Shown: piece by piece, positions 1-64,000 of the stretch
Numbering within the stretch: position 1 is the first letter of the stretch
Layout of the letters: each line of letters begins with the position of its first letter
NCBI GenBank assembly: GCA_945898185.1
Contig: CAMDHP010000003.1
Location: forward strand, 1-64,000
Origin: Akkermansia muciniphila
GTDB taxonomy: Bacteria > Verrucomicrobiota > Verrucomicrobiia > Opitutales > Opitutaceae
DNA: 64,000 nt
Direction of reading: 5' to 3'
The notes under the pieces: model-generated
Database searches by the model: none
Told to the model about the DNA's origin: nothing
Seen by the model: the letters and a program-made list of their open reading frames with translations, nothing else
Made by a program: the position numbers and the translations under genes

Positions 1-12
1 ACTCTCCGAAAA
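1..12 (-). rRNA. extreme 5' end of a 16S rRNA gene on the minus strand, truncated by the window edge
   Basis: Reverse complement of nt 1-12 ends ...TTTCGGAGAGT, matching the conserved 16S start (..AGAGTTTGATC..). It is preceded on the same strand by an AT-rich leader typical of rrn operons. Only a few nt are visible. Confidence 0.6.
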
Positions 13-440
13 GAGTTCAGAACCTAGTGATTCATGAACTACTGCCCTAAGCACCGAAGCACCTAGGACATGTTATCTAACTTTTTGATTGGGGGTCCCA
101 ATCAATCGCACAATGTAAATTTCAAAGACCGCCTCCCCAAAGAGGAGGAGGGAAGAGCAAACCTTTTCATTTTCAATCCGTCAATACCTTTCTTAAAAAA
201 AGTTTCGAAGACTTAAAAACTCCAAAGAACATTTTCCCATCTTCTGCCCGTCCCACTCTCGTGCGCCGAATCAGAAGGGACGCGGACAATGGAAATCATC
301 ACCCTCCCCTCAAGCTTTTTCTTTGAAAAATTCAGCAAATGTTCCTTCCATCGTAGAATCATTTTTTCAAAAATCTTTATTTAATAAGGGCTTAGGCATT
401 ATTTAAATTCGATAAAAAATTTGCAGTGTCTTTTTCTTGA
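12..440 (-). promoter_or_regulatory. rRNA operon promoter/leader region (AT-rich, boxA-like element, leader hairpins)
   Basis: Strikingly AT-rich compared with the rest. On the minus strand it contains TTGACG (nt 184-179) as a possible -35, GGTCTTTGAAATTTACA (boxA-like), and the hairpin TTGATTGGG-N3-CCCAATCAA (85-105), then runs into AGAGT at nt 5-1. Confidence 0.6.
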
Positions 441-574
441 TTCAAATCCTCATGGGCGCACCCCTTCCTGCCCCTCTTTTTTCACGCGCAACGAGCCGCA
501 CTGAAGATCCGAACCTCGTTCGACCTCTGCCGTCCCCTGCCTTCGTAGTGAAAGAAACGCGCTCGGCCTCCCTT

Positions 575-1009
575 TCATCTCGTCGCGAGTAGCCAGACAA
601 GTCCCGCCGTTCGCGCCGTCCAGGCCACCGTCCGCACCCAATTACTTAGGGTAAGTTGGCGAGCCGCCGCTATATCCCAGAATCGACCGAGCCTGCGATG
701 GAGCGGCACTTGCACCGCCATCGTAGAAATCCAGAGCACAAGCACCGACAGCGCCCCCACCTGCGCCACCACCGAGCCCGGTTCCCTGACCAGCCACACG
801 CCCGCCAGCACCGCCTCGGCCATCATCAAAGGCGCGGCCACCCTCCCCATTCGGCCCGCGTAAAGTCGGTGGTAGGCAGCAAATCCGGCCGGACCCGCAC
901 CGCGCCAGATATTTTCGTAGAGCGGGTAAATCGCCACCTGCACCGTCCAGACTAGCCCGGTCAGCGCCGAGCTCACCACCAGTTGTGCGATTAACCAATT
1001 GTTACCCAT
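575..1009 (-). CDS. small integral membrane protein (hypothetical)
   Basis: 144 aa ORF with several hydrophobic segments, no internal stops. Confidence 0.7.
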   Translation of the reverse strand: MGNNWLIAQLVVSSALTGLVWTVQVAIYPLYENIWRGAGPAGFAAYHRLYAGRMGRVAAPLMMAEAVLAGVWLVREPGSVVAQVGALSVLVLWISTMAVQVPLHRRLGRFWDIAAARQLTLSNWVRTVAWTARTAGLVWLLATR

Positions 1010-1094
1010 TTTTTCAGCTTAAGCCATTCCGCCTTCACGCAAGCCGAACGGCCAAAAACCAACCGACTACACCCACCTATACCCATTTTCACTC

Positions 1095-1379
1095 TTGGCA
1101 GCGCACTTCTCCGCCCAACAGTGCCAGGACATGAACTATCGAACCCAAGCGGAATTTTTTATCAAGGGCATCACTCAGGGCGCGGTAGATGCACCGGAGG
1201 TCATCGCCTGGTCCGACGAGGTCATCGTCTCCGCCGCCACCGCCGAGGATTGGATGGTGGAGATCTCCAGTTGCGGCCCAGATGAGCGCCTCAAGGTCCT
1301 CGGCCTGCTCAACACCGTGAAGGGGACCGCCGACTCCGCCGAGCTCGCCTCCCTCCTCAAGGCGCGCGGTCTCGCCTGA
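1095..1379 (+). CDS. hypothetical protein
   Basis: 94 aa ORF with ordinary globular composition; the antisense ORF is shadow. Confidence 0.55.
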   Translation: MAAHFSAQQCQDMNYRTQAEFFIKGITQGAVDAPEVIAWSDEVIVSAATAEDWMVEISSCGPDERLKVLGLLNTVKGTADSAELASLLKARGLA

Positions 1380-1486
1380 GCAATTCGATCAGTGGGGCTT
1401 CGCGAGAACGGACTGCGCTGCCGAAGCCTCCCGCACCAGCGGGCTAAAGCGATCCCACGAACTGCCCGCGCATCAGCCGCGCAGCC

Positions 1487-2185
1487 TCACCCGCCAGTCA
1501 GCCAGGCCTTGAGGAACTCGACTAGCTTCACCGCCGCCTCGCCAAGGAGGTAGAAAAACGCCACTCCGCTCGCGCCAACCACGTAGCCGAGCGCGATGGC
1601 CACTCCGTCTCGCTCCAGAAGCCCGCCCGCGATCAACAGAATCACCCACGCGGGAAATGCATTCGTGAACGGCACCGGCAGGGGCAGAAGTAACACCAGC
1701 GACGCCAGCAACATCATGGCCGCATGCGCCCGGATCAAGCCCGGCGTCTCCGCCAGCCAGCTTAAGCGTGGCTGCAAAAAATTTTCCAGCACGCGCAAAA
1801 CCCGTCCGGAAAATTTTAGCACCGTGCCGAAAAAACCCGGCGGCAGTGGTTTCGCCAGCAGACGCGCCGGCAACCACGGTTTCTCCCCCAACATCAGACG
1901 GAGCGCGATCAACGCAATCGCCAGCCCAAAAGGCGTGGAGAGAAACGGTAGCGGGATCGGCGTGATAAAAGGCAGCGACAGCAGCAGCAGCAGGAGCGTC
2001 CATGCCCGCTCCTGCAACACGACCACCGCCTCACCCAACGTCAGAGGGCCGAGCGCGAACCGGTCTTTTAGCCCCGTAATTTCCTCGGAAAGTTTTTTCC
2101 CCACCGGCCGCGCCGCGGCTCTACGCCGCGCCTCGCGCACCGCCTCCCTAAGCTGCTCCCGCAATAGTCTTCGTTTTTTCGGCAT
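1487..2185 (-). CDS. exopolysaccharide synthesis ExoD family membrane protein
   Basis: LTLGEAVVVLQERAWTLLLLLLSLPFITPIPLP..GLAIALIALRLMLGEKPWLP is ExoD-like; start taken at MPKKRR (2185). Confidence 0.85.
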   Translation of the reverse strand: MPKKRRLLREQLREAVREARRRAAARPVGKKLSEEITGLKDRFALGPLTLGEAVVVLQERAWTLLLLLLSLPFITPIPLPFLSTPFGLAIALIALRLMLGEKPWLPARLLAKPLPPGFFGTVLKFSGRVLRVLENFLQPRLSWLAETPGLIRAHAAMMLLASLVLLLPLPVPFTNAFPAWVILLIAGGLLERDGVAIALGYVVGASGVAFFYLLGEAAVKLVEFLKAWLTGG

Positions 2186-2263
2186 CAGCGTGGATCGATG
2201 TGGCACGGGCGTCCCGCCCGCGGTCGATTAAACTGTATCCATAAATCGATACGGATGGTCATC

Positions 2264-2986
2264 TTAAGTCCCCCTCTTGTTGCCGTAGAGCTCCACGTGC
2301 AACCGATGCGCGTAGCGCCAGCCGCGCGCCTTGCACGCCTCGCCGAGCCAGCCCGCCCGCGAGCGGAGCCGCTCCTGCGTTATACCCTCCGGCATCACCA
2401 GCACCTTGTGCGCAGGGAACGTCACTCCGGGTCCGGCCCCGTTCGGGCCGCACGCCAATTCCGCCAGCCTCGCCGCGATTTCCTCCAGGTCCGCCGGCTC
2501 TGCCGCCACGAATTTCAGTTGATAATCGTAGGCCGACACCCACTCGCGAACCACCGCAGGCTGCCAGCGCGTTGCCTCGTGTCGGGCCGCCCAGCCCTCG
2601 CCCGCCGCCTCAGCCGCGGGGGTTGAGTTGGCCAGCTTCGGCGAAATCGAGGCCAGATCGCACGCGATGCCTGCCGGTGCCACCGTGCCAGCCGTCTCGA
2701 TGGTGATATGAAACCCCGCCGCCCGCAGCGCCGCCGCCAGTGCGGGTAACTCCGGCGCGATCATAGGCTCGCCTCCCGTGAGCACCACATGTCGCCCGGG
2801 CTGCGCACACACCTCCGACACCAGTTGCGCCACGGTGCGCTGCGTCCCTTCCGGCCGCCACGAAGCGTAAGGCGTGTCGCACCACGAGCAGCGCAGGTTA
2901 CACCCGCTCGTGCGGATAAAAAACGAGGGCACCCCCGTCAGCTCTCCTTCGCCTTGGATCGAGTAAAACGTCTCCGCGATCAACAT
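2264..2986 (-). CDS. queE: 7-carboxy-7-deazaguanine synthase QueE (radical SAM)
   Basis: MLIAETFYSIQGEGELTGVPSFFIRTSGCNLRCSWCDTPYASW; CxxxCxxC radical-SAM motif; adjacent to QueC. Confidence 0.93.
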   Translation of the reverse strand: MLIAETFYSIQGEGELTGVPSFFIRTSGCNLRCSWCDTPYASWRPEGTQRTVAQLVSEVCAQPGRHVVLTGGEPMIAPELPALAAALRAAGFHITIETAGTVAPAGIACDLASISPKLANSTPAAEAAGEGWAARHEATRWQPAVVREWVSAYDYQLKFVAAEPADLEEIAARLAELACGPNGAGPGVTFPAHKVLVMPEGITQERLRSRAGWLGEACKARGWRYAHRLHVELYGNKRGT

Positions 2987-3705
2987 ACGCCAGCCCCTCC
3001 GGCCGCCAACCCCGCGCCCGGTGAAGCCGGCAGCGGTCCCTCGTCCACATACCCGGTCGGGTCGCTCACTCCCGCCATCGCAAAGGCCTCTCGCCGCTCC
3101 ACGCAAGTCCCGCATTTACCGCAATGCCTAGCTCCTTCCGCACCGCCTTTGTAGCAGGACCAAGTGCGTTTGAAATCAACTTCGAGCCGCGTGCCCAGCG
3201 CTGCGATCTCGCCTTTGTTCATCGCGATAAAAGGGCGGAGTAACTCGACGTTGGCGTAAGTGCCGAGCCGCATCGCGTCACCCATCGCCGCCATGAATTC
3301 CTCGCGGCAATCCGGATAAATCGCGTGATCCCCGCCATGCGCCGCGATCACCAAACCCTCGGCCCCGGCGCTCTCCGCGAAGCCGCAGGCGATGCTCAGG
3401 AAAATCGCATTTCGAAACGGCACCACCGTCTGCTTCATGTTCTCGGCTTCGTAGTGCCCCTCGGGGATATCCCCGCCCGATTGCAGCAGAGCCGATGAGA
3501 ACAATCGGTTTACGAAATCAAGCTTCACCACCTCGTGACGCACGCCGAGCAGCGCCGCCTGCGCCGCCGCCATCGGCAACTCGCGCGCCCCATGCTTCGC
3601 CCCATAGTCGCAGCTCAAAGCCGCCACCACGACATGTTCGCGCGCCGCCCAGTGCAGCGCCGTCACTGAATCCATCCCGCCAGAACAGAGAACCACGACT
3701 TTCAT
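2980..3705 (-). CDS. queC: 7-cyano-7-deazaguanine synthase QueC
   Basis: MKVVVLCSGGMDSVTALHWA PP-loop motif; C-terminal CYKGGAEGARHCGKCGTCVERREAF; start chosen at 3705. Confidence 0.95.
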   Translation of the reverse strand: MKVVVLCSGGMDSVTALHWAAREHVVVAALSCDYGAKHGARELPMAAAQAALLGVRHEVVKLDFVNRLFSSALLQSGGDIPEGHYEAENMKQTVVPFRNAIFLSIACGFAESAGAEGLVIAAHGGDHAIYPDCREEFMAAMGDAMRLGTYANVELLRPFIAMNKGEIAALGTRLEVDFKRTWSCYKGGAEGARHCGKCGTCVERREAFAMAGVSDPTGYVDEGPLPASPGAGLAAGGAGVC

Positions 3706-3806
3706 GTGTAATAATTGCACCCACATTGCTCCCGCCCCACGCCGACGCAACTCCCCGCGTATGCCGCCGGAAAAGCGTGCCCAAACTGGTTGCACTTTGC
3801 GGGCGT

Positions 3807-5591
<1,785 letters not shown>

Positions 5592-5752
5592 GGTTGCGAA
5601 ATATAGAACGATAGGATTCTCGCTCCGCGCTCCGCCCGCGAGGGAAAACCCTCGCCCGCTCCACTGCACCGTAAACCGGCCTCGCGCTCATATGGTGTTT
5701 TTAGCGTGTCCATCCTGGCGCATTTTAAGCCAGGTTCTCCGCCACGCCTCCC

Positions 5753-6457
5753 ATGACCGCACGCCGCCTCGATCAACTTCTTTCCAGCCTCGGTTACTGC
5801 TCCCGCCGCGACGCCCGCGACTGGCTCAAGGCCGGCCGGATCTCCGTCGCCGGCAAAGTCGTCAACGACCCGGGCCTGAAACCCGCCGCCGCCGCCGTGC
5901 GGATTGATGGCGAGGCGCTCGACCATCCCGAGGGCCTGCTCCTTCTCCTAAACAAGCCTCTTGGACTCACCTGTTCGCACGATCCCCGCGAGGCACCGCT
6001 CGTTTATGATCTGCTCCCCCCCCGCTGGCGCGACCGCAACCCCGTCGTCACCACCGTCGGCCGCCTCGACAAGGAAACCTCCGGTCTCCTCCTCCTCACC
6101 GACCAGACCGACCTGGTCCACCGCCTCACCTCGCCAAAATACAAAGTCGCTAAAATCTACCACGCCGCCCTTGACCGCGACCTCCCGCCCGAACTCATCC
6201 CGCTCTTTGCCGCCGGCACCTTGCAACTCGACGGAGAGGAGACCCCCTGCGCTCCCGCAACGCTTCGCCAACTCGCCCCGCGCCTCGCAGAGGTCACGCT
6301 CACCGAGGGCAAATACCACCAAGTCCGCCGCATGTTCGCCGCTGCCGCCGGCCTCACCGTGACCGCGCTCCACCGCACCGCCTTCGGCCACCTTACCCTC
6401 GACGACCTCGATCCCGGCAGCTACCGCGAACTCGGTCTCGACGCGCTTTGTCCGTAA
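5753..6457 (+). CDS. 16S rRNA pseudouridine synthase (RsuA/RluB family)
   Basis: RLDQLLSSLGYCSRRDARDWL S4 domain; GRLDKETSGLLLLT catalytic motif. Confidence 0.92.
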   Translation: MTARRLDQLLSSLGYCSRRDARDWLKAGRISVAGKVVNDPGLKPAAAAVRIDGEALDHPEGLLLLLNKPLGLTCSHDPREAPLVYDLLPPRWRDRNPVVTTVGRLDKETSGLLLLTDQTDLVHRLTSPKYKVAKIYHAALDRDLPPELIPLFAAGTLQLDGEETPCAPATLRQLAPRLAEVTLTEGKYHQVRRMFAAAAGLTVTALHRTAFGHLTLDDLDPGSYRELGLDALCP

Positions 6458-6476
6458 ACCGCACCTTTTACTCCGT

Positions 6477-7307
6477 TTGTCTTCCGCACCCTGCCACGCA
6501 CCTTCCCCTGTGAGCGCCGTCTCCCCTCTTTTTAGCAGCCCCACCCGCCTACAACGCGAGGCCATGCGCGCTCGCCCCTCCTCCGCGCCGGTGATGTTCC
6601 AAAGCTGGCACCACCTCCTTTTTCTTCATTGGGCTTGGGACCCCGCCGCCATCCAGGCAACCCTCCCTCCCGGCCTATTCGTGGATACTCACGACGAACG
6701 CGCTTACCTCGGTGTTGTGCCCTTTTGGATGGACCGCGTCCGTCCGCGTTTTCTCCCGCCCGTGCCAGGCCTCTCGTGGTTCCTTGAGCTCAACCTGCGC
6801 ACTTACGTCCACTCTGCCGACGGCACGCCCGGCGTCTGGTTTTACTCCCTCGATTGCAACAACCGCATCGCCGTCACGCTCGCCCGATCCCTCTTCTCGC
6901 TCCCCTACGTCTTCGCTCGCCAGCACGGCAAACGCCCCGCCACCCCAACCTCGTCCTCCCATTTAAGCTCAAGACGCTCCGGCGGCGCACCCAACACTTT
7001 CGACTACGCCCCCTCCGCGCCCTTCTCCCCCGCCGCCCCCGGCACGCTCGGATACTTTCTTGCCGAGCGTTACCTCCTCTTCTCCCGCCGCTACGACGGC
7101 ACTTTAGCCAGCGGCCGGGTTTGGCACACACCCTACCCGCTCGCCCCCGCCAACGTCACCACCGCCGAGACCTCTCTCTTCGCCGATAACGGATTCCCCG
7201 TCCCAGCCCGACCCGCTGACCACGCCCACACCTCCCCCGGCGTGGACGTATCAATCTTCCCCCTCCGCTCTCTTTCTCCCACATCGTTTTCTAAAAGCGT
7301 GGCCTGA
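6477..7307 (+). CDS. YqjF/DUF2071 family protein
   Basis: MFQSWHHLLFLHWAWDPAAIQATLPPGLFVDTHDERAYLGVVPFWM..LNLRTYV is typical DUF2071; true start may be internal. Confidence 0.85.
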   Translation: MSSAPCHAPSPVSAVSPLFSSPTRLQREAMRARPSSAPVMFQSWHHLLFLHWAWDPAAIQATLPPGLFVDTHDERAYLGVVPFWMDRVRPRFLPPVPGLSWFLELNLRTYVHSADGTPGVWFYSLDCNNRIAVTLARSLFSLPYVFARQHGKRPATPTSSSHLSSRRSGGAPNTFDYAPSAPFSPAAPGTLGYFLAERYLLFSRRYDGTLASGRVWHTPYPLAPANVTTAETSLFADNGFPVPARPADHAHTSPGVDVSIFPLRSLSPTSFSKSVA

Positions 7308-7354
7308 TTCTCGACCTCATCCCCGCACTTGGTTTTGATATTTTTTTTCGGCGT

Positions 7355-9508
7355 TTGCGGCCTTTGGCGACGAACCCCTACGAGTTTTCGATTTTGAACC
7401 CTCCGCCCTCCGTGGTTAAAAACTCCTTCTCCGCCGTCGCCTGCGCTTGCGTGACCCTTGCACTCGCCAACGCCAAAACCGCCCCCACGGTCCTCGCTCC
7501 GCTCGTCATCACCGCCACCCGCGCCCCCCAAGCCTCCGACACCCTTCCATTCGCCGCAGACATCTTTACCGCCGATACCATCAAGTCCTCGCCTACCCTG
7601 GCCCTTGACGACACCCTCCGCCGCTCCGCCGCCTTCTCCCTTTTTCGCCGCGCCGGATCCCTCACCGCCAACCCTACCGCCCAAGGCGTCTCCCTACGCG
7701 GCCTCGGCCCCAGCGGCGCCAGCCGCGCTCTCGTCCTTCTCGACGGCGTTCCCCTCAACGACCCCTTTGGTGGATGGGTCTCCTGGACCAAGATCCCATT
7801 ATCCGCCCTTGACCGCGTCGAGGTCGTGCGCGGCGGCGGTTCCTCGACATGGGGTAACGCCTCCCTCGGCGGCACCATCCAACTCCTCTCTCGTCCCCTC
7901 CTCTCCCCGGAGCACCGCGAAGTCCCGGACGGAAGGGAGCCAACCTCTGGCACTAGCACTGCCACCCTTGGCGACTTCCAAACCCGCGCCGTCTCCCTTT
8001 CCACAACTACAGGCTCCTCCGCCCGCGATGCCCTGGGGCTCGATGCCGCCGCCTTCGCCACTGACGGCCACGACCTCCTCAAAACTCCGGGTCCCATCGA
8101 TCGTTCTGCCGACTCCGCCCACCAACGAGCCCAACTCGCCTGGGCCCGCCGTCTGGGTGAGCACACGATACTCACGACCACCGTCCGTGCCTGGCACGAG
8201 GAGCGCGGCAACGGCACGCCCTACCAGCGCACCACCTCCCGCGAGACCTTCTTCTCCTCGGATCTCGCCGTCACCCCGCCCTCTGGACCCGCCTTCGCCG
8301 CCACTGTTTACGCTCAAGACCAGGCCTTCACCTCCACCTTCAGTTCAGTGGACACAGCCCGCACCTTTGAGATTCCCGCCAACGATCAATACGACGTGCC
8401 GGCCACGGCGGTCGGCGCCTCCGCCCGAGCCACTTGGGGCGACCGCGCCGACGCCTCCGCGCCCGTCACCACCATCGGCACCGACCTTCGCTTCATCCAA
8501 GGCGAGACCCGCGAACACTTTTCCTACTCCGTCCCACTCTCCGCCTACACCCTAGATCGCCGCGCCGGCGGACGCCAGACCTTCGTCGGCCTATTTACAT
8601 CCCAGGCCAGCCCTCTCGCCGAGCGCCTCACCCTCACCGCCGCCGCACGCCTCGACGCCTCCGCCAACACCGACGGCTTCCGCCGCGAAAGCCCCCTCGC
8701 ACCCGGCCGCCTGCTGCGCGACGACCACTACGCCGCCCGCCGCGACCTCGCGTTCTCGCCCACCCTCGGCCTCGTCCACCAGACTACATCGCTACTCCGC
8801 ACCCGCGCCTCCGTTTACCAAGCCTTCCGCACTCCCACGCTCAACGAATCCTACCGACCCTTCCGCATCGGCATGGTCACTACTGAGGCCAACCCCACCC
8901 TGCGCCCTGAGAAACTCCTTGGCGGCGAAGTCGGACTAGACCTCGCGCCGCGCTCCGCCCGGGCCGGTCTGCGCGCCACCGCCTTTGCCAACGAGCTTAC
9001 CGACGCCATCGCCAACGTCAGCCTCTCGCCGAAGCTCCGCGAACGTCGCAACCTCGACACCGTCCGCGTGCGCGGTCTTGAGCTCGGAGGCTTCTGGCAG
9101 GTCGCATCCGCCCCATCATTGCGCCTCGAAGCCGACTACCTTTTTTCCGATGCGACCGTCCGCACTGGAGGGCCTCGCGCCCCGGCCCTCGACGGCCGCC
9201 GCCTCGCGCAAGTGCCGCGCGACACCCTGACCGCTGGAGCGACCTGGCAGGCGACCCGGGCCCTCGACCTCGACCTGCGGGCACGCTGGACCTCCGCCCA
9301 ATACGAGGACGATTCGAACACCCTCGTCCTAGCTCCCTCCGCCCGCATAGACGCGTCCCTGCACCACGTCTTCGCCGAACGCTGGCGGCTGACCCTAGCC
9401 GTTGAAAATCTGGTCGGGACTGAAACTGAAACCGCCCGCACCAGCGCCGGCCTCGTCAGCCTCGCTCCACCCCGCCGGACCCGCGTCGCGCTAACCCACA
9501 CTTGGTAA
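7355..9508 (+). CDS. TonB-dependent outer membrane receptor
   Basis: ITATRAPQ... plug domain SLRGLGPSGASRALVLLDGVPLNDPFGGWVSW..VEVVRGGGSSTWGN; beta-barrel; C-terminal aromatic residue (HTW). Confidence 0.92.
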   Translation: MRPLATNPYEFSILNPPPSVVKNSFSAVACACVTLALANAKTAPTVLAPLVITATRAPQASDTLPFAADIFTADTIKSSPTLALDDTLRRSAAFSLFRRAGSLTANPTAQGVSLRGLGPSGASRALVLLDGVPLNDPFGGWVSWTKIPLSALDRVEVVRGGGSSTWGNASLGGTIQLLSRPLLSPEHREVPDGREPTSGTSTATLGDFQTRAVSLSTTTGSSARDALGLDAAAFATDGHDLLKTPGPIDRSADSAHQRAQLAWARRLGEHTILTTTVRAWHEERGNGTPYQRTTSRETFFSSDLAVTPPSGPAFAATVYAQDQAFTSTFSSVDTARTFEIPANDQYDVPATAVGASARATWGDRADASAPVTTIGTDLRFIQGETREHFSYSVPLSAYTLDRRAGGRQTFVGLFTSQASPLAERLTLTAAARLDASANTDGFRRESPLAPGRLLRDDHYAARRDLAFSPTLGLVHQTTSLLRTRASVYQAFRTPTLNESYRPFRIGMVTTEANPTLRPEKLLGGEVGLDLAPRSARAGLRATAFANELTDAIANVSLSPKLRERRNLDTVRVRGLELGGFWQVASAPSLRLEADYLFSDATVRTGGPRAPALDGRRLAQVPRDTLTAGATWQATRALDLDLRARWTSAQYEDDSNTLVLAPSARIDASLHHVFAERWRLTLAVENLVGTETETARTSAGLVSLAPPRRTRVALTHTW

Positions 9509-10118
9509 CACGCGCGGCTGCCCAGCTCCGTGCGTTCATGCGGACGGGCGCCGCTTTGACCGACGGCGCGGTCATCGGCAGACAACTCTTCGTCGCCTCC
9601 CACCTTGCCACCTACCGCGAACGAACCGGCCGACGACGAAACTCCGCACCCAAACCCCTCCCCGCCATCGCCAATTGGGGCACCGATCTCGTCACCCTCC
9701 GAGGCCTCCGCCAAGACACCTTCGCCTAACGGAGAAGGGGAGGGATTCCGCTCTGCTCAAATCCAGCCGCTGGGTAACGAGGTAATCAAGAGCGAGGCTT
9801 ACCGGGAACTGGGCACCCGTGCTGAGCGTTTTGCCGATTGGATGGCCTACATCGGTCTCCACCCCTGTTGCGCCGGCGCCATGCAGGCGGCATCAAGCCC
9901 ACTGCGTTTCACCTATTCGGGTTGCGCACCGATCCGGTAAGCGAACACATCAATAACATCCTCTAGCTGGGCGACGTCATGCCGCTCAGGGAATCAAGCC
10001 GTCAGCAATTGAGACTCATCGTGCTCCGGTTCTGAAACAGGGCGGTCGACTGCCGGATGTAATTCTGCCGCGCGAAGGTGATACCATTTATATTTTGACC
10101 TGAGGCTTTGGATTTGTG

Positions 10119-10146
10119 GGTGGGGTTCAGCATGCGGAACCCCACC
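10119..10146. repeat. perfect 10-bp inverted repeat (hairpin) in a long intergenic region
   Basis: GGTGGGGTTC-AGCATGCG-GAACCCCACC. Confidence 0.85.
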
Positions 10147-10364
10147 TAGAATCACATTTTGTTCCACAAATGGCATGGGCCGTTGCGACGTCTGCCCCTT
10201 GCTCAAGGGCTCGACTCCGTGCTAGGAAAACACCTTTGTTCGTAAAATAGCTAAAATGTTAAGCGGAGCGTGGCAGAGTTCGCGGCACGGAAGATTTGAG
10301 AATCTGCCGGGTGCGAGGTTGAAAAGCCTGCTGGATGCGGCGAACCTCGGCTCTTTAAAACGCG

Positions 10365-11126
10365 ATGAAACTACTTTCTTGGAACGTAAATGGGGCGCGG
10401 GCGGGGCTCGATAGAGGCACGCTGCTACCCTGGATGGCAGCGAGCGGCGCAGACGTAATCTGCCTCCAAGAAACGAAATGCCTGCCGGCCGATGTCGCCC
10501 ACGTTGTCTGGCCTGCCGGATATTCTGCGGAGTTCTGTTCGGCGGATAAAAAGGGCTACAGCGGCACCGCCATCCTAACCCGCATTCCGCCGCTGAGCGT
10601 GCGACGCGGCATAGGACACCCCGACCACGACGCCGAGGGACGCGTGCTCACCGCAGAGTTCGCGGATTTCTGGCTGGTCAACGTTTACACGCCCAATGCG
10701 CAGGACGAGTTACGCCGCCTGCCCTATCGTCAGCAATGGGACGCGGAGTTTTTGGCGTATTTGCAGAGGCTGGAGACAGTAAAACCGGTGGTGACCTGCG
10801 GCGACTTTAACGTGGCGCACAAAGAGGTCGACCTCGCGCGACCGAAGGAGAACGTGGCGAACCCAGGCTTCTCGCCCGAGGAACGGGCGGGGTTTACGCG
10901 GTTCATCGATGCGGGGTTCGTGGATACGTTCCGCGAATTCGACAAGGGCCCTCATAACTATTCGTGGTGGAGTTACCGCGGCGGCGCACGCAGCCGAAAC
11001 GTAGGCTGGAGAATTGACTACTTCCTGGTCTCCGCAGCGCTGAAGGGAAAGTTAAGAAACGCGTGGATCGAGCCAAGCGTGCTTGGCAGCGACCACTGTC
11101 CGGTGGGCGTGGAGCTTAAGGACTAA
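10365..11126 (+). CDS. xth: exodeoxyribonuclease III
   Basis: MKLLSWNVNGARAGLDRG..DVICLQETKC..GYSGTAIL..WRIDYFLVS..SDHCPVGVEL. Confidence 0.95.
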   Translation: MKLLSWNVNGARAGLDRGTLLPWMAASGADVICLQETKCLPADVAHVVWPAGYSAEFCSADKKGYSGTAILTRIPPLSVRRGIGHPDHDAEGRVLTAEFADFWLVNVYTPNAQDELRRLPYRQQWDAEFLAYLQRLETVKPVVTCGDFNVAHKEVDLARPKENVANPGFSPEERAGFTRFIDAGFVDTFREFDKGPHNYSWWSYRGGARSRNVGWRIDYFLVSAALKGKLRNAWIEPSVLGSDHCPVGVELKD

Positions 11127-11390
11127 GGGTCAATTCTGACCAGAGCTTCCAAGTTGGCGGCGATGTCCAGACACCAGATGCCGGAGCAGGTGCTCCTAGG
11201 TAAATGGCAATACGAGCGCGCAGAATGCGTTCCTGACTTGAGGCTCCGTTGGGCCAGCGAGCGCCTGCGTCTCGCCGAAGGCCCTCCCGAGCAGAGCGTT
11301 GATCGAAACGCTCAACGCGGCACCCTGCACGGTGGCTCCCCCGAACCTCAGAAACCTAGCTCTGCTCAACCTAAAAACGGCATTGGAAAT

Positions 11391-11521
11391 CGCGGATTAC
11401 GCGGACGGACGCGGATACCAGAGGATTGCCAAATATCGATGCATCACCCCCCAAGGTGAGTTCCTTCGGTTCGTGGTATTTTCTGTATCCGGTTTTATCC
11501 GCTCGATCCGCGTAATCCGCG
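11391..11521. repeat. intergenic inverted-repeat element with 15-bp perfect arms
   Basis: CGCGGATTACGCGGA (11391-11405) and TCCGCGTAATCCGCG (11507-11521) are exact reverse complements. Confidence 0.85.
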
Positions 11522-11665
11522 GTCGGTTTGAACTGCCGAATCTAGGCTCAAGCATCCAAAAGGGATTTAGAATTATGCCTGCCCCATGGAAACAGCGAAG
11601 AAACCGAACACTCGGGCTTAAATGTTTCTGCCTCGAAGATTCGAGTCTTTTGGCGTCCACCCATT

Positions 11666-12433
11666 TTAGCGCGAGGAAGCCACGGGTTTTGCGCCGTGAG
11701 AAAGCAACGCGTGCAGCAAAACGGCGGCGGCGACGGACACGTTGAGTGATTCGACTTTGCCGCTGCCGGCGAGGGTGACGAGGCCAGTGCAGGCCTTGGC
11801 GACATCGGGTGCCATGCCGTGCTCCTCGTTGCCCATCACGAGCGCAAAGGGCCGCGCCGAGCCAAAGCGCGCAACCGGCGCACCACCGCGTGTTGCGGCG
11901 CCAAGCACGTCGTAGCCGGCGGCGCCGAGAGCGTGGAGGAAGGACGGCAGGTCCGTCACCCGCCAGATTGTGAGGTGTTCCAGTCCGCCTTCGGCCACGC
12001 GGTGGGCGGCCTCGCCAGGCAAGGCGGCGGACGGGTGAACGGGTATCACGATATCGGATACACCAAAGTAGGCGGCGGATCGAGCGATGGCGCCGAGGTT
12101 GTGGGCGTTGCCAATGCGGTCGAGCACAACTAGCGGAGCACGGGCCGCGGCCCACCCGGCGATGATCTTAGGCGTGGGCCCGGCGAGCGAGACCGCGGCG
12201 ACGACGCCGACCACGCCGCCGTGGTGCAGGGTGCCGGCGATCTTTTCGAGCTCGGCGGGCGGGACGCAGCGGTAAACTTTTTTTGCGGCCGCGAGTGCTT
12301 TGCACATCGCGCCGAGTTTGCGGCTGTTCGGGACGTCAAAGAAGAGGCGCTTAAAGGAGCCGGGCTCACGGGCAAAGCGCGCCTGCACGGCGGCAAGGCC
12401 ACAAAGGATCAATTCGTGAGCGGAAGCAGACAT
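11666..12433 (-). CDS. TrmH/SpoU family RNA methyltransferase
   Basis: VVLDRIGNAHNLGAIARSAAYFG..FALVMGNEEHGM..SGKVESLNVSVAAAVLLH. Confidence 0.93.
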   Translation of the reverse strand: MSASAHELILCGLAAVQARFAREPGSFKRLFFDVPNSRKLGAMCKALAAAKKVYRCVPPAELEKIAGTLHHGGVVGVVAAVSLAGPTPKIIAGWAAARAPLVVLDRIGNAHNLGAIARSAAYFGVSDIVIPVHPSAALPGEAAHRVAEGGLEHLTIWRVTDLPSFLHALGAAGYDVLGAATRGGAPVARFGSARPFALVMGNEEHGMAPDVAKACTGLVTLAGSGKVESLNVSVAAAVLLHALLSHGAKPVASSR

Positions 12434-12466
12434 AGGGCAATAATGAGGGACAAAAAAGCAAAGGCA

Positions 12467-12493
12467 ACGTTGTCAATCAATGATTGACAACGT
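12467..12493. repeat. near-perfect palindrome (13-bp arms, 1-nt centre) upstream of the TrmH-family gene
   Basis: ACGTTGTCAATCA-A-TGATTGACAACGT. Confidence 0.9.
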
Positions 12494-12658
12494 GGATTGG
12501 AGGACGCAGAGGAGAGGGGCTAAGTTCTGAGGTTTGAAGTCTGGCTCTAAGGGCGGAGGGCGGAGAGTTAAAGAGTTGAAGAATTAGACGGTCGAGGGTC
12601 AGAGGATTGAGGAACAAGGAATCAGCGTGCCGTGCGGACGCCAGAAGCGGGCGCGCGC

Positions 12659-13660
12659 TCATTCGGAAAGTTCGCCAACAAGGGTGAATTCCTCGCGGTC
12701 GTGGTAAAGATGGCGCACGCGGGTGTCGGGAGCGAGGCGGCTGAAAACGGAGTCGGGCGCGCGCACCTCACGGAGGAGGGCGAGGGCGTCCACGCGGCCG
12801 AATTTCAGAATGACGACGAAGCGACGGCACCAGCGTTGTTCGAGCCAGGGGACGACGAGGTTGCGCAAAACGTGGTGGGGGTCGTCCACGAGATCGCAAA
12901 ACATCCAGTCGGCGCGTTCGCCCGGCCCGGGACGGTAGCCGTAGGCGTCGGCGCGGCGGTGTTCGATAAGGGGGTTATCGAGAGCGCCGCCTTTGAGCGG
13001 ACCGTTGTCGAGGGCGATGACGCGGGCGCCGCGTTTGGCGGCGGAGTAGCTCCAGCCACCGGGGGCAGCCCCGAGGTCCACCACGAGCTCACCAGGCTCG
13101 GGCTCGCGACCGAGCACGGTGTAGGCTTCTTCGACCTTAAGGTAACTGCGCGAGGGGGCGAGGTCGTCGTCGGCCATGCGGCGTTGTCCACCGGAAATGA
13201 GATCGCGGGAGACGAAGGCCTTTCTAAAATCAACGAAATGAACGAAGAGCCCGTGCGAGGCACCGAGGCCGCGCGGGATCTCGGTGACGGCGAGACGGGC
13301 GACGCGGCCGAGGCGTTTTTTCAAAAGTTCGCCAAACGCGGTGGCGACGGCGTCGGCGCGGCGGCCGAGGCCGTCGAGCCCGGCAGCGGTGGTGAAGACG
13401 CAGGGCCAAGGCGTCTCGAACCGCTCCTCGCGAGCGGAAGCGAGGAAGTGTTCGAGCAGGTGGGCAGCGAGGGCGTTGACCGATTCGCCGGTGATCTCGG
13501 CCGGAGCGAGATGGATGGCGTAGGCAAAGCAGAGGTCTGGCGGCGCGGGCGCGACGGCGGTGGCTGCCCAGCCGCCGCCTTGGGCGGTCACACTAAGGCC
13601 GGCGGCGCGGAGTTCGCCCGCAAGTAAATCTTCGAATCCAGGCTGGCCGCGAAAAAGCAT
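12659..13660 (-). CDS. rlmM: 23S rRNA 2'-O-ribose methyltransferase (RlmM-like)
   Basis: MLFRGQPGFEDLLAGEL..PGELVVDLGAAPGGWSYSAAKRGARVIALDNGPLKG..ADWMFCDLVDDPHHV; start chosen at 13660. Confidence 0.88.
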   Translation of the reverse strand: MLFRGQPGFEDLLAGELRAAGLSVTAQGGGWAATAVAPAPPDLCFAYAIHLAPAEITGESVNALAAHLLEHFLASAREERFETPWPCVFTTAAGLDGLGRRADAVATAFGELLKKRLGRVARLAVTEIPRGLGASHGLFVHFVDFRKAFVSRDLISGGQRRMADDDLAPSRSYLKVEEAYTVLGREPEPGELVVDLGAAPGGWSYSAAKRGARVIALDNGPLKGGALDNPLIEHRRADAYGYRPGPGERADWMFCDLVDDPHHVLRNLVVPWLEQRWCRRFVVILKFGRVDALALLREVRAPDSVFSRLAPDTRVRHLYHDREEFTLVGELSE

Positions 13661-13689
13661 GGCGAGGTGGCAAAGAGGCGCTGCGCCTC

Positions 13690-14562
13690 TCAGGAAATCG
13701 GGCCGGAAGAGGGCGAGGGCCGCAAAGCCCGCCAAAGAGCTTTGCAGGGCCACGCGATGGCGTGGAGCAGGCCACCCACGATGGCGGCGATGGCCAGCAT
13801 CGGAAGACGAAACGCTCGGAGCGCGGGGCCGATGGCACGCTGGAGACCGGGGCGGGTCGAGTAAAACAGGGCGGCGGCGGTGATGATCACGATGCCGATG
13901 AATTTCTGAAACGCGTTAATGTGGATCGGATGGCCGTAGTGGATCGACACGATCTCGACCACAAGGATGGCGCCGACGTAGCCAATGAGTAAAAAGGCGA
14001 CGTGTTCGAGGATGGGGTATTTTTCGAGAAGTTTTAAACACGCGCCCGCGACAAAACGAAGAGCGAGGATGCCGATGAAAACGCCCAGGCACACGATCCA
14101 TAATTTCGGGCTCATCGCGACGGCGGCGACGACGTTGTCCACACTCAGACTGAGATCCATGAGCTCGATAGCGGCCACGGTGGCCCAAAAGCCTCGCGAG
14201 GCGGCGTTGGCCGGCGCGGCATCATGTTTCTCTTCGGCGGCGGTGTTGGTGAAGTGCGCGCACATCAGGTAAACGAGATAGGCGGCGCCCATGATTTTGA
14301 GCCACGGATTCGCAATGATGTAGGCCGCGCCGAGCATCGCGAGGCCTCGAAAAGCGTATGCGCCGATGATACCCCAGCGCAGGGCCTTGCGCTTCTGAGC
14401 CTCGGGCAGGTGATTCGCCATCGCAGCGATAGCGAGAGCGTTATCCACACTGAGCAGACCCTCGATGATAATTAGGGAGATTATGATTGGAATCGCCTCG
14501 ATCCATTCGGCAGCGGAAGGAAGGGCGAAGGCAAGGGGCGGGAGGAGAAGCAGGCTAAGCAT
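13690..14562 (-). CDS. TerC family integral membrane protein
   Basis: IIEGLLSVDNALAIAAMANHLP..ELMDLSLSVDNVVAAVAMSP duplicated SVDN motifs of TerC. Confidence 0.9.
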   Translation of the reverse strand: MLSLLLLPPLAFALPSAAEWIEAIPIIISLIIIEGLLSVDNALAIAAMANHLPEAQKRKALRWGIIGAYAFRGLAMLGAAYIIANPWLKIMGAAYLVYLMCAHFTNTAAEEKHDAAPANAASRGFWATVAAIELMDLSLSVDNVVAAVAMSPKLWIVCLGVFIGILALRFVAGACLKLLEKYPILEHVAFLLIGYVGAILVVEIVSIHYGHPIHINAFQKFIGIVIITAAALFYSTRPGLQRAIGPALRAFRLPMLAIAAIVGGLLHAIAWPCKALWRALRPSPSSGPIS

Positions 14563-14722
14563 AAGAGGTCATGATTCGGAGGAGCGACCGCGCCGGTGGC
14601 AACCCTGCAAAGATTTGCCGTGGGAAAGCCGGCTGTTTATTTTTATAAAAAATCAGTCGCACCCACATGAATGTTCAACGAACGGTTGATAGGATTATCC
14701 CGCCCGATCGCAACCCGCTCTC

Positions 14723-16246
14723 GTGAACTCCCCCAGCCTAAACACCCCCTCTCTGGCCACCGCGGCGCTCGCCGCGCTTGCCCTTATCGCCCCAGTGGTC
14801 CGCGCCGATCCGCTGCTAAGCTCGTGGCTCACCACGAACTCCACCAAATACGCCCGTATTTACACCAGCACGGCCAACCGTACCGCCGGCATCTCCACTA
14901 CCACTTGGACCGGCCAGATTTCGCCGACCTACGCTGGCATTCACGAAATCAACTACTCCGCCACTTGGGTTTACCTTAAAAACACCGGCCTTGGCGGCTA
15001 CGTCATGGGGCCTTGGAACAACCCCAACCTTCCCAAAAATCAAGGCACCGCCACCAAGGTTTTCCGCTTTCCGCGCACGCCCGTGATTCCCAACACCAAG
15101 ACCCTTACCGGCGTGGGTGTAATCGGGGTCCTTGTGGACGGCGTCTCCATCTACAATACTTCCGACGGTTTCTCCTACTCCACGGCAAACGGAAAGGACG
15201 CCACGCCCAACGGCGGCATCGGCCCGGGCGACCGCATCTGGAACCGCGACGCCTGGCCTAACGAATTCGTGTCCTTCGACTACGCCCTCAACCACGCCCA
15301 GCCGAGCGGCGACTACCACTCCCACGCCAACCCCATCGCGGTCCGCTACCAACTGGGCGACAACGTCAACTACAACCCCTCCACCAAGGTCTACTCCGAA
15401 AACACCGCCACCACCACCTTCACCCACTCCCCTATTATCGGCTGGATGAGCGACGGCCTTCCCTACTACGGCCCCTACGGCTACTCCAGTCCACTCGACG
15501 CCACTAGCGCGGTGCGCCGCATGGTCTCCGGCTACGTCCTCCGCGACGGCTCCTACGGCACCACCAATCTCAGCTCCACCGGGCGCACCACTCTGCCCGC
15601 CTGGGCCCTTGCGGCGCAAAATCGCGCCCAGCTTAATTCGTCCACCCAGTATGGCCCCGCCGTCAATACCGCCTACGCGCTCGGTCATTTCTCGGAGGAC
15701 TACGATTACCTCGGAGATCTCGGCTTCACGCCAGGCGCCACCAGCACCGTAGGCGCCTACACCACCCTTTTCGACCTCAACGAATACAACGTGCGCTTTT
15801 GCGTCACCCCAGAGTTTCCGAGCGGTACTTGGGCCTACTTCGCCACCATCACTTCCACCGGCGCCCCTTGGTATCCCTACAACGCCGGACGTTGGTATTA
15901 CGGCGCCAAGACCGCCGCCGCCAGCACCACAACGGTCATGGCCGCCGATACCCCGCTCACCCAATACTATAGGGGCTCCGCCTCCACCGCCGAGACGTGG
16001 ACCGCCGCGCCCGTCACCCCCTCCGGCACCAACGTCACCATTACCTGGAATGCCGTCGAGGGCGGCACCTATCAGGTCAGCGCCACCAGCGATCTCACGA
16101 ATTGGACAACGCTCACGCCGACCGTCACTGCCACCGGCGGCAACACCGCGACTTTTACCGAAATCGGCGCCACCGCGACCGAGTTCAAACGCTTCTACAA
16201 GATAACGCGCACCGGCCTCGCGACCTACGACGCGGTCGGCTACTGA
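14723..16246 (+). CDS. secreted YHYH-family protein
   Basis: N-terminal signal-like segment; GDYHSHANPIAVRYQLGDN..HSPIIGWMSDGLPYYGPYGYSSPLDATSAVRRMVSGYVLRDG; C-terminal extra domain. Confidence 0.8.
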   Translation: MNSPSLNTPSLATAALAALALIAPVVRADPLLSSWLTTNSTKYARIYTSTANRTAGISTTTWTGQISPTYAGIHEINYSATWVYLKNTGLGGYVMGPWNNPNLPKNQGTATKVFRFPRTPVIPNTKTLTGVGVIGVLVDGVSIYNTSDGFSYSTANGKDATPNGGIGPGDRIWNRDAWPNEFVSFDYALNHAQPSGDYHSHANPIAVRYQLGDNVNYNPSTKVYSENTATTTFTHSPIIGWMSDGLPYYGPYGYSSPLDATSAVRRMVSGYVLRDGSYGTTNLSSTGRTTLPAWALAAQNRAQLNSSTQYGPAVNTAYALGHFSEDYDYLGDLGFTPGATSTVGAYTTLFDLNEYNVRFCVTPEFPSGTWAYFATITSTGAPWYPYNAGRWYYGAKTAAASTTTVMAADTPLTQYYRGSASTAETWTAAPVTPSGTNVTITWNAVEGGTYQVSATSDLTNWTTLTPTVTATGGNTATFTEIGATATEFKRFYKITRTGLATYDAVGY

Positions 16247-16267
16247 TACGGTCTGACTCGTCGCCTC

Positions 16268-18121
16268 ATGCTCCCTTTCGCGAGCTTTCCTTCCCTGTGC
16301 CGCCGCTTAGCCCCGGCACTTCTCTTCCTCCTTGCGGGATCCTTGGCCGCGCTCACGGCCTCCCGCGCCTCCGCCACCACCCTCGAACTCACCATCCGCC
16401 CCGTTTTTAACGGAGCGCCCCTCCTGCTCGATTCCCTGCGCTACCAAAACGCGGCTGGCGAGACGCTCTCCGTCACCCGCCTCAGCTACCTCCTCAGCGG
16501 CTTCTCCCTCGAACGCGAAGACGGCACTTGGATCGATCTGCAGGCCCTCTACGCCTGGCTCGATGCCGCGAAACACCGCGACTCCGTTCTGCTCGATGCC
16601 ATCCCCGCCGGACGCTACCGCGCCTTGCGTTTCCACCTCGGCCCAGACCCCGAAGCTAACGTCGCAGACCCTTCGCGCTTCCCCGCCGATCACGCTATGA
16701 ACCCCAATCTCAACGGCCTCCACTGGAGCTGGCAGGGCGGATACATCTTCCTCGCGCTCGAAGGCCTTTACCGCGCGCCCATGCCCTCCCTCAGCGGCCC
16801 GTTCGCTCCCGCATCCCCGGTCGCCGCCGCGCCCGCCCTCAGCGGCTACGCCTACCACCTTGCGCGCGATCCTCAGCGCGCCCGCGTCACCCTTACCGCG
16901 CCGCTCGACCTTACCCACGACGCCGGCGTGGCCCTAAACTTCGATCTCGGCGCACTGCTCAACGCACCACGCCCCCTCTCTTTCGCCCGCGACGGCTCCG
17001 CCACGCACTCGCGCGTCGGCGACCCGGTGGCGGCAGCCCTCGTCGCCAACCTGCGCAGTGCCTTTCGCGTCTCGGGCGTATTCTCTACTGCACCCGCGAT
17101 CAGCCGCCCCTCGCCAGTAAAGCTCCTGTATCTGCCAAAACACTACACGCCCTACCCGTTCAAGATGGGCTCGACCTTTCCCATCCCCGATCTGCCACGC
17201 GACAACCCGCTCATCGAGGAGCGCGTCGCCCTCGGCAAAATCCTCTTCACCGAAACCGCCCTCTCCCGCGATGGCACGCTTTCCTGCGCCTCCTGCCACC
17301 AGCGCGACGCCGCGCTCTCCGATCCGCGCCGCGTAAGCATCGGCGTGGGCAACCTGCCCGGCACCCGCAATGCGATGCCGCTCTTCAATCTCGCTTGGAA
17401 AAACAACTTCTTCTGGGACGGACGCTCCCCTTCGCTCCGCGCGCAGGTCCTCGTTCCCATTGAAGACCACATCGAGATGGACGAGACCCTCGACCGCGTC
17501 GTCGTAAAACTCGCCGCCGCCTCCCTCGACCTCGCGCCCGACTACCCCGCTCTCTTCGACGCCGCCTTCGACTCGCCCGAGATCACCGCCGAGAAACTCT
17601 CCCTCGCGCTCGAACAGTTTCTTTTAACCCTCACCGCGTATGATTCGAAGTTCGACCGCGCCCTGCGCGGCCAAGCGAGCCTCACCGCCGATGAGCAGCG
17701 CGGTTTTGAGTTGTTCATGACCGAGAATGACGCCCGCACCGGCCAGCGCGGGGCGGACTGTTTTCACTGCCACGGCGGTCCGCTTTTCAGCGACCACCAG
17801 TTTCACAACAACGGCATCGCCCCCGACACCGCCGATACCGGACGCGAGCGGGTTACCGGCCTCGCCGCTGATCGCGGCAAGTTCTCCACCCCCAGCCTGC
17901 GCAACATCGCACGGAGCGCACCGTATATGCATGACGGACGTTTCACCACGCTTGAGGAAGTCGTCACCCACTACAGCAAGGGCGTCGTCCGCACGCCCAC
18001 CCTCGACCCTAACCTCGCCAAGCATCCCGACGGTGGCCTCCATCTGGACGAGGATGAGAAACGCGCGCTTGTCGCGTTTCTCCGCACGCTGACCGATGCG
18101 CCACCAGCTGCCGCGCGCTGA
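16268..18121 (+). CDS. MbnP-like domain fused to di-heme cytochrome c peroxidase (MbnH/MauG-like)
   Basis: Signal peptide. MbnP-like N-terminal half (LELTIRPVFNGAPLLLDSLRYQNAAGETLSVTRLSYLLSGF..MNPNLNGLHWSWQGGYIFLALEG). C-terminal half with CASCH (17285-17299) and CFHCH (17759-17773) heme sites, all in one uninterrupted frame. Confidence 0.85.
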   Translation: MLPFASFPSLCRRLAPALLFLLAGSLAALTASRASATTLELTIRPVFNGAPLLLDSLRYQNAAGETLSVTRLSYLLSGFSLEREDGTWIDLQALYAWLDAAKHRDSVLLDAIPAGRYRALRFHLGPDPEANVADPSRFPADHAMNPNLNGLHWSWQGGYIFLALEGLYRAPMPSLSGPFAPASPVAAAPALSGYAYHLARDPQRARVTLTAPLDLTHDAGVALNFDLGALLNAPRPLSFARDGSATHSRVGDPVAAALVANLRSAFRVSGVFSTAPAISRPSPVKLLYLPKHYTPYPFKMGSTFPIPDLPRDNPLIEERVALGKILFTETALSRDGTLSCASCHQRDAALSDPRRVSIGVGNLPGTRNAMPLFNLAWKNNFFWDGRSPSLRAQVLVPIEDHIEMDETLDRVVVKLAAASLDLAPDYPALFDAAFDSPEITAEKLSLALEQFLLTLTAYDSKFDRALRGQASLTADEQRGFELFMTENDARTGQRGADCFHCHGGPLFSDHQFHNNGIAPDTADTGRERVTGLAADRGKFSTPSLRNIARSAPYMHDGRFTTLEEVVTHYSKGVVRTPTLDPNLAKHPDGGLHLDEDEKRALVAFLRTLTDAPPAAAR

Positions 18122-18157
18122 GCATAGTATCAGTCAGCCCGAGGCGATGAGGCTTAT

Positions 18158-19168
18158 CTAAGGTTTACGAAAGAGGTAATGGCTGACGAGCCACTCTTCG
18201 CCGTTTTTGTAGCCCCAGAGTTCGGCGCAGGACATGTAGAAAACACGCCAGTAGGCCCACCATTTCACCGCCTGATCGGGGCCGTAGGTGTCGCGGAAAA
18301 GCGGCATAATCTCGTCGCGGTGGGCGTCCATGTTTTGCAGCCAGTTTTCGGCGGTCTGCTGGTAATGGCGGCCGTTGACCTTCCAGTCGGAGACGAGGGT
18401 GAGGTCGGCTTGGAACTGCATGAACAAATCGTGGGCGGGCATCTGGCCACCGGTGAAAAAGTAGCGGCTCATCCAGTCGGTGGAATCGCGGGCGACGAAG
18501 TGGTAACTGAACGCGTGGTGGGTAAAAATGTGGGTGAAGAGCAGGCCGCCGGGCTTGAGCCAGCGGGCGATGTTTTTGAAGAGCAGCTGGTAGTTTTTGA
18601 GGTGCTCGAACATCTCGACTGAGACGACTCGGTCGAACTGGGCGGGGGCGATGTCGAAGGCGTTGATATCGCAGGTGATGATGCGGAGGTTGGTGAGGCC
18701 GCGTTTACGAGCCTCGGTGTCAATGTGCTCCTTCTGGGTGCGGGAGTTGGAAACGGCGGTGATCTGCGCGTTGGGAAAACGGGCGGCGTTGTAGAGGCAG
18801 AGGGAGCCCCAGCCGCAGCCGAGTTCGAGGATGTGCTGGCCATCGGCGAGCTGGGCGCGCTCAGCGTAAAGGGCGAGCATGAGCTCCTCGGCCTGGTCGA
18901 GGGTCTCCTTGCCGGTGGGATAGAGGCAGCCGGAGTATTTGAGGCGTTTGCCGAGGCAGTATTGGTAGAAAGGCGTGGCGACCTCGTAGTGCTGCTCGTT
19001 GGCGGCGGCGGTCTGCTCGGCGAGACCGCGGGTCTTGAGGTCGGCGACGTAGGCGGCGCGGTCGTAGCGGGGAGTCTCTTCGCGAATACGCTGGGCAAGC
19101 AGACGGCGGATGCCGATGCGCACGAGCCAGTCGGGGAGGAGGTTCTTTTCGAGAAGAGAGTCGATCAT
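18158..19168 (-). CDS. cyclopropane-fatty-acyl-phospholipid synthase family methyltransferase
   Basis: ILELGCGWGSLCLYNAARFPNAQITAVSNSRTQKEHI..VVSVEMFEHLKNYQ. Confidence 0.9.
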   Translation of the reverse strand: MIDSLLEKNLLPDWLVRIGIRRLLAQRIREETPRYDRAAYVADLKTRGLAEQTAAANEQHYEVATPFYQYCLGKRLKYSGCLYPTGKETLDQAEELMLALYAERAQLADGQHILELGCGWGSLCLYNAARFPNAQITAVSNSRTQKEHIDTEARKRGLTNLRIITCDINAFDIAPAQFDRVVSVEMFEHLKNYQLLFKNIARWLKPGGLLFTHIFTHHAFSYHFVARDSTDWMSRYFFTGGQMPAHDLFMQFQADLTLVSDWKVNGRHYQQTAENWLQNMDAHRDEIMPLFRDTYGPDQAVKWWAYWRVFYMSCAELWGYKNGEEWLVSHYLFRKP

Positions 19169-19231
19169 GACGGGGAAGTTTTAAACCGCGAACGGGGCGA
19201 AGAGACGCGAAGCGAGGAGAGGAAGAGGCGT

Positions 19232-20020
19232 TTAGATTTTTTTTGGAAACCAGGGGACGAAGGCGGAAACGCGGCGCTGGTAAGCGCGGTAGGCGTCGCC
19301 GCGGGAGCGGATGGATTGTTCTTCCGTCATGGGAATGCCGGTAACGAAGAGGAGCAGGTAGAGGATGGCAGCGGGGGCAATGAGGCCGAGCCAACCCCAG
19401 GCGGCGGGCAGGGCGAGGAGGGCGAAGCTTACCCAGGTGAGCCAGACGAAAAAGTAGTTCGGGTGGCGGCTCGCCGACCAGAGGCCGCGGTCGCAGACTT
19501 TGCTCTTGTTGGCGGGGTCTTTTTTGAAAGCGGCGAGCTGAGCGTCAGCGAGGGATTCGCCGAGGATGGAGACGGCGAACAGGCCGAGGGCGGCGTAATC
19601 GAGGGCGGTGAAAGCGGTCTCAGAGCGGCCGATGGCTAACAGAAACGGGGTGGAGAGGATGACGACTGAGACGGCCTGAAACTGATAAAACTTGGCCATC
19701 TCCCAACTGAAATTGGTGGCCCAGCGGGTGCGCATTTCTTTGTAACGGCCGTCTTCCTCGGGGTGATGGCCCATGACGCGGCGGCAAAGGTAGGTTCCAA
19801 GGCGGAGACTCCAGGCGGTTACCAGGGCGGCGACGAGCCAGCGGCGCGGAGCCCAGCCGGTAGCGAGCGCGACGTAAAGAAGGGCGACAAGCCCGAAGGC
19901 GTAGCTCCAAACAATGTCCACGATGCCGTAGTTATCGAGCCTGCGAGCCACGCTGAAAAACGCAGCGAACACGACGCAACAAACGGCAAGGGCAACGGTG
20001 GCGATAAGGAGCGGATGCAC
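19232..20020 (-). CDS. DUF1295 (steroid 5-alpha-reductase-like) membrane protein
   Basis: DNYGIVDIVWSYAFG..SRHPNYFFVWLTWVSFALLALP..IPMTEEQSIRSRGDAYRAYQRRVSAFVPWFPKK; likely GTG start at 20020. Confidence 0.88.
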   Translation of the reverse strand: MHPLLIATVALAVCCVVFAAFFSVARRLDNYGIVDIVWSYAFGLVALLYVALATGWAPRRWLVAALVTAWSLRLGTYLCRRVMGHHPEEDGRYKEMRTRWATNFSWEMAKFYQFQAVSVVILSTPFLLAIGRSETAFTALDYAALGLFAVSILGESLADAQLAAFKKDPANKSKVCDRGLWSASRHPNYFFVWLTWVSFALLALPAAWGWLGLIAPAAILYLLLFVTGIPMTEEQSIRSRGDAYRAYQRRVSAFVPWFPKKI

Positions 20021-20193
20021 GCGACACGATGCGGGAGTGGCTGATTTTGTCCAAGCCGGGAAAGAGAATCCGCACCAACGGCGGACAGACGGAGCCAGGA
20101 CGCTCACCTCAGACAAGTCAGCTTCTTGGTTCCTTCCCGCCTTCAGAAACGTAAGGCACAAAGTAACCTAATAGGTTACTTTGTTTTGAGGGC

Positions 20194-20808
20194 TCAGGTG
20201 CCGTAGAGGCGGTCGCCGAAATCGCCGAGGCCGGGGAGAATGTATTTTTGGGCGTTTAACCCGCGGTCGAGGGCGGCGGTGAAAATCGAGACCTTCGGGT
20301 GCGCTTTCTCCACGGCGGCGACGCCTTCTGGCGAGGCCACGATGACAACCAGGCTGAGCTGGATCGCACCGGCTTCGCGCAGGAGGTCGAGGGCGGTGAC
20401 GGCGCTGCCGCCGGTGGCGAGCATGGGGTCAACGCAGAGCACGCGTTTGCCAGCGAGCGGGGGGAGTTTGCAGTAGTAGCTGCGGGAGACAGCAATCTGG
20501 TGGTCACGCTCGAGGCCGACGTAGCCAACGGAGACCTCGGGAAAAAGGTCGAGGTAGGGCTGCACCATGCCGAGACCGGCGCGAAGAATGGGAACCACGA
20601 CCAGCCCTTCGGCGAGGATTTTTCCGGTGTGGGGTTCGAGCGGCGTATTCACTGCGTGACTACGGGTTGGGAGATCGCGGGTGGCGTCGAGTGCGAGCAG
20701 CAAACCGAGCTGGTGCGAGAGGGTGCGAAAGGTGGCCGGCTCGGTGGTGCGGTCGCGCAGGTGGGTGAGCGCGTGGTTGGCGAGCGGGTGCTGGAGAATG
20801 TGGAGCAT
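20194..20808 (-). CDS. upp: uracil phosphoribosyltransferase
   Basis: ILRAGLGMVQPYLDLFPEVSVGYVGLERD..VDPMLATGGSAVTALDLL..IFTAALDRGLN..PGLGDFGDRLYGT. Confidence 0.96.
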   Translation of the reverse strand: MLHILQHPLANHALTHLRDRTTEPATFRTLSHQLGLLLALDATRDLPTRSHAVNTPLEPHTGKILAEGLVVVPILRAGLGMVQPYLDLFPEVSVGYVGLERDHQIAVSRSYYCKLPPLAGKRVLCVDPMLATGGSAVTALDLLREAGAIQLSLVVIVASPEGVAAVEKAHPKVSIFTAALDRGLNAQKYILPGLGDFGDRLYGT

Positions 20809-20950
20809 GGGAGGAAGACGGAGACCTAAGGGCGCAGACGAGGAAAAGGTCGGGGAAATCGTTCTCGTTCTCTTACTCGTTCTCGAGGTTTTTTGGGGAG
20901 CTTGCGACGAAGGATGCGGTCGCGAACGAAAATGATGCCGGACAGACGGA

Positions 20951-21670
20951 TTAGATGAGGTTTTTGCGGACTTTGTGTTCGAGGAGCTTTTCGAATTCTT
21001 TGCGGAGTTTTTTGAGGTCGCCGCGAAAGGCGGGCATCAGGGCGAGCCAATTGTATACCGCCTCGCGGACGTATTTGGGCATGGCGGGCTCTTGCTTGGC
21101 GACGCGGTCAAGGCCGCGGACGGCGAGGGTGGCGATCTGCTCGCACATGCGCTGGGCGGTTGCGGAGCTGTGCTGGCCGGCTAGGCGGACAAGGTCGTCG
21201 AGGTGGGCGCGGCGGGCGGCGGCGTGGGCTTTTTTGTAGAGCGCCATGCTGTTGACCGGCAGAGAGACCGTGCGCGGGTAGAAGCTGGCCATCAAGTTCC
21301 ACGGATCGCCGCCGGGTTGATCGCCGGCGGAGCGGAAATCGCTGCGAAGGATGACGGACGGTATGTCGGCAAACTTGGCGAACATGAACTCGACGACGGT
21401 GCCACTATCGAGCTCGGGGCCATCGAAGTTGAAGAGGGCGAAGTCGCAGTCGAGCAGACTGCGGATATCCTTGTCGCGAATGAGTTGGGGGTGAGTGCCG
21501 CGCAGCTCAAAATCCTGCGGGAGGCGGCAGAGGTAGCGACCGTGCGAGGCGGCCTGAATGGCCTCGGCGAGGTAGGCGTTACCGATGAGATGCTTGGAGG
21601 AAAAGAGCTCGCCGGCGAAATAAACGGTGGAGCTTTTTTTTTGGGGTTTGGCGGGGGTGGCGCGCGACAT
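20951..21670 (-). CDS. nucleoside 2-deoxyribosyltransferase-like protein
   Basis: VYFAGELFSSKHLIGNAYLAEAIQ..DCDFALFNFDGPELDSGTVVEFMFAKFADIPSVILRSDFR; start at MSRATP (21670). Confidence 0.75.
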   Translation of the reverse strand: MSRATPAKPQKKSSTVYFAGELFSSKHLIGNAYLAEAIQAASHGRYLCRLPQDFELRGTHPQLIRDKDIRSLLDCDFALFNFDGPELDSGTVVEFMFAKFADIPSVILRSDFRSAGDQPGGDPWNLMASFYPRTVSLPVNSMALYKKAHAAARRAHLDDLVRLAGQHSSATAQRMCEQIATLAVRGLDRVAKQEPAMPKYVREAVYNWLALMPAFRGDLKKLRKEFEKLLEHKVRKNLI

Positions 21671-21750
21671 GGGGTGGTGTGTTTGGGTAAGAGCGAAAGC
21701 AGGAAACGCGCCTCGGAGTAACGGCGCGGAGCGGGGACGGGAATCACGAC

Positions 21751-22476
21751 TCAACCGATGAGTTTGCTGAGACGGGTGCGATACTTTTGGGAGAGCTCGA
21801 TATTGGCTTCCATGCCCCCCGGGAGGTTTTGACTGCGAACGAGCGGAAGGGGGTGGCCGTGGTCGCGGAGCCATTCGAGGACGGCGACCATGAGGAGGTT
21901 GAGGAGGGTGCAGCCGATGAGGGTGGACGTGGGGCCGGCGAACTGGCCCGGAGTGATCTCAGTGATGGCGTCGCCCGGGACGCCGAGGTTGTCGAGGGTG
22001 TGGTCGGCGATCACGTGGAGGTTTTGACCGCCGGGGTGGACGGTGGCGGCGGTGCTGCTCATGGCGAGCGAGGTGAGGCCGACGACGGTGAGGCCTTTTT
22101 TCTTGGCGTGGAGAGCGACCTCGATGGGCGAGGCGTTTTTCCCGGAGTTGGAGATGACGATGATGGTCTCGCCGGGGCGGAGGCCGTAGTGGTGATCGTG
22201 GCGCTGGGCGAGGCGGGTGCCGTAGCCGACGACATTTTCCGAGAAACCGTAGCCGGGGTCGAAGAGGCCGGTGACGGGCATCAAGCCGCCGGCGCGACCA
22301 ATGATCTCGCGGGCGATCATCTCGGAGTGGCCGGATCCGAAGGTGTGGAGCACGCCACCAGCGGCGATTGAGGCGCCGATGACCGGCGCAAGCGCGGCGA
22401 GGGTGGCGGCGTTTTTATCGCGGGCGCGGGCGAGGAGTGCAAGGGAGTCGGCGTAGTAGGTGTCGGCGAGGGACAT
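21751..22476 (-). CDS. SIS-domain sugar-phosphate isomerase-like protein
   Basis: GGVLHTFGSGHSEMIAREIIGRAGG..IIVISNSGKNASPIEVALHAKKKGLTVVGLTS. Confidence 0.85.
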   Translation of the reverse strand: MSLADTYYADSLALLARARDKNAATLAALAPVIGASIAAGGVLHTFGSGHSEMIAREIIGRAGGLMPVTGLFDPGYGFSENVVGYGTRLAQRHDHHYGLRPGETIIVISNSGKNASPIEVALHAKKKGLTVVGLTSLAMSSTAATVHPGGQNLHVIADHTLDNLGVPGDAITEITPGQFAGPTSTLIGCTLLNLLMVAVLEWLRDHGHPLPLVRSQNLPGGMEANIELSQKYRTRLSKLIG

Positions 22477-22493
22477 GGTGGGGAGTCGGGAGG

Positions 22494-23549
22494 CTAGTAG
22501 AAGTAGGTGAGGCTGAGGGAGCCGAAGACCTGGGCGTCGGGCTGGCCTTTGAATTCTTTGGTGCGGAAGGCTTGGGCATAGGTGAACTGCCAGCTTGTAG
22601 TGCCAATGCCGATACCAGTGACGAAGTCGCCGACTAAGGGGCGCTTGGCGATAGAGGGGCGGTCGTTGAAGGTGTTACCGTCGAGGGTGAGGTCGCGAGC
22701 GACGGCGCGGCCGTCCACCTGGCCAAAGAGCCAGATGCCGAAGGGGGCGCGGTGGGAGGCGTTGGAGTCGCCGGAAGGGCGGATGAGGTTGGTGCCGAAG
22801 TCGGCGGGGAGAGCGTAGCCGAGGCGGACGGAAGCGCCCGCGTTGGCGTAGGTGAAAATGTTGCCGGCGCTGAAGCCGGCGTGGGGAATTAAGTCGGCAC
22901 TGAGGCCAGTGCGGGCGCCGGAGCTGGAGAGGCGCCACTTGTGCTCGTAAACGAGGTTCAGGCCAGGCTCGCTATCGAGCTGGTTGTCCCAGCCTTTCGC
23001 GGTCTCGACGTTGATGAGTTTGTGGTAGTTGTTTTGGACGAACTCGCCGAGTGCCCAGTCGCCGCCGCCGGCGCCGAGCTGGACCTCGACGGTGGAGAGG
23101 CGGGCGTGGGTTTCGCCGGAGGCAGCGGGGTAGTAACTTTGGAAGGTAAACCCGGCGTAGAGCCAGGCGGCGTAGGGGCGGTCGGCGGGCTGGTAGAGAG
23201 TGGTTTGGGTGTCGGTGGGAGTGTAGATCTGATGCCCGAGGGAGAGGCCAAGCTTGGGGATGGCGTGGTCGGTCATGAGCGGCCGCAGGGCGCGGGAGAG
23301 GGCGCGCAGGGGGCCAGGCACGGTATCGCTGTCGAAGGCGCGGAGGTTGGCGGAGAGGACCGAGAGTTTTATGCCGTCGGTGTAGTTGCGATCGGTGCCA
23401 GCGAACTTGTCGTTCTCGATGTAGAGCGAAAGAGAGCCAAAGCGGAGCTCATCGGACTCGACGGCGGCGGCAGGAATGGCCGCGGGCGCGGCGGTTTGAG
23501 CGAAAGAAGCGAGCGGAAGGCAGGCGGAGAGCAGAAAGAAGCGGCGCAT
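22494..23549 (-). CDS. LpxR-family lipid A deacylase / outer membrane protein
   Basis: SLYIENDKFAGTDRNYTDGIKLSVLS..GHQIYTPTDTQTTLYQPADRPYAAWLYAG; signal peptide MRRFFLLSACLPLASFAQ. Confidence 0.88.
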   Translation of the reverse strand: MRRFFLLSACLPLASFAQTAAPAAIPAAAVESDELRFGSLSLYIENDKFAGTDRNYTDGIKLSVLSANLRAFDSDTVPGPLRALSRALRPLMTDHAIPKLGLSLGHQIYTPTDTQTTLYQPADRPYAAWLYAGFTFQSYYPAASGETHARLSTVEVQLGAGGGDWALGEFVQNNYHKLINVETAKGWDNQLDSEPGLNLVYEHKWRLSSSGARTGLSADLIPHAGFSAGNIFTYANAGASVRLGYALPADFGTNLIRPSGDSNASHRAPFGIWLFGQVDGRAVARDLTLDGNTFNDRPSIAKRPLVGDFVTGIGIGTTSWQFTYAQAFRTKEFKGQPDAQVFGSLSLTYFY

Positions 23550-23562
23550 GGAAAGGGGAATT

Positions 23563-24480
23563 TTAGGCGGGGGCCTGCCAGCGGCCGTAGATTCCGCACG
23601 GGAGGACCTTGCCGATTGCCCCGTCAGCTTGGATAGGGAGGCCAATTTCACCGCCTTCGAGGGTGCCGCCGAGGTCGTCCAGGAGGGAGTGGAGGAGGTT
23701 CACCACTACGGTGGGCGAGAGGCGGGCGGTGTAGGCGTTGATGAGGAAGAAGACAGGTTGCGGAGTGAGGATCTCACGGCATTCGCGGAGGAGTTCCCAA
23801 AGGCTGTCTTCGAGGCGCCACATCTCGCCGCCGGTGCCACGGCCGTAAGTGGGTGGGTCCATGATGATGGCGTCGTAGCGGCGGCCGCGCTTGATCTCGC
23901 GACGGACGAATTTGAGACAGTCGTCCACGATGTAGCGAATGGGGGCCTCGGCGAGGCCGGAGAGGGCGGCGTTTTCCTTGCACCATTTGACCATACCCTC
24001 GGAGGCGTCCACGTGGGTAACGCTGGCGCCGGCCTTGGCGGCAGCACAGGTGGCGGCGCCGGTGTAGCCGAAGAGATTGAGGACGTTGACCTCGCGGCCC
24101 GTGGCGCGAGCAGCGCGGATGCGCTCGAAGCACCATTCCCAGTTGACCGCCTGTTCAGGGAAAAGGCCGGTGTGCTTAAAACTGGTTGGCTGGATGCGGA
24201 AAGTGAGGCCGAGGCGCTCGTAGCCAATGTTCCAGTTTTCGGGGAGGGGTTTTTTGTATTCCCAGCGGCCACCACCCTGTTCGCTTCGGTGGTAATACCC
24301 GTCCCAGTCGCGCCACTCCGGGCTGCCGGTCTTGGGCCAGATGACCTGCGGATCGGGGCGCACGAGGGTAAATCGGCCCCAGCGTTCCTGCTTCATGCCG
24401 AAGCCGCAGTGGAGCAATTGATAATCACGCCAGCCATCGGCGACGAGGAGGGGGGAGCGTTGGATAACGGGAGCGGACAC
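23563..24480 (-). CDS. class I SAM-dependent rRNA methyltransferase (RlmI/RlmK-like catalytic domain)
   Basis: VLNLFGYTGAATCAAAKAGASVTHVDASEGMVKWCKENAALSG..YDAIIMDPPTYGRG. Confidence 0.87.
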   Translation of the reverse strand: MSAPVIQRSPLLVADGWRDYQLLHCGFGMKQERWGRFTLVRPDPQVIWPKTGSPEWRDWDGYYHRSEQGGGRWEYKKPLPENWNIGYERLGLTFRIQPTSFKHTGLFPEQAVNWEWCFERIRAARATGREVNVLNLFGYTGAATCAAAKAGASVTHVDASEGMVKWCKENAALSGLAEAPIRYIVDDCLKFVRREIKRGRRYDAIIMDPPTYGRGTGGEMWRLEDSLWELLRECREILTPQPVFFLINAYTARLSPTVVVNLLHSLLDDLGGTLEGGEIGLPIQADGAIGKVLPCGIYGRWQAPA

Positions 24481-24564
24481 GATGCGTGGAGCGAAGGCGC
24501 GACGGGCGAGGGTGTCGAGCGTGCAGCCTTGGCCGGAGTGCCGGCGGACGCGGGGCTGATCCGG

Positions 24565-25839
24565 TCAACGGAAGGCAGTCCGGAGCGGAGCGTTAGTCGC
24601 GGCATGCGGTGCGGCAGCGCGTAGACGATGGGCGAGCACGACGGTCACGATGAAGGCGGCGGTGGCGACCCAGCCAACCCGGTCGTAGTCGACCAGGCGG
24701 CCTGAAACATTGCGGGTGATGAGCGCGCCGCCCGCAATGTTGGCGAGGGCGCCGGCGCCCTGCTGCACAGCGGAATTCAGGCTCATGAAACCACCGCGAA
24801 AGCGCGGCTCGACAGCGTTGACGACGAGGGTGGTGGCAGGGCCGAAGCGGCCGGACATGCCGATGAAAAGCAGAGTTGTGATAGCGAGCACGACCGGAAG
24901 CGGCGAGGGGCCGAGGTGAGTGACGAGCAAGGTGGCGGCGATGGCGGGCAGGCTGATCCAGGCGAGCACTTTAAATTTATCGTGACGGTCGGTCAGGCGG
25001 CCCATGATCGGCGTGGCGATGAACGTGGCGACACCTCCGCAGAAATAAATCCACGGCAGGCGGGAGTCGGAGATACCGACATTGGCGACCAGACTCGGAG
25101 CCATGAACGGGATAAGGCAGCCGCTGGCGGTGACGAGACCGGCCGTGACCGCGAAGCCGCGCCAGTGCACGCTCTCGGCGAGGATGCCGCGCATCTGCGC
25201 GAGGGGCGAGACGAGACGGGCCGCACGATCAGGCGCGCGGTGGGGAAGAAAACGCGCGATGGCCAGACCGATGGGAATCGCGAGGCCCGCGAGGAGGAAG
25301 AACGGTGCGTGCCAGCCGAAGTGGTTGACCAGAGTTAGGCCCAGCGGCACGCCCGCAACGGTAGCGAGCGGGAAGGCAGACATGACGAATGACATGCCGC
25401 GACCGCGCCGCTCCGGGGGAACGACATCGGCCACCATCGCCACCACGACGGAGCCGGCGAGGCCGCCGCAAACGCCGGCGGCCAGACGCGCAGCGAGCAA
25501 AGCGAAGTGAGTCGGGGCAATGGCGCAGCCGAGGGTGGCCAGCGCGAAGCCGCAGTAGAGCCACAGCAAAGCGTGTTTGCGATCAATCCGGTCGAGGAAA
25601 AAACCGCCCAGCAATCCCGCCACGGCGGCCGCACCGCCATAGGCCGCAACGAGGTGGCTGAACTGCGCCGGAGAGAGATTAAACTCCCGCATGAGCCCCG
25701 CGCCGAGGGGCATCATGATCATATAGTCGAGGATGTGAGTGAACTGCACCGCCGCGAGAGTGAGCAAGATGGTGCGCTCCGCTGGATGGCGGGTGGCGGC
25801 AGGGGCCCGAGTTGGCGAGGCGGCGGACATGGCGGGCAC
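24565..25839 (-). CDS. MFS transporter
   Basis: 12-TM pattern; AVAGLLGGFFLDRIDRKHALLW MFS loop motif. Confidence 0.9.
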   Translation of the reverse strand: MPAMSAASPTRAPAATRHPAERTILLTLAAVQFTHILDYMIMMPLGAGLMREFNLSPAQFSHLVAAYGGAAAVAGLLGGFFLDRIDRKHALLWLYCGFALATLGCAIAPTHFALLAARLAAGVCGGLAGSVVVAMVADVVPPERRGRGMSFVMSAFPLATVAGVPLGLTLVNHFGWHAPFFLLAGLAIPIGLAIARFLPHRAPDRAARLVSPLAQMRGILAESVHWRGFAVTAGLVTASGCLIPFMAPSLVANVGISDSRLPWIYFCGGVATFIATPIMGRLTDRHDKFKVLAWISLPAIAATLLVTHLGPSPLPVVLAITTLLFIGMSGRFGPATTLVVNAVEPRFRGGFMSLNSAVQQGAGALANIAGGALITRNVSGRLVDYDRVGWVATAAFIVTVVLAHRLRAAAPHAATNAPLRTAFR

Positions 25840-25890
25840 GATGCGCGAGTCCGTCGAATGCGCAAAGGCCGTCGCCGGCAGAAGTCGCGC

Positions 25891-26427
25891 CTAGTCGGTT
25901 TTGATGGCCGCGTCGCGGCGGGCGGCGGCACGGAAAATCAGGGCGAAGGCGATCCCCATTAAAGTGGCGAACAAAAAGGTGGGCACGCCGTAGATGATAC
26001 CGCGGAAGATTGGGGAGGTGGCATGGTCAATTTGCCGCATATCCTCCGCAAGCTTCTCAGGCGAAAGGGTGGCGAGGTGGGCCTTAGCGCGTTCGAGAAT
26101 ATCATTCCGCTGGAGGTCGCGCAGGCCGGGGTTAATGAATGCGAGGTAGGCGTATTGGCCGAGGCCGGTGAAGAGCGCACCCAACAATGCGGTCAGGGCT
26201 GCACCCTTGGCCGACTGGCCAATAGTCTCGGTCTGGCCGCGAGCTTTGGCGGCGCGGTAGGCCAGCGAGACAACGATCATCAAGAGGATGAAGCCGACGA
26301 GGCTCTCGGTTTGCATCGCGTTGGAAAGGCGCGCGGGGTCGCTATGCAATCCCATTGCAAATACAACGAGACTCGAGGCGAGCTGCCCGAGACCGATAAG
26401 AAATCCGTAGAGAAGCGTGGGCGACAT
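25891..26427 (-). CDS. hypothetical membrane protein
   Basis: 178 aa, multiple hydrophobic segments. Confidence 0.7.
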   Translation of the reverse strand: MSPTLLYGFLIGLGQLASSLVVFAMGLHSDPARLSNAMQTESLVGFILLMIVVSLAYRAAKARGQTETIGQSAKGAALTALLGALFTGLGQYAYLAFINPGLRDLQRNDILERAKAHLATLSPEKLAEDMRQIDHATSPIFRGIIYGVPTFLFATLMGIAFALIFRAAARRDAAIKTD

Positions 26428-26436
26428 GGCGGTAAA

Positions 26437-26805
26437 TCAGGAATCGGGCGTAGACGAGGCCGGCGGGATGGCGGCCGGGCCGGCGGGGGGCGCGGCGGGG
26501 TCCTCGAGCGCTGGAGTTGGCGGCGGCGGCGGTTCGACCGCGCGGGGCTGGACGGCGGGCGGGGCGCGGCGGGGCGGCGGAGCGGGCGGCGGTTCTTCGA
26601 GAGCACGCTTAAGCTGATCCTCAACGCCGGCGGTAGCTTTTTTGAATTCGCGGATGGCTTTGCCGAGGGTGCGGGCCATGTCCGGCATACCCTTGCCACC
26701 GAAGAGGAGCAGGCCGATTACGAATACGAGGAGCATCTCCATGCCACCGACGCCGTCGAGGAAGGCGAGCGGGCTGGCGGGAATGGAGGCGAGATCGGCG
26801 TGCAT
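26437..26805 (-). CDS. TatA/E-like Sec-independent translocase protein
   Basis: GGMEMLLVFVIGLLLFGGKGMPDMARTLGKAIREFKKAT followed by a Pro-rich tail. Confidence 0.85.
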   Translation of the reverse strand: MHADLASIPASPLAFLDGVGGMEMLLVFVIGLLLFGGKGMPDMARTLGKAIREFKKATAGVEDQLKRALEEPPPAPPPRRAPPAVQPRAVEPPPPPTPALEDPAAPPAGPAAIPPASSTPDS

Positions 26806-26833
26806 GACGGCGGGAGTTTGCGATGCTCCGCAA

Positions 26834-27811
26834 TCAAGACGCGAGGCCGACTTGCACCACGAAACTCTCGCTGCGGCCCGGCGGCACCCAGTGAAGACCG
26901 AGCTTGGTCTCGGGGGCGTTGGCAGGCCCCATCCAGGGTTCGATGCAGAAATAAGGCGCGTCGGGCGATCCGGACCAAGTAACGAAGGTGGCGTCGGCCG
27001 GAGGAGGGAGTTTTTTATCCATGCCGATACTCACGCTCAGTGTGCCCGAGGATCCGCCAGTGGCGGGGGAGAGGGTGGCGACGGGGGCGCTTAGGCCGAG
27101 GTGGAAGGTATCAATCCAATCTGGATTGGAAAGGGCGGCGGTTGCGGGAAGGTTGGGGCCGGGCACGAGCTGCCCTGCTTTATCCTGACGGAGGCGGCGG
27201 GTGGCGGGCACGGTGAGTTGATAGTCGGCGCGGGTGCGGCCGTCCTCCCATGGTGCGGTAAAATAAAAGTGGTGTCCGGCGCTCCACGGAATGGGACGGG
27301 AGCTAAGGTTTTTGAGAACAAACTCGCAAGTCAGTCCGGCGGATGCAAAGCGGTAACCGACGGTGAATTCGTAGTCGTAGGGGTAGGCCTGGCGGGCGGC
27401 GTCGTCGGGCAGGAGGGTCGCCGAGAAGCCGGTGGCGTCGGCGCGATCAATGCGGAACTTTCCCTGCCGGGCGATGCCGTGCATGGGCATGGGGCGGCGG
27501 ATATCATCGGCGTCGCGCCAGAAGTGAATATCTCCGCGATCGAAGGCGCGGGCGTTGAAGGGAAATAGGATAGGATTACCGCCGCGCACTGAGGAGAAGT
27601 TGTCCAGATCGGCGAGTTCGGGCCAGTGGATGACATCGCGGACGGAGCCGTCGGCATGGGTGAGGTGCCAGTTCATCAAGCGCGCGCCGCGCTCGGGCAA
27701 GGCAAGGAAGGTGGACTGGCCGACCTGCCAGCGATGAAGGATCTGGCCGAGATAGGGAACGGTTTCGAACATGCGGAGGCAGGTCATGAAGCGGCGGGCG
27801 GCGGGCGGCAA
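26834..27811 (-). CDS. aldose epimerase / D-hexose-6-phosphate mutarotase-like
   Basis: GARLMNWHLTHADGSVRDVIHWPE..RGGNPILFPFNAR..YDYEFTVGYRFASAGLTCEFVLKN..WSAGHHFYF. Confidence 0.82.
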   Translation of the reverse strand: MPPAARRFMTCLRMFETVPYLGQILHRWQVGQSTFLALPERGARLMNWHLTHADGSVRDVIHWPELADLDNFSSVRGGNPILFPFNARAFDRGDIHFWRDADDIRRPMPMHGIARQGKFRIDRADATGFSATLLPDDAARQAYPYDYEFTVGYRFASAGLTCEFVLKNLSSRPIPWSAGHHFYFTAPWEDGRTRADYQLTVPATRRLRQDKAGQLVPGPNLPATAALSNPDWIDTFHLGLSAPVATLSPATGGSSGTLSVSIGMDKKLPPPADATFVTWSGSPDAPYFCIEPWMGPANAPETKLGLHWVPPGRSESFVVQVGLAS

Positions 27812-27915
27812 AGGGTTTTTCGCGATGCGGGCTTTGGAGTTGTGCCCCGGCGAGCGGAGTCGCTATGGGAGAAACGTGTGAAAGTGACCTTTCGGGGGAA
27901 TTTTTCGCGCGCAGC

Positions 27916-27991
27916 GTCCCTATAGCTCAAGTGGATAGAGCGGCCGTTTCCTAAACGGCATATCCGTGTTCGACTCACGGTGGGGACACCA
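27916..27991 (+). tRNA. tRNA-Arg (anticodon CCT)
   Basis: GTCCCTATAGCTCAAGTGGATAGAGCGGCCGTTTCCTAAACGGCATATCCGTGTTCGACTCACGGTGGGGACACCA; cloverleaf folds, encoded CCA, anticodon loop TTCCTAA. Confidence 0.95.
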
Positions 27992-28060
27992 GCGCGGCGC
28001 TGGCAAAAACGGTTTTGCCTCTTGCGGCGTTACGGGTCGGTCCCAACCTTGACCGTCTCA

Positions 28061-29185
28061 ATGCCCAACAGTTTTGGCCATATTTTCCGCATCACGACCT
28101 GGGGCGAAAGCCACGGTCCCGCCATCGGCGTAGTCATCGACGGCTGCCCGCCGCGCCTGCCAATAACCGCCGCTGAAATCCAGGCCGAGCTCGACCGCCG
28201 GCGCCCCGGCCAGAGTGACATCACCACGCCGCGCAAGGAGGCCGATACCGTTGAGATCCTTTCCGGCGTCTTCGAGGGCCGCACCACCGGCACGCCCATT
28301 TCCCTGCTTGTGCGTAACACCGACCAGCGATCCTCCGCCTACGCCGAGATGAAGCTGGCTTACCGCCCCTCGCACGCGGACTTCACCTACGATACCAAGT
28401 TCGGCATCCGCGATCCGCACGGCGGCGGTCGCAGCTCCGCCCGCGAGACCATCGGGCGCGTCGCAGCAGGTGCACTGGCCAAAAAAATCCTCGCCGCCGC
28501 CAGGCCTTACCCCAGCCGTCCCGCCACCGGGCCGGTCGAGATCCGCGCCTACATCACGAGTATTCACGACATAGTAATGCCGGCCTCGGCAGCGGTGGAT
28601 TTTCCCACCCTCGAAGCGGTCGAGGCGACGCCTGTGCGCTGCCCACATGCCTCAACCGCCGCCGCCATGATCGAACGCATCAAGGCGGTGCGCAGCGAGG
28701 GCGACTCAGTCGGCGGCGTCATCGAATGCCGCGTGCGTGGCCTGCCGGTCGGCCTCGGCGAACCTGTCTTCGACCGCCTCGAAGCCGATCTCGCGAAGGC
28801 GATGCTGTCGTTACCCGCCACGAAGGGTTTTGAAATTGGCAGCGGCTTCGGCGGCACCCTCCTGCGCGGCTCCGAGCACAACGACCTTTTTGAAACCCGC
28901 GACGGCCGCGTGCGCACCGTCACCAACCGCTCCGGCGGCACGCAAGGAGGCATCAGTAACGGCGAGGAACTCGTCTTCCGCGTCGCCTTCAAGCCCACCG
29001 CCACCATCCTCCGCAGCCAGCCCACCGTGGACCTCGCGGGCAACGCCACCGACCTTATGGGCAAGGGCCGCCACGATCCCTGCGTCGTGCCCCGCGCTGT
29101 CCCGATCGTCGAGGCGATGACGGCACTCGTGCTGCTGGACCACTGGATGCGCGACGCCGCGCAGAACCACACCTTCGCCCTTTAA
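28061..29185 (+). CDS. aroC: chorismate synthase
   Basis: [72 protein letters not shown]. Confidence 0.97.
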
Positions 29186-29223
29186 CACCTGCGCCGTCGC
29201 CGTCAGCCGTTTCAAAACTTCCG

Positions 29224-30072
29224 ATGCTCTCCGTCAATGATCCCGGCTCAGACTCCGCCGCCGACTCCACCGCCGCCGCCGCCGGTCCCTTGGTTTACAT
29301 CGTGCTCGGGTCTCCGGGCTCGGGCCGCCGCGCGGTCGTGGCGGACTTGATCGGTGCCGGCCTCGATCCGGCGACGGACCGCGCCCACGTGCTGCTCTCC
29401 GCCGACGAGGTCGCGCAGCCCGGCGACGCCGCGTTCGCGTCGCTCGCGCGCTGGAGTTGGGACGCCGCCGCGCACACCTTCGGCGAGGAAGCAGCACCGT
29501 GCCCGGCGGACGCGACGCACGTGTTTTTCGTGGTAAACGGACGGCAGGATCCGGTGGAGCAGATTGAAGCGCTCAAACCCTGGCTGGACTCGCGTGGTCT
29601 GACGTTGGCCCGCATTTTCACCGTGATCGATTGCCAGCTCGCGGAGAAAAACCCCGAGCTCGCGACCTGGTTCGCCGGCTGCGTGCATTTTTCCGATGTC
29701 GTCCTGTTGAGCCGTCGCGAGGGCGTGGCGAACAAATGGATGTCGGCCTTCCGCCGCACCTACGAGGACCAGTGTATGCCCTGTCTTTTCGAATTCGTAA
29801 AGGCCGACGGCCGGGTGAAAAATCCCGCCCTGCTGCTCGACCCCGCGCCGCGCCGGCTCAGCCAGTATTTTGACGCCTCGGAGTGGGATGGCCTTGATCT
29901 TACCGACATCGAGATCGGCGAGTCCGATGACGAGGATGGCGACGACGTGCGACCCATCGCCAAGACCGAGCTCGACCCTGATGACCAGCCGCCGGTAGAT
30001 CCCTACCTCGAGCGCAAACAAAACGGACGCCGGGCCATTGAGCTGCCGGACATCCGGGAGTTTTTAAATTAG
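29224..30072 (+). CDS. P-loop NTPase-like protein with acidic C-terminal segment
   Basis: VYIVLGSPGSGRRAVVADLI near the N terminus; GESDDEDGDD acidic stretch. Confidence 0.75.
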   Translation: MLSVNDPGSDSAADSTAAAAGPLVYIVLGSPGSGRRAVVADLIGAGLDPATDRAHVLLSADEVAQPGDAAFASLARWSWDAAAHTFGEEAAPCPADATHVFFVVNGRQDPVEQIEALKPWLDSRGLTLARIFTVIDCQLAEKNPELATWFAGCVHFSDVVLLSRREGVANKWMSAFRRTYEDQCMPCLFEFVKADGRVKNPALLLDPAPRRLSQYFDASEWDGLDLTDIEIGESDDEDGDDVRPIAKTELDPDDQPPVDPYLERKQNGRRAIELPDIREFLN

Positions 30073-30089
30073 GCGCAAGCCGACGCGCC

Positions 30090-30737
30090 TTACTTCGCGG
30101 CCTTGGCTGCCGCGACGGCGGCGACGAAAGCGCGGGCCTTGGCGGTAACGGCCGCCCAATTTTTCTCCTTAAACGCCTTCGCCTCGACCAGCGAACTGCC
30201 CGCGGCGGTCGCGAAAGCGCCGGCCCGGATGAAGTCGCCGACATTCTCGGCAGTGACGCCGCCCGTAGGCACGAACTCGACCTGCGGGAGCGGGGCCTTG
30301 AGCGATTTGATGTAGGCGGGACCGAAGAACTCGGCGGGGAAAATCTTGGCCGCGTCTGCGCCGGATTCCCAAGCGTTGACCACCTCGGTGGGGGTGAGCG
30401 CGCCGCTGAAAACCGGCACGCTGTAACGTTGGCAGAGCTTAATGACATCGGGACGCAGGGCCGGGGTGACGATGAAGCGTGCGCCGGCGAGGATGCCCGC
30501 GCGGGCGGTCTCGGCGTCGAGCACGGTGCCGAGACCGAAGAGGAACTCGGGCATCTCGGCGGTGGCCTTTTCCAGCAGGCGGATTGCGCCCGGCGTGGTC
30601 ATGGTGAGCTCGATGGAGGTGAGCCCGCCTTCGGCAAGGGCGCGGGCGCAGTCGAGCAGCCCGGAGGGATTATCGGCGCGAATGAGGGCGATGACCTTTT
30701 CGTCGCTTAGCTTTTGGAGGATAGCTGCTTTGTTCAT
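30090..30737 (-). CDS. eda: KDPG/KHG aldolase
   Basis: VIALIRADNPSGLLDCARALAEGGLTSIELTMTTPGAI..GLGTVLDAETARAGILAGARFIVTPALRPDVI..VPTGGVTAENVGDFI. Confidence 0.95.
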   Translation of the reverse strand: MNKAAILQKLSDEKVIALIRADNPSGLLDCARALAEGGLTSIELTMTTPGAIRLLEKATAEMPEFLFGLGTVLDAETARAGILAGARFIVTPALRPDVIKLCQRYSVPVFSGALTPTEVVNAWESGADAAKIFPAEFFGPAYIKSLKAPLPQVEFVPTGGVTAENVGDFIRAGAFATAAGSSLVEAKAFKEKNWAAVTAKARAFVAAVAAAKAAK

Positions 30738-30858
30738 AAGAAATTGAAATCAGAGAACCGGTGGTGGCCGCTGACGGCAATCCTGACTTCCTCTTCCGCG
30801 TGCGCCTCGCAGCACAAAGCCGCCTGCGAAGGGCCGGTTCGGTGCGAACCGTCAAGAT

Positions 30859-30943
30859 TGGTGCCCGGGAGCGGACTCGAACCGCTACACCTTTCGGCAC
30901 AGGCTTCTGAGACCTGCGTGTCTACCAATTCCACCACCCGGGC
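30859..30943 (-). tRNA. tRNA-Leu (anticodon CAG)
   Basis: Reverse complement GCCCGGGTGGTGGAATTGGTAGACACGCAGGTCTCAGAAGCCTGTGCCGAAAGGTGTAGCGGTTCGAGTCCGCTCCCGGGCACCA; long variable arm, encoded CCA. Confidence 0.95.
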
Positions 30944-31168
30944 AAAAACTGCGAGTGAAGAGAGCACTCCTCTTGGCCGGGCCATGCAAGCTTGGATTCT
31001 GGCTGGCTTCTAGTTTTCCGCCTCGTTTCACCTTCTTAAATTTCTCTCGCCCCATCGCTTGCACCGGCCGAGTAATCGCGCCAATTCCGTCCGTTCATCT
31101 CACCGCTCAACGGCAAGCTTCCCGCATCACCAAGGTCGGCTCGCCGCCCTTTCCCTTCTTTCGATTCC

Positions 31169-31345
31169 ATGGCCAAGATCATCCCGTCTCCTCTCTACTC
31201 TCCTGACCAAGAACATGATGCCTGCGGCGTTGGGTTTATCGCCAAGCTCAATGGCGAGCGTTCTTACGATGTGCTGAATCGTGCCCTGAGCGCCCTCAAG
31301 GCCCTCGCCCATCGCGACGCCCTTTTTTTGGGTATCTCTGGTTAA
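31169..31345 (+). pseudogene. gltB: truncated 5' remnant of glutamate synthase large subunit (glutaminase domain start)
   Basis: 58-codon ORF absent from the ORF track: MAKIIPSPLYSPDQEHDACGVGFIAKLNGERSYDVLNRALSALKALAHRDALFLGISG*. DACGVGFIA...AL..L.HR is the GltB N terminus; the rest is missing. Confidence 0.75.
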
Positions 31346-31563
31346 CAAACACACAGCGCCCGCACCTCGCTGCGTAACCTCGCTGGGCCTTAAAGCCAGG
31401 TCTCAACTACTGGAATTCTGGCTATTTCCCCCATGCTATTACTCTTTTCAAAAAAAAGGAAAGCTGCCCCCGTTCGGATCGCCCTCACTTACCGTTAACT
31501 GTCGATTAAGGACGACCCGCCTCAGTGATCAGGCCGAGGCCGGACACCGCTTGGCCGATTCCG

Positions 31564-32169
31564 TTACGTCGCGCCCAAGGCCGCCCGGACCAGAGCTGCG
31601 ATTGCGGGCGGCAACTCCAGGCGCAGCGCTTCCGCCTGCGCGCCTGCACTCATCTTGCGCCAGGTTTTCCTCAAAATATCCACGAACTTCTCCTCCGTAT
31701 AGTGGGCATGTTCCGCAGCGAAGCCCGCGATCTCGTTTTCCAAAAACACCAGGCACGCCGCGTCTTCCAGCGCCTGCGTGCTGGGGTTAGATTTGAGGCC
31801 CGTCTTGGACACCCACGTCGCCACTTCCGCCGCCTCTGCTTCGGGCACTCCCGCCCCGATCAAAATCCCGCGCGCGCGCTCCGCCTGTTGCACATAGAGC
31901 GCGCGCCGCCAGGAGAGATAGGCCACCTTGCCTTCAGGAAAACTCGCGCGCGGCGAGGTCCAGCGTTCGAGGTGCTGGCAACGCGCGGCGAGCCGGAGTA
32001 GCTCGCTCGCCTCCGGCACCAACCGCGCCACCCACGCCTCCACTCGCTCCGCATAGACGAGCTCCGCCGCGCGACCGTCCGCCGCCCGCGATGGATCCGC
32101 CGCGTGCGCGGTATCAACCGCCGCCCTCGCCCGCGCATACGCGGCCGCGATTCCCACTTCCGGCGTCAT
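31564..32169 (-). CDS. DUF4202 family protein
   Basis: DPSRAADGRAAELVYAERVEAWVARLVPEASELLRLAARCQHLERWTSPRASFPEGKVAYLSWRRALYVQQAERARGIL; start at MTPEVG (32169). Confidence 0.87.
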   Translation of the reverse strand: MTPEVGIAAAYARARAAVDTAHAADPSRAADGRAAELVYAERVEAWVARLVPEASELLRLAARCQHLERWTSPRASFPEGKVAYLSWRRALYVQQAERARGILIGAGVPEAEAAEVATWVSKTGLKSNPSTQALEDAACLVFLENEIAGFAAEHAHYTEEKFVDILRKTWRKMSAGAQAEALRLELPPAIAALVRAALGAT

Positions 32170-32633
32170 CCTTTGCTCCCCTTGAGTAAGATAAAGTGGG
32201 CGAGGTCGTTCTTTTCGAACTCCTCCCAATACGCGTCCTCGATCTGCTTGAGCCGCGCATCCGCATCGATCGGCGGCCCGTCCTTGCCCTCGGCAAATCC
32301 TCGCCCTTGCTCGGCCGCGAGATCGCGATCCGACAAGCGCGCGACCAGCTCGTGCCAAAAGAGGTCGTTCGCAGCGTCGCCTTCGATTTTCCGCAGCCGC
32401 TCGTCCTCGGTGATTTTCTCCGAGGGCTTTAACTGCCCGTTGCTCGCCACCGTCACGTAGTCCGCGCATCCGAGCGGGGTGGCCAGCTCCAGTAGTTTTT
32501 GGAACAACTCCTCGTAGCGCTTGAGCGCCGGGTTCTCTTCCTCGGGCGGACGCGAGCCCGCCACCGTGTGCATGCCGAGCGATGCGAGTTCGAGCAGGCG
32601 GGCAAATTCCTTGGGATTAAACATGACCTTCAT
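32166..32633 (-). CDS. hypothetical protein, translationally coupled to the DUF4202 gene
   Basis: 155 aa ORF, 4-nt overlap with the downstream start. Confidence 0.7.
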   Translation of the reverse strand: MKVMFNPKEFARLLELASLGMHTVAGSRPPEEENPALKRYEELFQKLLELATPLGCADYVTVASNGQLKPSEKITEDERLRKIEGDAANDLFWHELVARLSDRDLAAEQGRGFAEGKDGPPIDADARLKQIEDAYWEEFEKNDLAHFILLKGSKG

Positions 32634-33146
32634 TCCTCCTCACTGCATCGCTCCGACGCTTCACCGCAAGGCCGTTCCCGCGCCCCGGCCAGTGGTCGGG
32701 GTCTTCCAGATGAGTCCGGCCTCCGGTCGGACCTACGATTAACCGAAGCCTGATTAGCACGGGTCCTTGGTTTAAAAAAGGCTGCCTTAAACACCACGAC
32801 GCGGACGAACTTACCCTGCAGGTGATTCACGAACCTTTGGGGTTCTTCTGGTATCCGCATTCATCCGCGCGATGCGAGATCCAACACCGATTTGGGGTTG
32901 CACACCCGATCGCCGGTTGGAGAACTCATTTTGGATGACGGCCACTTTTCCTGGATCCACGTCAGCCGCTTCGTCAACCGCACCCATGTCCCGACCCAAA
33001 ACAAGGATTTTATCCTTTAACGCCCGCGGGAAACGCTTCTCTGCCGCCATCCGAACCGCTCTGCGCGACCTCGGCTGCGGCCACGCCGCTTCGGCGTAAC
33101 TCGGCGCGGGCTCGATCACCTGCCTGCGCGCGCTCCCACCCACCCC

Positions 33147-33860
33147 ATGCTCACCCTCGGCATTGATCTCTCTTCCCAGCCAAAGGACACCGCCGCCTGC
33201 CTGATTGACTGGCGCGACCCGGGCCACGTCGTCGTTCGCACCGCCGCCACCCAGTGCGACGACAACGCGCTCGACATGTTCATCCGAGAGGCCAATGCCA
33301 GCGGCATTGACGCTCCCCTCGGCTGGCCGGTCGCCTTCACCGCCGCAGTGGGAAACTGGACTGCGACGACTTGGGACGATCGTGATTTTCAAAAATCACT
33401 CCGCCTGCGCCTCACCGATATCGAGGTCCACGCGCTCACAAAACTCACGCCGCTAAGCGTCTCGACCGATCGCATCGGCCTGCCCGCGATGCGCGCGATG
33501 GCGCTACTCGCGCGCCACGGCGTCACCGATCGAAGCGGCGGCGACGGGCGGTTTTTCGAGGTCTATCCCGCCGGCAGCCTTAAACAATGGGGACTCCGCT
33601 GCCGCGCCTACAAAGGCCCGGAAAAAGCCGCCATCGCCACCCGCCGCGCCCTGCTCGCGGAACTCCGCAAGGCGATGCCCGTGCTGCAAGTGGACGCCTC
33701 CTACGCGCAAAGCGACCACGCGTTCGATGCCTTGATCGCGTCGCTCACCACCCGCGCCGCTGCGCTCGGCCAGACACTCGGGCCCTCACCCGAACAGCGT
33801 CCAGTCGCCAAACGCGAAGGCTGGATTCATCTACCGCAATCCAGCGTCTGGCCGGAGTGA
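33147..33860 (+). CDS. DUF429 family protein
   Basis: TLGIDLSSQPKDTAACLIDW..IDAPLGWP..RLTDIEVHALT..FFEVYPAGSLKQWGL..YAQSDHAFDALIAS. Confidence 0.87.
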   Translation: MLTLGIDLSSQPKDTAACLIDWRDPGHVVVRTAATQCDDNALDMFIREANASGIDAPLGWPVAFTAAVGNWTATTWDDRDFQKSLRLRLTDIEVHALTKLTPLSVSTDRIGLPAMRAMALLARHGVTDRSGGDGRFFEVYPAGSLKQWGLRCRAYKGPEKAAIATRRALLAELRKAMPVLQVDASYAQSDHAFDALIASLTTRAAALGQTLGPSPEQRPVAKREGWIHLPQSSVWPE

Positions 33861-33873
33861 TTCCCCTTGCGCA

Positions 33874-33953
33874 GCAACGTGCTTGCACGCGATTTCCGAC
33901 CATCGGCGCGCCGACATGGGGTTCGCAAACCATCGCGTGGAAGCACGCTCCTA
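33874..33953. repeat. REP-like dispersed palindromic element, copy A
   Basis: GCAACGTGCTTGCACGCGATTT...CCATCGCGTGGAAGCACGCTCCT, imperfect inverted repeat shared with 39838-39866 and 44847-44935. Confidence 0.75.
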
Positions 33954-33971
33954 ATCGGAGTGGGATTCGCC

Positions 33972-34265
33972 TCACTTGCTGCGCAGTAAATTAACCAGGT
34001 CATCCGGGTGGGACTTTCCGCGCTCGGTGCCGAGGTATTTTTGATCGCGCACCGCCACCACTGTGAGCTTCACCGGACCGGATTCCGCCATGACAAAAAA
34101 CTCGTCGGTGCCGGCCTCGATCGCCGCGATCGCCGCTGTCTGCGTGAGCGACCAGCGCGAACGATCGGAGTTTACCCCTGCGATCGAGTCTATGCGCTCC
34201 AACGGATCATGGCTGTAGGCGGAGGTGAATGAAGAAACCGCGCGGCGGCGATAAGGACGGGCCAT
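33972..34265 (-). CDS. DUF3892-like small protein
   Basis: 97 aa; RWSLTQTAAIAAIEAGTDEFFVMAESGPVKLTVVAVRDQKYLGTERGKSHPDDLVNL. Confidence 0.75.
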   Translation of the reverse strand: MARPYRRRAVSSFTSAYSHDPLERIDSIAGVNSDRSRWSLTQTAAIAAIEAGTDEFFVMAESGPVKLTVVAVRDQKYLGTERGKSHPDDLVNLLRSK

Positions 34266-34483
34266 GGGAGAAAGAAGAGATTTTGACGGTCAGGTGATTC
34301 GGCGGGACTGGCCCACGTTAACTCCCCGAAACGAGAATAGCGACAGATTCCACCCGATGGCCGACGTGGAGAAGTTGCTCGGCCAACTCAATCAGCAGCC
34401 CGATTTGGCGATCGTGGTGGTGCGGGTCTTGATGAGGCTCCGAATACTGGAAGAGCGAACCCGGAGAGGGGCGGCGGGTGCGT

Positions 34484-35977
34484 TTAGGGCTTCGCCCAAT
34501 CACGCGAGCGAGACACGGCGCGGGCCCAGCCGGCGAGTTGCGCGCTGCGGGTGGTGTCATCCATGCGGGGCTCGACGCGCAGATCCTGCTCCCAGCGAGC
34601 AGCGAATGACGCAGGGGCGATCACCCCCGCGCCGACTCCGGCGAGGGCGGCGGCCCCGAGCGCCGTGGTCTCGATCACCTTGGGACGCACAACGGCACGG
34701 TTGAGGAAGTCCGCCTGCATTTGCAGCAGGGGCGCACTTCGGCTCACCCCGCCATCTACGCGCAACTCGGCGAGGTGAAGCCCGGCGTCCACCTCCATCG
34801 CGGTGATGAGTTCTACGGTTTGAAAGGCGATGGATTCCAGCGCGGCGCGGCAGATGTGAGCGCGGTTGGTGCCGCGGGTGAGGCCGACCAATGCGCCTCG
34901 CGCAAAGGGGTCCCAATGCGGCGCGCCGAGTCCGGCAAAAGCGGGCACGAGGTAGGCTCCGCCGGAGTCGGGCACGGACGCGGCGAGGGCGTCGAGATCG
35001 GTGGCGCTGTCCACCAGGTTGAGCTCATCGCGCAGCCATTGCACGACGGCGCCAGCTACGAATACAGAGCCTTCGAGAGCGAAGGTAGTTTCGCCGCCGA
35101 TACGCCAGGCGACGGTGGATAGCAGGTTGTTGGTTGAGGCGACGATACGACCGCCGGTGTTCAGCAAGAGAAAACAACCGGTGCCATAGGTCGCTTTGGC
35201 CGCGCCGGGATTGAGGCAGGCCTGGCCGAAGAGGGCTGCCTGCTGGTCGCCGACCAGCGCGGTGACGGGTGCGCCCGCCGCTGGCAGGCCGGGGGAAATT
35301 TCACCGAAGAAACCAGCGGTGTCGCGGATTTCGGGCAGCACGGAGAGAGGGATGTCAAAGAGGTGGAGCAACTCCTTGTCCCAAGTGCCGGTGTGGAGAT
35401 TAAAGAGGAGGGTGCGGGCGGCGTTCGAGGCGTCGGTGGCGTGCACGCGGCCACCGGTAATTTTCCAAAGCAGCCAGGTGTCCACCGTGCCGAAGGCGAG
35501 CTCGCCGCGCGCGGCGGCGGCACGGGCGCCGGGAGTGTGGTCGAGCAGCCATGCGAGTTTGGTCGCAGAGAAATAGGGATCGAGGCGCAGCCCGGTTTTT
35601 TGCGCGACAATCGGTTCGGCACCTTCGGCGCGGAGGCGGACGCAGGAATCGGCGGTGCGGCGATCTTGCCACACGATGGCACGGTGAACGGCTTTGCCGG
35701 TGCGGCGATCCCAGAGCAGCGCGGTCTCGCGCTGGTTGGCGATGCCGACGGCGGCGAGATCAGCGGATGATATTTTTGCCCGGGCGAGCGCTTCGGCGGC
35801 GCAATCTCGCTGGGTGTTCCAGAGATCCTCGGGCTCATGCTCAACCCGGCCGGGCTCCGGATAATGCTGCGTAAATTCGCGCTGCGCCGAGGCGACGGAG
35901 TGGCCGTCGAGGTCGAAGACTAGGGCGCGCGAGGAAGTCGTGCCTTGGTCGAGCGCCAGAAGATAACGACGGGGCAT
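34484..35977 (-). CDS. glpK: glycerol kinase
   Basis: [80 protein letters not shown]. Confidence 0.96.
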
Positions 35978-36085
35978 GAGCGCCAAGTTGAGTAACTGCG
36001 GCGAACTACGCGAGCCTGCCGCGCGATACCAAGGTCCCGTGAGATTCAGCCTCATCCCCGACCTAGGCGGGACGCCCATGCCCCC

Positions 36086-37294
36086 TCAGGAAGGGCGGCC
36101 AAGGAAGGCGCGAACCAGAGCGTAGAGCTGCGGTGACTCGAGCAGGAAGGAATCGTGGCCGAGATCGGTGGCGAGTTCGGCGTAGCTGCCGCGTTTGCCT
36201 GCGCGTTGCAGGGCGAGGGCTATGGCGCGGTTTTGCTCGGGCGGGAAAAGCCAGTCGCTGGTGAAACCGACCACGAGCACATCAGCGGTAAGGGCGCGGA
36301 AGGCGTTTTCGAGCGAGCCATAGGTGCCGTCGAGATCGAAGCGATCAATGGCGCGGGTGATGTAGAGGTAGGAGTTGGCGTCGAAACGATTAATGAAGCT
36401 CTGGCCCTGATAACGCAGGTAGCTCTCGACCTCGAATTGCACATCGAAGGCAGTGCGCGAGCCGGCGACGGCAGCGGAGAGCGGCGCGGGCGTGCTATTC
36501 GTCATGGCGCGGGTGGCGACGGCGCGACGGCCGAACTTGCGGTCCATCGAGGCGTCGCTGAGGTAGGTGATGTGGGCCATCATGCGCGCGATGGCGAGGC
36601 CGACGCGGGGGCCGCCGTTTTTCGGATAGTCGCCGCCATTCCACTCGGGATCTTGGAGGATGGCTTGGCGGCCAACCTCATTGAAGGCGATCGCTTGGGC
36701 ACTCTCGCGCGCCGTCGTGGCCATGGCGAGCACGCGGCGGGTGTAGCCGGGATACTCAATGCCCCACTGGAGCGCCTGCATGCCGCCCATGGAACCGCCA
36801 AGTGCAGCGTAAAGGGAGGTGAGCCCGAGGGAATCGAGCAGGCGGCGCTGACTGCGCACCATGTCGCGAATGGTGACGGCAGGAAAACTGATGCCGAAAG
36901 CGCGACCCGTGGCGGGATTGATCGAGGCGGGACCGGAGGAGCCCTGGCAACCACCGAGGACATTGGCGCAAAGGACGAAAAACTTATTGGTGTCGAGCGC
37001 CTTGCCGGGGCCGATCAAATTATTCCACCAGCCGGTTTTTTTATCGGTGAGGGCGTATATGCCCGCGCAGTGGTGATCGCCGCTGAGGGCGTGGCAAACG
37101 AGAATGGCATTGTCGCAGGCGGCATTGAGGCGTCCGTAAGTCTCATAGCGAAGAGTGAAGCCGGGGAGAATCTGGCCGTCGTCGCAGGTAAAAGATTCGG
37201 AAGAAACGTAGTCGCGGGGCTCGACGAGCCCGACCTCGCCGGGTTCGGCGGGGGTGGCGTTGAGGAGGTCGTCGTCAAGCGATGCGTCGTTCAT
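36086..37294 (-). CDS. metX: homoserine O-acetyltransferase
   Basis: GFTLRYETYGRLNAACDNAILVCHALSGDHH..GKALDTNKFFVLCANVLGGCQGSSGPASINPATGR..GGSMGGMQALQW. Confidence 0.95.
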   Translation of the reverse strand: MNDASLDDDLLNATPAEPGEVGLVEPRDYVSSESFTCDDGQILPGFTLRYETYGRLNAACDNAILVCHALSGDHHCAGIYALTDKKTGWWNNLIGPGKALDTNKFFVLCANVLGGCQGSSGPASINPATGRAFGISFPAVTIRDMVRSQRRLLDSLGLTSLYAALGGSMGGMQALQWGIEYPGYTRRVLAMATTARESAQAIAFNEVGRQAILQDPEWNGGDYPKNGGPRVGLAIARMMAHITYLSDASMDRKFGRRAVATRAMTNSTPAPLSAAVAGSRTAFDVQFEVESYLRYQGQSFINRFDANSYLYITRAIDRFDLDGTYGSLENAFRALTADVLVVGFTSDWLFPPEQNRAIALALQRAGKRGSYAELATDLGHDSFLLESPQLYALVRAFLGRPS

Positions 37295-37478
37295 GCGGCT
37301 GAGGCGGATGACACGAACAACACGAAACGAGGGAAAAGGGGAAATGGAAACTTCACGGCGGCGTAAACGAAAGCGATGCGGCGGCTGATGCCGGTCTGGC
37401 TCGAACCTCGCGGGAGTGGTGGATGGCGCGGCTGAAAAGAGTCTAGCCAAGGCAGGTTTCTAAACGCGTAAAAGTGGC

Positions 37479-38582
37479 TCAGGAAACGTTACGGGCATCC
37501 TTCTCGGATTCGTAGCGCAGGCCGATGGCTGCGCGCCACCGGTCGAGAGCGGCGAGGTTACCGAGGGTGTCATCCGCGCTCATCTCCGGCACCTCCTTGA
37601 CACCCGCGCGCACGGCGCGGGCAAATGCGTCCGCCTCTAACGCGTAAAGCGGGCCGGCCTCGATCACGATCTCCTCGGGTGCGGCGGCACCGGCGCGGTG
37701 CAAGAAGAGAGAGAGAGCGCCGCCCTCTCGGTTTTTTATCCAAGGTGAAGGCACCAGCAGCCAGCCTCCGGTGCCGTAAATGCGCACCACGTTTTCCTGC
37801 GTGAGACCCACCCCGGTGGCAACCTGCGCGATCACGCCATTACCAAACTTCAACGTTCCCGCCGCATAAACATCCACACCACTCTCGGGGTGAAGCACGC
37901 CAGCCCCGGTCACTTCCACCGGATCAAGAAACGGCCGCCCCGCCGCCGCGCCCGCGACGAGCCGTGACATCGAAACCGCATAGCAACCCACGTCGAGGAT
38001 GCCACCGCCGCCCGCCGCATTAGACCAAAGACGGGACTCGGCCTGATAGTCGGTGCGAAAACTGAATGTCGCTTGCACGAGCCCCACCGTGCCCAGCGCG
38101 CCTTCGTTGATGAGCGACACGATCTTCGCTATCTGTGGATGGAAACGATACATGAACGCCTCCATCAACACCACTCCCGCGCGGCGGGCCGCCGCGAACA
38201 TCACGACGCCCTCGGGGTGGTTCAGCCCAAGTGGTTTTTCGCATAGGATGTGCTTGCCCGCCGCCGCTGCCTTTGCAACCCACTCAGCGTGCTGCGGGTG
38301 GGGTGTCGAAATGTAAACCGCGTCCACCTCCGGGTCGGCGAGCAGGCTTTCGTAGGAACCGTGTGTATTTCCGGGCTTGATACGATGCTCGGCGGCGAAG
38401 CGCTTCGCCGAATCCACCGAGCGACTGCCGACCGCGACGAGCCGACCGGAGCGCGCGGATTTTAGGCCGGTTGCGAACACGCCTGCGATGCGGCCGGTAG
38501 CCAGGATTCCCCAACGCAGAGGCCGAGCGGCGGCGGCGGATTCGGGGATGTTAAGCGTGGGCGCGGCGGCGGGGGTTTCCAT
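37479..38582 (-). CDS. Gfo/Idh/MocA family oxidoreductase
   Basis: RWGILATGRIAGVFATGLK..VDAVYISTPHPQHAEWVAKAAAAGKHILCEKPLGLN. Confidence 0.92.
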   Translation of the reverse strand: METPAAAPTLNIPESAAAARPLRWGILATGRIAGVFATGLKSARSGRLVAVGSRSVDSAKRFAAEHRIKPGNTHGSYESLLADPEVDAVYISTPHPQHAEWVAKAAAAGKHILCEKPLGLNHPEGVVMFAAARRAGVVLMEAFMYRFHPQIAKIVSLINEGALGTVGLVQATFSFRTDYQAESRLWSNAAGGGGILDVGCYAVSMSRLVAGAAAGRPFLDPVEVTGAGVLHPESGVDVYAAGTLKFGNGVIAQVATGVGLTQENVVRIYGTGGWLLVPSPWIKNREGGALSLFLHRAGAAAPEEIVIEAGPLYALEADAFARAVRAGVKEVPEMSADDTLGNLAALDRWRAAIGLRYESEKDARNVS

Positions 38583-38647
38583 TGACGCGAAGCTGCACGG
38601 CGCAGGTGGATTGCCAAGCGTGCTTCCCTGCCCCATCAATCGTCCTT

Positions 38648-39394
38648 ATGCCGCTCACCAAGGCCGAGATTACCCGACTGCGTTCCCTGCAGGACAAAAA
38701 AGCCCGCGAGGCCGCCGGCCTCTACGTGGTCGAGAATCCCAAGGTCGTGGCCGAACTGCTCGCCGCCGGCCACCGCTTCGCCGAGCTCTACGCGACCGAG
38801 ACCGCGGCGTTGCCTGCCGGAGCCGACGGTGCGGCGCGACTCGCGCGTGTGACGCAGGCCGAGCTGGCGCGCATCAGCCACTTCCCCACCCCGTCCGATG
38901 TTTTCGCCGTTGGACAGATCGCACGCGCCGCGCTCGCGCCCAGCGAACTCGCGCGAGGGCTGACGCTGGCGCTCGACGGTATTCAAGACCCGGGCAATGT
39001 CGGCACCTTGTTGCGTATCGCGGACTGGTTTGGATTCGCGCGGGTGCTGTTGTCGCCGGACAGCGCGGACCTATTTTCACAAAAGGTAATCAACGCCAGC
39101 ATGGGCTCCTTCGCGCGGGTGCGGGTGGTTACGACCGAGCTGGCCGCCGCGTTAGCGGATGCAGGTGCGGCAGGCGTGCCGGTGCTTGGTTGCGACCTCG
39201 CGGGCGAGCCGGTTTACGAACTAGCGCCGCTGGCGGATGCCGTGGTCGTGATCGGCAGCGAAGGGCGTGGCCTCTCGACCGGAGTGGCGGTGCGGCTGAC
39301 GCGGCGCGTGACGATCCCTCGCCACGGCGGCGCCGAGAGCCTAAACGCCGCCGTCGCTGCCGGCATCGTCTGCGCTGCGCTGCGGCGGGGGTGA
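38648..39394 (+). CDS. TrmH/SpoU family RNA methyltransferase
   Basis: LALDGIQDPGNVGTLLRIADWFGFARVLLSPDSADLFSQKVINASMGSFARV..VVVIGSEGRGLS. Confidence 0.92.
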   Translation: MPLTKAEITRLRSLQDKKAREAAGLYVVENPKVVAELLAAGHRFAELYATETAALPAGADGAARLARVTQAELARISHFPTPSDVFAVGQIARAALAPSELARGLTLALDGIQDPGNVGTLLRIADWFGFARVLLSPDSADLFSQKVINASMGSFARVRVVTTELAAALADAGAAGVPVLGCDLAGEPVYELAPLADAVVVIGSEGRGLSTGVAVRLTRRVTIPRHGGAESLNAAVAAGIVCAALRRG

Positions 39395-39421
39395 AATCTT
39401 GCGTTTGAGGGCGATTGTGCA

Positions 39422-39772
39422 ATGCCCGACGCAACTATGTCCGCTCCCGCCACGCCCGCCTGCCCCGCCTGCACCCTCAAGGACGTCCTCGTCCACGCCG
39501 ACCACTGGGAGTGCGCGACCTGCGGGAACGAATGGCCGCGCGAGGCCGCGCCCGAGAGTGCACCCGTGATCAAGGACGCCCACGGCACCGTGCTGACCGA
39601 AGGGGATGATGTGGTGTTGATCAAGGACCTGAGGCTGCGCGGTTCATCGCAGGTTTTGAAGCAGGGCTCGAAAGGCAAAAATATCCGCTTGGTGGACGGC
39701 GACCACGAAATCGACTGCAAGGTAGACGGCACGCCGATGGCGCTCAAGGCCTGCTTCGTGAAGAAGGCTTGA
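39422..39772 (+). CDS. PhnA/YjdM-family zinc-ribbon protein
   Basis: CPACTLKDVLVHADHWECATCGNEWP..DAHGTVLTEGDDVVLIKDLRLRGSSQVLKQGSKGKNIRLVDGDHEIDCKVDG. Confidence 0.92.
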   Translation: MPDATMSAPATPACPACTLKDVLVHADHWECATCGNEWPREAAPESAPVIKDAHGTVLTEGDDVVLIKDLRLRGSSQVLKQGSKGKNIRLVDGDHEIDCKVDGTPMALKACFVKKA

Positions 39773-39837
39773 GCGGCGCGGCTGACGGAGACATGCCGCG
39801 CGTTGCGACGGTGACGCGCGGCGAGCTCGCCGCGGAC

Positions 39838-39866
39838 ACAAACCATCGCGTGCAAGGACGCTCCTT
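39838..39866. repeat. REP-like element, half copy B
   Basis: ACAAACCATCGCGTGCAAGGACGCTCCTT, close match to the right arm of copies A and C. Confidence 0.65.
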
Positions 39867-39892
39867 GTTGTTACGTTCAGAATCTTACCGAT

Positions 39893-41326
39893 TCAGTGCA
39901 CTTTGCGGAGCTGGATACTGTCCACCAAGCGATCGTGCGAGAGCAGGTCGGTCACCACAATCAGGCGATCGCCAACTTGCAGACGACCCGAGCGAACCAA
40001 GAAGGTGATGGCGCGCTCGATGGTGTCGTTGGGATCGGAATCGAAGGTCAATAAGTAGGGATCAATGGCCCGAAGTATCCGCATCTCGCGCAGGGTCTCG
40101 ACCGAGTTCGTCATGGCGTAGATCGGAGCGAGGCAAGGGCGCATCGCAGCGAGTCCCTGCGCCATGAAGCCTTGGCGTGTAAAGGTGAGGATGGTAACGC
40201 CCGGCATCTCGTTGGCGAGATGGACGGCGGCTGCGAGGAGCTTGAATTTGTCGCCCAGGAGAAATGCCGGGGCGAGGTTGACGACCGGCTCCTCGGACTC
40301 GACGCGGCGGGCGACTTTTTCGAGGACCCGCACGCTGTCCATCGGGTATTTTCCGATAGTGGTCTCTCCGGAGAGCATGACGCAGTCGGCGCGTTCGTGA
40401 ACGGCGTTGGCGACGTCGGTGATCTCGGCGCGAGTCGGCATCGGCTGCGAGATCATGGATTCCAACATGTGGGTGGCGATGATGACGGCGCGACCGTGGT
40501 CGAAGCAGGCCTGGACGGCGCGGCGCTGGATGGAGGGCAACTCCTCGAAGGGACACTCGATGCCGAGATCGCCGCGCGCGACCATGAGCGCGTCGGTCGC
40601 ACGCACAATCTCGTCAAGGTTAGCGATGGCCTCTTGGTCCTCGATCTTGGCGATGATCTTGGCGCGGGATTTATTGGCCCGCAAAAATTCCCGCAGTTGT
40701 TCGATGTCCTTTCCCTCGCGAACAAAAGAGAGCGCCACGAAATCAATGCCCTCCTCGATGCCCATGAGCGTATCGAGCCGGTCCTTCTCGGTGAAGGACG
40801 GGAGGTTCACCTTCACGCCGGGGAGATTTATGTGGCGGCGCGAGGTGAGCTGCCCGGGTATGAGGACCTTGCAACGGATGTGGGCGTGGTTTTTTTCAAG
40901 CACCTCGAAACGCATCAGGCCGCTATCCACAAGGACGATGTCGCCGACCTTGATGTCGTTGACGAGGTCCTGGTAGTTTACGTTCACCGAGCGGATCTCC
41001 TCGCCGCCATCGCGATCGCCCGGCTTGACGGTGAAGTCAAAGGTCTCGCCGACCTTGAGCTCGATTGGGGAGTCGACGTCACCAGTGCGGATCTCTGGGC
41101 CTTTAATGTCCATCATGATGCCGATCTCGCGGCCGACCTTGGCGGAAATGGCGCGAATGCGACGGATCACGGCGCGGCACCATTCGTGTTTGCCGTGGGC
41201 CATATTCAGGCGGGCGATATCGGCTCCCTCGGTAATAAGTTTTTCCAGCATCTCCTCGGACTCGGTGGCGGGGCCGAGGGTGAAGATGATCTTGGTGCGG
41301 CGGAACTCAGCGTTTGAAATAGCCAT
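39893..41326 (-). CDS. pyk: pyruvate kinase
   Basis: RRTKIIFTLGPATESEEMLEKLI..RLNMAHG..IIAKIEDQEAIANLDEIVRATDALMVARGDLGIECPFEELP..MLESMI..PTRAEITDVANAV. Confidence 0.97.
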   Translation of the reverse strand: MAISNAEFRRTKIIFTLGPATESEEMLEKLITEGADIARLNMAHGKHEWCRAVIRRIRAISAKVGREIGIMMDIKGPEIRTGDVDSPIELKVGETFDFTVKPGDRDGGEEIRSVNVNYQDLVNDIKVGDIVLVDSGLMRFEVLEKNHAHIRCKVLIPGQLTSRRHINLPGVKVNLPSFTEKDRLDTLMGIEEGIDFVALSFVREGKDIEQLREFLRANKSRAKIIAKIEDQEAIANLDEIVRATDALMVARGDLGIECPFEELPSIQRRAVQACFDHGRAVIIATHMLESMISQPMPTRAEITDVANAVHERADCVMLSGETTIGKYPMDSVRVLEKVARRVESEEPVVNLAPAFLLGDKFKLLAAAVHLANEMPGVTILTFTRQGFMAQGLAAMRPCLAPIYAMTNSVETLREMRILRAIDPYLLTFDSDPNDTIERAITFLVRSGRLQVGDRLIVVTDLLSHDRLVDSIQLRKVH

Positions 41327-41402
41327 ACAGTTCAAGAGCAAAACGCGCACCAACCGTAGCGCCAGCCAAGATTGGACGCGGGCCCAGATTAGTCGTCGCC
41401 GT

Positions 41403-42200
41403 CTACCAATCGCACGCTGGGGCGCCTTCGCCCGGTCCCACGATATGGAGGCCGCAACTCAGCCGCTTCCTCAGAGCGGCGAAGGTCTGCTCCACCGCCG
41501 CGAGGCTGTTGCAGTCGCGGCTTAGGTGAGTCAGGAAAATCTGCCGCCAATGCGGGCTCGCGGTCGCGGCTAGCAAGTCGTGCGTGGCCTCGTTGGACAA
41601 ATGCCCGTGACGCCCACCGATGCGCTGCTTGGTTTTCCACGGCCGGCGGTGATCCGCCTCCAAAAGCTTCGGACAATGGTTACTCTCCACCACCACGACA
41701 TCGCAGGCGCGCAAGCGGGCGTAAACATGGGCGGGCACGTGCCCGAGGTCGGTGAGCCAGACAAGGCTGCGGCGCGGCGAAAACAGGTCACCATCGATCC
41801 CGCTGGCGAAAGCGAAGCCCACCGGCTCCTGCGCATCGTGCGGCACAGTAAAACTCTCAACCTCGAGGTCGCGAAAAGTGAAACGCGTGCCACTCTCGAA
41901 AATCCGCCAGCTCACTGCGCCGCCGAGCTTGGCGCGCACCGCCCGTGCGGTGGCCTCATTGGCAAAAATAGAAACGTGCGGGTGCTTTTTAAACATCTCC
42001 ACCCCCGCCGCGTGATCGCCGTGCTCATGAGTCAGGAACACCGCATCGAGCTCCTCCGCGCGCGTTTCGGCCGCAACGAGGAGTTCCGTGAGTTTGCGCG
42101 CGGAGAAGCCGGCGTCTATCAGAACCCGCGCCCCGTCGGTTCGCAACAGGGCGGCGTTGCCCGAACTGCCACTGCCGAGGATCTGGATGCGCATCGCCAT
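41403..42200 (-). CDS. MBL-fold metallo-hydrolase
   Basis: ILGSGSSGNAALLRTDGARVLIDAGFSARKL..AVFLTHEHGDHAAGVEMF. Confidence 0.93.
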   Translation of the reverse strand: MAMRIQILGSGSSGNAALLRTDGARVLIDAGFSARKLTELLVAAETRAEELDAVFLTHEHGDHAAGVEMFKKHPHVSIFANEATARAVRAKLGGAVSWRIFESGTRFTFRDLEVESFTVPHDAQEPVGFAFASGIDGDLFSPRRSLVWLTDLGHVPAHVYARLRACDVVVVESNHCPKLLEADHRRPWKTKQRIGGRHGHLSNEATHDLLAATASPHWRQIFLTHLSRDCNSLAAVEQTFAALRKRLSCGLHIVGPGEGAPACDW

Positions 42201-42321
42201 GTCTTGTCCGGATCAAATCCGCCCCGCCACCACGCTCAACCCTTCTCTTGCCACCTATTGGGAAAACCATAGCTCCCCGTTGACCCCGCAACCCTTCGGG
42301 TTCACTTCTCTCTCTCCGTCC

Positions 42322-42819
42322 ATGGCCAAGTCTTCTTCAAAATCTCCTGCCGCGCGCACTTCGCGCCCCGCTGTTCGAGCCCTCCGCGGCACAGTTTATG
42401 TGACCCGCCAGGTTCACTTTAATTCCGCCCACCGCCTCTACAATCCGGGCAAGTCCAAGCTCTGGAACGAGGAACATTACGGTCTCTGCTCCAACCCCCA
42501 CTGGCACGGCCACAACTACGTCCTGGAGGTCACCGTGGCTGGCGAGCCCCACCCCGAGACCGGTTACCTGATGGACCTCGGGACGCTGAAAAACATCCTT
42601 GAGGAGCACATTTTAAAGCCCTGCGACCACCGCAACCTCAACGACGAGGTCGCCTTTCTGCGCGACATCATTCCTTCGACCGAAAATCTCGTTATCGCCT
42701 TTTGGGAGCAGATTGAACCTCATATCAAAGCCGGTCGCCTCCACGCGGTTAAGCTTTTCGAAACCCCGCGCAACTTCGCCGAATATCGAGGCCCTTCCAC
42801 CTCCGCGCCCGCGCCGTAA
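42322..42819 (+). CDS. queD: 6-carboxy-tetrahydropterin synthase QueD/PTPS family
   Basis: VYVTRQVHFNSAHRLYNPGKSKLWNEEHYGLCSNPHWHGHNYVLEVTVAG..GYLMDLGTLKNILEEHI..PCDHRNLND. Confidence 0.92.
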   Translation: MAKSSSKSPAARTSRPAVRALRGTVYVTRQVHFNSAHRLYNPGKSKLWNEEHYGLCSNPHWHGHNYVLEVTVAGEPHPETGYLMDLGTLKNILEEHILKPCDHRNLNDEVAFLRDIIPSTENLVIAFWEQIEPHIKAGRLHAVKLFETPRNFAEYRGPSTSAPAP

Positions 42820-42934
42820 ACCCTTTTTAGACAGAATAAGCCCAGCCTTTACCTGCCCGCTCAGCCCGTTCTCAACAAGCTTTAGGTGTTATCGTCCCCA
42901 CCAGCCGGCCCTCTGATCCCTACCAAAAACGACC

Positions 42935-44047
42935 ATGCCCGCCAAACCCTCCCGCCCAAGCCGCGCCAAAACCCGAGGCACGCCGAGACCCAGCTCGGCC
43001 TCCGCTCCCCCTTCCCGCGCCACCGCGAAGGCCGAGCCCGATGCCGCGACTTTCTTCCTGCCGCCCGCCGCCGTGAAAAGGATGTATCTCCACCGCATCG
43101 CCGGCGGTCCCGCCAGACCGCTCATCGTCCGCCGCTACGACGCGGCCTTCACGCTCTCGCACGCCTACAAGGCCTCGCTGCCCGACATGATGGAAGCCAT
43201 TGAGGCCATCCCAGGCGCGCCCGTCGCCATCCAGCAGGTCGGCATCTCCGGCTTCAAACTGCCGCTTCGCTACCGCACCAAAAATAGAAAAACCGTCCAC
43301 ACCTTGGAGACGAGCGTCACCGGCACCGTCTCCCTCGCAGCCGGACTGAAGGGCATCAACATGAGCCGCATCATGCGCTCGTTCTACGAGCACGCCGACG
43401 AGGTGTTCACGCCCGACTTGCTCGCCCGAATCCTCGAAAAATACCGCCGCGACGTCGGCTCACTTTCCGCCCGCCTGCGGCTCGATTTTTCCTACCCGAT
43501 GCCGCAACGCGCCCTGCGCAGCGGCCTCGTGGGCTGGCAATATTACCAGGCCGCGTTCCTCGCTCGCATCGCCGACGACGGCGCAGTGCGCCGTTTCATC
43601 GAGCTCGATTTCGTTTACTCCTCCGCCTGCCCGTGCAGCGCCGAACTCAGCGAACACGCCCGCGACACCCGGGCTGTTTATGCCATTCCCCACAACCAGC
43701 GCTCCAAAGCCCGCGTGCTCGTCGAGCTCGCCACTGGCGCAAAGTTTCATTTCGAGGAACTGCAAGCCCATGTGCTGCGTGGCCTCATCACCGAAACGCA
43801 GGTGATGGTGAAACGCGAAGACGAGCAGGCCTTCGCCGAGCTTAACGGCGCGCACATCAAATTCGTCGAAGACGCCGCCCGCCTTGTTTATGCGGAGCTC
43901 GCGCCCGACGCCCGTATCGCAGATTTCCAAATCGCCTGCTCGCACCTCGAATCGCTTCACTCCCACGACGCCGTCAGCGTCATCTGCAAGGGCGTGCCGG
44001 GCGGACTCACCGCCGACTTCGATGCCTTCCGCAGTCTAGTTTGTTAA
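42935..44047 (+). CDS. folE2: GTP cyclohydrolase FolE2 (type IB)
   Basis: [74 protein letters not shown]. Confidence 0.93.
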
Positions 44048-44068
44048 TTCTTCATCCCGCCAAATCTC

Positions 44069-44809
44069 GTGGCTAAAAAGTCCTCCGCCTCCCGCCGCCG
44101 GCCGCCGTTTATTCTCATCACCGGCGCAAGCCAGGGCCTCGGCGCCGCCCTCGCGTTCGCTTACGCGCGCACCTTTCCCGGCTCGAAGCTCGCCCTCGTC
44201 GCCCGCAACGCCCGCAACTTGGAAAAAGTCGCCGCCCGCTGCGAAGCCCTCGGGGCCGATGCCCATGGGTTCGTCTGCGACGCTTCCGACGATGCAGCCG
44301 TCGCCCGCTTGCCCGCCGCCGTATCCAAAGTCTTCCGACGCACGCCCGATATCGTGGTCAACAACGCCGGGCGCTTCGCCTCCGCGACTTTCGCTGCGAC
44401 TACGCCTGCGATTTTTGACGACATGCTCGGCGCCAATCTCCGCTCTGCCTACCTCGTCACCCGCGCCTTCCTGCCCGCGTTCGCCGAACGCAAGGCCGGC
44501 GACTTTGTTTTCATCAGCTCCATCTGCGGTAAAATCGTGCTCCCCGCCTGCGCCGCCTACACCGTGGCGAAGCACGGCCTCACCGGCCTCGCCGCCGCTC
44601 TCCGCGCCGAAACCAAGGGCACGGGCTTACGCGTGCTCTGCATCCACCCGGGTGCGACCGACACCCCCGCGTGGGATGGCTCCGGCGTGAATCGCACCCG
44701 CATGATGACGGCCGCAAGTGTCGCCGAAGCGGTCGTCGCCCTGACCTCGCTCGACGCTTGCACCGTCGCCGAAGAAATTACCCTCCGGCCGAGCGGCGGA
44801 GACCTCTGA
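44069..44809 (+). CDS. SDR family oxidoreductase
   Basis: ILITGASQGLGAALAFAYA..VVNNAGRF..AYTVAKHGLTGLAAALRAE; GTG start. Confidence 0.93.
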   Translation: MAKKSSASRRRPPFILITGASQGLGAALAFAYARTFPGSKLALVARNARNLEKVAARCEALGADAHGFVCDASDDAAVARLPAAVSKVFRRTPDIVVNNAGRFASATFAATTPAIFDDMLGANLRSAYLVTRAFLPAFAERKAGDFVFISSICGKIVLPACAAYTVAKHGLTGLAAALRAETKGTGLRVLCIHPGATDTPAWDGSGVNRTRMMTAASVAEAVVALTSLDACTVAEEITLRPSGGDL

Positions 44810-44846
44810 GCGGCGGTCGCGCTTTCAGCGCTTGCGGTGCCTGACC

Positions 44847-44935
44847 TAGGAGTTTGTTGCACGCGATTCCGAATCGCCGCCGCACCAGCGGCGGCGGTGT
44901 GAATACTGCAATCCACCGCGTGCAAGCACGCTCCT
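44847..44935. repeat. REP-like dispersed palindromic element, copy C (cruciform capable)
   Basis: TAGGAGTTTGTTGCACGCGATTC..CGCCGCCGC-ACCA-GCGGCGGCG..CAATCCACCGCGTGCAAGCACGCTCCT. Confidence 0.8.
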
Positions 44936-44977
44936 CCATGGCCGGAGATCAGTCCTGTTTTTGCATCCAACGCAGAA

Positions 44978-46804
44978 TCACAGACGGCAGATAAGCAGTT
45001 CGCGCTCAAAAATCATCTCTTTCGGCAAGTGAGCGTGGAGATCAACAAAGAGCTCTTCGTGGCCGAGAATCTCGGCGCGCCAGGCAAGGCGGTCCACCGT
45101 GGTGAGGGTCTCGAAGGTTTCGCGGGGAAAATCCAAGCCGGTCCAATCAATGTCTTCGTAGCGTGGCATCCAGCCGATGGGCGTCTCGCGGGCGCGGGCG
45201 CGGCCTTGGCAGCGGTCCACGATCCATTTGAGCACGCGCATATTCTCGCTAAAGCCAGGCCAGATGAAGTGGCCGGCCGCGTCTTTGCGAAACCAGTTTA
45301 CGCAGAAAATACGCGGGGAGGCATCGAGGCCGCGCTGCATCTTGATCCAGTGGCGGAAGTAGTCGCCCATGTGGTAGCCGCAGAAGGGCAGCATCGCCAT
45401 GGGATCGCGGCGGACTTTCCCGATGGTGCCGGCGGCGGCGGCGGTCATCTCGGAGCCCATGGTCGCGCCGACGTAAACGCCGCCGGACCAGTTGAAGGCC
45501 TGGGTCACGAGCGGCATGGTGGTGGCGCGGCGTCCGCCGAAGATGATGGCGGCGATGGGCACGCCGGCGGGGTGTTCCCAATCGGGGTCAATGGTGGGGC
45601 ACTGGCGGGCGGGTGCGGTGAAGCGGGAGTTGGCGTGGGCGGCCTTTGCGCCGGTTTCCTTGCCGATGGCGGGCGTCCATTTTTTGCCCTGCCAATCGGT
45701 GCATTCGGCGGGGGGCTGATCGGTCATGCCCTCCCACCAAACGCCGCCTTCGGACGTGAGTGCGACATTGGTGAAAATGGTGTTCCGTGCGAGGGAGGCC
45801 ATCGCGTTGGGGTTGGTTTTGAGTGACGTGCCCGGAGCGACGCCGAAGAAGCCGGCCTCGGGATTAATGGCGCGGAGGTGACCCTCGGCGTCGGGCTTTA
45901 GCCACGCGATGTCGTCGCCGACGGTGGTGATTTTCCAGCCCTTGGCGGCCAGAGGGGCCGGCGGAATGAGCATGGCGAAGTTGGTCTTGCCGCAAGCGGA
46001 GGGAAAGGCGGCGGCGACGTAGGTCTTTTTACCTTGGGGATCCTCGACGCCGAGGATGAGCATGTGCTCGGCCATCCAGCCCTCGTCGCGGGCCATGGCG
46101 GAGGCAATGCGGAGGGCGAAGCATTTTTTGCCCAGAAGAGCGTTGCCGCCGTAGCCGGAGCCGAAGGACCAGATCTCACGGCTCTCGGGAAAGTGGACGA
46201 TGTATTTATCGGGATTGCAGGGCCAAGGGACATCCCTCTCGCCGGTTGCGAGGGGGCGACCGACGGAGTGCATGCAAGGGACGACGCGCTTTTCGGCTTT
46301 ATCAATCTCGGCCAGCACAGGCAGGCCGATGCGGGCCATGATGCGCATATTGACGACGACATAGGGCGAGTCGGTGAGTTGCACGCCGAGCTGCGCCATG
46401 GGCGAACCGACGGGGCCCATTGAGAAGGGCAAAACGTAGAGGGTGCGGCCGGCCATGCAGCCGGCGAAGAGGCCCTTGAGCTTGCGGCGCATCTCGTAGG
46501 GCTCGACCCAGTTGTTGGTGGGGCCGGCGTTGTCCTTGGAAAGGGAGCAGATGAAAGTGCGGTCCTCGACGCGGGCAACGTCGTCGGGGTCGGAGCGGGC
46601 GAGGAAGCAGCCGGGCCAGAGGTTTTCGTTGAGTTGAGTGAAAGTGCCGGCGGAGACGAGGCCGGCGCAGAGCGCATCGTATTCCTCCTGCGAGCCGTCC
46701 ACCCAGTGGATGGCGGCGGGCGTGGTGAGCGCGGCCATTTTCTCTACCCAGCGGAGAAGATGGCGGTTGGTGCTGAGCGGCGCGGCGGGGTTGCGAGTGT
46801 TCAT
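44978..46804 (-). CDS. pckG: phosphoenolpyruvate carboxykinase (GTP)
   Basis: [93 protein letters not shown]. Confidence 0.97.
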
Positions 46805-46827
46805 GGTAGGCAGGGAGTGGCGGATAA

Positions 46828-46933
46828 TCTTTCTCTCATTCTTTCTCGGGAATGGGTTCGGCGATTAAGCAGCCGGCGGTTTTTAGGGACGGAAAAGCAT
46901 CGGGAACGGGAATGAGAAAGAGAATGGGAATGA
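46828..46933. repeat. imperfect inverted repeat, TTCTC/GAGAA-rich spacer
   Basis: TCTTTCTCATT and AATGAGAAAGA arms flanking the pckG upstream region; similar TTCTCGTTCTC-type spacer at about 20866-20892. Confidence 0.55.
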
Positions 46934-47851
46934 TTAAGCCACGATGCGGGACGGCTCGACGTGGACGGCGACATGGGTGATCGCGAGGCCGCCGCCGACG
47001 AGGGCGTCCTGCACAGCGTGGGCGATGTCGTGGCCTTCTTTGACGGTGAGAAGGGGATTAACTTCGATGTGGATCTCGACGAGCAAGGCCAGCCCGCTGC
47101 AGCGAAGGTGACATTTATCTAAACCCAGCACACCGGGCACAGAAGCGGCGAGACGGCGCACCTCCAAGGTGAGCGATGCGGGCGCGGCGGTATCCATCAC
47201 CTGCCCCAGCGCACGATGGAAAACGATGACTCCGTTAAAGGCGACGACCACGCAGGCGGCGAGCGCGGCCCAATCGTCGGCGGCGGCGTAGTCGGGGCCG
47301 GCCAAGACCGCGATGAGAATGCCAATAAAGGCGGCGGCAGAGGTGAGGGCATCAGCGGCGTGGTGCCAGGCCTCGGCCCCGAGCGCGGTGCTGGCGGAGT
47401 CTTCGCCGGCCTTGTCCATGCGGCGGGCGAAGCGCCACTTCACGACCACGATAAGAACCAGCAGAGGCAAGGTGCCCCAGTGCGGGCCTTGGTGCGGAGT
47501 CACGATCTCGCGCACAGCGTGAACGCCAATCCAGCCGGCGGCGAAAAATATCACCAGCGCGACGCCGAGCGCGGCGAGCGGCTCAGCCTTGCCGTGGCCG
47601 TAGGGGTGGTCGGCATCGGGCGGCTCGGCGGCGACCCGGAAACCAGCCCAGACCAAGAGGGATGAAAAGACATCCATGAGCGACTCGACGCCATCGGCGA
47701 TGAGCGCGTAGGTATTGCCGAGGATGCCGCCTGCGAACTTGAGGACGGCGAGAGCAAGATTGAGTGCGACCCCGCGCAATACGAGCGCGGCGCCGGCCTC
47801 GGCGCGGGAACGGGCGAGAGCATGCGGATCAAGGTGGGCGCGGGCGGGCAT
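46934..47851 (-). CDS. cation diffusion facilitator family transporter
   Basis: ALIADGVESLMDVFSSLLVWAG..DADHPYGHGKAEPLAA..AWHHAADALTSAAAFIGI. Confidence 0.94.
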   Translation of the reverse strand: MPARAHLDPHALARSRAEAGAALVLRGVALNLALAVLKFAGGILGNTYALIADGVESLMDVFSSLLVWAGFRVAAEPPDADHPYGHGKAEPLAALGVALVIFFAAGWIGVHAVREIVTPHQGPHWGTLPLLVLIVVVKWRFARRMDKAGEDSASTALGAEAWHHAADALTSAAAFIGILIAVLAGPDYAAADDWAALAACVVVAFNGVIVFHRALGQVMDTAAPASLTLEVRRLAASVPGVLGLDKCHLRCSGLALLVEIHIEVNPLLTVKEGHDIAHAVQDALVGGGLAITHVAVHVEPSRIVA

Positions 47852-48008
47852 CGGAGTGCAGCGGGTGAGACCTTAGCTAATCGCGAACGGTAGCGGAGAG
47901 CCACAAGCAATGAGGAGCGTGGAGATACGCTCTTGTGCGCGGCGGGCGGACGGGCGGGATCGGAATAAAGCGGTTGCGCGCCATCGCGGAGCGACAGACC
48001 TTGCGCGT

Positions 48009-48380
48009 ATGCAAAAAGCACCGGCGTTAAACGTCATGGGCGGTCCGCTCAAACCCTGTAGTGTAAAACCAATGACAGGGTTTTTTCGCGATGGAACCTG
48101 CCACACCTGTGAAGAAGATGCGGGCTGCCACACGGTATGCGTCGAAGTGAGCGCCGGGTTCCTCGCCTGGCAGGCGGCGGCGGGCAACGACCTGACCACA
48201 CCGCGGCCGGAATATGATTTCCCGGGCCTGAAGCCGGGTGACCGCTGGTGTGTCTGCGCCGCCAGATGGCGCGAGGCGGTGGAAGCTGGAGTTCCAGCGC
48301 CAGTGGCGCTGGCGGCGACGCATCAGCGAACGCTCGAAATAGTGTCGCTCGCCATGCTACAAGCGCACGCCGCGGGATGA
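48009..48380 (+). CDS. DUF2237 family protein
   Basis: ALNVMGGPLKPCSVKPMTGFFRDGTCHTCEEDAGCHTVCVEVSAGFLAWQAAAGNDLTTPRPEYDFPGLKPGDRWCVCAARWREA. Confidence 0.93.
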   Translation: MQKAPALNVMGGPLKPCSVKPMTGFFRDGTCHTCEEDAGCHTVCVEVSAGFLAWQAAAGNDLTTPRPEYDFPGLKPGDRWCVCAARWREAVEAGVPAPVALAATHQRTLEIVSLAMLQAHAAG

Positions 48381-48458
48381 AAGTTATCAGCCAAGGTCCC
48401 GGTGGGGAGGGGTATGCGGTGAGGATTTTTGGCCTATCGCCGGATCCTGAAAATAAGT

Positions 48459-48500
48459 TGCCCGGCCGCTTACCCCTAAGCGACCGGGCATTTGCTTTCT
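48459..48500 (+). terminator. strong hairpin followed by a T-rich tract (candidate intrinsic terminator)
   Basis: TGCCCGGCCGCTTA-CCCC-TAAGCGACCGGGCA then TTTGCTTTCTT, about 80 nt after the DUF2237 stop. Confidence 0.7.
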
Positions 48501-48621
48501 TAGTTACCCCAAAACTCCTGTTTGCACAGGAGAAGTGAAAAGTGATACCCAGAAGAACGCGGGAAGCAGGCGTTCAGGTCAACCTATTCTTAAAGAAAAC
48601 TACGCCTAATTTCAGAGTCCC

Positions 48622-49584
48622 ATGGAAAACCCCAACTTAGCAGATGTTTTCAAACTAGTCTCAGGCGCTGCGGAGACGCGACCCAAGGCGTGGTTGCGAG
48701 TGACCGGCGAAGACGCGGCGACGTTTCTACAAGGCCAGTGCACGCAAGATGTGCACAAAATGAAGACCGGGGAAGCGCGCTATGCGGTGTGGCTGACCAC
48801 AAAAGGCCGGGTGCTCGGCGAGAGCCTGGTCTTGCGCGCAGCGAACGGTGACTGGTGGCTATGGAGTGCGCACACTGATGGGGTGGCGTTAAAGGCCAGG
48901 TTGGAGGACTTCATAATCGCAGACGACGTGCTGGTGGAGGACCTTGGTGACGGAGCGGACGGCTGGGAGCAGGTGACTCTGGCCGGAGCGCGGGCGGAAG
49001 TCTGGTTGCGCGCGGCGCTCCACGGAGTCGAGCCACCGGCGGAAGGCGGGTGGGTGGAACTGCGCGGCGGAGTGTTGCTGGCGGGACGTCGCGGGCTGGC
49101 GCGGGTCTGGGACTGGGTGCGACCGAAGGCGGGTGCGGATGCGAGCGACTGGGCGGCGGCGGAGTTAGGCGAGTTGAGCGGCGACGCACTGACGCGGGCG
49201 CGCTTGGCGGCGGGCGTGCCGGCAATTCCGGCGGAGTTCGGGCCGACGGACCTGCCCCAGGAAGCGGGGCTGGAGACGGTGGCGATCTCGTTTAACAAGG
49301 GATGTTACCTCGGTCAGGAGGTCATGGCCCGTCTGCACGCAATGGGGCAGGTGCGGCGGCGTTTGATGCGCGCCACCGGAGCAGGTGCGGCGCCGGCGGC
49401 GGGTGCGAGTTTGCTCGTGGAGGCGTCGGGGAAACGCGTCGGCGAAATTCGCGCGGCGATACACGACGGACACGGCGGATGGCTCGGCCTGGCGATGGTG
49501 AATCTGCTCGGCCTCGACGCGACGAAATGCCTCGTGCTCGAAACAGATACCGCGCGCGGCGTGTGCTTGGAGGATGTTTCATGA
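48622..49584 (+). CDS. ygfZ: folate-binding YgfZ/GcvT-like protein
   Basis: TFLQGQCTQDVHKMKTGEARYAVWLTTKGRVLGESLVLR..ISFNKGCYLGQEVMARLHAMGQVRRRL (KGCYxGQE motif). Confidence 0.93.
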   Translation: MENPNLADVFKLVSGAAETRPKAWLRVTGEDAATFLQGQCTQDVHKMKTGEARYAVWLTTKGRVLGESLVLRAANGDWWLWSAHTDGVALKARLEDFIIADDVLVEDLGDGADGWEQVTLAGARAEVWLRAALHGVEPPAEGGWVELRGGVLLAGRRGLARVWDWVRPKAGADASDWAAAELGELSGDALTRARLAAGVPAIPAEFGPTDLPQEAGLETVAISFNKGCYLGQEVMARLHAMGQVRRRLMRATGAGAAPAAGASLLVEASGKRVGEIRAAIHDGHGGWLGLAMVNLLGLDATKCLVLETDTARGVCLEDVS

Positions 49585-49838
49585 ACGCGACTGAACGGGA
49601 ACAACTCCTTGCCCTCTGCGCACGCATGGGCGCGACGCCGACGCAGGCGGCAGCAATGGGCGACCAGCTCCTCAAACGCTGCGATCAACTCGTCGCGGAA
49701 CGCAGCTGGACGCGGGTGCGCGCGATGGAGCACTTGCTCACCGTGCTGGTAAAAGGCCGCAACGGTGAGACAGTGCCCGGCTTCGAGGGCGGACGGCCTC
49801 CGGAAGAGTCTAAGCCGAAGGGCCCGGTTCCGCAATAA
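49581..49838 (+). CDS. small conserved-looking protein coupled to ygfZ
   Basis: 85 aa ORF with ATGA overlap; MNATEREQLLALCARMGATPTQAAAMGDQLLKRCDQL. Confidence 0.7.
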   Translation: MNATEREQLLALCARMGATPTQAAAMGDQLLKRCDQLVAERSWTRVRAMEHLLTVLVKGRNGETVPGFEGGRPPEESKPKGPVPQ

Positions 49839-49849
49839 AACGCAATCCC

Positions 49850-50662
49850 TTGAGAATTTTAAACTACACCCTGGTCGGCGTGCTCGGCGCGGCGCTGGCG
49901 AGTCTGGCTACCTATCGGCTGCTCAATGGCGGCGCTTCCATGACCGCGCCGGTGGTCGAGCCGGTTGTGCTGCGGGAGTTTTTTCCGGCACCGGCGCCAG
50001 TGGTATCGACCGGACCCACGGTGGCGGAGCTGGAGGAGTTGACGCGCAAAAACGCCGAGTTGACCGCGCAACTAGCCGAGGAGCGGGCGCGGCGGGAAAC
50101 GGCCGACCTCACGCTGACTAAAACACGCGAGGATCTCGACGAGCTGCGGCGGCCGATGACAAGTGACGTGCTGAGTTCCTCGCTACGCGCCGAGTTGAAG
50201 TCCGGCGAGGTCGTGGTGACGGGCGGCTACAAACTGCCGGACGGCACGCGCCTGTATGCCTTCGTGCAGCCGACGGTGGAGCGGGTGGACGGCGTGGATG
50301 TGGTCAACATCGCGAGCACCTTTCGTATGTTATCCGACGAAACCGGCCAGAAGGTCGGCCTGGAAAACCTCGCCACCAATGCCGCCAACACCCTGCAACA
50401 CGGCGAAGTTTGGGCGGCCGAGGAACAAGCGGCGGTTCTGGGGATCTTGGAGAGCGCGCCAGGGCTGCGCGGAATCAGTTACCCCGGAGTGAAGGTGCCG
50501 AACGGAGTGAGCTCGGTGATAGAGGCGGGCATGTTACGACTCAAGGTCACGCCTAAAGTCGGCGTGGATAGCGGGATCTTGGATTTTGAGGTGCGGCTGG
50601 AGCAGCCGCAGCAAGTGCAGGCGGACGCGCCCGCGATAGAGCCGGTTGCGACGACTAAATAA
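49850..50662 (+). CDS. hypothetical membrane-anchored coiled-coil protein
   Basis: N-terminal TM segment, heptad-like region, then a beta-rich domain; TTG start probable. Confidence 0.7.
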   Translation: MRILNYTLVGVLGAALASLATYRLLNGGASMTAPVVEPVVLREFFPAPAPVVSTGPTVAELEELTRKNAELTAQLAEERARRETADLTLTKTREDLDELRRPMTSDVLSSSLRAELKSGEVVVTGGYKLPDGTRLYAFVQPTVERVDGVDVVNIASTFRMLSDETGQKVGLENLATNAANTLQHGEVWAAEEQAAVLGILESAPGLRGISYPGVKVPNGVSSVIEAGMLRLKVTPKVGVDSGILDFEVRLEQPQQVQADAPAIEPVATTK

Positions 50663-50733
50663 GACTGCCCGATGGAGGCAAAATTATGGTGCCCATTGGC
50701 GAGGATTTGAGGCAGTATCCTCCTTCATTCACG

Positions 50734-51522
50734 ATGAAAAGCGTTATCGAATTCAAAGCGCGCAAGGGTAAAGCGCCGATCAGCATGTCCACCGCTTACA
50801 CGCATTGGGAGTCGCGGTTTCTGGCCGACTCTCTGGTAGATTGCGTGCTCGTCGGCGACAGTGTTGCCACCGTTATGGACGGCGAGGCGACGACCTTCGC
50901 GGCCACGCCTGAAATCATGGCGCGGCATACCGCCGCCGTCGCCCGAGGGCTCGGCGGCGCGAAGTTTTTGATCGCGGACTTTCCATTTTTAGCCGCGCGC
51001 AAGGGCATCGTCTCCGCCGTGGAATGCGCGGCCCTCCTGCTCCGCTCCGGTGCCCACGCAGTGAAGATCGAGGGCGTGGACGGCCACGAGGACGTTATCC
51101 GCCATCTCGTCCAATCGGGCGTGCCGGTGATCGGGCATCTCGGGCTCACGCCGCAATCCATGCAGGCACTCGGTGGTTATAAAGTGCAGGGACGGGGCGA
51201 AGGGGCGGCGGCGGATTTGCTGCGTCAGGCCAAGGCCTTGGAGGCAGCCGGCGTATCCGGTCTGGTGCTCGAGTGCGTGCCGGCGGATCTGGGCAAGGCC
51301 GTGACGGAGGCGCTGGCGGTGCCGGTGATCGGCATCGGCGCGGGACCGCACACCGACGGACAAGTGCTGGTTTTTCACGATATGCTGGGACTCAACCCGG
51401 GATTCGGTGCGAAGTTCGTCAGGCAATTTGCAGACGGAAATAAAACCGTGGCCAGTGGACTGGAAGCTTACGCCCGCGCGGTCAGCGAGGGCACGTTTCC
51501 CAACCGCGAAGAAAGTTACTGA
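50734..51522 (+). CDS. panB: 3-methyl-2-oxobutanoate hydroxymethyltransferase
   Basis: ISMSTAYTHWESRFLADSLVDCVLVGDSVATVMDGE..VPVIGHLGLTPQSMQALGGYKVQGRGE..VPVIGIGAGPHTDGQVLVFHDMLGL. Confidence 0.95.
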   Translation: MKSVIEFKARKGKAPISMSTAYTHWESRFLADSLVDCVLVGDSVATVMDGEATTFAATPEIMARHTAAVARGLGGAKFLIADFPFLAARKGIVSAVECAALLLRSGAHAVKIEGVDGHEDVIRHLVQSGVPVIGHLGLTPQSMQALGGYKVQGRGEGAAADLLRQAKALEAAGVSGLVLECVPADLGKAVTEALAVPVIGIGAGPHTDGQVLVFHDMLGLNPGFGAKFVRQFADGNKTVASGLEAYARAVSEGTFPNREESY

Positions 51523-51537
51523 TCCCGCATTTCTCCC

Positions 51538-52092
51538 ATGAATAAGCCTCGCGTCCTGTTTTTGCTCAGCGGTTCCATCGCCTGTTACAAGGCCTGCTTT
51601 GTCATATCGCGGCTGGTGCAGGCAGGAGTGGAGGTTCGCCCCGTGGCGACGCCCTCGGCGCTCCAGTTTGTCGGCAAGGCGACGCTCGAGGGGCTGACCG
51701 GTCAGGCGGTGTCCACCGATCTCTGGGAGCCGGGCCAGGCGATGGATCACATCAACCTCGCGCGCTGGGCGGACCTCGCACTGGTGGCTCCGGCTACGGC
51801 TAATACAATCAACCGGCTCGCGGGCGGACTGGCGGACGATTTGGTCGGGTCGCTTTTTCTAGCATGGGAGCTGAAGAAAAAGCCGTGGTGGATCGCGCCG
51901 GCGATGAATGTAGCGATGTATCAGCATCCCATTACGCAGGCCTCGTTGCAAAAACTCGCGGGCCTCGGCGTGCAGGTCTTGCCGACTGACGAAGGAGCTC
52001 TGGCCTGCGGCGAAGAGGGCGCGGGACGCTTGCTTGATCCCGAAAAGATTTTGACCCGGGTGCTGGCCGAGCTGGGAACAAAGATTGCGTGA
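51538..52092 (+). CDS. coaC: phosphopantothenoylcysteine decarboxylase (stand-alone CoaC)
   Basis: VLFLLSGSIACYKACFVISRLVQAG..MDHINLARWADLALVAPATANTINRLAGGLADDLV..IAPAMNVAMYQHP. Confidence 0.92.
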   Translation: MNKPRVLFLLSGSIACYKACFVISRLVQAGVEVRPVATPSALQFVGKATLEGLTGQAVSTDLWEPGQAMDHINLARWADLALVAPATANTINRLAGGLADDLVGSLFLAWELKKKPWWIAPAMNVAMYQHPITQASLQKLAGLGVQVLPTDEGALACGEEGAGRLLDPEKILTRVLAELGTKIA

Positions 52093-52754
52093 GCGAGATG
52101 AATATTTTGCTGACCGCCGGAGCCACCCGCGAGCCGATTGATTCGGTGCGTTATTTGTCGAATATTAGCTCGGGTGCGACGGGTGCGGCGCTGGCGGAGC
52201 GGTTAGCGGCGGCCGGGCATCGGGTGACGCTGCTGCACGGCGAGGGCGCGGTGCGACCGGCGGGGGCGAGCGGCGTTGACTGCGTTGTCTTCGGCTCGAC
52301 CGCGCAACTCGGCGAACGGCTGCGTGCCGCGCTGGGAACGGGGACTTTTGCCGTCGTGATCCACGCGGCGGCGGTTTCGGACTACCAGCCGGCGACAGTA
52401 GCAGCGGAGAAGCTGAGCTCCGACGCGGACAACATGACGATCCACCTCGTGCCGACGCCAAAGCTGTTGCCGCAATTGCGCGGATGGTCGCCGAATCCGG
52501 TGCGAGTAGTCGGCTTCAAACTCACGACCGGCGCCGGTCCGGCCGAGCGGGCGGCGGCGGTGGGCAAACTGCTGTCACGCGGCGGCTTGGATGCAGTAGT
52601 GCAAAACGATACCCTCGATCTGAGCGAGGCGGGCGCGGGGCGGACGTTCCGGCTTTTCGCCGGAAGCGCCGAGGATGCGAGCGCGACGATCGTAAATGGC
52701 ATGCCGACCCTTGGTGAATGGCTTGTGCGCTGGGTAGATGCAGCGCCGAGGTAA
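52089..52754 (+). CDS. coaB: phosphopantothenate-cysteine ligase (stand-alone CoaB)
   Basis: MNILLTAGATREPIDSVRYLSNISSGATGAALAERLAAAGHRVTLLHG..HAAAVSDYQPA; GTG start overlapping the CoaC stop. Confidence 0.92.
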   Translation: MSEMNILLTAGATREPIDSVRYLSNISSGATGAALAERLAAAGHRVTLLHGEGAVRPAGASGVDCVVFGSTAQLGERLRAALGTGTFAVVIHAAAVSDYQPATVAAEKLSSDADNMTIHLVPTPKLLPQLRGWSPNPVRVVGFKLTTGAGPAERAAAVGKLLSRGGLDAVVQNDTLDLSEAGAGRTFRLFAGSAEDASATIVNGMPTLGEWLVRWVDAAPR

Positions 52755-52809
52755 AACTTCAGGAGCTTAATCAAAGCGAGACTGCATCGCGATCCATTCA
52801 CTCCCCGCG

Positions 52810-55365
52810 TCAACCCTCCGCCCGCAACGCTTCCAGCGGAGGGCGACCGAGCACGCCGCGGTTCGCCAGTAATCCAGTTGTCACCGTGAGCGTCACCACC
52901 GAAGCGATCGTAATCGCCACCGCTTCCCACGGCAGCACCGGCGCCACGCCAAAGACCCGCCACGCCACCACCGCGCCGCCTCCGAGCGCCAGCCCGGCCC
53001 CAGCCGCGCCCGCCAGCAGACCCAGCGTCGCCAGCTCCGTCACCAAGGCAGTTCGAACCTGCCGCGCACTTGCACCCAGTGTTCGCAACAACACCGCCTC
53101 TTTCACTCGCTGGTCGCGCCCTGCCGCCAACGCGCCGGCCAGGACCACCATCCCCGTCGCCAGGGTAAAGAGCGCGATGAAGCGCACCGCCAGCTCCGCT
53201 TTTCCAAAAACCGTGTCGAGCGACTCGATGAACAGCCCGAGATCGAGCAGCGACACGTTGCCAAAGGTTGCGACTACCTCGCGCTGCACTTGGGCGTTTA
53301 AATCCGGATCGGCGGCACGGGCGGCCAAAACGTAGAACTTTGGTGCCGCCTCCAACACGCCGACGGGGAACAGCACGAAGAAATTCGGTGACATATTCTG
53401 CCACTCCACTTTGCGCAGGCTGGCCACCCGCGTGCGGATGGGCACGCCCTGAACGTCCCACTCCAACTCGGCACCGAGCCCGATTTTGAGATCTTTCGCC
53501 AGTCCCTCGTCGACCGAGACCGGCACCACCTCGTCAGCCGCGCCTGTGGCTGCGTAAGTGGATATCCACTCACCCGCCACGACGCTTTCGGTCGCCGCCG
53601 GTTGGCTGCGGTAACTTGAACGGTATTCGCGCCGCAAAGTCCAGCCGGGCACGCCCGAGTCGGGGGTTTCCAACACCGCTTCAACCGCGACACCCTTGAG
53701 TTTCGCCAGCCGCATTGTGACGATCGGTGCCTCGGCCAGCGCGGGTGCGCCGAGCCCAGCGAGCTTATCCTTAAGTTCATCCAGCTGGTCGTCCTGCACG
53801 TCGAAGAACAAAAGATTCGGACGATCACTCACCCCCGCCATCCGCAACTGACCCAGCAACGCGCTTCGAGTGAAGGCAAGGGTGAGGAGCAGAAACGCTC
53901 CCAGTCCCAATGCGAGCACCAGGCGAACGGTGTGGTTGCCCGGACGGTGGAGATTCGCCAATCCCTGCCGAATCGGAAAAGGCAGCCCGCGCAGCACCCC
54001 TTTTCGCGCCAGCGCACGAACTCCCCCGACCAAGCCCAGTGCCACCAGAGAAAGCGCGCCTGCCGCGACAACTAACCCGCCCGTGAAACCGAGACCGTTG
54101 CGCCACCCGCCGGACAACACCACGGTCAGGCCTAGCACCAAAGCCGCGAGCGCGGCTCCCGCAGCCCAGCGAAGAACATCACGACGGCCCGATGCCGGCT
54201 CCATCGCCCTTAAAACCGCGAGGGGTGAAACCCGCCGCACCGACAGGAGCGGTAACAAAGTGCAAAGGCCGCTCAAGGCGATCCCGATCACGCCGGCGCG
54301 GGCCACTTCGCCCCATTGAACCGTGAAGCCGCCCGCTGCCATAGGCAGAAAATCCTGCACCAAGCCGCCCAGTGCCGCTTGTAAACCCGCGCCCGCCAGC
54401 GCACCCGCCACGCTGCCCGCAAAACCGACCGCGAGGCCCTGAACCATAAACACGCCGAGCCCCAGCCCCGCGCCGGCGCCAAGGCAGCGCAGCACCGCAA
54501 CGGTCGCGAGTTTCCGCCGCACCAGCGCATGCATCGCCGTCGCGACCCCGATTGCCCCTAGCAACAACGCGACCAGACCGGTCAGGCTGAGGAACGCGCC
54601 CACGTTCTCCATAGCCTTGCCGAGTTCACGTTTTCGCTCGACCACCGTATCGGCATTCAGCCGCAGTTTACGCAGGGTATTTTTTTCGCGCGTCGCCAAG
54701 GCCTCGACGTCGATGCCTTCAGGGAATTTAAAATGGGTGCGATATCGCACCAGCGCACCCGGCCCGAGCAAACCGGTTCCCTCCAGTCCGGCCCGAATAA
54801 CAAGAACGCGCGGCGAGAGCATCGCCACCGCTGCCGATTCACCCGGGAGCTTAAGCAAGGCGCCCGCGACTCGGAAGTCTTTCCGCCCCAGCCGCACCGT
54901 GTCGCCCGTCGCCAGGCCGAACTGTTTCATCAGGGTTTCCTCCACCAGAACCGCGTCACCGCCTGCCAGCGCGGCGTGGGCGGCGGACGGAACAGTTACA
55001 ATGTCACCATAAAACGGATACCCCGCGTCCGCTGCGCGCACCGTAACCAGGCGGGTGCCGGCTACGCCGCCCTTTACGTCCGGAACGGCCAGCATGGAGG
55101 CGAACGTAACCTCGCGCGCCTGTTCGCCGCCGAGGCTGCGGAGGAAGGACTCGGTGGGCGCGTCGGGCGCGCTGCGCGACTCAACCACCAAGTCGGCGCC
55201 GAGCAGGGCGCGGGCCTCACGATCGATCGCGAGGCGAATATTTTTAGCCAGCGAACCTGTCGCCGCCAAGGCGGCCACCCCCGCGACCACGGCGAGCGCG
55301 GTAAGTGCCAGCCGCCATCGCGACGCCCGGCCGTCCCGCCACGCTAATTTAAAAAGAAAATACAT
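52810..55365 (-). CDS. FtsX-like ABC transporter permease
   Basis: 851 aa MacB/FtsX-type permease; paired with the ATPase immediately upstream. Confidence 0.92.
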   Translation of the reverse strand: MYFLFKLAWRDGRASRWRLALTALAVVAGVAALAATGSLAKNIRLAIDREARALLGADLVVESRSAPDAPTESFLRSLGGEQAREVTFASMLAVPDVKGGVAGTRLVTVRAADAGYPFYGDIVTVPSAAHAALAGGDAVLVEETLMKQFGLATGDTVRLGRKDFRVAGALLKLPGESAAVAMLSPRVLVIRAGLEGTGLLGPGALVRYRTHFKFPEGIDVEALATREKNTLRKLRLNADTVVERKRELGKAMENVGAFLSLTGLVALLLGAIGVATAMHALVRRKLATVAVLRCLGAGAGLGLGVFMVQGLAVGFAGSVAGALAGAGLQAALGGLVQDFLPMAAGGFTVQWGEVARAGVIGIALSGLCTLLPLLSVRRVSPLAVLRAMEPASGRRDVLRWAAGAALAALVLGLTVVLSGGWRNGLGFTGGLVVAAGALSLVALGLVGGVRALARKGVLRGLPFPIRQGLANLHRPGNHTVRLVLALGLGAFLLLTLAFTRSALLGQLRMAGVSDRPNLLFFDVQDDQLDELKDKLAGLGAPALAEAPIVTMRLAKLKGVAVEAVLETPDSGVPGWTLRREYRSSYRSQPAATESVVAGEWISTYAATGAADEVVPVSVDEGLAKDLKIGLGAELEWDVQGVPIRTRVASLRKVEWQNMSPNFFVLFPVGVLEAAPKFYVLAARAADPDLNAQVQREVVATFGNVSLLDLGLFIESLDTVFGKAELAVRFIALFTLATGMVVLAGALAAGRDQRVKEAVLLRTLGASARQVRTALVTELATLGLLAGAAGAGLALGGGAVVAWRVFGVAPVLPWEAVAITIASVVTLTVTTGLLANRGVLGRPPLEALRAEG

Positions 55366-55372
55366 CTAATTG

Positions 55373-56071
55373 TTATTCTTCCACCGCAACCCCGCCTCGG
55401 AGCCTCAGCACGCGGCTGCAGCGCTTAGCCAACTCGGCGTCGTGCGTGACCAGCACGAGCGTGGTGCTTTTTTCGCGGTTCAATTCGAAGACGAGCTCAG
55501 TCACCACCGCCGCCGTCGCTCCATCGAGATTACCGGTCGGCTCGTCGCAAAACAGGATTCGCGGCGCGGTCACGAAGGCTCGTGCCAGCGCCACCCGTTG
55601 CTGTTCCCCGCCTGAGAGCTGCACTGGATAGTGCGCAATCCGCTCACCCAATCCAACCCGTGCCAAGAGGGCCCGCGCGTCCGCCTCGGCCGCGCGAGTC
55701 TCCGCACCCCTGATGCCTCGAAGCTCCAGCGGCACCATCACGTTTTCCAGCGCAGTGAGCGACGGGATGAGCTGGAAATTTTGAAACACAAAGCCCGTGC
55801 AGGCATTGCGCACTCGCGCCCGTGCATCCTCATCGAGACCGCCCAGCCCTGCGCCAGCGAGACGAACGTTCCCCGTTGTCGGCTGATCCAGACCCGCGCA
55901 GAGGCCGAGCAGGGTCGTCTTGCCGCTGCCACTCGGGCCGACCAAGGCAAGCGTCTCACCCGCGCCAAGCGCAAAGCTCACCGCCTGCAACACGGTCAAG
56001 GGACCCGCTTCGGTGGGATAAGTGCGGCTCAGATTTTCAACGACGAGGATGGGATCGGTTTCGATTGGCAT
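55373..56071 (-). CDS. ABC transporter ATP-binding protein (LolD/MacB-like)
   Basis: LVGPSGSGKTTLLGLCAGLDQPT..VQLSGGEQQRVALARAFVTAPRILFCDEPTGNLDG. Confidence 0.94.
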   Translation of the reverse strand: MPIETDPILVVENLSRTYPTEAGPLTVLQAVSFALGAGETLALVGPSGSGKTTLLGLCAGLDQPTTGNVRLAGAGLGGLDEDARARVRNACTGFVFQNFQLIPSLTALENVMVPLELRGIRGAETRAAEADARALLARVGLGERIAHYPVQLSGGEQQRVALARAFVTAPRILFCDEPTGNLDGATAAVVTELVFELNREKSTTLVLVTHDAELAKRCSRVLRLRGGVAVEE

Positions 56072-56128
56072 TTGGGCAGATTGATTGCGCAGGTAAGGAT
56101 ACACGCCACATTTCGCAATCGCCGCGCT

Positions 56129-56767
56129 ATGAACCTTCGACCGTATCTGCTTCTCGTCGTTTTCGGTCTCAGTTCCATCCTGGCCCGGGCGCAGACGGAA
56201 TCGCCCCGCACCCTCCTCGTTTTGGGCGACAGCCTTACCGCCGGCTATGGTCTCGATGATCCCGCCGCCCAAGCCTACCCTGCCCTGCTTCAACAAAAAC
56301 TCGCCGCCCGTCCCGCCACCGCGCAGCGACCTTGGCGGATCATCAACGCCGGACTCTCAGGCGACACCACATCGGGTGGCCTCCGTCGCATGGACTGGAT
56401 CCTGCGGCAGCCGGTGGACATCTTCGTGCTCGCCCTCGGCGCCAACGACGGGTTGCGCGGCCTTCCGCTCGATCTCATACGCCGCAACCTTCTCGCCATC
56501 GTCGCCAAGGTGCAGCTCAAAAACCCCTCCGTCCGCGTCGTGCTCGCGGGGATGAGGATGCCCACCAACATGGGCGACTACTCCATCGGCTACGAACGCC
56601 TCTTCTCCGAACTCGCCCGCGATCAAAACTGGACCCTCGTTCCCTTCCTCCTCGAGGGCGTCGGCGGCGTGCGTGAATTTAATCAGGCTGACGCCATCCA
56701 CCCGAACACCGCCGGCCACAAGATCATAGCTGAAAACGTCTGGGTTCATCTGAGTCCCTTTCTGTAA
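56129..56767 (+). CDS. SGNH-type arylesterase / TesA-like lysophospholipase
   Basis: LLVLGDSLTAGYGLDDPAAQAYPALLQQKL..NAGLSGDTTSGGLRRMDWIL..LALGANDGLRGLP..ADAIHPNTAGHKIIAENVW; signal peptide. Confidence 0.94.
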   Translation: MNLRPYLLLVVFGLSSILARAQTESPRTLLVLGDSLTAGYGLDDPAAQAYPALLQQKLAARPATAQRPWRIINAGLSGDTTSGGLRRMDWILRQPVDIFVLALGANDGLRGLPLDLIRRNLLAIVAKVQLKNPSVRVVLAGMRMPTNMGDYSIGYERLFSELARDQNWTLVPFLLEGVGGVREFNQADAIHPNTAGHKIIAENVWVHLSPFL

Positions 56768-56964
56768 GACTGGCCTGCATTTTTCGTTTCGTCTGTTTGT
56801 TTGAAACGGCGCTCATCGACCTGTTTTTGATCCTTCCGGTTTTCGCTGGAAATGAGCAGGCGCCCACCATCTCTCTGCCGCGCTCTTCGGTCAGGAACCC
56901 GGCTACGACGATTACTGCGGGTTTCCCGACCCGCTGGGTTTGCTGCAGAGCTACTCCGCCTGAC

Positions 56965-59900
56965 TCAGGCCAGCATCTGCTTGAGACTGTCGAGGTCCAT
57001 GACCGCGGCGAGGCTCTCTTCTTGGATGACGGCGTTGGCCAAGGCGGATTTTTCGCGTTGGAGGAGGCGGATTTTTTCCTCGACCGTTCCTTGGGCGAGC
57101 AGGCGGTAGGCGATGACGGGCTTGGTCTGGCCGATGCGGTGAATGCGGTCTATCGCCTGCGCCTCGGCGGCGGGATTCCACCAAGGGTCATAGAGGATGG
57201 CGTAGCTCGCGGCGGTGAGGTTCAGGCCGAAGCCGGCGGCTTTTAAGGAAAGCAGAAACACTGTCTTGGTGGGGTCGCTTTGGAACGTATCCACTAATTC
57301 AGCACGGTTCTCAGTCGAGCCTGTGAGCAGGAGGTGGCCGATGCCTGCGGCGACGAGGCGTTCGCGGATGATTTTTAACATCTCTACGAATTGGCTGAAG
57401 ACGAGGACCTGGTGACCCTCCTCGGCGAGCTCCTCGACGCGCTCCATCAGAGCATCAAGCTTCGCGCTGGGCATGTCCGCGTGGTCGGGATCAATGAGCG
57501 CGGGATGGCAGCAAATCTGGCGGAGTCGAAGCAGGCTCGCGAGCACGTGGAAACGCACCGCGTCGAGGGCGCTCTTGGTCTCGACTCCCAGGAGCTGGGC
57601 ACGGGCGCGTTTGAGTTCGGCGTCGTAAAGGGTGCGTTGTCCGCCTTCGAGCTCGACGATAATCTCGTCCTCGGTGCGCGGGGGCAGATCGGGCGCGGCC
57701 TGGGCCTTGGTGCGGCGGAGGAGAAAATGCCGCACGCGGCGGTGGAGGCGGGCGAGAGCGGCGGGATCGGCCTCGTGGTATTGGCGGCGGAAACCGGGCT
57801 GGTCACCGAGGAGGCCTGGCTGGGCGAAGGCGAAGAGGCTCCAGAGATCGGCGAGGCGGTTTTCGATCGGTGTGCCGGTAAGCACGAGACGGTGACGGGT
57901 GCGCAACGATCGCGCGGTGACCGCGACCTGGCTTCCGGGGTTTTTGATGAACTGGCCCTCGTCGAGGATGACGGCATCCCACTGCTCGGCGCGGAACTGC
58001 GCAGCGTTGAGGCGGAGCTGGGTGTAGTTGGCGACGAGAATGCTCGGGCCGGAAGTGGCGGTAGGTGCGGCGGCGCCGGTTTCGGGCGTGTATGCAGTGA
58101 TGGCGAGCGAAGGGGCGAAGCGCGCGGTCTCAACCAGCCAGCCGTGGGTAACGCTCTTCGGGCAGACGACGAGCGCGCGGAGGGGGCGGGCGGAGGCGAC
58201 TGCTTTGCCGGTATTTGAAATTTCATATTTGGGATTTGAAATCTCCACCGAGAGGTGGAGCAGCCAGGCGAGGGTTTGCACGGTTTTGCCGAGGCCCATG
58301 TCGTCCGCGAGCACGCCGCCGAAGCCTTGCGCGGAGAGATGGGAGAGGAACTGAAAGCCTTCGAACTGGTAGGGACGCAGCGTTGCCTTCAGGTCGGCGG
58401 GCAAAGCGGCGGGCGGCAGGGCGGCGATGCGGGCGGCGCGGTCTTGCAGGGCGTGGACAAGCAAGGTGTCGCGCGCGGCAAGGGCCTCGGCTTCGAGCGC
58501 GAGTTGCAGGACGTGGAGACGGTGTTTGACGGGACGACCGCCGGCGAGCACATCGTCCACCCCGAGCCCGAGGCGATCAAGCGCGGCGGCAGAGGCTGCA
58601 TCGGTGGCGACTTGGGCAGAGACTTTGCGCCAGCCGTGGCGCGGGAGGTGCACCCATTTGCCACGGGATTTTAAGAGCAAGGCGATTTCGTCGGCGCTGA
58701 GGGTGGTATCGGCAATGCGAAGACCCACGGTGAGGTCGAACCAATCGTGATTGGCTCCCGGTGCAGCATCCACCGAAAGGTCGAGCTCCGCCTCCAGCGG
58801 CACGCCCAGCAGGCTGGCGAGCTCGGGTGAGAGATCAACGTCGAGGGCGGGCGGTAGATTTGAGTGCCAGGCGAGAAACTCGTCGGGGAAGTTGTCCGAG
58901 ACCGGGCGAGACCAGGATTCGGCCCAGCCATCCCAAGTGAGGCGGAAAGAGCCGAGGCGGACGCAGACGGCGCGAGCGTCGCCAAGGTCGAATTCGAGGG
59001 CGGGCTCGCCCGGGAGACGGGGCGGCGGAGCGGCATTTTTAGCCCAAGCCCAGCCGGAGGCGCCGCCGGTCCAGTGTTGTTCGCAAACGGGCTCCTCGGA
59101 GCGGGCGGCGAGTTGCAAGTGGAAGTCGCGCTCAAGGCCATCGGGCGCGGGCGCGAGCCAGCACTTTACGTGCGGACGCAAGCGGATGAGCCGGACCTGG
59201 GAGGCGAGGCCCTTGGGCAAGCGGAGGCCGGCGGCGCGCAGGCGCGGAAGGAGACGGGAGTCGGAGAGCGCTGCGACAGGGAGCTTGGCGGACGGACCGG
59301 GGGGCGGGCCACGCCAGACCCGAGAGTCAAAAAAGTAGAGCGGCTCGGGGCGGAGGGCGACGAGCTTGGCTGGCTCGGCGATACGGCCATCGGGTGCGAC
59401 GAGGCGGATGGTGAGTTGCGCAGAATCAGTCGCTGATTCGATTGCCTCCGGCACGAGCGGCGAAGGCTCAATGACGAGCGGTTCGCCATCGGGCATGGCG
59501 AGGGCGGGGCGGGCGGCGGTGGTGCGGAGAACGCCCTCGACCACGCTCTCAGCAAGGGCGCTGCGGGGGTTGAGTGTATTGGTGCCAGCGATACGAAACT
59601 CGGCGGAGAGGGCGGCGCCCAATGCGGCTTCGGCTGGGGGCAGCGACTGGAAATCGGCGGGGCGGAGAGTGGCCAGCGCGACCAGCCATTTCTGCGAGGG
59701 AACTTTCCAAGGTTTGCCCGCGGTGGCACGGGTTTCGAGAAACCAGCGGCCGGTGATTTCCAGCCGCAAGCGAAGACCGGCGAGCCCGGCGAGCGGATCG
59801 GGGCGGGCGGCGGCGGCCTCCTCCGGAGAAGGGAGCGCACGGAGCCAACTGGAGAGCTCGGCCTCAAGGGCGCGCGACTGGACGGAGGCGGCGTCGTTCG

Positions 59901-60285
59901 CGGGCAGGGCGGCAGCGAGAGAGGTGGTGGCGGCCTCGCCCGGATCACGACCATCACGGGTGCCGCCCTCGACATCGGCGATCCAGGCAAGCCCGGTGGC
60001 GTAGGCGTGTTTGCAATTCTCGCCGACAGGGCACGAACAACGGCAGGTCCAGGCGCCGCGAGTGTAGAAAAAAGTGAGGCCCAGGACGGTCTCGTCTTTG
60101 ACCTCGGCGTTGAAGTAGTGGTCGGCGGCGGAGCGAACGGAGAGCACCGAGCCGGCCTGGAACAAGTCGCGCCCGCGCTGACGTGCAGCGGGCGTGAACT
60201 CGTCGAGGCGGAGACGGAGCGCGGCGACCGCCTCGGGCGTGCGGACGCTGCGCACGACGGGCGGACGGGGACGGGAAGTGGCCAT
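56965..60285 (-). CDS. SNF2-family helicase with N-terminal SWIM zinc finger
   Basis: [96 protein letters not shown]. Confidence 0.95.
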   Translation of the reverse strand: [1106 protein letters not shown]

Positions 60286-60294
60286 TACGCGGAC

Positions 60295-61827
60295 TTAATA
60301 AACCTGCTCTTCCAGAAGAGCAAAGAGTTCGGCCTCGGTGATGCGGCGTTGGGTCATGGAGTCGCGCTCGCGAAGGGTGAAGGTGTCGCCCTCTTTCTCG
60401 ATGGTGTCGAAATCGATGGTGACGCACCACGGCGTGCCGATCTCGTCTTGGCGGCGGTAGCGTTTGCCGATCGCGCCGCCCTCGTCGTAAAACACGGCAT
60501 AGCGACGCTGGAGTTTTTTGTGCAAGGCCTGGGCGCGGGCAACGAGCTGCTCCTTGTTTTTAAGCAGCGGGAGGACGGCGACCTTGACCGGGGCGATGCG
60601 CGGGCTGAGCCGGAGGACGGTGCGCGTCTCGGTGTTGCCCTTCTCATCGGTCACCGGCTCCTCGGCGTAGCCGGCAGTGAGCACGGCGAGGAAAATGCGG
60701 TCGAGGCCGACGGCGGGCTCGATGACGTGGGGGACGAATTTCTTCTTGGTGACCTCGTCGAAAATAGTCTGCGGCACGCCCGAGGCGGCGGCGTGCTGGC
60801 CGAGGTCGTAATTGCCACGGGCGGCGATGCCCCAAAGCTCCTGCACGCCGAAGGGGAACTTGAACATGATGTCCGTTGTGCCCTTGGAATAGAACGCGAG
60901 CTTCTCCTTGAGGTGATCGTATTCGGAGAGGTGCGTATCCGGAAGGCCGATACTCTTGAGCCAGTCCTTGCACCAGTTGATCCAGTAACGATGCCACTTG
61001 GCCCAGTCGTCGTCCTCGTGGATAAAGAACTCCATTTCCATCTGCTCGAACTCGCGGGAACGGAAGATGAAGTTGCGCGGAGTGATCTCGTTGCGGAATG
61101 ACTTTCCGGTCTGGGCGATGCCGAAGGGGAGTTTGACGCGCCCGGTGTCCACGACGTTTTTGAAGTCCACGAACATGCCTTGCGCGGTCTCCGGGCGAAG
61201 ATAGGCAACGGAGGAGGCGTCGGTCATGGCACCGACGTTCGTCTGGAACATCATGTTAAAGGCACGCGGCGGGGTGAGGTCGGGGTTGCCGGTGGCGGGG
61301 GAAGGGATCTTAGTGATCTCATCGGCGGTGGCCTCGGTGAAATCCTTAGGCTGGACGGGAGCGAGGGCGCCGGTAATCGCCTTTTTGCGCTTAAAAAGTT
61401 CGGCGGCGGCCTGGAGTTCCTCGGTGGTTTTTTCGGATTCGAGGGCGGAAACGTAGCCGTGGGTCACGCCATCAATTACGATCGGGGCGAAGAAAAGCTG
61501 GTCGGCGCGGTAGCGGTTCTTGGAGACCTTGCAGTCGACGAGCGGGTCGGAGAAACCGGCGACGTGGCCGGAGGCCTCCCAGACCTTGGGGTGCATGATG
61601 ATCGAGGTCTCGATGCCGACGACGTCGTCGCGGCGGCGCACCATATCAGCCCACCAGCAGTCGCGGATGTTCTTCTTCAACTCGACGCCCATGGGGCCGT
61701 AGTCGAAAAAACCATTGAGACCACCATAGATCTCGGAGGACTGGAAAACGAAGCCGCGGCGTTTCGCGAGGGAAACAAGGGCTTCCATGAGGTTTGCGGG
61801 TTCCGGGGCGGCGGCGGGCGAGGACAT
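60295..61827 (-). CDS. glyS: glycyl-tRNA synthetase (dimeric alpha2 type)
   Basis: [45 protein letters not shown]-type core ([13 protein letters not shown]); [25 protein letters not shown]. Confidence 0.96.
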
Positions 61828-61909
61828 AAACGATCACACTAGCGGAAGTGTCGCGTCGCGGTCAATGGCGCGGACGCGGCAGACGTGAACAACGACAACC
61901 GCGCGCCGC

Positions 61910-62671
61910 TCAGGGCCGAGCCGGAATGGCGGGATGCACGGGAATGTGAACCTCGTAGCGCTTGAGAAAGCCGGGCATGAAGGGGCTGTTCCAATAGACG
62001 GCGTAGGCGGGGCCGTCGGCGACGAGGTCGGGACGGGTGGCGAGCCAGGCGAGGGCGGCGGCGCGCGCTTCCTCAAAGTGCGAGCGCGAGTAGCCGCCGC
62101 GCCCGCCATGGCTGACGACGAGCTGCTCGGGACGAGTTAAAACCACAACGCCCTCCGGAAGAGTTTTCGGCGAAGCAGGTGCCCCGGAGGTATTGTCGAT
62201 CATTGATTGACTAGTAGATTGGGGAGCCGCTTCCGCACCGGTGACGGCGGTGGGGCCGGGAGGGGCGGTGCGGGCAGCGTTTGTCGTGGGGGTGACTGGA
62301 GGCAGATCGGTCTCGGCTTTTGCGCGTTCGGTCGCGGCGATCCAGAAATACATCGCGCTGGTATCGCCGACATGGGCCTCCACCGGGGTCGTCATGGCGA
62401 TGTCTTTTCGCTGGATGTAGCGGAAGAGTGGCCGGAAGAGGTCGCCGTTTTTCTCAAAATAGTCGCCCTTGGCTTCGCTGCGCACCAGCAAGCCGGCGGG
62501 CAAGGTTTTGAGTTCAGTTACACCGGATTCGGTGGCGGGAAAGGCAGCGGAGGCGGACATGGCGGTGAAAGGGAGCAGGCAAAATGCGGTGAACAAAAAT
62601 AAGGCCACGAATCCGGCGCGGCCGCTCACAGGCGCGAACCACGATTTGGGCAAGATTGTGAAAAAGCGCAT
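61910..62671 (-). CDS. SOUL-family heme-binding-like protein with an atypical linker
   Basis: FRPLFRYIQRKDIAMTTPVEAHV..MYFWIA..VVVLTRPEQLVVSHGGRGGYSRSHFEEARAAALAWL..YAVYWNSPFMPGFLKRYEVHIPV. Confidence 0.87.
   Translation of the reverse strand: MRFFTILPKSWFAPVSGRAGFVALFLFTAFCLLPFTAMSASAAFPATESGVTELKTLPAGLLVRSEAKGDYFEKNGDLFRPLFRYIQRKDIAMTTPVEAHVGDTSAMYFWIAATERAKAETDLPPVTPTTNAARTAPPGPTAVTGAEAAPQSTSQSMIDNTSGAPASPKTLPEGVVVLTRPEQLVVSHGGRGGYSRSHFEEARAAALAWLATRPDLVADGPAYAVYWNSPFMPGFLKRYEVHIPVHPAIPARP
62193..62211. repeat. second copy of the 12467-12493 palindrome core, inside the SOUL-family CDS
   Basis: TTGTCGATCATTGATTGAC versus TTGTCAATCATTGATTGAC (minus strand of the first copy): 18/19 identical. 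Confidence 0.7.
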
Positions 62672-62992
62672 GAAGTAACCGTGGGCGTTTCGTGGAAATT
62701 AGCAAAGCCATGGACGCCCCGGGAAGGAATCCACGCCGCCGGATTCCCAGAATCGAAACGACTCCGTCGCTCCGCTACGCTCGATCCCGCGTCGACGGCG
62801 GACAATTCAAAGGGGCCAAGGTGTTAAATGTTAACAAGGGCCGACAAGGCGATGGGGTCTAGCGGTCAGGGGCTCGGTTTTGACTGAATCTGCAGAACGG
62901 GGTGGGCGAATTTTAGACCTGTCCATGGTTATGCTTCGTTACGCCCATGGTCGCGCTCTCCCCGAAAGTGCTGCGAATTATATCGAAAAACC

Positions 62993-63997
62993 TTAGGCTC
63001 CGAGGGCTTCGCTGGCCTCTCGGGCGGCTCGATCCCGGGGATAGGGGCGAAGGAAGGCGGTCCAGTAAAGCGCGTTGATCGCGTAGGGCACGGTGACCAT
63101 CCAAAGCATCAGGCTTTGCAGCCCGATCTGGTCGGCGAGGCGTCCGGCGGCGAGCGACAGCACCCCCGCGAACATCCCTTGCAGAAAAGAGAACAACATC
63201 GCGAACGCCGTGGCACGCGCAACGCCGGGCACCACGTGCGAAACCATTGGAAGAACAACGCCTGAGAAACCAATGGAGCCGATGAGTCCGAAACTGAACA
63301 ACATCACGAAGGGAAGCGGGCCATGGCCCCAATCCACTTGGAAAACCAGAAAACTGCCGACGGAGAAAACCGCGAGGTAAAGCTGCATCAGGATGACGCG
63401 GCCGCGCGCCTGGAAACGCCGCTCGAACCAGTCACCCAGGAAACCGCCGAGCACCGAACTGAGCATCCAGCCACCCGTGAAAGCGCCCTGAAGGTAGTTG
63501 GCGGCGGCCGTCTTCCAGCCCCGCACTTCGACAAAAAACGTCACCATGAACGACATCATAACGATGCTGGTGATAAAGATGACGCTGCCAGCGAGCAGGC
63601 GGAAGGTGGGTATTTTCCAAAGCGCCAGGCAATCGCGCAAACTGAAGTTAGCCGGTGTCGGCGGCGCCTCGGGATCAGGTTCATCATCGGAGCCAGCGGT
63701 AGCTTTGCCAGCGCCGCAGGGGGCGGGAGCGGGCTCGTCCACCCCGAAATAAATTGCGATGCCACTAAGCACACTGAGCGCGCCCATGGTGTAGAGACCC
63801 AAGCGCCAACCCTCGGGATCGCGGGCGAAGTAAGCGATGAGCGGAGTGAGCGCGAGAGAACCGAAGGAAGAAAGGCTGCGCAGCCAGCCGTAGGCTTTGC
63901 CGCGCTCGTGGTTTTTAAAATGGTCGGCGATTAGGCCGTTGGCGATGGGCTCGCCGGCGACGGTGCCGATGGCCCCGATGGCGTAAAGGATGAGCAT
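62993..63997 (-). CDS. MFS transporter, 5' end probably beyond the window
   Basis: GEPIANGLIADHFKNHERGKAYGWLRSLSSFGS..; multi-TM; ORF begins at the window edge. Confidence 0.87.
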   Translation of the reverse strand: MLILYAIGAIGTVAGEPIANGLIADHFKNHERGKAYGWLRSLSSFGSLALTPLIAYFARDPEGWRLGLYTMGALSVLSGIAIYFGVDEPAPAPCGAGKATAGSDDEPDPEAPPTPANFSLRDCLALWKIPTFRLLAGSVIFITSIVMMSFMVTFFVEVRGWKTAAANYLQGAFTGGWMLSSVLGGFLGDWFERRFQARGRVILMQLYLAVFSVGSFLVFQVDWGHGPLPFVMLFSFGLIGSIGFSGVVLPMVSHVVPGVARATAFAMLFSFLQGMFAGVLSLAAGRLADQIGLQSLMLWMVTVPYAINALYWTAFLRPYPRDRAAREASEALGA

Positions 63998-64000
63998 TTG

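Follow-up and report, generated by a model that had tools for sequence, protein, structure and literature searches.

A single-chain fusion of an MbnP domain and a MauG/MbnH-type di-heme domain in Verrucomicrobiota

The window, a stretch of 64,000 nucleotides, contains a single unbroken open reading frame (ORF) of 617 codons with an ATG start and a TGA stop, preceded by a gene for a YHYH-domain protein. The ORF encodes, in order, a signal peptide, an MbnP domain, and a MauG/MbnH-type di-heme domain, the two domains being separated by a linker of some 37 residues. Counts out of 44 refer to the non-redundant set of fusions recovered, on which all conservation values are based. The features of the locus are as follows.

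14723-16246, + strand: YHYH-domain protein (PF14240, 103 bits), directly upstream of the fusion and 21 bases from it; possible copper partner
16268-18121, + strand: MbnP-MbnH-like fusion protein, 617 aa (ORF, Pfam matches, same frame in other genomes)
16268-16375, + strand: signal peptide, residues 1-36 (judged by eye; the model has a helix of low confidence at residues 10-31)
16376-17083, + strand: MbnP domain, residues 37-272 (Pfam 37-235); PF20243, fold and profile matches to 7L6G
16721-16732, + strand: H152-W153-S154-W155, containing the WxW motif, with W153 as predicted site of kynurenine formation (conservation; alignment to 7l6g)
16856-16858, + strand: H197, candidate copper ligand (invariant, 44/44)
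17006-17008, + strand: H247, invariant histidine of the MbnP domain (44/44)
17066-17176, + strand: inter-domain linker, residues 267-303 (length kept, sequence variable)
17195-18100, + strand: di-heme MauG/MbnH-type domain, residues 310-611 (PF03150; best PDB match MbnH 6e1c)
17285-17299, + strand: heme 1 site, C340-A-S-C343-H344 (44/44)
17414-17416, + strand: W383, matching the inter-heme Trp93 of MauG (44/44; register from MauG Q103, P107, and E113)
17759-17773, + strand: heme 2 site, C498-F-H-C501-H502 (44/44)
17972-17974, + strand: Y569, equivalent in position to the heme-ligand tyrosine of MbnH and MauG, MauG Tyr294 (44/44; aligned with MbnH 6e1c)

The first-pass annotation had described one uninterrupted frame with a signal peptide and three motifs, and all of these are present: the N-terminus (RR, then a hydrophobic stretch, then ASA/T) was judged by eye to be a signal peptide, and LNGLHWSWQGGYIFLALEG, CASCH, and CFHCH lie at residues 148-166, 340-344, and 498-502. 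Two other genes of the window, both on the - strand, encode a YkoY-type TerC metal transporter (13690-14562), divergent from the YHYH gene and with no riboswitch found by Rfam, and an LpxR-family outer-membrane protein (22497-23651; PF09982, 314 bits). A search against PHROGs gave no match.

The N-terminal half matches the Pfam MbnP family (PF20243) over residues 37-235, with 100.1 bits against a cut-off of 27 (1.8e-28). An AlphaFold2 model of the whole fusion, built with 19 orthologues (pLDDT 82.6, pTM 0.81), matched PDB entries over the di-heme half only, and the N-terminal domain was therefore modeled separately on 32 relatives (pLDDT 95); ranks 1-6 of its PDB matches are all chains of the MbnP structure 7L6G (E about 1e-9; TM 0.65-0.67 by query length), and the next match has a value of 0.04. 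A profile of the N-domain alignment found 7l6g as its sole match among PDB sequences (1.9e-6), aligning W153 with the first W of WNW and H197 with the His of MVHVG. The N-terminal half thus scores to an MbnP model and resembles the MbnP fold alone, as had been proposed from its motifs.

The profile searches that the first-pass annotation had suggested gave a divided result: PF20243 and PF03150 were matched above their cut-offs, and the NCBIfam models TIGR04052 (MbnP_like_WxW; 22.2 against 140 bits on the N-terminal half) and TIGR04039 (MbnH; 214 against 362.85 bits, the best NCBIfam match of the C-terminal half) were matched below theirs. Adjacent pairs of separate genes in Bacteroidota and Deinococcus also score below both NCBIfam cut-offs, whereas the methanobactin pair of Methylocystis passes both, so these models are narrow.

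MbnH reportedly turns the first Trp of the WxW motif of MbnP into kynurenine, and the Cu(I) site of MbnP is said to consist of His, Met, solvent, and this kynurenine. The corresponding W153 and the adjacent H152 are invariant in the 44 fusions, which bears out the expected conservation of this tryptophan among orthologs; W155 is kept in 42, its place being taken by Pro in L131 and L038 (an LHWDP/LHWSP pair), both of which retain W153. Such a pattern would follow from modification of the first Trp; the two proteins offer natural test cases. The residue two positions before the Trp is Met in MbnP and Leu in 41/44 fusions (Met-Ala precedes the Trp in Methylosinus and Methylocystis, Leu-His in the fusion), so the copper site must differ if that Met is a ligand. 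By analogy with CorA and MopE, our guess is that it may be a two-His variant.

The C-terminal half had been called a di-heme cytochrome c peroxidase (CCP)-like domain with two CxxCH sites, a description that stands: PF03150 (CCP_MauG) matches residues 317-470 with 165.7 against 25.6 bits (1.4e-48). In both sequence and fold the closest PDB entry is MbnH 6E1C; classical CCPs also align well, and TIGR03791 (MauG) scores 191 bits against a cut-off of 444. W383, Q393, P397, and E403 are in register with MauG Trp93, Gln103, Pro107, and Glu113 (numbering of Q103, P107, and E113 from PDB titles), and Y569 aligns with a Tyr of MbnH 6e1c and a Tyr of a plasmid-borne MauG. From these alignments the domain is predicted to be of the MauG/MbnH type, in which Tyr replaces Met as heme ligand and an inter-heme Trp is present. 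Invariant positions of the 44 fusions are W153, H152, H197, H247, R71, both CxxCH sites, W377, W383, Q393, E403, and Y569; all residues expected to be needed for the chemistry are conserved. The linker varies in sequence and is 33-49 aa long in 43/44 fusions, with a mode of 36.

PF20243 was found in 22/388 Verrucomicrobiota genomes, and nearly every such domain lies within a frame of 578-814 aa that also contains the di-heme half. The exceptions are an N-terminal fragment (G167) and a gene broken by apparent frameshifts (G155); the latter spreads over three overlapping frames (L127/L185), and its frameshifts may be real or sequencing errors. The present genome was found to have only one MbnP domain. 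Fusion is thus the usual state in the Verrucomicrobiota sampled, with separate adjacent genes elsewhere, a point absent from the first-pass annotation. In Bacteroidota, 67/248 genomes have the family, but none has a frame of fusion size (longest at most 517 aa), and where loci were examined the MbnP gene is usually followed immediately by the MbnH gene. A search of 72,556 plasmids yielded no full-length fusion (no record with one place covering 80%); sampling outside Verrucomicrobiota, Bacteroidota, and plasmids was thin, and fusions in other phyla are possible.

In a maximum-likelihood tree of di-heme domains all fusions fall in one clade (bootstrap 99, SH-aLRT 96), so the joining of the MbnP and MbnH-like domains probably happened once. 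Two unfused sequences are nested in this clade. L052 is a truncated gene at a contig edge, immediately preceded by an IS3-type transposase frame; the G018 protein (L009/L187) has its own signal-like sequence at the start and appears to be a true loss of the MbnP half, so that its substrate would be some other protein.

The gene neighborhoods fall into mutually exclusive kinds, which the first-pass annotation had missed. Distinct fusion loci number 37, and the 33 with 3 kb or more of upstream sequence could be tested for a YHYH neighbor; 21 of these have a YHYH gene within about 4 kb (19 on the same strand, two on the opposite strand). In the genome to which the window belongs, no second YHYH gene was found. 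Six fusions instead have a protein with a galactose-oxidase/glyoxal-oxidase domain directly downstream. No fusion locus has both neighbors, and several, including one from a genome of the same genus (G010), lack both; beside the separate pairs of Bacteroidota and Deinococcus neither kind of gene was recognized. A search of genome G000 for galactose-oxidase-like domains gave no match, as was also the case for the control genomes.

The galactose-oxidase domain of L047 aligns with solved galactose oxidases (1e-91) and retains the residues (one Cys, two Tyr, and two His) that we take to form the copper radical site in galactose oxidase; they were checked in this one of the six proteins. Some fusions are followed by giant secreted-type proteins in which a galactose-oxidase-type domain is joined to Ig/PA14/lectin modules and to a CCP-like di-heme domain (L047:8739-15713, L042:8749-15747, L173:7485-13499, L184:7111-12999, and L179:6762-13001). 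In the YHYH proteins encoded next to fusions, certain His, Tyr, Trp, Met, and Cys residues are invariant, a set compatible with a metal site.

MbnP, MbnH, and their pairing are already known. The pair encoded in the methanobactin operons of Methylosinus and Methylocystis (PF20243 and TIGR04039; 7L6G and 6E1C) has in common with the fusion both domains, their order, the WxW Trp, two CxxCH sites, the Tyr ligand position, and the conserved His; however, Methylocystis mbnP and mbnH are two genes, the start of one overlapping the stop of the other. The MbnH gene of Methylocystis parvus (L163:4962-6122; WP_016921437.1), which scores 494 bits against the MbnH model, carries the public label 'methanobactin export MATE transporter MbnM', a label also attached to di-heme hits on plasmids of Trichormus and of Diaphorobacter.

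In Bacteroidota and Deinococcus the adjacent mbnP-mbnH-like genes keep the order of the fusion, and many pairs have WxW, but they are unfused; the Bacteroidota di-heme proteins are the nearest relatives of the C-terminal domain. Some Bacteroidota MbnPs lack WxW. One Bacteroidota subfamily, encoded beside a MauG-like gene, has a (W/V)PxMLGGGYH-like sequence in its place (L055, L060, L063, L065, L066, L076, L078, L081, L085, L089, L095, L098, and L100-L103), which suggests a different modified residue or none.

MauG, which acts in tryptophan tryptophylquinone biosynthesis, shares the di-heme domain, inter-heme Trp, Tyr ligand position, and Gln/Pro/Glu register; its substrate, methylamine dehydrogenase, is unfused, whereas the fusion carries its candidate substrate. 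In MopE and CorA kynurenine is part of the Cu(I) site (PMC3912023), a di-heme CCP gene is adjacent (MopE/SACCP in Methylococcus, CorA/CorB in Methylomicrobium), and a two-His site is a possible analog; there, however, the copper protein is separate from the di-heme protein, and MbnP has no marked sequence similarity to MopE/CorA (PMC3621798).

A role in methanobactin synthesis was considered and set aside, because a search of this genome, which is 92% complete, gave no MbnB relative (PF05114); the control genomes gave matches in the same search, and Methylocystis MbnB and MbnC used as queries gave none here either. The earlier remark that the window has no mbnB/mbnC-like gene therefore extends to the assembled genome, and judging from gene content the role of the fusion is most likely independent of methanobactin.

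We consider it probable that the fusion, located in the periplasm or secreted, unites in one polypeptide a copper-binding protein with the di-heme maturase dedicated to it, and is a self-maturing protein with a kynurenine/Cu(I) site that serves secreted copper proteins. Once the protein has been exported and has received its two c-type hemes, its C-terminal domain would react with peroxide (or O2 and electrons); the resulting high-valent state, similar to that of MauG and MbnH, would oxidize W153 to kynurenine in the MbnP domain of the same molecule or of a neighboring one. Kynurenine and conserved histidines (H197, perhaps H152 or H247) would then make up a copper site holding Cu(I), and the loaded protein would store copper or deliver it to secreted copper proteins encoded next door, a galactose-oxidase-type enzyme in some species and here probably the YHYH protein. 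The covalent tethering of substrate to enzyme, which the first-pass annotation had pointed out, follows from the architecture. Self-oxidation of W153, Cu(I) binding, copper delivery, and the status of YHYH as a copper protein are what we infer, delivery being suggested by the gene neighborhood. A copper context recurs in the family: in Deinococcus the separate pair is followed by CopC/CopD, the separate pair of Methylocystis lies within a methanobactin operon, and six fusions precede the galactose-oxidase-like proteins. Only tentatively can this be extended to a phylum-wide self-maturing kynurenine-copper protein that loads secreted copper enzymes, either galactose-oxidase-type enzymes or YHYH proteins as an unrecognized copper-protein family.

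The di-heme domain might instead act on another protein, such as a Trp or Tyr of the YHYH or galactose-oxidase-like neighbor, with MbnP as a docking or copper-sensing module. The conserved neighbors of most fusions, the many invariant aromatic and His residues of the YHYH proteins, and the persistence of a MauG-like domain without MbnP in G018 would all fit such an arrangement; we regard it as unlikely, since the Trp that MbnH oxidizes is kept in every fusion and would be needless for mere docking, and the MbnP/MbnH pairing reaches far beyond these neighbors (PMC3621798).

An ordinary cytochrome c peroxidase tethered to a copper or redox module, detoxifying peroxide with no Trp modification, would be consistent with CCP/MauG superfamily membership and with the good alignment to classical CCPs, but it is also unlikely given the Tyr at the heme-ligand position in all 44 fusions (as in MbnH and MauG), MbnH as the best match in sequence and fold, and an invariant W153. 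Merging of two adjacent genes by sequencing or assembly error, an arrangement made conceivable by the adjacent mbnP-mbnH genes common elsewhere and raised in the first-pass annotation as a possible flaw, is refuted by equivalent frames of 46-79% identity in independent genomes, full-length fusions in dozens of independent assemblies (one a single-contig genome), a conserved linker length, and the well-supported single clade.

In the literature searched, which had the central MbnP/MbnH papers outside its coverage, we found no mention of the fusion and no description of its two exclusive neighbors; domain databases may already list the PF20243+PF03150 architecture. The fusion bears on the question of what MbnP and MbnH do outside methanobactin: the presence of enzyme and substrate in one chain is strong evidence that the two work together, it fixes their stoichiometry, and it provides a single construct for testing whether kynurenine forms, whether copper is bound, and how electrons are transferred. 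The linked genes, for a copper radical oxidase or a YHYH protein but never both, offer concrete candidates for the purpose of the copper site, and the YHYH linkage gives the YHYH family a testable function.
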